In this document: positions 1-35,218 of the stretch, piece after piece
Layout of the letters: every line of letters begins with the position of its first letter
Position numbering within the stretch: the first letter of the stretch is position 1
Origin: Candidatus Korarchaeum sp.
Lineage (GTDB): Archaea; Korarchaeota; Korarchaeia; Korarchaeales; Korarchaeaceae
Direction: 5' to 3'
Length of the DNA: 35,218 bases
Assembly: GCA_020833055.1 (NCBI GenBank)
Contig: JAJHQZ010000010.1
Location: 1-35,218, forward strand
Notes under the pieces: generated by a model
What the model was told of the DNA's origin: nothing
Database searches by the model: none
Seen by the model: the letters and a program-made list of their open reading frames with translations, nothing else
Translations under genes and position numbers: made by a program

Positions 1-18
1 AACTGCTGAGGAACCCTC
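1..18 (+). repeat. Right-end fragment of the dispersed structured element
   Basis: The first bases of the window (AACTGCTGAGGAACCCTC) match the right end of the complete element copy at about 21495-21512, with one mismatch. Only the extreme right end is present, because the window begins inside the element. The orientation is the same as that of the other copies. The fragment is short, so the assignment rests on this match plus the fact that the window's other edge also falls in the same repeat. Confidence 0.6.
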
Positions 19-84
19 CATCGGGAGCTCCCCTATCGTCCGAGTAGCTCCTCAGATCAACTAACAAGCTTTCCCTCATGGAAC

Positions 85-1119
85 TCAGCAGATCCTGGGT
101 ACTATGACACCAGAAGGGGGTTCCAATATCCTCAGGCCACCCACTGATGTCCTCATAACGACTATCCCGCTATACTTCTCGCTCTCCCTCACTTCACCTA
201 TTATAGAAGCTTCCTCATAACCCAACTCCTTAATGAAGCTCAATACATCCTCAGCGGAGTCCCCATCAACTCCAAGGACTGCTCTGCCCTCGCAAGCTAA
301 AGCGAGAGGATCTATTCCCAAGAGCTCAGTGAAAGCCCTCACTTCCTCCCTCAGGGGGATTTTCCTCTCCTCAACTATCATGAGGAGGCCCGACTTCTGA
401 GCCCACTCATTCAGAGTCTGAGCTATCCCTCCCCTAGTCGGATCCTGCGCGGCATGAACCTTATCACCATAAGCCTCTAGTAGAGGTAGCATGAGCTTGC
501 TCAAAGTACTCACATCACTCTCGAGCTTCCCCTCTACAGCTATCCCTTCTTGAGCGGATAGTATAGCCGCTCCGTGCTCCCCTATCGTTCCGGTTACTAT
601 CAACTTATCCCCCGGCCTTATGCTGGAGTCGACTATGGGCCTCTTCGCTATCCCTATGCCAGCTGTCGTTATTATGTACCTATCCAGCTGTCCCCTCGGC
701 ATGACTTTGAAGTCCCCGCCTAGTAACTTGACTCCCTCCTCCCTCAGGACACCGATGAAACTATCCACTATCCTCCTCACATCAGAGATAGGGGAACCTT
801 CCTCGACTACTATAGAATCTAGAATAGCCTTCGGCTCCCCTCCCATCATGAGAATATCGTTTATCGTCCCGCAAGCAGCTAACTTTCCTAAATCACCTCC
901 AGGGAAGAAGGGAGGGTTCACTGTGTAAGCATCTATTGAGACGACTAAGTAGTTCCCATCTGGCAATGGTATCGCTGCTCCATCGTCCAGCTCCTTGAGG
1001 CCGACTCCTCCCCTCAGAGATAGCTCCTCCTCGGAGAGAGCTGATAATATTAGAGATTTGAGGATAAGGCTCGTCTCCTTCCCTCCGGATCCGTGAGATA
1101 GTTTTATAGATCCCTCCAT
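85..1119 (-). CDS. hypE: Hydrogenase maturation protein HypE
   Basis: HypE belongs to the PurM/AIR-synthase-like family. It dehydrates the carbamoyl group received from HypF on its C-terminal cysteine to a thiocyanate, the source of the cyanide ligands of the [NiFe]-hydrogenase iron. The 344-residue protein has the family's usual length. It shows the N-terminal glycine-rich SHGSGGKET segment, the ATP-binding region near GGDFKVMPRG, and DPTRGGIAQTLNEW in the second domain. It ends exactly in PRIC, the hallmark HypE C-terminus carrying the catalytic cysteine. It is the last gene of the minus-strand run hypA-hypB-hypC-hypE, starting 8 bp after hypC ends. The intact C-terminus shows that the neighbouring repeat fragment at the window edge does not damage the gene. 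Confidence 0.97.
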   Translation of the reverse strand: MEGSIKLSHGSGGKETSLILKSLILSALSEEELSLRGGVGLKELDDGAAIPLPDGNYLVVSIDAYTVNPPFFPGGDLGKLAACGTINDILMMGGEPKAILDSIVVEEGSPISDVRRIVDSFIGVLREEGVKLLGGDFKVMPRGQLDRYIITTAGIGIAKRPIVDSSIRPGDKLIVTGTIGEHGAAILSAQEGIAVEGKLESDVSTLSKLMLPLLEAYGDKVHAAQDPTRGGIAQTLNEWAQKSGLLMIVEERKIPLREEVRAFTELLGIDPLALACEGRAVLGVDGDSAEDVLSFIKELGYEEASIIGEVRESEKYSGIVVMRTSVGGLRILEPPSGVIVPRIC

Positions 1120-1127
1120 AGGATCAC

Positions 1128-1340
1128 CTAATAGTTCAAGATCTCGCTCAAAAGCTTGGATATCTCCATAGCTTCCTCCTCATCTATCTTAGCTATTATC
1201 ATGCCCACGTGAACTAATACGTAGTCCCCTGGAGCCACTTCCTCTAGGCTAGCATCTACTTCCCTAGTGACCCCTCCGAAATCGACTAGGGCTACATTCC
1301 CCCTAACCTCTAGGACTCTACCCGGTATCCCTAGGCACAT
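1128..1340 (-). CDS. hypC: Hydrogenase maturation chaperone HypC
   Basis: HypC is a small chaperone that works with HypD to assemble the Fe(CN)2CO unit and deliver it to the hydrogenase large subunit. The product begins MCLGIPGRV, the family signature, and Cys2 becomes the functional N-terminal residue after Met removal. I chose the ATG at 1340 rather than an upstream ATG at 1349 because only 1340 places the cysteine at position 2, and a GGTGAT Shine-Dalgarno-like stretch lies just before it. The ~70-residue protein has an OB-like beta-barrel pattern (GDYVLVHVGMIIAKID). It starts 5 bp after the upstream ATPase gene ends, so the two genes are probably co-translated. Confidence 0.96.
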   Translation of the reverse strand: MCLGIPGRVLEVRGNVALVDFGGVTREVDASLEEVAPGDYVLVHVGMIIAKIDEEEAMEISKLLSEILNY

Positions 1341-1345
1341 TAGCA

Positions 1346-2107
1346 TCACCCGAAGATCTTATCGAACAGGGACTCAATCTTAGATCTGAACTCCCCAGGG
1401 GATTCGAGAAACCTCCCGCTTTTTATATCTTCCTCGATGAGGGGATCTATGGGTAAGCTCCCCAGGACCCTCAGGCCACATTTACTGAGGGAGCCCTCAT
1501 CTATACTACCGAAAGGTCTGATGATTTCGTTATCGCACCTGAAGTATGCCATGTTCTCCACGAGCCCTAGCAGATTTATCCCCTCCCCTCTCAATAGCTC
1601 TATCAATCTCGAAACGACTGAGAGGGATAGTGAAGATGGCGTCGTGACGATCAGAGCATTTGCTTTCGCGGATTTGAGGGCTCTAATACAGAATATAGTT
1701 TCATCACCAGTCCCGGGGGGCATGTCTATCACTAAATGATCAAGCTCCCCCCAGTCTGTTATCGCTAAGAGCGTGGATAGAGCGGACCTCTTATCCTCCC
1801 CCTTCAGGGGCAGGGGGTTCTCTCCTACCATGAGACCCAGGGACATTATCTTCACCCCTCTCACGATAGGGGGTATGAGGCCCTCCTTCCCAGCTGAAAT
1901 CTCCCCGTTGAAACCGAAGATCTTCGGGATAGAGGGGCCGTGTAAATCCAAATCGAGCAACCCAGTTTTTAGGCCTCTACTCGCTGAAACTAAAGCTATT
2001 GATGATGATACTATGCTCTTACCCACGCCTCCCTTCCCGGAAGCAACTAAAGTTACTCTTCTTACCTTCTCGATCTTGCTCCTAGCTCTCTCGAATAGAG
2101 GATCCAT
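1346..2107 (-). CDS. Mrp/MinD-type P-loop ATPase in the HypB position (HypB-AT)
   Basis: This is a SIMIBI-class ATPase with a deviant Walker A motif (SGKGGVGKS, about residues 23-31), LLDLDLHGPSIPK and DMPPGTGD, as in Mrp/NBP35 proteins. It sits between hypA and hypC, where bacteria carry the GTPase HypB. In Thermococcales an ATPase-type HypB of the Mrp/MinD family partners HypA in nickel insertion, and I infer the same role here. The CxxC pair of Fe-S-carrier Mrp proteins is absent: only one Cys remains in the ENMAYFRCDNE segment. This favours the nickel role over a general Fe-S carrier. I chose the ATG at 2107 (MDPLFERARSK), 5 bp after the hypA stop and preceded by GAGGGGTGA. An in-frame upstream extension would overlap hypA and is low-complexity. 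No classical HypB is visible in the window. Confidence 0.85.
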   Translation of the reverse strand: MDPLFERARSKIEKVRRVTLVASGKGGVGKSIVSSSIALVSASRGLKTGLLDLDLHGPSIPKIFGFNGEISAGKEGLIPPIVRGVKIMSLGLMVGENPLPLKGEDKRSALSTLLAITDWGELDHLVIDMPPGTGDETIFCIRALKSAKANALIVTTPSSLSLSVVSRLIELLRGEGINLLGLVENMAYFRCDNEIIRPFGSIDEGSLSKCGLRVLGSLPIDPLIEEDIKSGRFLESPGEFRSKIESLFDKIFG

Positions 2108-2112
2108 TCGAC

Positions 2113-2547
2113 TCACCCCTCGAAGACTACCCTCGAGATCCTCATCCCCTTCCCGCTCTCGATCTCGAAGTCCCTGCTGCCGCAATTAGGACATCTCATT
2201 AGGGCTTGAGCTAGCTCGGGGATGAAGTGAATAGGGCTCTCCCTCTCCCCAGTTAGCTCCCTTATACAGAGCTCCTCAGTGAGTGAGGAATGCGCTTGCT
2301 CGAAATCCCACCTATATCCGCAGGAGTTACATCTGAATGAAGCTCTCTCCTCCGAGAATATGAATTTAGTGTCCTTCAGAGGGGTCTCCTTAGACAACTC
2401 CCCCAAGGCGAACTTCAGGATATCGAGCTCGAGTTCCATCATCTCGCCGTAGAGAATTTCGACTTCAGATATCTTTTTCATGCCTTCTTTCTCCATCAAA
2501 GAGGTCAGAGCATCCAGTATAGCTTCGGCTAGGGACCATTCATGCAT
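2113..2547 (-). CDS. hypA: Hydrogenase nickel incorporation protein HypA
   Basis: HypA is the zinc-containing nickel metallochaperone for the [NiFe]-hydrogenase large subunit. With the start at 2547 the protein begins MHEWSLAEAI. The MHE motif supplies the nickel-binding N-terminus and His2, which is why I reject the start three codons upstream. A GAGGGG site precedes the ATG. The zinc site is CNSC (residues 73-76) and CPNC (119-122), separated by about 40 residues. This spacing is larger than in bacterial HypA and resembles the long archaeal form. It is first in the minus-strand hyp operon. A TATA-like GGATTATATTGG (minus strand, 2577-2588) is the likely promoter. Confidence 0.95.
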   Translation of the reverse strand: MHEWSLAEAILDALTSLMEKEGMKKISEVEILYGEMMELELDILKFALGELSKETPLKDTKFIFSEERASFRCNSCGYRWDFEQAHSSLTEELCIRELTGERESPIHFIPELAQALMRCPNCGSRDFEIESGKGMRISRVVFEG

Positions 2548-2576
2548 TCCCCTCACTCAGATGATCGAGATCGCCT

Positions 2577-2588
2577 CCAATATAATCC
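2577..2588 (-). promoter_or_regulatory. Probable TATA box of the hypA operon
   Basis: GGATTATATTGG on the minus strand is centred about 35 bp before the hypA ATG, leaving room for a short leader with the GAGGGG ribosome site. It lies in the 195-bp divergent region between hypA and hypF. That region also contains a GGTTCCC/GGGACC inverted repeat near 2627-2650 and no gene. Confidence 0.5.
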
Positions 2589-2710
2589 TTTATGCTCTCC
2601 CCAGGAATCCATATAGATCTTTAATACGGTTCCCCTGAAATTTTAGGGACCTACTGGGAGTTACCTGAAATGTAATTAAGCCATAACAGAATTATCCCGC
2701 TAGATAGGTA

Positions 2711-2719
2711 ATTATTTAA
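2711..2719 (+). promoter_or_regulatory. Probable TATA box of hypF
   Basis: ATTATTTAA is centred about 28 bp before the GTG start of hypF. This places transcription initiation at or beside the start codon, and no Shine-Dalgarno site is visible, so the mRNA is probably leaderless. Confidence 0.5.
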
Positions 2720-2742
2720 GCCTCTGAAGAGCAGTACTACCG

Positions 2743-5052
2743 GTGGACATGTCCAAAGTCGCTCTGAGCATCAGAGTCTCAGGTATAGTTCAAGGAGTGG
2801 GCTTCAGACCTTTCATCCATAGGCTGGCTTCTAGATATCAGCTCGCCGGTTACGTCAGGAACATGGGGGGGAGTGAGGTAGAGATAAGAGTTGAGGGGAA
2901 TAATTCAGCGATTTCCTCTTTCCTAAAGGCTCTACTCGATGAGAAGCCGCCACCAGCTAGGCTCGAGGAGGTCCTTATAGAGTTCACTCAGTCCGATAAT
3001 ATCGAGGGATTCTCGATACTCCCGAGCGCTAAGGAAGCGGAGCTCTATTCGATGATCCCCCCAGATTTCAGTATATGCGATCATTGTTTAGCTGAGATCT
3101 ACGATCCAAATGATAGACGCTACAGGTACGCTTTCAATAGTTGTGCGTGGTGCGGCCCCAGGTTCTCCATGATGAGGGGCGTGCCCTACGATAGGGAGAA
3201 GACGTCTATGATAGAGTTCAAGTTATGTGAGGACTGCGAGAGGGAGTATAAGGATAGGGAGAATCTGAGGAGGTTCCACGCTCAAGGTATATCCTGCCCG
3301 AAATGCGGGCCTAAGCTCTGGATGGAGGACAGCGGTGGGAGGAGAGTAGATTCGGAGGACCCTCTGATGGACGCAGCTAGGCTCTTGGATGAGGGGAAGA
3401 TACTAGCTATAAGGGGTCTAGGTGGTTACCATATAGCTTGCCTAGCTACAGATGATGATGTAGTCAGGGAGCTGAGGGAGAGGAAGAGGAGACCATCTAA
3501 GCCCTTCGCCCTCATGGCTTTGAACGTCGAAGTAGCTGAGAGATATGCAGTAGTGAATGAGATAGCTAGGAACTTATTGACGAGTCCAGAGAGGCCGATA
3601 GTACTCATGCCCTCTAAGGGAGGGATTTCTGAGCTAGTAGCTCCTGGGCTAGATCTCATAGGGATAATGCTGCCCTACACAGCCCTACATCACATGCTCC
3701 TTAGCGAGGTTAGGGATAAAATACTGATAATGACGAGCGGTAATGAGCACAACAAACCTATGTGCACTAGTGTCGAGTGCGCGAGGGAGAGGCTATCCTC
3801 AATAGTCGATTACTTCTTGCACCACGATAGGGAGATAGTGAATAGAGTAGATGATAGCGTCGTCAGGCTCACCGGGGACAGGGTCACTATGTTGAGGAGG
3901 GGCAGGGGATACGCCCCTATGTGGATAAGGTTGCCCTCAACTCTGAGCAAGCCAGTCATAGCTTTCGGTGCTGAGCTTCAGAACGCTGGGGCAGTTGCCT
4001 TCAAGGATAAAGCAGTTCTGACGCAATTCATTGGGGATACTGATGAATTGGAGAACCTAGAGTTCCTGGATAGGATGCTCAAGTTCTTCTCAAATGTGTA
4101 TAGGATAGAGCCATCCGAGGCTGTGATAGTGGCCGATATGCACAAGGGATACTCCTCCAGGAGGCTGGCTGAATCATGGGCCTCAGCGCATGGAAGCCCT
4201 CTCATCGAAGTCCAACATCATCACGCCCACATATGCTCAGTCATGGTTGAGGATAGGGTAGATCCCTCTAGGAGAGTTTTGGGGATAGCTGTAGATGGGC
4301 TCGGGATGGGGGACGATGGAACGCTCTGGGGAGGGGAGGTCATGATCTCTAGCTTCTCCGATTACGAGAGAGTGGGTCACTTGAGGCCCCAGCCCATGCC
4401 CGGAGGTGATAGAGCTACTATCTACCCAGTGAGGATGCTCATAGGGATCCTGAGTACTTTCATGAGTGATGATGAAGTCCTGGATCTACTGAGGAGGAGG
4501 GATCTGCTTAAGGGCCTCCCCAGGGGGGAGGTGGAGGCTAGGATCTCTCTAGCTCAGGCTAGAGGTAGCTGCCCTATGATCTCGAGTCTGGGCAGGGTCT
4601 TGGATGCGATAAGCTCCCTACTTGGGATATGCCTCGAGAGGACTTACGAGGGGGAGCCGGCTATGAAGCTGGAGGCAGCAGCTAGGGGCAGCTTACTGAG
4701 GATGGAACCTCCCGAGATAAGGGGGAGCGTGATAGATACGAGCGAGTTCATAGAGAGGTTACTAGGGATTGAGGGGAGGAAGGAGGACCTAGCTTACACC
4801 TCTATATACTTGCTGGGCTACTCCTTAGGCGAGTTGGCATCTAGATACTTGAATCGGAGCGATTACGATTCTGTATTCGTATCCGGGGGTGCTGCTGTTA
4901 ACTCAATCCTCGTAAAGGGGATAGAGGATTCCCTGAAGGAGTTCAGAGTCAAGGTCAAGCTTAACTCGATGGTACCGGCTGGGGATGGGGGGATAGCGTT
5001 GGGGCAGGTCGCCTCTATGCTGTGGAGGGACCTAGATGAGGTCGCTAACTGA
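2743..5052 (+). CDS. hypF: Carbamoyltransferase HypF
   Basis: HypF makes carbamoyl-AMP from carbamoyl phosphate and ATP, then transfers the carbamoyl group to the HypE C-terminal cysteine. The 769-residue protein carries all expected domains in order. An acylphosphatase domain (about residues 5-93) has VQGVGFRPF. A zinc-finger region has CxxC pairs at about 112-115, 134-137, 162-165 and 185-188. A YrdC-like domain follows from about residue 205. A Kae1-like C-terminal domain has HHHAH near residue 490 and GDGGIALGQ close to the end. The start is a GTG with an alternative in-frame ATG two codons downstream at 2749. A TATA box at 2711-2719 supports a leaderless start at the GTG. Its 3' end overlaps hypD by 17 bp. 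Confidence 0.97.
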   Translation: MDMSKVALSIRVSGIVQGVGFRPFIHRLASRYQLAGYVRNMGGSEVEIRVEGNNSAISSFLKALLDEKPPPARLEEVLIEFTQSDNIEGFSILPSAKEAELYSMIPPDFSICDHCLAEIYDPNDRRYRYAFNSCAWCGPRFSMMRGVPYDREKTSMIEFKLCEDCEREYKDRENLRRFHAQGISCPKCGPKLWMEDSGGRRVDSEDPLMDAARLLDEGKILAIRGLGGYHIACLATDDDVVRELRERKRRPSKPFALMALNVEVAERYAVVNEIARNLLTSPERPIVLMPSKGGISELVAPGLDLIGIMLPYTALHHMLLSEVRDKILIMTSGNEHNKPMCTSVECARERLSSIVDYFLHHDREIVNRVDDSVVRLTGDRVTMLRRGRGYAPMWIRLPSTLSKPVIAFGAELQNAGAVAFKDKAVLTQFIGDTDELENLEFLDRMLKFFSNVYRIEPSEAVIVADMHKGYSSRRLAESWASAHGSPLIEVQHHHAHICSVMVEDRVDPSRRVLGIAVDGLGMGDDGTLWGGEVMISSFSDYERVGHLRPQPMPGGDRATIYPVRMLIGILSTFMSDDEVLDLLRRRDLLKGLPRGEVEARISLAQARGSCPMISSLGRVLDAISSLLGICLERTYEGEPAMKLEAAARGSLLRMEPPEIRGSVIDTSEFIERLLGIEGRKEDLAYTSIYLLGYSLGELASRYLNRSDYDSVFVSGGAAVNSILVKGIEDSLKEFRVKVKLNSMVPAGDGGIALGQVASMLWRDLDEVAN

Positions 5053-6175
5053 TCTGAGGAGTTATGAGATAGCTTCCAAGATATCCTCCAAGATAAGGGA
5101 AATAGCTAAGGGAGTTGGAAGCGTAAAGATAATGAACTTCTGCGGTACTCATGAGTGGACGATAACTCATTACGGCATAAGGTACCTCATGCCGGAGGAA
5201 GTCGAGCTAGTGGCGGGGCCCGGCTGTCCCGTTTGCATAACTCCAGCTTATTACGTTGATGCCGTAGTCAAGTTAGCTGTAGAGGGCGTGAGAGTGATCA
5301 CATTCGGGGATGCCTTCAGGCTAATGGGGACTAAAGCTAGGGGATTGCCGAGGAGCTTGGAGGAAGCTAAGCGAGATGGTGCGGATGTAAGGATCGTTTA
5401 CAGCGTTCTGGATGCGATAAAAATAGCCAAGGACGGTAAGGAATCAATATTCTTCGGAGTTGGATTCGAGACAACTGCTCCAGCTACTTTAGGTCCCATA
5501 AGCTCCAGGAATTTGCCAGAAAACCTGAGCTTCGTCATAGCACATAGGCTGACTCCCCCAATAATGAGGTACGTCCTCGAGAACTACCCGGGCTCACCGA
5601 TAAGGGGGATAATAGCACCGGGTCATGTCTCAACGATAACAGGAGCTGATGCTTGGAGGTTCGTGGCTGAGGAGTACGGGATCCCCATAGTCGTCTCTGG
5701 CTTCGAGCCAATAGATGTACTGCTCTCTATACTCGAGATATTGAAGCAGATAGATAGAGGGGAAGCTAGGCTCTTCAATGAGTACTCGAGGGCTGTTAAG
5801 GCCTCGGGGAATGAGAGAGCTCTCAAAGTAATAGAGGAAACTAGCGATGTCGTCGATGCAGCTTGGAGGGGAATAGGGTTCGTCCCTAAGAGCGGTTTAG
5901 TGCTCAAGGAGGGATATGAGAGGTATGATGCCTTCAGGAGATATGGGATCAAGGAGATCTCCAAGGAGGAATGGTATAATGATTCTATACCTGGTTGCAA
6001 ATGCACTGAAATAACTTTAGGGATAGCTAAGCCCACTGAATGCCCCCTCTTCATGAAGGTATGCAAGCCAGAGAGCCCTTACGGTCCCTGCATGGTCTCC
6101 GGGGAGGGAACTTGCCTCATATGGGCTAAGTACGGCAGCAGTGAGTTTCTGAGTGATATAGCTGTTGATATTTAG
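5036..6175 (+). CDS. hypD: Hydrogenase maturation protein HypD
   Basis: HypD is an Fe-S protein that forms the scaffold complex with HypC on which the Fe(CN)2CO group is built. The 379-residue product has all expected signatures: NFCGTHEW (Cys36), GPGCPVC (Cys64 and Cys67), and a C-terminal cluster-binding segment running from CKC through TECPLFMKVC to YGPCM and GTC. The ATG lies inside the end of hypF and is preceded by GGAGGGA, so translation is probably coupled. The two genes form a divergent counterpart of the hypA operon. Confidence 0.97.
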   Translation: MRSLTDLRSYEIASKISSKIREIAKGVGSVKIMNFCGTHEWTITHYGIRYLMPEEVELVAGPGCPVCITPAYYVDAVVKLAVEGVRVITFGDAFRLMGTKARGLPRSLEEAKRDGADVRIVYSVLDAIKIAKDGKESIFFGVGFETTAPATLGPISSRNLPENLSFVIAHRLTPPIMRYVLENYPGSPIRGIIAPGHVSTITGADAWRFVAEEYGIPIVVSGFEPIDVLLSILEILKQIDRGEARLFNEYSRAVKASGNERALKVIEETSDVVDAAWRGIGFVPKSGLVLKEGYERYDAFRRYGIKEISKEEWYNDSIPGCKCTEITLGIAKPTECPLFMKVCKPESPYGPCMVSGEGTCLIWAKYGSSEFLSDIAVDI

Positions 6176-6240
6176 TTTGATCCTTGAGTATCGGAAGAAG
6201 CTAGCTCCCATCAAGTTATTACAGATCGCTATACTCCGTA

Positions 6241-6251
6241 ATATTTTTAAG
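6241..6251 (+). promoter_or_regulatory. Probable TATA box of the nikMNQO operon
   Basis: ATATTTTTAAG lies about 37 bp before the nikM ATG. A Shine-Dalgarno-like GGATGGT lies in between, so a short leader is expected. It sits in the 108-bp gap after hypD. A CGCTAT hexamer, the same as one half-site of the inverted repeat at the nikR start, occurs just upstream near 6229. No second half-site is visible, so NikR control here is only a suggestion. Confidence 0.45.
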
Positions 6252-6283
6252 CAACAGTATTACCAAAAGCTAAGGATGGTATT

Positions 6284-6892
6284 ATGCATATCCCGGACGG
6301 CTTCCTGGACCCGCTCGTATCTCTCTCGCTCTATGCCATATCGCTAGCCATCGTGATCTACTCAGGAAGGAGGTACTTCAGGGAGGGGGGAAGCGTATAC
6401 TACCTCTCTGTAATTGCTGCAGCAATATTCGCGGCTCAAATGTTGAATTGGCCGATCCCCGGTGGTACATCAGCGCATTTCGTTGGGGGAGCGTTCGCAT
6501 CTATTTTCCTGGGCCCATTCGGAGCTTGCTTAGCTATGTTCATGAACTTAGTCGTTCAATGCCTCTTGATGGGGGACGGGGGGATCACAGCCCTAGGAGC
6601 TAACGCGTTCAACATGGCTGTAGTAGATGTCTTCGCAGGTTACGCGATATATAAAGCTAGCTTGAAGTACCTAGGGAGGAGATTCTTAGCAGCTTTCCTC
6701 GGTGGCTGGATCGGGATAACTCTAGCAGCCGTAACTTGCGGTTTCGAGCTGGGCCTATCTCCCAGCTTCGGCTATCCCCTGAGCATCACTGTCCCCGTGA
6801 TGGGGATGTGGCACTTGGCCCTCGGCGTGATAGAGGGCATAGCCACTGGCCTCTTAGTGAAATACCTCTCATCGAGGGGGTTGATAAGATGA
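6284..6892 (+). CDS. nikM: ECF transporter substrate-binding membrane protein NikM/CbiM
   Basis: This is the substrate-capture component of a group-I energy-coupling-factor importer for Ni2+ or Co2+. The product begins MHIPDGFL. In this family the N-terminal Met1-His2 amino group and imidazole form part of the metal site, together with a histidine in the conserved WPIPGGTSAHFVGG loop, present here near residues 56-68. DGGITALGANAFNMA is another conserved CbiM/NikM segment. There are about six to seven hydrophobic membrane segments in 202 residues. I prefer nickel over cobalt because the flanks are hyp genes and nikR, and no cobalamin genes are visible. The stop overlaps the nikN ATG (ATGA). 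Confidence 0.93.
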   Translation: MHIPDGFLDPLVSLSLYAISLAIVIYSGRRYFREGGSVYYLSVIAAAIFAAQMLNWPIPGGTSAHFVGGAFASIFLGPFGACLAMFMNLVVQCLLMGDGGITALGANAFNMAVVDVFAGYAIYKASLKYLGRRFLAAFLGGWIGITLAAVTCGFELGLSPSFGYPLSITVPVMGMWHLALGVIEGIATGLLVKYLSSRGLIR

Positions 6893-7167
6893 GGAAGAGC
6901 TACATCGCGATAATAATTCTCGTGCTCATAAGCCCGCTCTTCGGAGTGATAGGAGCTAATATCTTTGGCTACAGGGAACCACTGGACTTAGCAGCTGAGA
7001 TCATAGGGATTAAGGAATCCGAGCCCCTATGGAGGGGGATATTCCCAGATTACACAGTCCCAGGGCTGCCGGATGAGTTAGGTTACATAATAGCTGGATT
7101 CGTAGGCGTCTCCATCCTCCTGCTCCCCGCTCTGATCGAGAGGGGTAGAGTTGAGGGGAGTAGATAG
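6889..7167 (+). CDS. nikN: Small ECF transporter component NikN (PDGLE-like domain)
   Basis: This is a 92-residue membrane protein with one N-terminal hydrophobic segment (YIAIIILVLISPLFGVIGAN), an extracytoplasmic loop, and a C-terminal hydrophobic segment (GYIIAGFVGVSILLLPAL). The loop sequence FPDYTVPGLPDE matches the PDGLE-type domain found in NikN, or fused to NikM, in nickel ECF systems. It is needed with NikM for metal uptake. The ATG overlaps the nikM stop. A longer reading frame exists upstream, but its extra N-terminus would be inside nikM and is shadow sequence. Together with NikM and NikQ it forms the membrane complex. Confidence 0.8.
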   Translation: MRKSYIAIIILVLISPLFGVIGANIFGYREPLDLAAEIIGIKESEPLWRGIFPDYTVPGLPDELGYIIAGFVGVSILLLPALIERGRVEGSR

Positions 7168-7885
7168 GGCTTTCGATGGTCTCGTAAGAGCTTTCTCCGA
7201 TTGGCTTTCATCTATGGAGAGCTCCACCGGTAGATTGAACGCTAACCCAACTCTATCCTTCCTCTTATGTCTTTTTTCTGTTTCTATCTCAGCATTCTCA
7301 GTTAAAACCACTCAACTAATCTCCTCATTCCTCTTGACATCGATACTCCTCCTCTCTTCATGCGGTCTCAGGGATCTGATGAGATCCCTGAGGATATCAT
7401 CGCTCTGGTTCCTCTTCTCCCTAATAATAATGATCCCCAGGGCTTTTAGCTCAACAGAGACGATAAATGGGATCTTAATAGTGCCCCTGAGGGTGGCCAC
7501 TTCCATAATGACCCTCAGTTTCCTAATACAGCTCCTAGGTCTCAGGAGGATTATAATGGGCATCAGTAAGTTTATTGAGCCCGCTCTAGGCGGAAATCTC
7601 GGGCTAGCATTCGAGATAATGATAATCCATATAGGGAGGTATTTGAGATCTCTGAACAAGCTGATCTTAGCCAAAGCATCTAGGATCGTAGAGGGGAGCG
7701 TTTACTATACTCTCTCAATCGCGGCATCTGAGCTCTTCTTCAGGGGGCCCAACGATGCCTTCAAGGCATCTCTCATCGTTGAAGCGAGATCTCTGAATTT
7801 AGAGGTGAGGAACAGCTTCAGGGACACCTCGATCCTAGTAGCGATAGCCTTTTCTTACTCAATCCCCCTCCTCTTGGGTGCTTGA
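7151..7885 (+). CDS. nikQ: ECF transporter transmembrane (T) component NikQ/CbiQ
   Basis: This is the coupling membrane protein linking NikMN to the ATPase. The 244-residue product has several strongly hydrophobic segments, for example about residues 35-58, 82-100 and 105-125, and at the C-terminus. A charged cytoplasmic stretch carries the VEARSLN motif that corresponds to the short ARS/ARG coupling motifs of T components. The start is a TTG inside the end of nikN, preceded at good spacing by GAGAGGGG. No ATG gives a plausible N-terminus. The stop abuts the nikO ATG. Confidence 0.85.
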   Translation: MRGVDRAFDGLVRAFSDWLSSMESSTGRLNANPTLSFLLCLFSVSISAFSVKTTQLISSFLLTSILLLSSCGLRDLMRSLRISSLWFLFSLIIMIPRAFSSTETINGILIVPLRVATSIMTLSFLIQLLGLRRIIMGISKFIEPALGGNLGLAFEIMIIHIGRYLRSLNKLILAKASRIVEGSVYYTLSIAASELFFRGPNDAFKASLIVEARSLNLEVRNSFRDTSILVAIAFSYSIPLLLGA

Positions 7886-8692
7886 ATGAAGCTCTGCGTT
7901 AATGACGTGAGCTACTCTTACCCAGATGGGACTAAGGCAATTGAGGGCGTGAGCCTCTGCATCTCCTCAGGCGAGATAGTTTGCCTCTTAGGGCCTAATG
8001 GATCTGGGAAGAGCACGCTCCTCTTACTACTGGCGGGCCTAATAAAGCCGACTTCAGGAACTATAACTCTAGATGGGGAGAATTTAGGGAGGGATTACAG
8101 GAAGATATGCGGTATCCTCTTTCAGAACCCATCCGATCAGTTAATAGCTCCTACTGTGGGAGAGGACGTCTCCTTGGGGCCGAGGCAACTGAAATTGGGA
8201 CATCAGGAGATAGAGAGGAGGGTTAAAGGAGCATTAGAAGCTCTAGAGCTCCTAGGTCTCGAGGATAGATCACCTTTCAGGCTAAGTGGAGGTGAGATCG
8301 CTAGAGTTGCGCTAGCAGGTCTCTTGGCATTGGACCCGGAGGTGTACTTACTGGACGAGCCTTCCTCATCCCTGGATCTGAGGGGCATGGGGGCCCTCAT
8401 GGAGATCCTGAGGGAGCTCAAGGAGAGGGGGAAGATAGTAGTGATAGCTACTCAGGATTCTGATCTAGCCTCAGAAGTCGCGGATAAAGTATATATATTT
8501 AATAAGGGAAAGCTGATCTCCGGGGGAAGAGTGGACATTTTATATGAGGCTCCCCTAGAGGAAATAGGCGTGAAAGCTCCTGCAACAGTGAAGATATGCA
8601 AAGAACTGTCTCATTTCCTCAATGAATGCCCTCTCAGAATGGATGATCTGATAAATACCCTTAAGAGAGCACTTTCATCCTCTAGGGACTAG
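7886..8692 (+). CDS. nikO: ECF transporter ATPase NikO/CbiO
   Basis: This is the ABC ATPase energising the nickel importer. It has Walker A GPNGSGKST (residues 36-44), Q-loop FQNPSDQL, signature LSGGE and Walker B VYLLDEP. The following D-loop SSSLD is also recognisable. The switch-histidine position is occupied by Gln: the family's VIATHD reads VIATQD, with Gln near residue 190. This is unusual and may slow hydrolysis. The C-terminal 60 or so residues are an extension typical of CbiO proteins. The gene starts immediately after the nikQ stop. Its last 18 bp overlap, tail to tail, with nikR on the other strand. Confidence 0.93.
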   Translation: MKLCVNDVSYSYPDGTKAIEGVSLCISSGEIVCLLGPNGSGKSTLLLLLAGLIKPTSGTITLDGENLGRDYRKICGILFQNPSDQLIAPTVGEDVSLGPRQLKLGHQEIERRVKGALEALELLGLEDRSPFRLSGGEIARVALAGLLALDPEVYLLDEPSSSLDLRGMGALMEILRELKERGKIVVIATQDSDLASEVADKVYIFNKGKLISGGRVDILYEAPLEEIGVKAPATVKICKELSHFLNECPLRMDDLINTLKRALSSSRD

Positions 8693-9079
8693 GAAGGGCT
8701 TGAGGACCTCAGCTACACCTAGGGCTTGGAGTTCCTTGAAGAGCTCCCTGACCCTGGAGAGGGGTCCCAGGACCATCAGAACTTCCATGCACCTCTCCTC
8801 ATCGATGTGGACATGAGATGTAGATCTTATCAGATCCAAGTATTTATGCTGGACTCCAGCGATCTCGCTTCCCTTATGATGATCGTAAACCATTATTATA
8901 GCACCAGCAACTTCCCCCTCCACATCGGAGAGGGCCCAGTACCTCTCAGCGATGTAGAGGGTTATAGCTTCGGATATAGCTTTGGATCTGCTCCTCAAAT
9001 TCAGTCGAGAGAGGAGGTAATCCAGATCCCTCATCAGTTCTCTAGGTACAGATATAGCTGTCCTAGATACTCTACTCAT
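8675..9079 (-). CDS. nikR: Nickel-responsive regulator NikR
   Basis: This is a 134-residue ribbon-helix-helix repressor with a C-terminal ACT-like nickel-binding domain. The N-terminal RHH segment (RTAISVPRELMRDLDYLL) binds DNA. Metal ligands are visible as His78, His89, His91 and Cys97 (QHK, HVHIDEERC). They correspond, with a constant offset of two, to E. coli NikR His76, His87, His89 and Cys95. Its location convergent with nikMNQO and near the hyp genes fits control of nickel uptake. A perfect inverted repeat overlaps its own start codon, suggesting autoregulation. Confidence 0.95.
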   Translation of the reverse strand: MSRVSRTAISVPRELMRDLDYLLSRLNLRSRSKAISEAITLYIAERYWALSDVEGEVAGAIIMVYDHHKGSEIAGVQHKYLDLIRSTSHVHIDEERCMEVLMVLGPLSRVRELFKELQALGVAEVLKPFLVPRG

Positions 9080-9097
9080 AGCGCATCGCTACGCTAT
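9078..9097. promoter_or_regulatory. Candidate NikR operator (inverted repeat at the nikR start)
   Basis: ATAGCG and CGCTAT form a perfect six-base inverted repeat separated by eight bases. They overlap the nikR ATG and lie just downstream of an AT-rich promoter-like stretch at about 9099-9120. A dyad of short half-sites with a spacer is what a dimeric RHH regulator needs. Binding is inferred, not shown. Confidence 0.4.
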
Positions 9098-9180
9098 ATT
9101 CAAGTGAAGTATTAATATATGATCGACTGATGTCCCTATCCCATCTATGGGAGGCTCATGATATAAAAATTCAGACATCC

Positions 9181-9198
9181 GATATTTTGTAAAATATC
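9181..9198. promoter_or_regulatory. Perfect 18-bp palindrome in the nikR/CBS intergenic region
   Basis: GATATTTTGTAAAATATC is an uninterrupted 8+2+8 dyad within the AT-rich 269-bp gap (9080-9348) between nikR and the CBS gene. A smaller dyad, CCCATctATGGG, lies at 9140-9151. I see no gene in this gap. The dyads look like operators for dimeric regulators. Confidence 0.4.
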
Positions 9199-9311
9199 AA
9201 TATGAAAAATCCCATCAAAAGTTATTAATTTTCCAGCTCTTTAGGAGTTAAACATATTATTCAATCCTATCAAATATTTTAACGTGAGAAGCGGTAGTGA
9301 CCACTGTCGCA

Positions 9312-9320
9312 TTTAAAATA
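9312..9320 (+). promoter_or_regulatory. Probable TATA box of the CBS gene
   Basis: TTTAAAATA is centred about 33 bp before the TTG start of the CBS-domain gene. The GGTGG ribosome site lies between them. Confidence 0.4.
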
Positions 9321-9348
9321 TTCCATCGATAGATGAGCGGGTGGTATC

Positions 9349-9783
9349 TTGGCCTTCCTGAGGAGGAAGAGGGAGTTACCCCTGAGGGTAGAGGACGTGA
9401 TGACGACCCCAGCTGTCACTATCAAGATGGATGCCCCTGTCGAAGAAGCTGCTAAAATAATGGATGAGAAGAGGATAAGCAGTATATTAGTAGTCGATAA
9501 TAACGGGAAGCTCGTCGGGATATTCACTGACAGGGACCTGAGGTTCGCGGCTGCTAACGGTAAGATAGGGAAGGGTATCCCGATCCACATGCTGATGACG
9601 GAGAACCCGATAACGATAGCCCCGAACGAACCTATAACAGAGGCCCTCAGGAAGATGAGAGATGCAGATGTGAAGCATTTACCGGTCGTAGATAAGGAGA
9701 ATAAGCCTATCGGCGTTATAGCTGTGAGAGACGTCCTAGACGCCGTAATGATGCTGATCCAACTGATGACGGGTCAAGCTTAA
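9349..9783 (+). CDS. Two-CBS-domain protein
   Basis: The 144-residue protein consists almost entirely of a tandem CBS (Bateman) module. The first CBS is at about residues 13-66 (VEDVMTTPAVTI, ISSILVVDNNGKLVGIFTDRDL). The second is at about 80-136 (LMTENPITIAP, VKHLPVVDKENKPIGVIAVRDVLDAV). Such stand-alone proteins bind adenosine nucleotides such as AMP, ATP or SAM, and usually regulate a partner enzyme or channel. No partner is evident here. The start is TTG with GGTGG upstream; the first in-frame ATG, at about residue 18, would cut into the first CBS motif. The next gene converges on it. Confidence 0.9.
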   Translation: MAFLRRKRELPLRVEDVMTTPAVTIKMDAPVEEAAKIMDEKRISSILVVDNNGKLVGIFTDRDLRFAAANGKIGKGIPIHMLMTENPITIAPNEPITEALRKMRDADVKHLPVVDKENKPIGVIAVRDVLDAVMMLIQLMTGQA

Positions 9784-9848
9784 TCCCTCAGCGCCCGAGG
9801 GCTCTCTAAATCATATTTTTGTGAAGAGACCCTCGAATCCCCACTTTC

Positions 9849-10154
9849 TCAAGAAGCTCTCTCAGGAAACATATCCTCAACTTCCCCGCTCACTGGATTC
9901 CACACTTTGAGTTCCGCGCCTTTCTTCTCTTTGGGCTCGAGGAGCAAGCTCCTCCCCTCGGTCTTCGTCCTCACTAAGAAGAACTCCTGAACCCTACCAT
10001 CATCGTGCAGTAGGACTAGCTTGTACTTATCCTCCGTCCTCTCCTTAGTCACTGGATCTCTGTACTCAATTAGGGCGAACCTCCCCCTAGACACTAAGGT
10101 CCTCAGCTCTTTCTTCCCCCTCTTACTCACAGTGATAGCCTCATCTAATGACAT
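9849..10154 (-). CDS. Conserved-looking small protein of unknown function
   Basis: I do not recognise this 101-residue protein. It is highly charged and rich in beta-strand-like alternation (FALIEYRDP, KYKLVLLHDDGRVQEFFLVRT, RSLLLEPKEKK, ELKVWNPVSGE). It has no signal peptide, cysteine motif or membrane segment, and looks like a small cytoplasmic beta-rich protein. The ATG at 10154 lies about 27 bp after a TATA-like TTTAATTA on the minus strand (near 10174-10186), so its mRNA may be leaderless. Codon use resembles its neighbours, which supports a real gene. Confidence 0.65.
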   Translation of the reverse strand: MSLDEAITVSKRGKKELRTLVSRGRFALIEYRDPVTKERTEDKYKLVLLHDDGRVQEFFLVRTKTEGRSLLLEPKEKKGAELKVWNPVSGEVEDMFPERAS

Positions 10155-10185
10155 AAGGAATCGTCCCTCGGAAGCTAATTAAACT

Positions 10186-10503
10186 TTAATAATCGACACC
10201 GACCCTGAATCCACCCTCTTCCTTCGAGATGACCAACCTCAAGCTGTCCCCTACAGTGGGCCTGCCTATCCTGTCGTACTCCTCCTCGTTCAGTATTATA
10301 GTGACCGCTGGTACAGATGGTTGAGCTATCGGGATCGGCAGCCTCATGTACTTCTCCATAGCTCTCATCACTTGGAACATCATAGCCTCCTCCTCGCTCT
10401 CAGGAGGGGGGATCTCCTCTATACCACTAGGCCTGCTCAACGAGAGCACTATACCCGATTGCGTCTTCCTAACTTCAGTCACCTCCAAGCTGAGCGTCAA
10501 CAT
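10186..10503 (-). CDS. Unrecognised ~105-residue protein
   Basis: I placed the start at the ATG at 10503 (MLTLSLEVTEVRK), which is preceded by AGGGGGAT. The upstream in-frame extension would run back into the preceding gene. The protein has a beta-rich N-terminus, an acidic proline-containing middle (EEIPPPESEEEAMMFQ), a short amphipathic helix (VMRAMEKYMRL) and a C-terminal segment EEEYDRIGRPTVGDSLRLVIS. No catalytic or metal-binding motif is obvious. It lies 37 bp downstream of the MobB-like gene on the same strand. A cytoskeletal accessory protein such as arcadin-1 is a possibility by size only, and I cannot support it. Confidence 0.6.
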   Translation of the reverse strand: MLTLSLEVTEVRKTQSGIVLSLSRPSGIEEIPPPESEEEAMMFQVMRAMEKYMRLPIPIAQPSVPAVTIILNEEEYDRIGRPTVGDSLRLVISKEEGGFRVGVDY

Positions 10504-10540
10504 TCCGATCCCCCTAAAGGTACTCCCGCCAATATTAAGC

Positions 10541-11068
10541 TTAACCTTCCAGTTCAGCTCCCAATGGGGAAGGTTGCAAGAGCTTTCTTTTAATCCCTTC
10601 CTCAATTATAGCCCCTATCAACCCCCCTAAATCCTTGAACCCTCCTTCAAAATCCCCTCTCTCCACATACACTCCTACTATAGGTTTTGAGAGCTTCTCG
10701 AGGAGCTGTCTAGCTTCAGGAGGGCTGCTGGCAGTTATAACTTTCAGTACTCTCTCTTCCCTACTTAAGATATCCTCAAATCCGGAGAGGACTATTACAT
10801 CTGGCTCGATAGGGGAGAGGGAGGATATCGCTTTCACTATATCATCGAGCCCTCTCAACGGGAAGTTCGATGAGATAAGGACTTTATCTATTGAGCATGC
10901 CATCCTTAGGCTGGAACCCGCTTCAGCTAGTTCTCTGAGTTCATCCGGAACCCCTATCCTCCTAGTCTGAGTGACAGCAGCTACTCTATAGCTCCTGTTC
11001 GTGAAAGCCCTTATCAAGGGCTTGATGAGGACTCCCTTCCTGCTCCCCATCACTCCCACTATTAGCAA
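10541..11068 (-). CDS. MobB-like P-loop fold protein with degenerate Walker A
   Basis: The 175-residue protein starts with a strand-loop-helix resembling MobB-type nucleotide-binding proteins (IVGVMGSRKGVLIKPLIRAF, then YRVAAVTQTRR). MobB assists molybdopterin guanine dinucleotide synthesis. However, the GxxxxGK[ST] loop is not conserved: GSRKGVLIK lacks the usual Gly-Lys-Thr. A later VIVLSGFED segment matches the second strand region of the fold. Function is therefore uncertain; it may be a divergent or non-hydrolysing relative. The start is a TTG preceded by GAGGTGATC, 4 bp after the upstream NTPase gene ends, so the two are co-transcribed. Confidence 0.45.
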   Translation of the reverse strand: MLIVGVMGSRKGVLIKPLIRAFTNRSYRVAAVTQTRRIGVPDELRELAEAGSSLRMACSIDKVLISSNFPLRGLDDIVKAISSLSPIEPDVIVLSGFEDILSREERVLKVITASSPPEARQLLEKLSKPIVGVYVERGDFEGGFKDLGGLIGAIIEEGIKRKLLQPSPLGAELEG

Positions 11069-11072
11069 GGGA

Positions 11073-11621
<549 letters not shown>

Positions 11622-11683
11622 TTATCGCGCGGTGAGGAGGTGTTGAGTTGTCAGTGGATCCGATGGATGAGATAGAGAGTTAC

Positions 11684-11902
11684 AACCGAAAGCCTCGCCC
11701 TTTAGGGCGGGGATGGATAGAAAAGCTTATAACGCAGACCTAGTAGGAGCATACAACATACTCATAACCCCGAGTCCCGAGAGGGATAGGGGTAATGGGC
11801 CGGAGACCCGGCCCGGGATTGAACCCTCAGGAAGAGGGGATGTAATCCCAAACCTCCTCGCTCTAGGGGAACCCTCGCCCTTCAGGGCGGGGAGGAGGTC
11901 AG
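11684..11902 (+). mobile_element. IS200/IS605-type MITE-like remnant with structured 3' end
   Basis: Two near-identical hairpins bracket a tnpB tail: CCTCGCCCTTTAGGGCGGGG at 11693-11712 and CCTCGCCCTTCAGGGCGGGG at 11873-11892. A third hairpin, GGGCCGG-N4-CCGGCCC, lies at 11797-11814. Such palindromes near the ends, without long terminal inverted repeats, are typical of IS200/IS605 elements. The region over the tnpB 3' end is where the guide (omega/re) RNA scaffold is encoded in this family. The right edge ends in GGTCAG. The left edge follows a TTAC tetranucleotide, the target of some IS605 members. Exact edges are inferred. No transposase gene remains. Confidence 0.6.
11713..11874 (+). pseudogene. 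tnpB: tnpB C-terminal remnant
   Basis: The frame reads DRKAYNADLVGAYNILI, followed by a RDRGNGPETRPG-type tail. The first part matches the conserved C-terminus of archaeal TnpB, where the RuvC Asp-containing NADxxGAxNI motif closes the nuclease fold. Everything upstream, including the earlier RuvC residues and the zinc ribbon, is missing. It is therefore a dead fragment. The reading frame continues past the element edge only because no stop intervenes. Confidence 0.7.
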
Positions 11903-11949
11903 TTCCTGAACTCCATAGCCCCGAAGTTCGGGATAGAGGTGAGCTGAAG

Positions 11950-12954
11950 TCATCTCTCCTCTATGAACTCATCTACAGCTGTACCGAAGTGCCTGGCTCT
12001 CCTCTCCGATACGTAAACTAGTACTCTATCCCCCGGCTTCAGATCAGTCACAGCTACTGTCGAGCCATCTGGTTTGACTAGGGGTATCGTCTCAGCCAGC
12101 TGTAGGACTGTCCATCCCTCCTCCCCATCGCTACTAGCCCTCACTAAGACCATTGGCCTCCTCTCCACTTTAGCCCTACCCACGCTGACCACCCTCCTCC
12201 TACCATCGACCGAGACAGCTAGCACCTCGCTCCCAGCTCTCACCTCCGAGAGGTAAAGCGTCTTCCCACCTGGAGCGAGCAGATAATTCGATACAGCTCC
12301 CGCATTCACCCTGAACTCTCTAGGTGATGTGAAGGGGGATTCTATGTTCTCACTGTGCACTAAGAAGAGGAAGGAGGCTGAGCCCCCGACTAGCATCCCC
12401 TCTCCTTTCGATAGTATCGATGTAGTGTCGACGCAAACCCTATCCCCCATGCCCACTTGCTTGACTTCAGTGACCCTAGCTTCCCTCAAGTTAAGCGGGT
12501 TTACCTCTTCCGAGAGCCTCAGAGCTCCTTCGAGCTGTGCGGAATCCTTCACAGGGATCACCACTCCCTTAACACCGATTTCGAGGACCCCTAAGAGAGA
12601 TCTCGCTTCCTCCAAGTTATCAGCTATAGCGTAAATCCTCTCCCCACCTAATTCAGCTATTATGTTCTCTAGGGGTATTATCTTCCAGCTCTCGCTCTCT
12701 ATAAGAAACTTCCTCTCGCTAGCTTCCCTCCTGAGGATCTCAACATCCTCGGGCCCTCTTATCTTGAAGAGAGTCAGCTCCCCCTCTGAGGGCCACTCGC
12801 TCACCTCTACTATGAGGGAGGGATCTAAATAGCCCTTAAGCCTCTCTTTGACACTCTGATCTACGGCAGCTACTTTAAGTCCCATCTTAATGGCTCTCTC
12901 AATGACCGAGTCAGGAGATGAGTCCGCTAATATAATTAACTCCTTAGATCGCAT
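11950..12954 (-). CDS. aroB': 3-dehydroquinate synthase II (archaeal type)
   Basis: This enzyme makes 3-dehydroquinate from 2-amino-3,7-dideoxy-D-threo-hept-6-ulosonate in the alternative archaeal entry to the shikimate pathway. It replaces classical AroB. The 334-residue product matches the family's length and shows the conserved segments VTEVKQVGMGDRVCVDTTSIL, GEGMLVGGSASFLFLVHSE, FRVNAGAVSNYLLAPGGKTLYLSEV and TVLQLAETIPLV. It fits with aroE and shikimate kinase near 23-24.7 kb. A TATA-like GCTTAAAATGAG on the minus strand at 12973-12984 lies about 27 bp before the ATG, suggesting a leaderless mRNA. Confidence 0.95.
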   Translation of the reverse strand: MRSKELIILADSSPDSVIERAIKMGLKVAAVDQSVKERLKGYLDPSLIVEVSEWPSEGELTLFKIRGPEDVEILRREASERKFLIESESWKIIPLENIIAELGGERIYAIADNLEEARSLLGVLEIGVKGVVIPVKDSAQLEGALRLSEEVNPLNLREARVTEVKQVGMGDRVCVDTTSILSKGEGMLVGGSASFLFLVHSENIESPFTSPREFRVNAGAVSNYLLAPGGKTLYLSEVRAGSEVLAVSVDGRRRVVSVGRAKVERRPMVLVRASSDGEEGWTVLQLAETIPLVKPDGSTVAVTDLKPGDRVLVYVSERRARHFGTAVDEFIEER

Positions 12955-13037
12955 ATCCTGAGGTAGAGTGAGCTCATTTTAAGCGGGGAGTACGAATAGT
13001 TTTGCAATAGTGCTCAGTGATAGGCGCAGGGAATGTT

Positions 13038-13188
13038 CTTTCAATCCTCTTTTCATCGAGACCATGAACAGATTTCTTTATCTGGATCGCGTGAGGAACC
13101 TTTCAATCCTCTTTTCATCGAGACTTCGTGAGTACTTGAGTCATCGTCAATTCGCACTACTTACTTTCAATCCTCTTTTCATCGAGAC
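13038..13188 (-). CRISPR. Three-repeat CRISPR mini-array, no cas genes nearby
   Basis: Three identical 25-bp repeats lie at 13038-13062, 13100-13124 and 13164-13188, separated by unrelated spacers of 37 and 39 bp. Read on the minus strand, each repeat begins GTCTCGATG and ends GGATTGAAAG. The terminal ATTGAAAG is the usual archaeal crRNA 5' handle, so the array is transcribed leftwards from a leader at higher coordinates. No cas gene lies in the window, so processing and interference must come from elsewhere, or the array is a relic. The perfect repeat identity argues against long decay. Confidence 0.93.
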
Positions 13189-13303
13189 TCGGTGCTACTT
13201 ACCGCCACATACCGGGCGCAGAGGAACGGAGGATCTTTTATTTATAAACATTGTGAGTATGCACACGGGAGTCATAGTTAACTTTTCGCTGCTGAGGGAC
13301 CTC
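13189..13303 (-). promoter_or_regulatory. CRISPR leader, homologous to the right half of the dispersed element
   Basis: This sequence begins at the base after the last repeat. It is roughly 85% identical, with small indels, to 21390-21512. A TATA box reads TGTTTATAAATAAAAG on the minus strand (13235-13250). It would start transcription near 13217, about 30 nt before the first repeat, as expected for an archaeal leader. A short dyad (TATG/CATA) lies upstream of the TATA box. The far end abuts the stop of the RACo-like gene at 13306. Confidence 0.75.
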
Positions 13304-13305
13304 CG

Positions 13306-14808
13306 CTAATATCGGAGTCCCCTCTCCCTCAACATCAAGCCCTCGATGAAGATGTCCGGAAAGTTCTGCTTTCCGGTAAGGTCGATGTGCCTCGCTGTCC
13401 TCAGTATGCCCTTAGCTAACTCGTAGGCCCTCCTACTCATCATAATCGATTTAGCCCCAGTGAGAGAGGAGTTGCCGATGGATATGAAGTTATCCTCAGG
13501 AACTGGAGGTATCAATCCTATCCTGAGGGCGTCCTCATACTTCAAATTGCTCCCGAAGGTCCCTGCTATGACTACCCTCTCCGGCTCGATCGAGGCTTCA
13601 TCTATGAGGATCCTCCAAGCTGAGTAAATAGCGCTAACTCCCTTCTGAACTTCCCTGATATCCCTCTGAGTTATCTCTATCTTGGGATCATCTGAAAGAG
13701 AGATAGACCCCTCGAATTCCCTCCTCATCCTCCCGCTCTCATCAATAAATCCTATCCTGAGCATCTCGGCTACAGCCGATATTAGCCCGGAGCCCGTGAG
13801 CCCTAAGGGCCTCCTCGAGTACTTCAACTTCCACCTCCCATCCTCGAATCTAACCTCGCTAACGGCCTCCTCTATCCCCCCCACTCCTCCTGCGTTCATC
13901 TCGAACGCCGAACCTGCTGGAGCTGTAGCCACGAGTACTGAATCGCCCGTATCCAATACTACCTCGCTATTGGTACCGAGATCTATGAGTAAGTAGGGGA
14001 TCCCTATCCCCAGGAGCCTAGTTGTGACTACATCAGCTAGTGCATCGGATCCAGCGAAGCCGCCTATCGCTGGCGGAATTATAGCAATAGCTTCGGGCAG
14101 CTCTATTCCTATCTCTAGAGCTGGAACTGTCAGCCAGTCCTTCAGGGGAGGATCGAAGGGGGCTGAGGAGAGGGATCTTATATCTAGGCCCAGCAGTAAG
14201 GCTTGCATGACGGAATTGGCGACTATAATCAGGGAGGATATACTCTCCCTATCCCCAGTTAGTTTGGATACGAGGGACTCGATCCCCTCCACAGCTAGGA
14301 GCCCCATATCCTCTCCTCTCATCGCCCTCTCGATCCTAGTGATTAGATCGCTCCCCTTAGCGATCTGGGGGTTCCTGACGAAGCTCTCAGCTATTACCTT
14401 CCCGCTACTGAGCTCGATGAGGGAACCGACTATGTTAGTAGTCCCCAGGTCCACAGCTAGGCCTAGGCCGCGCGCATTAGGAAGGTGCGATGTGTCTAGC
14501 TCCAGCTTGGGCATTATCCCCGAGACTGAAGCAGTGGGGACTATCTCAGGTATCTCAACTACGACATCGCTCAACACTCTAGTCATGCAAGCTAATCTCA
14601 TCCCTCTCTCCAGAGCTCCGGAGAGCGCTTCCTCTATCCTAGGTTCAGATACTTCACCCTCAATTATCCTAACGGCACAACCGCCACAGAAACCAGCTCC
14701 GCCGCAAGGTAGGGGGAATCCGAGCTTCTCACTCAAAGCTTCTCCGATTATCTCGCCTCTCTCAACTTCGAGATCGACATCCGAGGGGATTACTTTTATT
14801 CTCACCAT
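13306..14808 (-). CDS. RACo-like reductive activator of corrinoid proteins
   Basis: The protein has an N-terminal plant-type [2Fe-2S] domain with Cys35, Cys41, Cys44 and Cys74 (PCGGAGFCGGC, LAC). A linker and an ASKHA-fold ATPase domain of the DUF4445 type follow (GLAVDLGTTNIVGSLI, LLIDLGTNSEVVL, AGTFGSN). This layout is that of RACo proteins, which use ATP to drive reduction of inactive Co(II) corrinoid cofactors back to Co(I). The C-terminal [4Fe-4S] pair of RamA is absent. No corrinoid protein gene is adjacent; the nearest methyltransferase is the MetE-like gene at 22 kb. I chose the ATG at 14808; another in-frame ATG lies at 14817. A TATA box (minus, 14833-14846) makes either nearly leaderless. 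About 500 residues. Confidence 0.85.
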   Translation of the reverse strand: MVRIKVIPSDVDLEVERGEIIGEALSEKLGFPLPCGGAGFCGGCAVRIIEGEVSEPRIEEALSGALERGMRLACMTRVLSDVVVEIPEIVPTASVSGIMPKLELDTSHLPNARGLGLAVDLGTTNIVGSLIELSSGKVIAESFVRNPQIAKGSDLITRIERAMRGEDMGLLAVEGIESLVSKLTGDRESISSLIIVANSVMQALLLGLDIRSLSSAPFDPPLKDWLTVPALEIGIELPEAIAIIPPAIGGFAGSDALADVVTTRLLGIGIPYLLIDLGTNSEVVLDTGDSVLVATAPAGSAFEMNAGGVGGIEEAVSEVRFEDGRWKLKYSRRPLGLTGSGLISAVAEMLRIGFIDESGRMRREFEGSISLSDDPKIEITQRDIREVQKGVSAIYSAWRILIDEASIEPERVVIAGTFGSNLKYEDALRIGLIPPVPEDNFISIGNSSLTGAKSIMMSRRAYELAKGILRTARHIDLTGKQNFPDIFIEGLMLRERGLRY

Positions 14809-15007
14809 GACAAGCATTCGCGTATGAGGACCTCTTAAACATAATACTGATAGCTCCTAGAGTGGGAGAGTGAATCTATCAAGGAGACATACGGGGAGGA
14901 AGATAGTTTAAGGTTGGCTTAACTGTGGGATCATTATAATGAAAGGGCTGCTGAGCTAATAATAAAATTACGTTCAGATTAATTAGTTAAGCTCATAAAA
15001 ATTAGAA

Positions 15008-15035
15008 GAAGAGTTACAATAACTCTAAACTCTTC
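15008..15035 (-). terminator. Hairpin terminator after the ABC importer operon
   Basis: On the minus strand, AGAGTTA-TTG-TAACTCT (15010-15026) forms a perfect 7-bp stem. It is followed by a pyrimidine/T-rich run (TTCTTCTAATTTTTA), 24 bp past the last gene of the operon. An overlapping alternative dyad, GAAGAGTT/AACTCTTC, spans 15008-15035. The remaining gap up to 14818 shows no gene. Confidence 0.5.
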
Positions 15036-15049
15036 ACATTTCAGTGAAA

Positions 15050-16066
15050 TCAATGATAGAGATGACAAGCTACCCAATGCCCTAGCTCAGCCTCTACGAG
15101 CGGTGGCTCCTCCTTATCGCATGGATCAAACCTCCTGAAGCATCTAGGATGGAACCTGCAGCCCTTAGGTGGATTCACTGGGCTCGGGACATCCCCCTGG
15201 AGCACTATCCTCTTTCTCTTCACTGTGGGATCTGGGATCGGTTTAGCTGAGAACAATGCCTGAGTATAGGGATGCAGTGGCCTCTCAAATATCTCCTTAG
15301 AGTCCGCGACTTCGACTATTTTTCCTAAATACATCACACCAATTCTATCACTTACCACTTGAACGAGAGATAGATCGTGGCTTATGAAGAGGTAAGTTAA
15401 GTTGTACTTCCTCTGGAGTTCCTTGAACAAGTTTATGAGCCTAGCCCTGACAGATACATCCACGCTGGAAGTGGGCTCGTCCAGCACGATGAAATCCGGC
15501 TTTGTTATTATAGCGCGAGCTATCGCTATCCTCTGCCTCTGGCCTCCCGAGAACTCATGGGGGTAACGCCACATATGCTCTCTCCCTAGTCCAACTTCCT
15601 CCAAAGCTCTCAGGACGATCTCATAAGCTTCGTCTCCCTTCGCTATTCCTTGGACTATCAGAGGCTCAGCTACTATATCCTTGACCATCATCCTAGGGTT
15701 CAGGGCTGTCAATGGATTTTGGAAGACGATTTGCATCCTCCTCCTGTACTCCATGAGCTTCCTCCCGTTCATAAGGGCTAGATCGTACTCTCTCCTGAGC
15801 TTCTCATCGCCTGAGATTACTTTCCTTACGATGTCCTCAGGGACATCGAAGAATATATAGCCGGAGGTAGGTTTATGGAGCCTCAGTATAGTCTTCGCCA
15901 GAGTAGTCTTCCCGCAACCCGATTCCCCAACGAGCCCGAAGGTCTCCCCCTTGTTTATCCAGAGATCGACTCCATCGACCGCCTTAACCCATGCCACAGG
16001 CCTCTTCAAGACTCCACCTAGTACGGGAAAATGTTTCTTCAAGCCTACTGTCCTTACGAGACTCAT
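15050..16066 (-). CDS. Peptide/oligosaccharide ABC importer ATPase (DppF/OppF type)
   Basis: This is the second ATPase subunit of the importer. Visible motifs are Walker A GESGCGKTT, Q-loop VFQNPLTALNP, signature FSGGQRQR, Walker B FIVLDEPTSSVD and switch histidine FISHD. The C-terminus has the oligopeptide/dipeptide-type extension (HPYTQALFSAKP, CRFHPRC). That extension carries cysteines found to bind an Fe-S cluster in some members (CRFHPRCFRRFDPC). Its ATG overlaps the stop of the preceding ATPase gene (ATGA). It is the last gene of the five-gene operon. Archaeal members of this family import either peptides or oligosaccharides, so the substrate is not assigned. Confidence 0.92.
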   Translation of the reverse strand: MSLVRTVGLKKHFPVLGGVLKRPVAWVKAVDGVDLWINKGETFGLVGESGCGKTTLAKTILRLHKPTSGYIFFDVPEDIVRKVISGDEKLRREYDLALMNGRKLMEYRRRMQIVFQNPLTALNPRMMVKDIVAEPLIVQGIAKGDEAYEIVLRALEEVGLGREHMWRYPHEFSGGQRQRIAIARAIITKPDFIVLDEPTSSVDVSVRARLINLFKELQRKYNLTYLFISHDLSLVQVVSDRIGVMYLGKIVEVADSKEIFERPLHPYTQALFSAKPIPDPTVKRKRIVLQGDVPSPVNPPKGCRFHPRCFRRFDPCDKEEPPLVEAELGHWVACHLYH

Positions 16067-17175
16067 TCCTCTTCAACTCCCTCGGAATGATAGAGGAAGC
16101 AGGCTACCCACCTACCAGGTCTCACCTGAACTAGCTTGGGCTTCCTGGTGGAGCATATGCTCATAGCCCTCTCGCACCTGGGATGGAACCTGCAGCCCTT
16201 AGGTGGATCCACTAAATTCGGGATAGAACCGGGGATATCCTTTATGGGCCTCCCCGGCATTGGTATGGACTCGAGGAGCCCCTTAGTATAGGGATGCATT
16301 GGTTCCTTGAATATGGAGTAAACATCCCCTATCTCCACGATATTCCCAGCGTACATCACGGCAACCCTGTCTGAGATCTCAGCGATAACTCCCATATCAT
16401 GCGTTATATAGATGAGCGTAGTGCCGAACTTCTCCTTGAGATCCTTTATAAGCTCCAGTATCTGAGCTTCCACAGTCACATCGAGGTTAGTCGTCGGTTC
16501 GTCCGCTATGAGGACCTGGGGGTTGCAGGATAGGGCCATCGCTATAACTATCCTCTGCTGCATTCCCCCGCTCAACTCATGCGGGTACATTGAGTAGACT
16601 CTCTCGGGATCGGGTATCCCCATAAGGCTGAGGAGTCTGACTACTTCCTTCCTCGTCTCCTCTTTTATCGGGTTCCAGTAGAATCTCCTGAGTAATGGCA
16701 CCCTCTTTACGAACTTAACAAGCCAATCGTCCTCAGATCTGCTCAATATATTCCTGCTGAATCCCTTCGAAGATTCCAGGGCCCTTTTCTTCATCTCATC
16801 TAGCCTATGTATCAATATGGCCTCTGCGACTTGGTCCCCTACCTTATAGACAGGATTTAACGCTGCTGTCGGATCCTGGAATATTCTAGCGATCTCTGAT
16901 CCCCTGAGCTTCCTGATCTCATTTTCTGGCATCTCAGTGAGCACGTACTCCACTCCTTCCTTCCTATAGATAACCCTCCCCCTCGTGATCTTCCCCGGTG
17001 GGGGGACCATATTCATCAACGCATAAGTAGTGACCGACTTCCCGCTGCCCGTCTCACCAACGATGCCTAGAGTCTCGCCGCTCACGACATCTAGGTCTAC
17101 GCCATCTACAGCTTTAACTACGCCCTCATACGTGTAGAACCTGACATAAAGGTCTCTCGCCTCTATAACGTTCAT
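16063..17175 (-). CDS. Peptide/oligosaccharide ABC importer ATPase (DppD/OppD type)
   Basis: This is the first ATPase subunit. It has Walker A GETGSGKS, Q-loop IFQDPTAALNP, signature LSGGMQQR, Walker B VLIADEPTTNLD, ITHD and the C-terminal CRFHPRC extension. I chose the ATG at 17175 (MNVIEARDLYV) because GGAGGTGATCC, a near-perfect Shine-Dalgarno site, sits directly before it. The frame extends upstream into the permease gene, but that part is non-homologous. An insertion of about 60 residues rich in Lys, Arg and Ser lies between the Q-loop and the signature. The gene begins 4 bp after the permease stop. Confidence 0.92.
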   Translation of the reverse strand: MNVIEARDLYVRFYTYEGVVKAVDGVDLDVVSGETLGIVGETGSGKSVTTYALMNMVPPPGKITRGRVIYRKEGVEYVLTEMPENEIRKLRGSEIARIFQDPTAALNPVYKVGDQVAEAILIHRLDEMKKRALESSKGFSRNILSRSEDDWLVKFVKRVPLLRRFYWNPIKEETRKEVVRLLSLMGIPDPERVYSMYPHELSGGMQQRIVIAMALSCNPQVLIADEPTTNLDVTVEAQILELIKDLKEKFGTTLIYITHDMGVIAEISDRVAVMYAGNIVEIGDVYSIFKEPMHPYTKGLLESIPMPGRPIKDIPGSIPNLVDPPKGCRFHPRCERAMSICSTRKPKLVQVRPGRWVACFLYHSEGVEEE

Positions 17176-17179
17176 GGGA

Positions 17180-18109
17180 TCACCTCCTCCTGAGGGTCGG
17201 GTCCAATATGTCCCTGAAGGCATCTCCCAGGAGATTCCACCCTAGCACGAACATGAAGATGAATATCCCCGGATAGGTGTAAGTATACCAGTACGCGAAT
17301 GGATCTCCAGGAACGCCGAGGAGCCAGTTCCTTGAGAGGGCTATGAGCTGGCCCCAGTCTGCATAGCCCAAAGGAGCTCCTATACCGAGGAAGCTCAGGG
17401 CCGATGCCGTGAGCACCATGGACCCCATGTCGAGAGTAGCCACAATGAAAACAGGAAATATACTGTTCGGTAGTATGTGCTTGAATAATATCCTGGAGTG
17501 AGAGCAGCCCATCGCTCTAGCAGCTTCCACGTAATCCTCCACCTTGACTTGGAGCACTCCAGCCCTGACTAGCCTCGCGTACGTAGGCCAACCGACGAGC
17601 ATCAACGCTATTATGACGTTATCGAGGCTCTGGCCTAAGGCTATCACGAATGCCATCGCGAGTATGAGGCCGGGTATAGCGAAGATTATGTCGACTATCC
17701 TCATAAGTATATCGTCTAGGAGACCTCCGAAGTACCCGGCTAGAGCTCCCACGAGGATCCCTATTAGGAGGGAGCCGGATACCCCTAGGAAACCTACTCT
17801 GAACGCAGTTATCGTCCCCCAAACGCAACCATAGAAGAGATCATACTGACCTTCTGTGAGTCCGAAGGGATGCTCAGGACTCGGAGGGGAAGGGGTGGGG
17901 ACATAACCGAACCTCGGTATCTCGAAAGGGTCCCTGCCCGGTCTCGGAGGGGCTATATAAGGCGCTAGAACGGCCAGTAGTATGAAGAATAGTATTATTG
18001 ATGTGCCTATCAGGGAAAGAGGGCTCTCTCTTATCCTCTTGAGCATGAAGACTAGTTCTTTATACCAAAACCTCTCTCTTATCGGGACTCTCTTAATTGA
18101 GGAGCTCAT
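17180..18109 (-). CDS. ABC importer permease (DppC type)
   Basis: The 309-residue inner-membrane permease has an N-terminal hydrophobic anchor (SLIGTSIILFFILLAVLAPYI). A periplasmic-side loop of about 60 residues follows, then five further membrane segments of the BPD_transp_1 domain. The EAA coupling loop reads EAARAMGCSHSRILFKHILPN. The ATG overlaps the stop of the partner permease (ATGA), so translation is coupled. The length and loop position are typical of DppC/OppC. Confidence 0.93.
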   Translation of the reverse strand: MSSSIKRVPIRERFWYKELVFMLKRIRESPLSLIGTSIILFFILLAVLAPYIAPPRPGRDPFEIPRFGYVPTPSPPSPEHPFGLTEGQYDLFYGCVWGTITAFRVGFLGVSGSLLIGILVGALAGYFGGLLDDILMRIVDIIFAIPGLILAMAFVIALGQSLDNVIIALMLVGWPTYARLVRAGVLQVKVEDYVEAARAMGCSHSRILFKHILPNSIFPVFIVATLDMGSMVLTASALSFLGIGAPLGYADWGQLIALSRNWLLGVPGDPFAYWYTYTYPGIFIFMFVLGWNLLGDAFRDILDPTLRRR

Positions 18110-19137
18110 TGGAGCCTCACCCTCGGATCTATGTATGCGTAAAGCACATCGACTATCAAGTTAGCTATCACGAAGATCACTCCTGTGAATAGCGCGAATG
18201 CTAGGACTGAGGGTATATCCAGCTGCTCCGCGGCATGGGCGGCCCAGTAACCTATACCCTTGAGCTCAAATACAGTCTCAGTTATTACGAGGCCCGTCAT
18301 GAGACCAGCAGTCAGTATCCCGGCAAGTGTGACGACGGGTATGAGGGCATTCCTCGTCACATGCTTGTTTATTATGACGTCCTCATCGACCCCCTTCGAC
18401 CTAGCTGCTATCACATACTCCTTGTGAAGTTCCTCCAGCATGCTGGACCTCATCACTCTCATTATTATCGCGTTATCCACTATGACGAGGTTAAGCACGG
18501 GCAGGAAGAGGTGCCTCAGGGCATCGAAGAAGACGAAGAGATTACAGTTCAGCAGGGCATCTATCGTATATAGCCCAGTGTAAGTGACCCATCCCGGGGA
18601 CCTCACGATGGCTTGAGCCTCAGGGCTCAGCCTACCGGGTGGAAATATACCTAAAGCCCCGTAAAATACCGCTAGCAAGATTATAGCTGACCAAAATATC
18701 GGGAGGGACCAGCCAATTATTGCGAGCACTCTAGATATATGATCCGGGAGCTTGTCCCTATGAATAGCTGATATCTTCCCGAGTTTTATTCCGACTAGCA
18801 CGATGAATGGAGCTGCATATAGTGTGATCTCAAGCGAAACTGGCCATAATTCCGTGAATGCTCTCGCCACAGGTATGTTCAAGGATTTTGAGTAACCAAG
18901 GTTACCTTGGAGCACGTTTGAGAGCCAGGTGAAGTACTGTTCATGAGGAGGTCTGTTGAGCCCGTACTTCTCTATTATCTCATAGATCCTAGCTGCGCCC
19001 TTCGGGGAGGTTACGTAGAGCGCAGCTCTCTGTTCTGGGGTGAAAGCGAGCGATATAATGAATACGAGGATCGAGACCCCGAGGAGAGTAGGTATCATGA
19101 GGAGAAGCCTCCTGATTATGTAAGTGACTAACCTCAG
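18106..19137 (-). CDS. ABC importer permease (DppB type), apparent CTG start
   Basis: This permease has six membrane segments and the EAA loop AARSKGVDEDVIINKHVTRNALIP. The first ATG in frame (19098) would begin MIPTLLGVS and lose the start of the first helix. Upstream of it the frame reads a CTG followed by RLVTYIIRRLLL, the usual start of DppB proteins (MxxYIxRRLLL). A GGAGGTG site lies 6 bp before this CTG, and a TAG closes the frame 4 codons above it. No ATG, GTG or TTG exists in between. I therefore annotate a CTG start at 19137 (343 residues), with 19098 as the fallback. Confidence 0.88.
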   Translation of the reverse strand: MRLVTYIIRRLLLMIPTLLGVSILVFIISLAFTPEQRAALYVTSPKGAARIYEIIEKYGLNRPPHEQYFTWLSNVLQGNLGYSKSLNIPVARAFTELWPVSLEITLYAAPFIVLVGIKLGKISAIHRDKLPDHISRVLAIIGWSLPIFWSAIILLAVFYGALGIFPPGRLSPEAQAIVRSPGWVTYTGLYTIDALLNCNLFVFFDALRHLFLPVLNLVIVDNAIIMRVMRSSMLEELHKEYVIAARSKGVDEDVIINKHVTRNALIPVVTLAGILTAGLMTGLVITETVFELKGIGYWAAHAAEQLDIPSVLAFALFTGVIFVIANLIVDVLYAYIDPRVRLQ

Positions 19138-19186
19138 AGTACCACCTCCCTAAAAAGACACTGTAAAAAAATATAAAGGGGAGTAC

Positions 19187-21028
19187 TCAGCCCTTCCATA
19201 ACGGGTATGCGTAGATTCCTGGGTAGATCGGGTTGTAGTACCAGCCATGCACCCAATCTCTCTCATAGTGTCTTCCTAAGGGCTGATCCACTATCACGCT
19301 AGGTACGTCCTCATAGTATATACGCGTGAGCTCCCTGCATATATCCTCCCTCTTCTTGGGATCTATAGTCGTTATCAATTCTTCGACTAGCTTGTCTACT
19401 CTCTCGTTCTTGTACTTCTGCCAAGCCGCGAAGGTCCCTGAGGAGTGCATGTATGGGAAGACGAAGTTATAGGGATCTGGATAGTCAGCGAGCCACCCTA
19501 TTATGAAGACAGGTAACTCTCCCCTGACCATTGCCTTCAAATATTCGGGCCACTCTACTGCCCTAACTTCTATCTTGAACTTCGGGTTTATGCTCTCCAC
19601 CTTATCCTTTATCATCTCAGCTAGTGTCTTCCTCTGAACGTTCCCAGTATTGTAAAGGATCGTGAGCTTGAACCCCTTCTCCCAAAGCTGTCCGTTCCAT
19701 GCTTTCTTGAAGTATTCCTCCGCTTTCTTCAGGTCGAAGGTGTACATAGGCATGTCCTTGAAATAGCCAGGTAGCCCCTGCGGTATCGGACCTGGAGTCC
19801 TTATGGCCTCGCCGAACCAAGCCTCCTCTATGTACCTATCATAGTCTATGGAATGGACGAAAGCGAGCCTCACATTCTTATCCTGGAAGAAGTTGGGCGG
19901 TATGCCCTCACCGTCGAGCTTCCCGCTGCCTATGTATGGGGAAGTCGGGGATATGTTGAAGTTGAAGAACAGGGCATCATTTGCTACAGTAGGTAGATCC
20001 TTGATTATCCTTATCCCAGGCTCTCCCTCAACCTCCTTCATATTCTGCCTAGGTACATAAGCGATATCAACATCACCCCTGAGGAACATTAGCTTCCTAG
20101 TGGACCACTCATCTACCTTCATTATTATGAACTCTGAGAAGTTGGCGGGACCGCGCCAGTACTGGTCGAACCTCTTCAGCACTACCTGCTTCCCATGCTC
20201 CCACCTATCCAGCATGAAGGGACCTGAGCCGCAGTCCGCCTCCTGGAGAGGCGGGTTCTCTGGGTTGTTATACTTAGTCCAGTTCTTCTCAGTGCCGTCC
20301 CAATCTCCATGAGCTATCGCACACTGCTTATCGACTATACTGCTCCAAGTCTGAGATAGTATCTGGAAGAGCGTGGTGATTGGATATGGCTTCTTCAGAT
20401 GCAATACAACGCTATCTCCCTGGACTTCCACAGCCTTATCTATATCCTCAAAACTCACAATTATGTTCCCTTTCTCATCCCTCGTCGACTGAACGCCCAG
20501 GAGCGGGTCTAAGAGCATCCATGAGGGCCCTCCATCCCTGTCCATCACTAGGACCCTCTCGAGCGAGTACTCGACATCCTCAGGAGTAAGCTCCCTTCCC
20601 GAGTGGAATTTGATACCCTTCCTTATCGGGAATATTATCGTAGTGCCATTGTCCTTGATGAGACCGTTCTCAAACGATGGTACCTGCGTCGCGATCATGG
20701 GGACGAACTTATCCACGCTCTCCCTATCGAAGAATATGAGGGTCTCGTACATATTGAAGATGACTTCCCCACTCGCTGTGTCGTAGGCCCAGGCGGGGTC
20801 GAGGGTCTCCGGTTCCCCTATAGTCGCTTCTATGAGCTTATCGGGATTCTTGATAGCTGGCGTCACTGTTGTAGTATTTGTCGGAGTTGGCGTCGGAGTT
20901 GTTGGTGTTGTCACTGTCGGAGTTGGTGTAGGAGTCTTGGTCGGCGGCAACGTTACGTAATAGAGAGCTGCTGCAATTAGAATTACTACTATCACTCCTA
21001 GTATCACTAATAGGGATCTCCTACTCAT
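19187..21028 (-). CDS. Extracellular solute-binding protein, family 5, membrane-anchored
   Basis: This is the substrate-binding subunit of the importer, about 613 residues. An N-terminal membrane anchor or signal (SRRSLLVILGVIVVILIAAALYYV) is followed by a Thr/Pro-rich, probably glycosylated linker of about 30 residues. The SBP_bac_5 domain then begins at IEATIGEPETLDPAWAYD. There is no lipobox cysteine, so retention is by the uncleaved or pilin-like N-terminal helix, as in other archaeal binding proteins. I chose the ATG at 21028 with GGTGATT in front; a GTG three codons upstream is possible. It is first in the operon, and a TATA-like ACTTATATC lies on the minus strand near 21075-21083. Confidence 0.92.
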   Translation of the reverse strand: MSRRSLLVILGVIVVILIAAALYYVTLPPTKTPTPTPTVTTPTTPTPTPTNTTTVTPAIKNPDKLIEATIGEPETLDPAWAYDTASGEVIFNMYETLIFFDRESVDKFVPMIATQVPSFENGLIKDNGTTIIFPIRKGIKFHSGRELTPEDVEYSLERVLVMDRDGGPSWMLLDPLLGVQSTRDEKGNIIVSFEDIDKAVEVQGDSVVLHLKKPYPITTLFQILSQTWSSIVDKQCAIAHGDWDGTEKNWTKYNNPENPPLQEADCGSGPFMLDRWEHGKQVVLKRFDQYWRGPANFSEFIIMKVDEWSTRKLMFLRGDVDIAYVPRQNMKEVEGEPGIRIIKDLPTVANDALFFNFNISPTSPYIGSGKLDGEGIPPNFFQDKNVRLAFVHSIDYDRYIEEAWFGEAIRTPGPIPQGLPGYFKDMPMYTFDLKKAEEYFKKAWNGQLWEKGFKLTILYNTGNVQRKTLAEMIKDKVESINPKFKIEVRAVEWPEYLKAMVRGELPVFIIGWLADYPDPYNFVFPYMHSSGTFAAWQKYKNERVDKLVEELITTIDPKKREDICRELTRIYYEDVPSVIVDQPLGRHYERDWVHGWYYNPIYPGIYAYPLWKG

Positions 21029-21037
21029 GAGAATCAC

Positions 21038-21280
21038 CTATCAGGATTTGGTAGTATAATAACTATCCTTAAAAGATATAAGTATTTCGGTTCTTGTAGT
21101 ACTTCCTCTGTGTCTCTTCATCCAAGGGGCATAGAAGAATGATAATGAGGTCACATTAATCCGGGGACAAATTAGTGTATATTAAAATCTTTCGGCGGTA
21201 ACCATTATTTCATAAAAATTTCTCAAGAAATTATCTTATATGTTAATCGAAGCCCTCGTCCTATATGCTAGGGATAGGAG
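21038..21280. other. Gene-free stretch with one palindrome
   Basis: This AT-rich region between the importer promoter and the dispersed element shows no convincing gene. It contains the importer TATA box (minus, about 21075-21083). It also holds a perfect 16-bp dyad AATTTCT-CA-AGAAATT at 21217-21232 that could be a regulator site. Confidence 0.4.
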
Positions 21281-21512
21281 CCGTTGTCGGGTAGTTAACA
21301 TTTACTACCCGTTCCATCTCGGATAGCACTGTTGCTATCCTCGATGGCTTTTCAGGGGCAACAGTTCCTCTCATCCTGTGCATGCCCATTCGGTGCTACT
21401 TACCACCACATACCGGGCGCGGAGAATTAAGGATCTTCTATTTATAAACATTGCGAGTATGACACATAAGAGTCATAATAGTTAACTTTTTGGGAACTGC
21501 TGACGAACCCTC
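21281..21512 (-). ncRNA. Complete copy of a dispersed structured element, putative leftward RNA
   Basis: This non-coding unit of ~232 bp is repeated in the window. On the plus strand its left half has CGGGTAGT-N8-ACTACCCG (21289-21312). Then comes CCATC-tc-GGATAGCA-N4-TGCTATCC-tc-GATGG, an extended hairpin that is preserved in the 35-kb copy despite an extra three-base insertion in its internal loop. Longer pairings (GGGCA/TGCCC, CGGT/ACCG) follow. The right half matches the CRISPR leader at 13189-13303. It carries a minus-strand TATA box (TGTTTATAAATAGAAG, 21435-21450) and a TATGAC-N8-GTCATA dyad. Transcription would begin near 21417, run left through the hairpins and end at the CGGGTAGT stem. 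I find no reading frame in it. The RNA is inferred from promoter plus structure. Confidence 0.55.
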
Positions 21513-21554
21513 GCTCACTATCTTTTTTATTATCACGCGGCATGATCCCCTAGT

Positions 21555-22091
21555 ATGAGGGCATACATAGGGAGGTCCCTAGGCACATTCCTTGAATTGA
21601 TGATCTTCAGCGCTAACAAGTTACTCTGGCTCAGTAGCCCGAGCTTATCCCCGAAGTACGCTCAGAAGCTCGTAGATCTCGCTAAGAAGGGAGTAGATAT
21701 TAAGGTTATAACTAGCGCTTACAAGAATGAGGAGGCCGTCAATATAATAAAGAACTCATTGAAACCCGAGAGGAACGCTAGAGGGGAGATAAGGAGTGAT
21801 TGGATTATTCCTACTCTGGACTACCTAATCCTCAAGAAGGACTCATCCATCCAGAAGGTGAAGATGTACATAATCGATGGGAAGCAAGCGATAATAGGGT
21901 CTCTGAGCCTGACTGAGGTAGAGCTCTACAACAGCATAGAGCATATAGTTATCTTAGATGACCCGAGGGATGTGGAGAAAGTGATGGATGACTTCATATC
22001 TCTGTGGAGGCTTTACGTAGGGCTCGGGGATGATTTCATGGAGTGCACAAGGTCCTTCCCGAGTAAGTTCTTCGTATCTAGGATAACTTAA
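21555..22091 (+). CDS. PLD-like domain protein with degenerate active site
   Basis: The 178-residue protein matches one half of the phospholipase D-like fold: LLWLSSPSLSPKYAQKLVDLAKKGVDIKVITS, then VKMYIIDGKQAIIGSLSLTEVELYNSIEHIVIL. The catalytic HxK(x)4D motif is replaced by KMYIIDGKQ, so nuclease or phosphatidyl-transfer activity is doubtful. It could bind nucleic acid or serve as a regulatory module. A TTTTTTATTATC stretch about 27 bp before the ATG suggests a leaderless mRNA. The dispersed element ends only about 40 bp upstream. The 3' end overlaps the convergent MetE-like gene by 14 bp. Confidence 0.65.
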   Translation: MRAYIGRSLGTFLELMIFSANKLLWLSSPSLSPKYAQKLVDLAKKGVDIKVITSAYKNEEAVNIIKNSLKPERNARGEIRSDWIIPTLDYLILKKDSSIQKVKMYIIDGKQAIIGSLSLTEVELYNSIEHIVILDDPRDVEKVMDDFISLWRLYVGLGDDFMECTRSFPSKFFVSRIT

Positions 22092-22998
22092 GCAATGATG
22101 AGGAGACCTCAGCTACCAGCTTGAGTTTCCTCAGGGAGATATCATAGGAGTTCTTCAATCCTCTGAGGCCTCCGAAACCGCAATCAGCACTCACTAAGTC
22201 CACTCTAGGCCCGAATCTCTCCAAGATCTCCCTCAGCAGCGAGCTGACCTCTTCCAAAGACTCCACCTCCGGGTTCCTAGCGCTCACAACACCTGGTGAA
22301 ATTATCTTATCGTATTCCTCGAGCTTCTCCCTGCTGAAGGACTTCATGTTCTCCCTAGTATCGTGAAATTCGTGACTCAAGTACTTCACTGGTACTCTCA
22401 TCAATATATCGGATAATAGAGGGGATATCCTCCCGCAGACGTGCATTCCAGTATCTGATTCCGCTCCGCTGAATACCTCCTCATAGATCTCGACGATCTC
22501 CCTCTCGGAGTAGCCAAATATCTTCCTACCGACTATGAGGCCCAGCGCTGGTTCATCTACGAAGACGTAGCCTATCCCCTTACGTGAGGCCCAATCGACT
22601 AACTTCCTCACATAAGGGACGAAGAACGAGAAGACAGCATCCTTATTAGTTATCATAGAGTCCATGAGGCCCTCTCCAATCACTTTGCTCGCTAAAGTGA
22701 GGGGCCCGGTCACTGGGAGCCTCAGGCCCCTGGGATCGGCTTTAGATCTCTCCAAGAATGATTCTACTTCACTCATATCTATTATAGGCTCATCTAGGCT
22801 CAGAGCCTCATATCTGTCCTCCTTAACTTTCCTCAACTTCCCGCTGGATGCCAGAGGATCTAGGTAAATCTCCGTGAAGCTCTTGAGCTGAGGAATAGGG
22901 GGAACCGATATCCCTGAGCTGACAGTATCGAGATAAGCCCTCAGCATATTATCCTGCGAGTGCTCTAGGGGATAGCTCCCGACGTGAGAGGATCTCAT
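22078..22998 (-). CDS. Core MetE-like cobalamin-independent methyltransferase
   Basis: The 306-residue protein corresponds to the C-terminal catalytic barrel of MetE. Archaeal core MetE proteins of this length methylate homocysteine, often from a methyl-corrinoid rather than methyltetrahydrofolate. The zinc ligands are visible as His186, Cys188 (GMHVCG) and Cys273 (SADCGFGG). A glutamate in SHEFHD near residue 214 may supply the fourth position. VFVDEPALG is another conserved motif. The ATG follows GAGGTGAGG at close spacing. It is divergent from aroE across a 66-bp promoter region. Whether the donor is a corrinoid protein cannot be told from the sequence. Confidence 0.82.
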   Translation of the reverse strand: MRSSHVGSYPLEHSQDNMLRAYLDTVSSGISVPPIPQLKSFTEIYLDPLASSGKLRKVKEDRYEALSLDEPIIDMSEVESFLERSKADPRGLRLPVTGPLTLASKVIGEGLMDSMITNKDAVFSFFVPYVRKLVDWASRKGIGYVFVDEPALGLIVGRKIFGYSEREIVEIYEEVFSGAESDTGMHVCGRISPLLSDILMRVPVKYLSHEFHDTRENMKSFSREKLEEYDKIISPGVVSARNPEVESLEEVSSLLREILERFGPRVDLVSADCGFGGLRGLKNSYDISLRKLKLVAEVSSSLLKLS

Positions 22999-23030
22999 AA
23001 CCTCACCTCAGCTTACCGTATCTATCGCAC

Positions 23031-23043
23031 TAAAAGCTTAAGT
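23031..23043. promoter_or_regulatory. Shared TATA-like element between metE-like gene and aroE
   Basis: TAAAAGCTTAAGT is nearly symmetrical and lies 22-34 bp before the aroE GTG and about 33-45 bp before the MetE-like ATG. It can therefore serve as TATA box in both directions. No ribosome site precedes the aroE start, whereas the MetE-like gene has one. Confidence 0.4.
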
Positions 23044-23064
23044 CGAGTCCCGTTTGAAATACGA

Positions 23065-23934
23065 GTGCTCAACTTAGATGCTGAGACTAAGCTGACATGT
23101 CTCCTAGGCCATCCCGTGAAGCACTCAGCCTCTCCAGCGATCCATAACTCCTCTTACAGGGAATTAGGACTGAACGCAGTCTATCTAGCTTTCGATGTCC
23201 TCAGGATAGATGTAGCTATCGAGGGTCTGAGGGAGTTAGGCGCTGTGGGTTGCAATATAACTATACCGCACAAAGAGAAAGTGATAGAGCTCCTTGACTC
23301 CTTAGATGAGAGATCTAACTTAATAGGAGCTGTTAATGTCATAAAATTCGGGGATGAGCTTTCAGGGTTCAACACTGATGTAGATGGTGTGGATTACAGC
23401 TTGGAGCTCCTGGGGATTAGGAGCGGGGAGAGCGCCTTAATACTCGGGGCCGGGGGAGCTGCTAGGGCGGTCCTAGCCTCAATCTCAGGGAAGTTCTCCA
23501 AAGCTTATATATCATCCAGGGACATAGGGAGGGTCGAGAGGTTAAGGGAGCTGTGCCTCAAGCTCGGGATAGAGTGCATCCCCTTACCCTGGGAGGCTAG
23601 GGAGCGGGTCTTGGATAGAATCGAGCTGTTAGTGAACGCGACCCCACTCGGGACATGGGGAGAGGGGGTGCCTGTGGATGCGAGTAAGCTGAGCGGTATC
23701 GCGGTACTGGACCTAGTCTACAACCCACCCGAGACGGAGTTAGTGAGGATAGCCAGGGAGAGGGGGTGCAGGGCCATTGGAGGTCTTAAGATGTTAATTA
23801 GGCAAGCTGCAGTTTCCGAGAGGATATGGTTCGGGGTAGAGCCCGATGAGAGTGTCATGGAGGAAGCCGCCCTGAGGTTCCTGGGTGGTCTCGATGGGAG
23901 TAGCCAGGGTCAACGGTGCGATAACAATAGTTAA
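23065..23934 (+). CDS. aroE: Shikimate dehydrogenase
   Basis: The enzyme reduces 3-dehydroshikimate to shikimate with NADPH. The product begins near LLGHPVKHSASPAIHN, the substrate-binding motif. It continues with NITIPHKEKV (catalytic Lys), GAVNVIKF, NTDVDG, the nucleotide-binding GAGGAARAVL, NATPLG and GGLKMLIRQAA, all in the standard order. I chose the GTG at 23065, giving 289 residues. The frame is open upstream, but that extension lies across the promoter and the start of the divergent gene. The TATA-like box about 28 bp upstream supports a leaderless GTG start. It overlaps shikimate kinase by 41 bp. Confidence 0.93.
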   Translation: MLNLDAETKLTCLLGHPVKHSASPAIHNSSYRELGLNAVYLAFDVLRIDVAIEGLRELGAVGCNITIPHKEKVIELLDSLDERSNLIGAVNVIKFGDELSGFNTDVDGVDYSLELLGIRSGESALILGAGGAARAVLASISGKFSKAYISSRDIGRVERLRELCLKLGIECIPLPWEARERVLDRIELLVNATPLGTWGEGVPVDASKLSGIAVLDLVYNPPETELVRIARERGCRAIGGLKMLIRQAAVSERIWFGVEPDESVMEEAALRFLGGLDGSSQGQRCDNNS

Positions 23935-24709
23935 TGCGATAGCTTCGTGGAAGGGGGCTTCAGTCGGGATAGAGATGGGAGTAGAGGCTAGAGCTCGCGT
24001 TTCAGATGATCTCTCAGTTAGCCCATATGATCCCCTCGTCATTGAGGCAGTTAAAGAGGCATTGAGCTTCGTGGGGGGTGAGGGAGCGAGTGTAGAGGTC
24101 AGCTCGAATATACCAGTTGGATGGGGGCTGAAGAGCAGTAGTGCAGTAGCTAATGCAGTGATTTTAGCTGTTTTAAGTGCTTATGATAGGAAGATAGGGC
24201 TCATAGAGGCGATTAAACTCTCAGTGAGGGCCGCTAGGAGGGCAGGTGTCACTATAACTGGAGCTATGGACGATGCTTCCGCCTCTATGCTAGGAGGCTT
24301 AACTGTAACTGATAACTCTAAGGACCAATTGATAATGAGGGTACCCCTTCCAGAGCTAGATGTAGCGATATTGCTACCTTCATGGGAATCATCCAGGCCC
24401 AAATCCACTATAGATGCCTCTAGATTGAGGAAATACTCTAAAATAACTGATTCCCTGATAGAGATCCTCCCGAGTAGGATCTGGGAAGCCATGACGCTGA
24501 ACGGCCTCCTATACAGCAGGGCCCTCGGTTATAAGGACGATCTAGCCCTGAGAGCTATCGAGCTAGGGGCCCTGGGGGCGGGCCTCTCGGGGACCGGGCC
24601 AGCTATAGCTGCGGTATGCAGAGATTGCAGTGATGTGATCGATTACTGGTCAGGCTTCGGCAAAGTTATGAGGAGCAGGATAACGAACAATCCCGCGAAA
24701 ATTTCTTAG
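23894..24709 (+). CDS. aroK: Archaeal GHMP-type shikimate kinase
   Basis: This kinase phosphorylates shikimate. Archaea use a GHMP-superfamily enzyme unrelated to bacterial AroK. The glycine/serine-rich GHMP motif VGWGLKSSSAVANAV is at about residues 75-90, and GLSGTGPAIAAV is near the C-terminus. TGAMDDASASMLGG is the third conserved segment. I chose the ATG at 23894, preceded by GGTGGTC, over a GTG three codons upstream. The start lies inside the end of aroE, so the two enzymes of consecutive steps are translationally coupled. 271 residues. Confidence 0.93.
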   Translation: MGVARVNGAITIVNAIASWKGASVGIEMGVEARARVSDDLSVSPYDPLVIEAVKEALSFVGGEGASVEVSSNIPVGWGLKSSSAVANAVILAVLSAYDRKIGLIEAIKLSVRAARRAGVTITGAMDDASASMLGGLTVTDNSKDQLIMRVPLPELDVAILLPSWESSRPKSTIDASRLRKYSKITDSLIEILPSRIWEAMTLNGLLYSRALGYKDDLALRAIELGALGAGLSGTGPAIAAVCRDCSDVIDYWSGFGKVMRSRITNNPAKIS

Positions 24710-24714
24710 GTGAA

Positions 24715-26523
24715 TCATCTATTGCCGCTCGGGAGTTCCCTCCAGTTGAATACTCTGACGTTCCACCTCACGAAATCAGGTAAGAGGGAGAAGTAAGTCC
24801 TGTTCAGATACCTCTCGTCAGCCAGCAGGAATATAGCTTCATCCTCATGAGACCTCACGGCCCTACCTAATGCTTGAGATGCTTTCCTCAGGGCGGGGAC
24901 TACGTAGGAGAGGTATCTGCCTCTCCTCCTCCCGTAAATCCTCTCGTAGTATTCTATCATGACCCTAGTCTTCGTCGTAAGCCTATCGAAGGGTATGCCT
25001 AGTAACATTATGCCCTCCAGCTCCTCCCCCGGGAAATCAGCTCCCTCAGCGAACCTCCCTCCAGCTGGCGCTATAAGTAGACCCTCCTTCCCCTGCCTGG
25101 GGAGGTCCTTGAACTCCCTCAGGATCCTACTAGCTTCATCCCCGCTCATATTCCTATCCTCAGAGTAAGTTAACTTCCCAGCTTCCTTAGCTAACTCGAT
25201 TATACCGCTGATCACCTCCCCCTGTATCCTGTAGCTCGCTGTGAATATAGCCAAGTTCCCGGGGATGCTCAGGAACCTCTCAACTACCTTCAGGTACCTC
25301 TTGAGCATCTCATCAGATAGCTCCTCACCTCTCGTGCTCACTCCCCTAACTATGACTGTGGAGACCCTCTCAGGATCCGCTATAGATGGTACGCTCATTC
25401 TAGAGAAATTATCGATCCCTACGACATCAGAGAAAGCATCTATAGGCTCTAGAGTACCGGACATGAAGATTACTGACCTGAAGTCCTTCCATATCGTGGA
25501 GAGGAAGCCCCTGACTCTCATATCCCAGACTTCCAAGCTAGGCTCATCCTCAACTGAGTAGAGGTAAGCGACCCCCTCCTCCCCAGATTTCTCGAGAGCC
25601 GCTATCAGGAACTCTGCCACTGAGTTCAGGTAGGATCTAGGCTCCTTCCCCCTCTTGACTTGATCTGAGTAAACTATATCGACTAGCTCGTGGAACTTCT
25701 TAAGGTCATCGGGCCCTAGATCGGTAGAGGAGAGCATCTCATTTAGATCGAAAGTACCGTCCTCGCCAACAGCTACACTGCGTATGAAATCCCTCATTGA
25801 TATGAGCTTCCTCCTCAGGCCTAGGGAGTCCCTCGGATCGTACCTCTCATCCTCCTTTATAGCCCTCTCCAAGCTCGTGAGCGATATGGATTTGCTGTTG
25901 AGTTCCATAGCGACCCTATCTATGTTATGGGCTTCATCTACTACTAGGAATGACCTCCTGAAGCTGACCTTATGCCTGATCGCCCAACCGAGCGGTGAGA
26001 GTATGTAATTGTAGCTCAGGGAGATTAAGGAGGCTTCCTCGAGCAGCATCATCTGCAAGAAGTAAGGGCAAACTTGAATACTCTCAGCTGCTTTCAGTAT
26101 CTCTGAGAATACCATCGGCCCTTCTATTTGGAAGTAATCTAACTTCTTGAGGTTCCTGAAATAGGGGCAGCTCTCCCTCCTCAGCCTGCACAGGTTACTC
26201 ACTCCCTCGTAGCTGGATATGTTCATCCTCCTAGCGAGCAAGCACATATCTTTCTTTCCCCTGAATGAGAATCCAAATACTTCAAACTTCCTGTTTATCA
26301 CTTTTAGCTCTTCTATCGGCCTATCAGTCTCGTTCCCAGTTCTAACGGCCCATATTATCTTGCCTCCATTCAACTCGCTCAAGAGGGCTGATAGGACCAC
26401 TGGGGTCTTCCCGAATCCAGTGGGGGCGTGCAGGCAGAAGTTCTCCCCTCTCCTCACCGCACTCCTTATAGCTTCCATTACCTCCTCTTGATGTTCCCTG
26501 GGCTTGTAAGGGAAGTGCTCCAT
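24715..26523 (-). CDS. xpd: XPD/Rad3-family Fe-S DNA helicase
   Basis: This is a 5'-3' superfamily 2 helicase of nucleotide excision repair and related processes, 602 residues. Walker A is HAPTGFGKT (residues 32-40) and the DEAH box is VVDEAHN. Four cysteines at about residues 94, 112, 119 and 152 (DMC, NLC, ESC, VCPYF) fit the [4Fe-4S] cluster domain of XPD. The C-terminal motor domain shows QALGRAVRS (motif VI) and GRFAEGADFPG (motif V). A TATA-like GGTTTTATC on the minus strand about 28 bp before the ATG suggests a leaderless mRNA. It ends 5 bp from the convergent shikimate kinase. Confidence 0.95.
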   Translation of the reverse strand: MEHFPYKPREHQEEVMEAIRSAVRRGENFCLHAPTGFGKTPVVLSALLSELNGGKIIWAVRTGNETDRPIEELKVINRKFEVFGFSFRGKKDMCLLARRMNISSYEGVSNLCRLRRESCPYFRNLKKLDYFQIEGPMVFSEILKAAESIQVCPYFLQMMLLEEASLISLSYNYILSPLGWAIRHKVSFRRSFLVVDEAHNIDRVAMELNSKSISLTSLERAIKEDERYDPRDSLGLRRKLISMRDFIRSVAVGEDGTFDLNEMLSSTDLGPDDLKKFHELVDIVYSDQVKRGKEPRSYLNSVAEFLIAALEKSGEEGVAYLYSVEDEPSLEVWDMRVRGFLSTIWKDFRSVIFMSGTLEPIDAFSDVVGIDNFSRMSVPSIADPERVSTVIVRGVSTRGEELSDEMLKRYLKVVERFLSIPGNLAIFTASYRIQGEVISGIIELAKEAGKLTYSEDRNMSGDEASRILREFKDLPRQGKEGLLIAPAGGRFAEGADFPGEELEGIMLLGIPFDRLTTKTRVMIEYYERIYGRRRGRYLSYVVPALRKASQALGRAVRSHEDEAIFLLADERYLNRTYFSLLPDFVRWNVRVFNWRELPSGNR

Positions 26524-26570
26524 TCCTCTCCTAACTCACGGTAAATAGATAAAACCTTAATCGCCCCAGA

Positions 26571-26580
26571 GCTTTTAAGG
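26571..26580 (+). promoter_or_regulatory. Probable TATA box of the ribH-phosphoesterase unit
   Basis: GCTTTTAAGG is centred about 26 bp before the ATG at 26601, which supports a leaderless start there. The alternative TTG at 26592 would lie upstream of the predicted transcript start. Confidence 0.5.
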
Positions 26581-26600
26581 GCCCGCATCATTTGACTCGT

Positions 26601-27029
26601 ATGGGAGCTAGGATAGGTGTAGTGGTCTCGGAGCTCAACTCGAGGGTGACTGAGAGGATGCTGGGCAGCTTACTGGATCAAGCCGATCGACTTGGAGTAG
26701 AGGTAAAGAGGGTATGCAAGGTCCCAGGACTGTTGGATGCTCCATTAGTAGTTAAGGAGCTTTTGAAAATGGATGAGATTGATGCGGTCATACTACTCGG
26801 CTCTATAGTTAAGGAGACATCATTGGAAGATTACATATTCAATCAAGTGATATCGAAGCTCATAGACCTATCGCTGCACTATGAGAAGCCCGTCTCATTC
26901 GGTATATCCGGGCCGGGGATATATTGGAGCGAGCGTCTCTCCAGTCTAGGCGCTGAGGAGTACGCTAAGATGTCACTAGAGGCCGCCCTCAATAACTTGA
27001 ATTTATTGAGGGAGCTGAGGGGGAGATGA
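26601..27029 (+). CDS. ribH: 6,7-dimethyl-8-ribityllumazine synthase homologue lacking the usual active-site histidine
   Basis: The 142-residue protein has the lumazine synthase fold pattern: RIGVVVSELNSRVTERML, VKRVCKVPGLLDAPLVVKELL, IDAVILLGSIVKETS, then DLSLHYEKPVSFGISGPG. RibH condenses 5-amino-6-ribitylaminouracil with dihydroxybutanone phosphate in riboflavin synthesis. The conserved catalytic His, four residues after the GxxxxGET-type turn (B. subtilis His88), aligns with Leu75 here (KETSLEDYIF). It may be a slower enzyme or a diverged paralogue. The stop overlaps the phosphoesterase ATG (ATGA). Confidence 0.82.
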   Translation: MGARIGVVVSELNSRVTERMLGSLLDQADRLGVEVKRVCKVPGLLDAPLVVKELLKMDEIDAVILLGSIVKETSLEDYIFNQVISKLIDLSLHYEKPVSFGISGPGIYWSERLSSLGAEEYAKMSLEAALNNLNLLRELRGR

Positions 27030-27760
27030 AGTTATTCCCATTCGGAGCTCTCCTCAATGATATATTAGTGGTAGCGGATCTCCACTTAGGCTATGAGGAC
27101 GCTCTGAGGGAGAGGGGGGTCGAGCTCCCCTACGAACAATATGGCTTGGTTAAGAGGGAAATAATTAGTTATATAGAGGAATATAGCCCGGAGGTCCTCG
27201 TCTTAAACGGTGATGTGAAGCATGAGTTCAGCGGGGCGCTGAGCCAGGAGTGGAGGGAGGTGATAGACCTCCTGAGGACCCTCAAGGATCTTGTCAAAGT
27301 TGAGGTAGTCAGGGGGAACCACGATAACTTCCTGATACCCATACTGAAGAGAGAGGGCGTTGAGATAAGCAGCCCTTACTTGAAGATTCAGGGGCTCCTG
27401 ATAACTCACGGCCATTTGGATATCCTCATACCAGATGACGTCGAGCTGATAGTGATGGGGCACGAGCATCCAGCTATAACTATGAGGGATGAGATAGGTG
27501 CTTCCCATAAGTTCAAGGTCTTCATGGAAGGGGAGTACATGGGATTCAAGTTGCTAGTCGTACCTGCTATCTCACCGCTAGCACCGGGGACGGATTTGCT
27601 CAGCGTGAGCAAGAGGGACCTACTATCGCCCATCCTGAGGAAAGCTGATATAGAGAATTTCAAAATAAGAGTAGCTGATAAGGAGGTAGGCGTCGAGGAC
27701 CTCGGCCCCCTCCGTGCGATAAGGAGAGCAGCTAGAATGATCTCCGATTCAATCTCATGA
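27026..27760 (+). CDS. Metallophosphoesterase, archaeal SbcD-related
   Basis: This is a calcineurin-like phosphoesterase of 244 residues. It has the full set of metal-binding motifs: VADLHLGYE, LNGDVKHEF, VVRGNHDN, ITHGH and VMGHEHP. The size and the LHLGYE/GNHDN pattern match the archaeal SbcD-related phosphoesterase group, whose substrate is not established. It is co-transcribed with the ribH homologue through an ATGA overlap, which does not by itself imply a link to riboflavin. It lacks the capping domain of true SbcD/Mre11. Confidence 0.9.
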   Translation: MKLFPFGALLNDILVVADLHLGYEDALRERGVELPYEQYGLVKREIISYIEEYSPEVLVLNGDVKHEFSGALSQEWREVIDLLRTLKDLVKVEVVRGNHDNFLIPILKREGVEISSPYLKIQGLLITHGHLDILIPDDVELIVMGHEHPAITMRDEIGASHKFKVFMEGEYMGFKLLVVPAISPLAPGTDLLSVSKRDLLSPILRKADIENFKIRVADKEVGVEDLGPLRAIRRAARMISDSIS

Positions 27761-27792
27761 TCTTTTATTAAGCTGAGATACCTCACTCCATG

Positions 27793-28287
27793 ATGAAGTG
27801 CGCGGTTTTCGATATAGATAACACTCTATTCGATGCTAGGAGGAGGTTCCATCTAGCTATTTCAGGTTTCAACGTCAGCTCCCCGAGGGAGCTGCCCTTC
27901 GAGTTGCAGAGGCAGTTCTGGATGAGGTTCCTCGATCCCGATTTATTCAGCCTCGATATCCCCATAAACAGGAGTATAGAGATGATATTAGACGCTAAGA
28001 GCAGGGGGCTCAGGGTAGTGCTGATAACTGGGAGGTACGAGAGCCTCAGGAGGGATACGGAGCTCCAATTGATGCAAGCAGGCATACCATACGATGAGCT
28101 CATAATGAGGCCGGATGGCAACTTCCAGAGGGATAGGGAGCTGAAGCCATCCCTCCTCAAGGGTCTGAGTTGCGAGATAGTTGAGTATCATGACGATGAT
28201 CTAGAGACACTGCTCGAGGTGAGGAAGATAGCCCCAAATTCATTGCTATTCCTCCACAGGCCCGATGGGAGCTTCGAGATAATCTAG
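27793..28287 (+). CDS. HAD-superfamily phosphatase-like protein
   Basis: The 164-residue protein carries HAD motif I as VFDIDNTLFD, motif II as LITGR, a lysine in ELKPSLL (motif III) and an acidic motif IV, EYHDDDLETL. The small insertion between motifs I and II suggests a minimally capped enzyme acting on a large substrate, such as a protein or polynucleotide. The LITGRYESLRRDTELQL segment resembles the phosphatase domain of polynucleotide kinase-phosphatases. Two ATGs lie in tandem (27790 and 27793). A TATA-like CTTTTATTAA at 27762-27771 fits a leaderless start at either. It overlaps the convergent AOR-family gene by 4 bp. Confidence 0.82.
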   Translation: MKCAVFDIDNTLFDARRRFHLAISGFNVSSPRELPFELQRQFWMRFLDPDLFSLDIPINRSIEMILDAKSRGLRVVLITGRYESLRRDTELQLMQAGIPYDELIMRPDGNFQRDRELKPSLLKGLSCEIVEYHDDDLETLLEVRKIAPNSLLFLHRPDGSFEII

Positions 28288-30020
28288 GAGTGAGCCCTGG
28301 ACCATTTCTCCAGGGCTTCCCTCACGTACTCCTCACTCAGCAGGCCGTGAGGAGATTCTACCTCGAATATCCTCCTGGGGATCCTCAATTCGCTGGGATC
28401 GAAACCCATCATCTTCTTGAGCTCCAATTTCTCCCTGTAAATCCTCCTCCCAAGTTCCTTAAGCTCATTCTCATCCATCTCGATTCCCAGGGGCTTTAGA
28501 GCCCTCAACACGACTTCAGGCTTATATATCCCTCTGACGAAGAGGCAGAGGACGAGTGATGTGAGCACCTGCCTCCAAGACTCCTCTTCAACTAGCTCAT
28601 CTATTAGCCTCTCGGGGTCTGGATAGTTCTTCCCTAAGTACCTCAGATCCAGTGAGTAGCCAGCGTTATCCAGATGGCTGTGCCTCAGGCCTATTAAGTA
28701 GCCTATATGCGCTCCCGGGCCAGTGTGATAACCCGGCATCTCATTACCGCCGAAAGTGAGGGAGAATTCCAACCCACCGTACCTCTTAGCGGCTTCCTCA
28801 GTACCTCTCGCTAAACTCTCATAGAACTCATTAGGTTGCTCAACTATGAACTCAAGCATCTTCAAATAAGCCTCCCAATTCCCCCAGTCAGGCTCCACGA
28901 TGGTCTCCTCCCTCCCTACGATCCCCCTCTTGAAAGCCTCAGTAGCCCAAGCTAATGCGACTCCGGAGCTTATCGCATCTAAGCCGAGGATATCAGTCTC
29001 CTCTATCAACCTCAGGAGGCCGTCCATATCGCTCACTCCCAACATACTCCCGAGCGCGTATATAGGCTCATAATCGTATCCTACATACCTCATAGTATAA
29101 AAATATTTTTCTTTTGGATGCCTCTCTCTTATGAAAGCTATATGTATACAAGCTATTGGGCAGTGAGCGCAGGCTACTCTCCTAGCTAGAGACCTCTCAG
29201 CGAAGCTCTCACCACTTATGTCCTCAGCTCCCTCGAACCTAGCTGAGGATAGGTTCCTAGTCGGGAGGCCCCCTATCTCATTCAGTGGTAGGACGTTCTC
29301 AGCAGTCCCCAGATCATGATACTTCCTAGTAGCTTCACTTCTCAAGCACTCCTCGAATATCTCCCTGTATACAGCTCTGTAGCCCCTCATATCCTTGACT
29401 TCAACGCTACTCCTACCTCCCAGGACTACGGCTTTCAGCTTCTTCGATCCCCAGACAGCGCCGAGCCCCAACCTACCGAAATGCCTGTAGGTCTCCAGTA
29501 TAACTGAGGCGTACCTCACCATCCTCTCCCCGGCCCTACCTATCCTCATTATGCTCCTAAGACCGGGCCAGGGCTCCCTCTCCCTCAAGACCTTCCCTAT
29601 CGTCAGGGAGCTCCTGACTCCCCAGAGGGAGCTCGCATCCTTGAACTCGACCCTTCCATCATGTATAGATAGGTAGATCGGGGTCCTGCTAGCCCCCTTG
29701 ATCACGATTGCCCCGAAACCAGACATCCTCAATGAAATAGCAGCCCTACCCCCTGCATGGGATTCACCTAAGTTCCCGGTGAGAGGGGATTTGAACATCG
29801 CCACTAGCTTAGATGCAGCCGGATAAATCCCTGTGAGAACTCCTATAGCCATCACTATAACGTTCTCAGGGGATAAGGGATCGACCTTGGGGTCTATCTC
29901 CTCCTTCAATAGCTGGACAGCTACACCAGTACCGCCCAAGTACTCAGAGAATAGGTCCTCCCTCCTCCTCACGTAATGCTTCATATTCGTCAGGTCCACG
30001 TAGAGGACGTCCTCCAGCAT
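28284..30020 (-). CDS. Aldehyde ferredoxin oxidoreductase-family tungsten enzyme
   Basis: This is an AOR-family oxidoreductase of 578 residues. It binds a tungsten bis-pyranopterin and one [4Fe-4S] cluster and oxidises aldehydes to acids with ferredoxin. Visible motifs are LGGTGVAVQLL at the N-terminus, SPLTGNLGESHAGGR and GRLGLGAVWGSKKLKAVV. The cluster ligands CAHCPIAC lie near residue 280, with a distal Cys near 491 (LVLCLF). The ATG at 30020 follows AGGTGGTT; the GTG at 30029 is an alternative. It is co-transcribed with the polyferredoxin just upstream, an arrangement like the two-subunit WOR5-type enzymes. The aldehyde substrate is unknown. Confidence 0.93.
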   Translation of the reverse strand: MLEDVLYVDLTNMKHYVRRREDLFSEYLGGTGVAVQLLKEEIDPKVDPLSPENVIVMAIGVLTGIYPAASKLVAMFKSPLTGNLGESHAGGRAAISLRMSGFGAIVIKGASRTPIYLSIHDGRVEFKDASSLWGVRSSLTIGKVLREREPWPGLRSIMRIGRAGERMVRYASVILETYRHFGRLGLGAVWGSKKLKAVVLGGRSSVEVKDMRGYRAVYREIFEECLRSEATRKYHDLGTAENVLPLNEIGGLPTRNLSSARFEGAEDISGESFAERSLARRVACAHCPIACIHIAFIRERHPKEKYFYTMRYVGYDYEPIYALGSMLGVSDMDGLLRLIEETDILGLDAISSGVALAWATEAFKRGIVGREETIVEPDWGNWEAYLKMLEFIVEQPNEFYESLARGTEEAAKRYGGLEFSLTFGGNEMPGYHTGPGAHIGYLIGLRHSHLDNAGYSLDLRYLGKNYPDPERLIDELVEEESWRQVLTSLVLCLFVRGIYKPEVVLRALKPLGIEMDENELKELGRRIYREKLELKKMMGFDPSELRIPRRIFEVESPHGLLSEEYVREALEKWSRAHS

Positions 30021-30021
30021 T

Positions 30022-30423
30022 TCAACCACCTAGCTTTATCACACCGTAAGGGCAGAAGTCGACGCATAGGCCACAATGAGTGCATATCACTGGCTTGTCA
30101 TTGACGCAATCCCAGAAGATAGCTCCGAATGGGCAGGCTTTAACGCAGTACCCACAGCCTATGCATAGCCTAGGATCCAATATGACTCCTCCCCCCTCCC
30201 TCGACCTCAGGGCCGAGGTGGGACAGACCTTCATGCACGATGGATCGCTGCAAGCCCTACACACGATGACAGTGAAGCCCCTCTCGACGCCTCCAACGCT
30301 CCTCACTCGTATAGCTGAGTAATTCAAGCCAGCATCCCCGAATCTCCTGGAGCAAGCGAACATACACGACATACAGCCTACGCATATATCTGGATCCACG
30401 ACCTCTAGCCTCAGTCGAATCAC
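30022..30423 (-). CDS. Four-cluster polyferredoxin, electron-transfer subunit of the AOR-family enzyme
   Basis: The 133-residue protein has four [4Fe-4S] binding motifs in order: CVGCMSCMFAC, CRACSDPSCMKVC, CIGCGYCVKAC and CTHCGLCVDFC. It therefore has sixteen ligand cysteines plus one extra (FWDC). It is of the size and type of the small subunit paired with WOR5-like and AorA-type aldehyde oxidoreductases, where it relays electrons to or from ferredoxin. The start is a GTG at 30423 with a TATA-like CTTTATTAG about 25 bp upstream, so it is probably leaderless. It overlaps the upstream alternative start of the AOR gene. Confidence 0.92.
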   Translation of the reverse strand: MIRLRLEVVDPDICVGCMSCMFACSRRFGDAGLNYSAIRVRSVGGVERGFTVIVCRACSDPSCMKVCPTSALRSREGGGVILDPRLCIGCGYCVKACPFGAIFWDCVNDKPVICTHCGLCVDFCPYGVIKLGG

Positions 30424-30570
30424 CTGCTCATAGGGAGGTCATCTAATAAAGAATTTAAGCGTAAAAGTAGTGAAAATTTTAATTCAATAATACAAATTCT
30501 TAATAAAATTTCAACTTAGAGATCCCTGACGTCAATATATGATAGGTCGGGAGTTCTATCGGGGCCCCGA

Positions 30571-30598
30571 AGGTTTTATGGTGCGAGTTGATCGCACC
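30571..30598 (+). promoter_or_regulatory. Lhr promoter with a perfect 7-bp hairpin/operator
   Basis: A TATA-like GGTTTTATG (30572-30580) is followed directly by GGTGCGA-GTTGA-TCGCACC (30580-30598, a perfect inverted repeat). The dyad lies between the TATA box and the ATG at 30606, over or next to the expected transcription start. It could be a repressor site or a 5' hairpin. The divergent polyferredoxin promoter is at about 30445-30452. Confidence 0.4.
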
Positions 30599-30605
30599 CG
30601 GGGAA

Positions 30606-33215
30606 ATGCTCGCGAGAGCAGTCAAGGAATATAGCAAGGAAGAGGTACTCGAAGTGCTTCATCCAGCTGTAGCTGAGTGGTTCGATTCAAACTTCCCATC
30701 CCTAAGCCCTCCCCAGAGGTTAGCGATAGTACCGATAAGTGAGGGCAAGAACGTGCTAATCTCAAGCCCCACGGGCACTGGTAAAACTTTAACAGCATTC
30801 CTCTCGATAATAAGCGAGATCATAAGGATGGGGGAGGAGGGGGAGCTCGATGACTCAGTTTACGCTATCTACGTCTCCCCATTGAGGGCACTGAACAACG
30901 ACATCTACAGGAATCTGGAGGTCCCCCTGAGGGAGATAAGGGAGAGGAACCCGGGAATCCCTGAGATAAGGCATTCAGTCAGGACCGGGGATACTACACC
31001 CTCCGAGAAATCCAAGCAGTTGAGGAAGCCCCCTCATATACTCATAACTACTCCGGAGACCCTCTCAATAATATTAACGGCTCCTAAGTTCAGGGAGAAG
31101 CTGAAGAGCGTGAGGTGGGTCATAGTAGATGAGATACATAGTTTAGTTGAGAACAAGAGGGGGAGCCACCTCTCACTGTCCTTAGAGAGGCTCAGATATC
31201 TGACTGGGAGGGATTTCGTTAGGATAGGTCTATCAGCTACGATAAACCCATTGGAGGAAGTAGCACAATTCCTAGTCGGGTATGAGAACGGCAGACCCAG
31301 GGATTGCGTTATAGTTGAGACTAATTGGGCTAAAGCCCTCGATCTGGCTCTCCTCTCTCCAGTCGATGATCTAGTCAATACTCCCAGCGATCTAGTATCA
31401 TCTAAGATGTATGAACTAATTTCTGAGCTAGTTAGGATGCATAGAACGACCCTGATCTTCACGAATACGAGGAGCGGGACTGAGAGAGTGGTCTTCCATC
31501 TCAAGAAGATCATGGAGCCCATCGAGATAGACGAAGCTATAGCTGCTCACCACAGCTCCCTATCCAGGCAGGTGAGGGGGGATGTCGAGGAGAGGCTCAA
31601 GAGAGGGGAGTTGAGAGCTATAGTCAGTTCGACCAGCCTGGAGTTAGGCATAGATATAGGTTACATAGATCTGGTCGTGCAGATAGGGAGCCCGAAATCT
31701 GTTACTAGGGCCCTGCAGAGAGTTGGTAGGGCGGGCCATAAGCTGCATGAGGTCTCTAAGGGGAGGTTCATAGTCGTAGATAGGGACGATGCCGTTGAGG
31801 TAGCTGTCATGCTGAGGGAAGCTATGAGGGGGAGGCTCGATAAGGTCCACATACCGATGAAGCCCCTGGACGTGCTCGCTCAACACATAGTGGGGATGGC
31901 CGTGGAGAGGAAGTGGGACGTCAGGGAGGCTTTCGACTTAGTCAGATCGGCCTATCCATTCAGGGATCTGAGCTGGGAGGAGTTCGAGTCCGTACTTAAG
32001 TACTTAGCTGGGGATTACGTCCAACTGGAGAGCAGGAAGGTCTACGGGAAGATATGGTACGATGCTATTGAGGGGAAGTTCGGGAGGAGGGGGAAGTACA
32101 TAAGGGTCATATACGCAGCTAACGTCGGCACTATACCGGATGAAGTCGACGCAAAAGTATACACGACCGATGGGAAGCTAGTCGGGAGCTTGGAGGAGGA
32201 GTTCCTGGAGAGGCTACTGCCCGGCGACAGGTTCGTCCTGGGAGGAAGGGTGTATGAGTTCGTCTCAGCTAGGGGGCTGAAAGTGAAGGTGAGGCCTGCA
32301 TACGATCAGAAGCCGACAGTACCTTCTTGGTTCTCTGAGATGCTCCCCCTAAGTTATGAGCTAGCTATAGAGATAGGGAAGTTCAGGGAGCTCTCTTTCA
32401 GGATGCTGGATAGGGGAGAGGATGAGGAGTTGATGAGGATGATAATGGAGATGTCCAACGCTAACGAGAACGCCGCTAGAGCTATATACACATATTTGAA
32501 GCAACAGTACCTCTACTTGAAATCTCTGGGATTGAGAGTGGAGGAGATGCCGTCTAACAGGGTCATACTTATCGAGAGCTATGTCGATGAAGCAGGTAGG
32601 ACTCACCAAGTGACCCACTCTCTCTTCGGCAGGAGGGTTAATGACGCCCTCTCTAGGGCTCTAGCTTACCTAGCTGGGAGCAGGCTGAGGAGGAACCTCG
32701 GTATCTCCGTCATGGATACGGGTTTCTCAGTCATATACCCTAGGGGAGTTGAGCCCGTCGCTAGGATAGATGAGCTCACTGAATACGATCTCAGGGAGCT
32801 CCTAAAGAGGGCAGTTGAGAAGACAGAGCTCCTGAGGAGGAGGTTCAGGCACGTAGCTGCGAGGGGTCTGATGATCCTGAGGAATTATAAGGGGCATGAT
32901 ATAAGCGTTAATAAGCAGCAGATAAGCGCTCAGAATCTCCTGAAGGTAGTTAGCGAGATAGGAGAATTCCCCCTCCTCAAGGAAGCTTATAGGGAGATAA
33001 TGGAGGATTATATGGATATCAGAGGGGCTCAAGAAGTCTTAAATGGGATAAGGAGCGGTGAGATAAGGGTAGTGGATTTGGGGAAGCTCGATGTACCCAC
33101 ACCCTTCGCTCACGGCATAATACTCGAGGGCTTGAGCGACCTAATATTCATGGAGGATAAGATGAGCGCCCTCAGGAGGTTCCAGAGAGAAATTGAGAAG
33201 ATTTTGAGGGAATGA
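30606..33215 (+). CDS. lhr: Lhr-type superfamily 2 helicase
   Basis: This is a large ATP-dependent DNA helicase of about 869 residues, close to the typical archaeal Lhr core. Motifs: Q-motif region LSPPQRLAI, Walker A SSPTGTGKT, VSPLRALNND (Ia), TPETLS (Ib), VDEIHS (motif II, DEIH), GLSATI (III), SSTSLELGIDIG (V) and QRVGRAGH (VI). The Lhr-specific winged-helix and C-terminal beta regions follow. I prefer the ATG at 30606. The TTG at 30588 is also in frame, but it lies in the promoter-proximal hairpin. Roles in recombination and repair are known for the family; the specific role here is not shown. Confidence 0.95.
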   Translation: MLARAVKEYSKEEVLEVLHPAVAEWFDSNFPSLSPPQRLAIVPISEGKNVLISSPTGTGKTLTAFLSIISEIIRMGEEGELDDSVYAIYVSPLRALNNDIYRNLEVPLREIRERNPGIPEIRHSVRTGDTTPSEKSKQLRKPPHILITTPETLSIILTAPKFREKLKSVRWVIVDEIHSLVENKRGSHLSLSLERLRYLTGRDFVRIGLSATINPLEEVAQFLVGYENGRPRDCVIVETNWAKALDLALLSPVDDLVNTPSDLVSSKMYELISELVRMHRTTLIFTNTRSGTERVVFHLKKIMEPIEIDEAIAAHHSSLSRQVRGDVEERLKRGELRAIVSSTSLELGIDIGYIDLVVQIGSPKSVTRALQRVGRAGHKLHEVSKGRFIVVDRDDAVEVAVMLREAMRGRLDKVHIPMKPLDVLAQHIVGMAVERKWDVREAFDLVRSAYPFRDLSWEEFESVLKYLAGDYVQLESRKVYGKIWYDAIEGKFGRRGKYIRVIYAANVGTIPDEVDAKVYTTDGKLVGSLEEEFLERLLPGDRFVLGGRVYEFVSARGLKVKVRPAYDQKPTVPSWFSEMLPLSYELAIEIGKFRELSFRMLDRGEDEELMRMIMEMSNANENAARAIYTYLKQQYLYLKSLGLRVEEMPSNRVILIESYVDEAGRTHQVTHSLFGRRVNDALSRALAYLAGSRLRRNLGISVMDTGFSVIYPRGVEPVARIDELTEYDLRELLKRAVEKTELLRRRFRHVAARGLMILRNYKGHDISVNKQQISAQNLLKVVSEIGEFPLLKEAYREIMEDYMDIRGAQEVLNGIRSGEIRVVDLGKLDVPTPFAHGIILEGLSDLIFMEDKMSALRRFQREIEKILRE

Positions 33216-33217
33216 TA

Positions 33218-33451
33218 TCAAAAGACTTCGAAACTTATCGCTTCAACTGGACATGATTTAGCAGCTGTCTCGACACATTCTTTAAGCTTATCATCCACCT
33301 CCCCGATCGAGATCTCATCGTTAGTCTCCGAGGAGAACTCCGGGACTATCCTGTTCTTCCCGTCCTCAAGGACGAAGACCTCCGAGCAGAGGGTGGGGGC
33401 GACACCGCAACCTATACAGAGGGACCTATTTACCTTAACTCTGATCGGCAT
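33218..33451 (-). CDS. Small ferredoxin with one standard ligand missing
   Basis: The 77-residue ferredoxin has CIGCGVAPTLC near the N-terminus and SCPVEAI near the C-terminus. In the usual CxxCxxCxxxCP pattern the third cysteine is Ala, and the Pro after the fourth is Ser. The cluster is therefore probably bound by the first two cysteines and the distal one (a [3Fe-4S] cluster, or a [4Fe-4S] with another ligand). Similar CxxCGVAP ferredoxins are familiar to me from thermophilic archaea. A TATA-like CTTTATTAAG (minus, 33471-33480) is about 25 bp before the ATG. It ends 3 bp from the convergent Lhr gene. Confidence 0.88.
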   Translation of the reverse strand: MPIRVKVNRSLCIGCGVAPTLCSEVFVLEDGKNRIVPEFSSETNDEISIGEVDDKLKECVETAAKSCPVEAISFEVF

Positions 33452-33489
33452 ATCCCACTGCGAAGTAGCTCTTAATAAAGTTAACGGCG

Positions 33490-33500
33490 TTATATAAATT
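33490..33500 (+). promoter_or_regulatory. Probable TATA box of the molybdopterin oxidoreductase gene
   Basis: TTATATAAATT lies about 40 bp before the ATG at 33535. GAGGAG sits just before the ATG, so a short leader with a ribosome site is expected. The region also holds the divergent ferredoxin promoter. Confidence 0.5.
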
Positions 33501-33534
33501 TTAATTTACGAGTTGACTCGGATTCCAGAGGAGC

Positions 33535-35109
33535 ATGCCGATATGCCAGAGGGATTGCCCTGATGCCTGCTCTCTCATAATAGAGGGGAATGAGCTAAGA
33601 GGGGATCCAGGACATCCTGTGACCCGGGGCTTCGCTTGTAAGAAGGCCAAGAACTTCATGAGGTATTACAGGGAGAGGAGAGTGCTCTATCCTCACTTGA
33701 GGGTGGGAGATGGTTTCGAGAGGATAAGCTGGGAAGAGGCCCTAAGCATGATCTCGGATAGGCTGAAGTACGTTATCGAGAATTACGGCCCGGAGGAGGT
33801 CTTAGTTTACAATTACTCTGGTACAACTGGCTTAATAAACTATCATTACCCTCTTAGGCTCTTCAACGCTATAAAGGCCACTCTAGTCAAGCATACTCTC
33901 TGCGATGAGGCCGGTGAGCTCGCATTAGAACTTCACTTCGGATCTAAGTATGGAGCATTCCCTGAGGACATGGAGAGAGCGAAGCTCCTCGTCATCTGGG
34001 GCGCTGACCTATCATCCACGAGCATTCACGCGTACAGAATAGCTGCTGACCTCAGAGCTAGGGGGGAGATATATGTCGTGGATCCGAGGGTCACTAAGGC
34101 CTCTATGCTAGGTAAGCATCTGAGACCTAAGCCGGGCACGGATACGCTACTAGCGGCTGGAGTCTCCTGGTATATAATAAACGAGTTCGGGGTCGATTCA
34201 GGATTCATAGAGAAGTACACTGAGGGTTTCGATCATTATGCATCGCTTATCTCGAAATACAATCCGGATCTCGTTGAAAGGCTAACATCCGTCAGCAAGA
34301 AGGAGATAAGGGATCTGGCGGAGAGCTACTCGGAGCTTAAGCCCAGCGTGACTTACATAGGGAAGGGAGTCCAGAAGACCAAATACGGCGCTGAGGCCGT
34401 GAGGCTGATATCCTTAATCCCGGCGTTAGTGGGAGTGCATAGGGGCTTCTTCTACTCTAACTCCTGGAGGGATTTCGATACAGATTACTTGGAAGCCTCC
34501 CACCTCGGGAGCGGGAGGAAGGTGAATATGCTTGACGTCCCCCGCTTGCTAGCTGACGGCAAATTCAAGTTCATATATATCTACAACTCGAACCCGGCTG
34601 CAACTCTCCCCAATGCGGCTCTCTTCAGGAAAGGAATGATGAGGAAGGACCTCTTCAAGGTAGTCCACGAAGTAGTTTGGTCGGAGACCGCGAAGCTAGC
34701 GGATATCGTGCTCCCAGCGACGAGTATGCTGGAGCAGGATGACTTCGTGGCCAGTTGGTGGCATCAGTACTTCGGTTACAGCAGGAAGGTAATGGAGCCC
34801 ATGGGGGAGAGCAAGCCAAATTGGTGGGTTACTAATGAGTTGGCTGAGAGAATGGGTCTTGAATGGCTCAAGGAAGATCCTATGGATGCCATAAGGAGAG
34901 CTCTCTCTAAGAGCAGGATGATAAAAAATTTCGAGGAAATTCTGAATAAGCCTTATGTAAAACTGGAATATCCTCCAAAAGATCTCTATCAAACGCCATC
35001 AGGAAAAATAGAATTTTATAGCAAGATCGCGGAGGAGCTCGGATACTCCCCTCTGCCGGTAGTAGCTTGGGAGGAGGTGGATGATGATTATCCGTTGTCG
35101 GGTAGTTAA
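33535..35109 (+). CDS. Molybdopterin oxidoreductase, 3'-truncated by the dispersed element
   Basis: This is a CISM-type Mo/W bis-MGD oxidoreductase. The N-terminal [4Fe-4S] motif is Cys4, Cys8, Cys12 and Cys35 (CQRDCPDAC, GFACKK). The likely metal ligand is Cys123 in HTLCDEAGE. The cofactor-binding domains follow (VIWGADLSSTSIHAY, YNSNPAATLPN, VLPATSMLEQDDF, TPSGKIEFYS). Family members normally continue after a YPLxLxT motif into a C-terminal dinucleotide-binding domain of 100 or more residues. Here VDDDYPL is followed at once by SGS and a stop, which are encoded by the left end of the element starting near 35092. The 524-residue product is therefore probably non-functional. No electron-transfer partner is adjacent, apart perhaps from the small ferredoxin. 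Confidence 0.88.
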   Translation: MPICQRDCPDACSLIIEGNELRGDPGHPVTRGFACKKAKNFMRYYRERRVLYPHLRVGDGFERISWEEALSMISDRLKYVIENYGPEEVLVYNYSGTTGLINYHYPLRLFNAIKATLVKHTLCDEAGELALELHFGSKYGAFPEDMERAKLLVIWGADLSSTSIHAYRIAADLRARGEIYVVDPRVTKASMLGKHLRPKPGTDTLLAAGVSWYIINEFGVDSGFIEKYTEGFDHYASLISKYNPDLVERLTSVSKKEIRDLAESYSELKPSVTYIGKGVQKTKYGAEAVRLISLIPALVGVHRGFFYSNSWRDFDTDYLEASHLGSGRKVNMLDVPRLLADGKFKFIYIYNSNPAATLPNAALFRKGMMRKDLFKVVHEVVWSETAKLADIVLPATSMLEQDDFVASWWHQYFGYSRKVMEPMGESKPNWWVTNELAERMGLEWLKEDPMDAIRRALSKSRMIKNFEEILNKPYVKLEYPPKDLYQTPSGKIEFYSKIAEELGYSPLPVVAWEEVDDDYPLSGS

Positions 35110-35218
35110 CATTTACTACCCGTTCCATCTCGGATAGCACTGCTGCTATCCTCATTGATGGCTTTCAGGGGCAACGGGGCTCCCCTCATCCTGTGTATAT
35201 GCCCATTCGGTGCTACGT
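35092..35218 (-). repeat. Left part of another copy of the dispersed structured element
   Basis: The first 51 bp (from CCGTTGTCGG) are identical to 21281-21331. The rest matches to CGGTGCTAC, with a few substitutions and three small indels. It keeps both major stems: CGGGTAGT/ACTACCCG, and CCATC...GATGG enclosing GGATAGCA/TGCTATCC. A closing pair CCGTTG/CAACGG is complete in this copy. The window ends before the right half with the TATA box. The copy lies inside the molybdopterin oxidoreductase gene, in the same orientation as the other copies. Confidence 0.85.

Follow-up and report, generated by a model that had tools for sequence, protein, structure and literature searches.

An IS607-type MITE of Korarchaeia with a predicted promoter and a TnpB guide-RNA scaffold

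The window analyzed here is a stretch of 35,218 nucleotides that makes up an entire contig (C10) of the 1.39-Mb, 25-contig assembly of a Candidatus Korarchaeum genome (G000). It contains a repeat that is a non-autonomous MITE belonging to a family of IS607-type transposons of Korarchaeia that carry TnpB. Very probably, the MITE unites transposon ends, a TATA promoter and a complete guide-RNA scaffold, and it is most likely mobilized in trans, with its guide RNA loaded into a TnpB that is likewise supplied in trans.

Copies of the element and their insertion sites

All four pieces of the repeat listed in a preliminary description of this DNA were found. The full-length copy lies on the minus strand at 21281-21510, with the transposon left end (LE) at 21510, the right end (RE) at 21281 and GG at both ends; the boundary at 21510 is 2 bp inside the one first proposed (21512). 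MITEs of this type are approximately 224-260 bp long. A second minus-strand copy at 35092-35218 (90% identity) is cut by the contig end, and the LE tip of another at 1-16, previously given as 1-18 and also on the minus strand, is cut by the contig start, placing both ends of the window within copies of the element. The right-half piece on the minus strand, from 13189 to 13303-13307 (81% identity), retains the LE, the TATA box and part of hairpin 1. The three partial copies are thus present as sequences, but two of them are contig-end truncations and the piece at 13189 comes from a truncated element that is joined to a CRISPR array. At 35092, a molybdopterin-oxidoreductase-like open reading frame (33535-35109, PF00384) enters the MITE at its 3’ end, and the MITE provides its stop codon.

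The suggestion that the unit had multiplied was borne out, with at least 12 copies or remnants in the genome: a similarity search (E down to 1e-83) recovered at least six full copies together with partial ones, and a covariance model of the RNA gave 12 matches. We found about ten matches in G010, a genome of the same genus assembled as one contig (1,590,757 bases), and many in G022, which has contigs labeled Candidatus Methanodesulfokora washburnensis; Candidatus Methanodesulfokora is one carrier of the family. Most genomes of the same genus gave no match or one weak match, the RNA together with its tnpB was also present in a Bathyarchaeota genome, and the conserved core found no match in the viral contigs searched. 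This patchy, multi-copy spread is that of a mobile element. At one pair of loci (L107/L036; G000:C4:24791 and G010:414682), the right flank of the MITE is the same in both species and the left flank differs; the right-end tip is duplicated in the G000 copy.

Empty sites were sought in G010 with queries made of joined flanks. The C11 copy (ATA-GG...GG-AATATAATCC) has an empty counterpart TTA-GG-AATATAATCC, and the C4b copy (CTA-GG...GG-AAGTCG) has the counterpart CTA-GG-AAGGTCG; the remaining matches were consistent, although less clean than these two. GG also stands at nearly all element boundaries. The two clean empty sites show insertion at GG without further target duplication, as in the IS607 family, which targets GG and exchanges at GG with no other duplication (PMC6188088, PMC4058570). 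Of 21 left ends, 16 have an A directly before the GG (binomial p = 4e-6), and the right end of the element itself is CGG, suggesting that an AGG-like TAM would spare the donor junction.

Parent elements of the MITE

The LE (GGGTTCGTCAGCAGTTCCCAAAAAGTTAACT, 21475-21510, minus strand) carries a GTTAAC motif, a putative TnpA site, and the LE alignment shows that it is common to the tnpA/tnpB parents. The same termini bracket tnpB alone at three loci (L052, L054 and L043). G022 has two loci at which both ends lie 1.2 kb apart with a 382-aa TnpB between them on the minus strand of the element, and a TnpB of G010, 83% identical to that of G022, is bounded by the same right end as the MITE. The RuvC motifs D, E and D are present in the L043 and L052 proteins when the translations are read by eye, and the MITE is homologous to the tnpB 3’ end and RE of both elements. 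Two further G010 elements with MITE ends encode a TnpA with a MerR-type HTH and a serine recombinase, followed by TnpB, identifying them as IS607-type; the domains detected in these tnpA+tnpB parents were Resolvase and MerR in TnpA and a TNB domain in TnpB.

The element at L043 (G010:623133-624254) has a MITE-type right end, and for this reason its TnpB terminates in another frame than the related proteins of G022 (DSNRAIRDGTGSKC), which suggests, from the sequences compared, that ends have been exchanged between MITEs and tnpB elements. The genome that harbors the window has three tnpA-bearing copies, all of them interrupted within the element by a contig end, and for this reason no intact tnpB of either type (tnpB-only or IS607) was found in its assembly. 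The missing tnpB speaks against the model proposed below, although contigs break at just these places: besides the three interrupted copies, contig C23 ends exactly at the point at which the tnpB-only element starts in G010.

With these homologies, the ‘left half’ of the preliminary description becomes the transposon right end with the last codons of tnpB, and its ‘right half’ becomes the left end, the promoter and the TnpB zinc-finger codons (CPVCGG, stop, APNG). The repeat had been assigned to no described RNA or transposon class; that view no longer holds, as its homology is to the reRNA scaffold and the termini of a TnpB/IS607-family transposon. All full MITEs share a single deletion and a segment with the TATA box that is missing from the tnpB parents, indicating that they were amplified as MITEs. 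An older remnant of another kind (G000:C7:29248, G010:890173) represents a straightforward internal deletion.

Promoter, guide-RNA scaffold and CRISPR junction

The TATA box (GTTTATAAAT) reported on the minus strand was located at 21440-21449. Among 15 MITEs, mean pairwise identity falls from 0.88 in the left end to 0.53 in the spacer that follows, rises to 0.83 in the TATA block and drops to 0.58 in the interval between TATA and RNA; it is then 0.88 for hairpin 1, 0.49 for the linker, 0.93 for the RNA core and 0.96 for the right end. The TATA box is therefore conserved well above its two flanking spacers, and its distance to the GCCC of hairpin 1 is 28-31 nt in most copies; among the copies that look damaged, those on C3 and C4b of G000 (G0C3 and G0C4b) have weakened TATA boxes. 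This near-fixed spacing, together with the covariation of the RNA described below, supports the predicted leftward RNA gene. The MITE looks like an element that keeps what a transposable guide-RNA gene needs, with the RNA and not the protein conserved, as far as can be read from sequence.

The reRNA/omegaRNA scaffold of about 140 nt (21281-21420, minus strand) is homologous to the tnpB 3’ end and RE and consists of hairpin 1, a core, a kink-turn-like hairpin, a terminal hairpin and a closing helix. Hairpin 1 (21380-21420, minus strand) derives from the TnpB zinc-finger codons (CPVCGG, in-frame stop, APNG) and forms GUGCCC/GGGCAC at the RNA 5’ end. The second hairpin (21314-21347, minus strand) pairs CCATC/GATGG and GGATAGCA/TGCTATCC around tandem G-A pairs, which are accompanied in most copies by a 3-nt bulge that makes them kink-turn-like; the copies in the window and on C9 lack the bulge, and the change from TC to TCATT noted earlier in the internal loop is this tandem G-A loop without or with it. 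The terminal hairpin (21288-21311, minus strand; CGGGTAGT/ACTACCCG) holds the GTTAAC motif of the RE in its loop. By analogy with the TnpB reRNA (PMC8612924), the predicted guide is the host DNA directly 3’ of the RE, at 21261-21280 on the minus strand for the full copy and different for each copy.

The hairpins first described are present, and the minus strand of 21281-21417 folded better than all 200 of 200 shuffled sequences (z = -5.1). RNAalifold applied to a MAFFT alignment of 23 right ends returned a closing helix (CCGUUG/CAACGG) together with the CCAUC/GAUGG and terminal hairpins, and 97.9% of cells were paired in this structure, compared to 18-54% when it was slid. In an alignment of 38 distinct sequences that was fitted to the structure and leans towards it, both-side changes occurred at 17 of 26 pairs (96 cells, compared to 7-15 in the slid controls), and the MAFFT alignment, which is independent of it, gave the same fold; one pair of the terminal hairpin, for example, is AU in 16 cases and GC in 14. 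The covariation for which the preliminary description had proposed to look is thus present, and the secondary structure is conserved, as is expected of a TnpB reRNA/omegaRNA. The stems still pair while loops and stem lengths vary between copies, and stops and loop indels interrupt the reading frame. The RNA-like half is indeed structured and covarying, but it extends further right than proposed, with hairpin 1 falling in what had been taken for the promoter half. The GTTAAC motif of the RE is missing in three copies, and the conserved stem-loop that bears it may be kept for TnpA binding and not for the RNA. Rfam searches at gathering and permissive thresholds gave only sub-threshold matches and its families were rejected as candidates; an H/ACA or C/D sRNA, considered by eye from an ACA near the 3’ end and GA motifs, was set aside after the tnpB homology was found.

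The half-MITE at 13189-13303 abuts a three-repeat CRISPR array (13038-13188, minus strand; repeat GTCTCGATGAAAAGAGGATTGAAAG) in the leader position, with its TATA box facing the array, and may be the putative promoter/leader of that array. G010 has the same half-MITE/CRISPR junction with a single repeat, showing that the fusion is common to the two species. A second array, with another repeat (AATCCCGGAAAGGGAGTTGAAAG-like), lies at positions 430-700 of locus L016 (G000:C1), near a solo repeat of the first type. Is the right half simply a CRISPR leader that has spread through the genome? The junction in the leader position in two species speaks for this idea; however, where either genome has further full-leader arrays or solo repeats of this type, these have an unrelated leader in common (GTGGAAAAGGTTAAATAGG), and full MITEs have no adjacent CRISPR repeats. 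With other leaders unrelated, we rejected a CRISPR leader as the source of the right half and give the idea almost no probability.

Origin, function and relation to known systems

We propose that the MITE arose by an internal deletion in which tnpA and almost the whole of tnpB were lost and which would have left two ends for the IS607-type TnpA (a serine transposase), which inserts at GG, the TATA promoter and the guide-RNA scaffold up to the right end. TnpA supplied in trans by IS607 elements of the same genome most likely moves the copies. Each copy most likely transcribes an reRNA with a 3’ guide taken from the host DNA beside the insertion; this reRNA would load into a TnpB from elsewhere and guide it to cut the empty target (AGG plus guide), which would favor retention and spread of the MITE. 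A further-reaching form of the proposal, to which we assign somewhat less than even likelihood, is that these are guide-RNA-only transposons, selected to keep a promoter and a TnpB guide RNA while TnpA and TnpB act in trans, with each insertion guiding against its own empty site and a truncated copy recruited as a CRISPR promoter/leader.

Alternatively, the MITEs might be decayed deletion remnants of tnpB elements, with hairpins that persist through youth or as a DNA substrate of TnpA and an RNA that is not used. The older remnant mentioned above is such a simple internal deletion, and some copies have a weakened or lost TATA box or lack GTTAAC. This explanation is nonetheless unlikely in view of the mosaic conservation, in which spacers at 0.49-0.58 lie beside a TATA box, hairpin 1 and core at 0.83-0.93, and of stem pairing that is maintained despite changed loops and stem lengths; moreover, the mechanism in PMC4058570 implies that IS607 TnpA takes a double-stranded DNA substrate and would not need the RE hairpins. 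We regard it as very improbable that the RNA is a small RNA domesticated by the host, such as a regulator, that a transposon has copied. The predicted promoter and RNA do stand alone, and the kink-turn-like hairpin is the kind of motif to which L7Ae binds in archaea, but the genomic position is not fixed: nearly all copies lie at different GG-flanked sites and the element is absent from most genomes of the genus.

Mobilization as an IS200/IS605-type PATE by a Y1 TnpA was also evaluated. The genome has an intact IS605-type TnpA+TnpB element (L086, region of G000:C3:48177), and PATEs with a comparable anatomy have been described (PMC3119063, PMC7290912). However, L086, the only Y1 element of this genome, has a left end unlike that of the MITE (hairpin AGCCTCGCCCTTTAGGGCGGGGA), the MITE-bearing genomes G010 and G022 have no Y1 TnpA, and the exact MITE ends belong to serine-recombinase elements. 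An IS605 Y1 TnpA is accordingly disfavored as the mobilizer, to the point of being extremely improbable.

Our preferred reading, an IS607/TnpB MITE that would be served in trans, places the element close to several known systems. It has the ends, GG boundaries and GG empty site of IS607 insertion sequences (serine-recombinase TnpA plus TnpB) and, like them, no terminal inverted repeat; unlike them, it encodes no protein. PATEs and PATE-like IS605 relics are likewise short, transposase-free and derived from TnpB transposons: in Halanaerobium, one PATE-like element has retained the LE, the final 58 nt of tnpB and the entire RE (PMC7290912), and HqIRS71 still has tnpB C-terminal sequence (PMC3119063). 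Short relics that keep the tnpB end and RE are therefore already known in IS605 families from these accounts, which, in contrast to the MITE, concern IS605-type elements and in the text available describe no guide-RNA role or dedicated promoter (PMC7290912, PMC3119063).

In ISDra2, the TnpB reRNA extends from the 3’ end of tnpB into the flanking DNA (PMC8612924), and the MITE RNA shares with this and other reRNAs/omegaRNAs the tnpB 3’ end plus RE, a (here predicted) guide from the flank and a helix that connects the 3’ end with sequence upstream (PMC8612924, PMC10097598). It differs in forming a transposable unit by itself, equipped with a TATA box, in details of its fold and in the kink-turn-like hairpin. 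The RAGATH-18-derived reRNAs of bacterial IS607 TnpB also are IS607 TnpB guide RNAs with a kink-turn-like motif and a G-rich TAM (PMC11061315), to which the predicted TAM of the MITE would correspond; however, their reRNA does not overlap the tnpB 3’ end as the MITE-type reRNA does (PMC11061315), and the MITE RNA gave no RAGATH-18 match in Rfam even at the permissive threshold, placing it outside that family. As far as the literature searched shows, within incomplete coverage, the IS607 type, the dedicated promoter, the conservation of RNA over protein and the CRISPR fusion are new, and we found no paper on stand-alone TnpB guide RNAs in that literature. The 2021 work of Altae-Tran reportedly notes omegaRNA loci that lie apart from the gene of their nuclease, and we therefore claim no priority for stand-alone omegaRNAs.

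Cas12 is considered to descend from TnpB, whose guide RNA is as a rule linked to the tnpB gene itself. A mobile unit with only a guide RNA and a promoter would separate the guide from the nuclease, which bears on the possible origin of stand-alone guide genes, tracrRNAs and CRISPR arrays. The element described here is a case of a MITE that may parasitize both a transposase and an RNA-guided nuclease, and its half-copy, which takes the place of the leader beside a CRISPR array, brings TnpB-transposon and CRISPR systems into direct contact.
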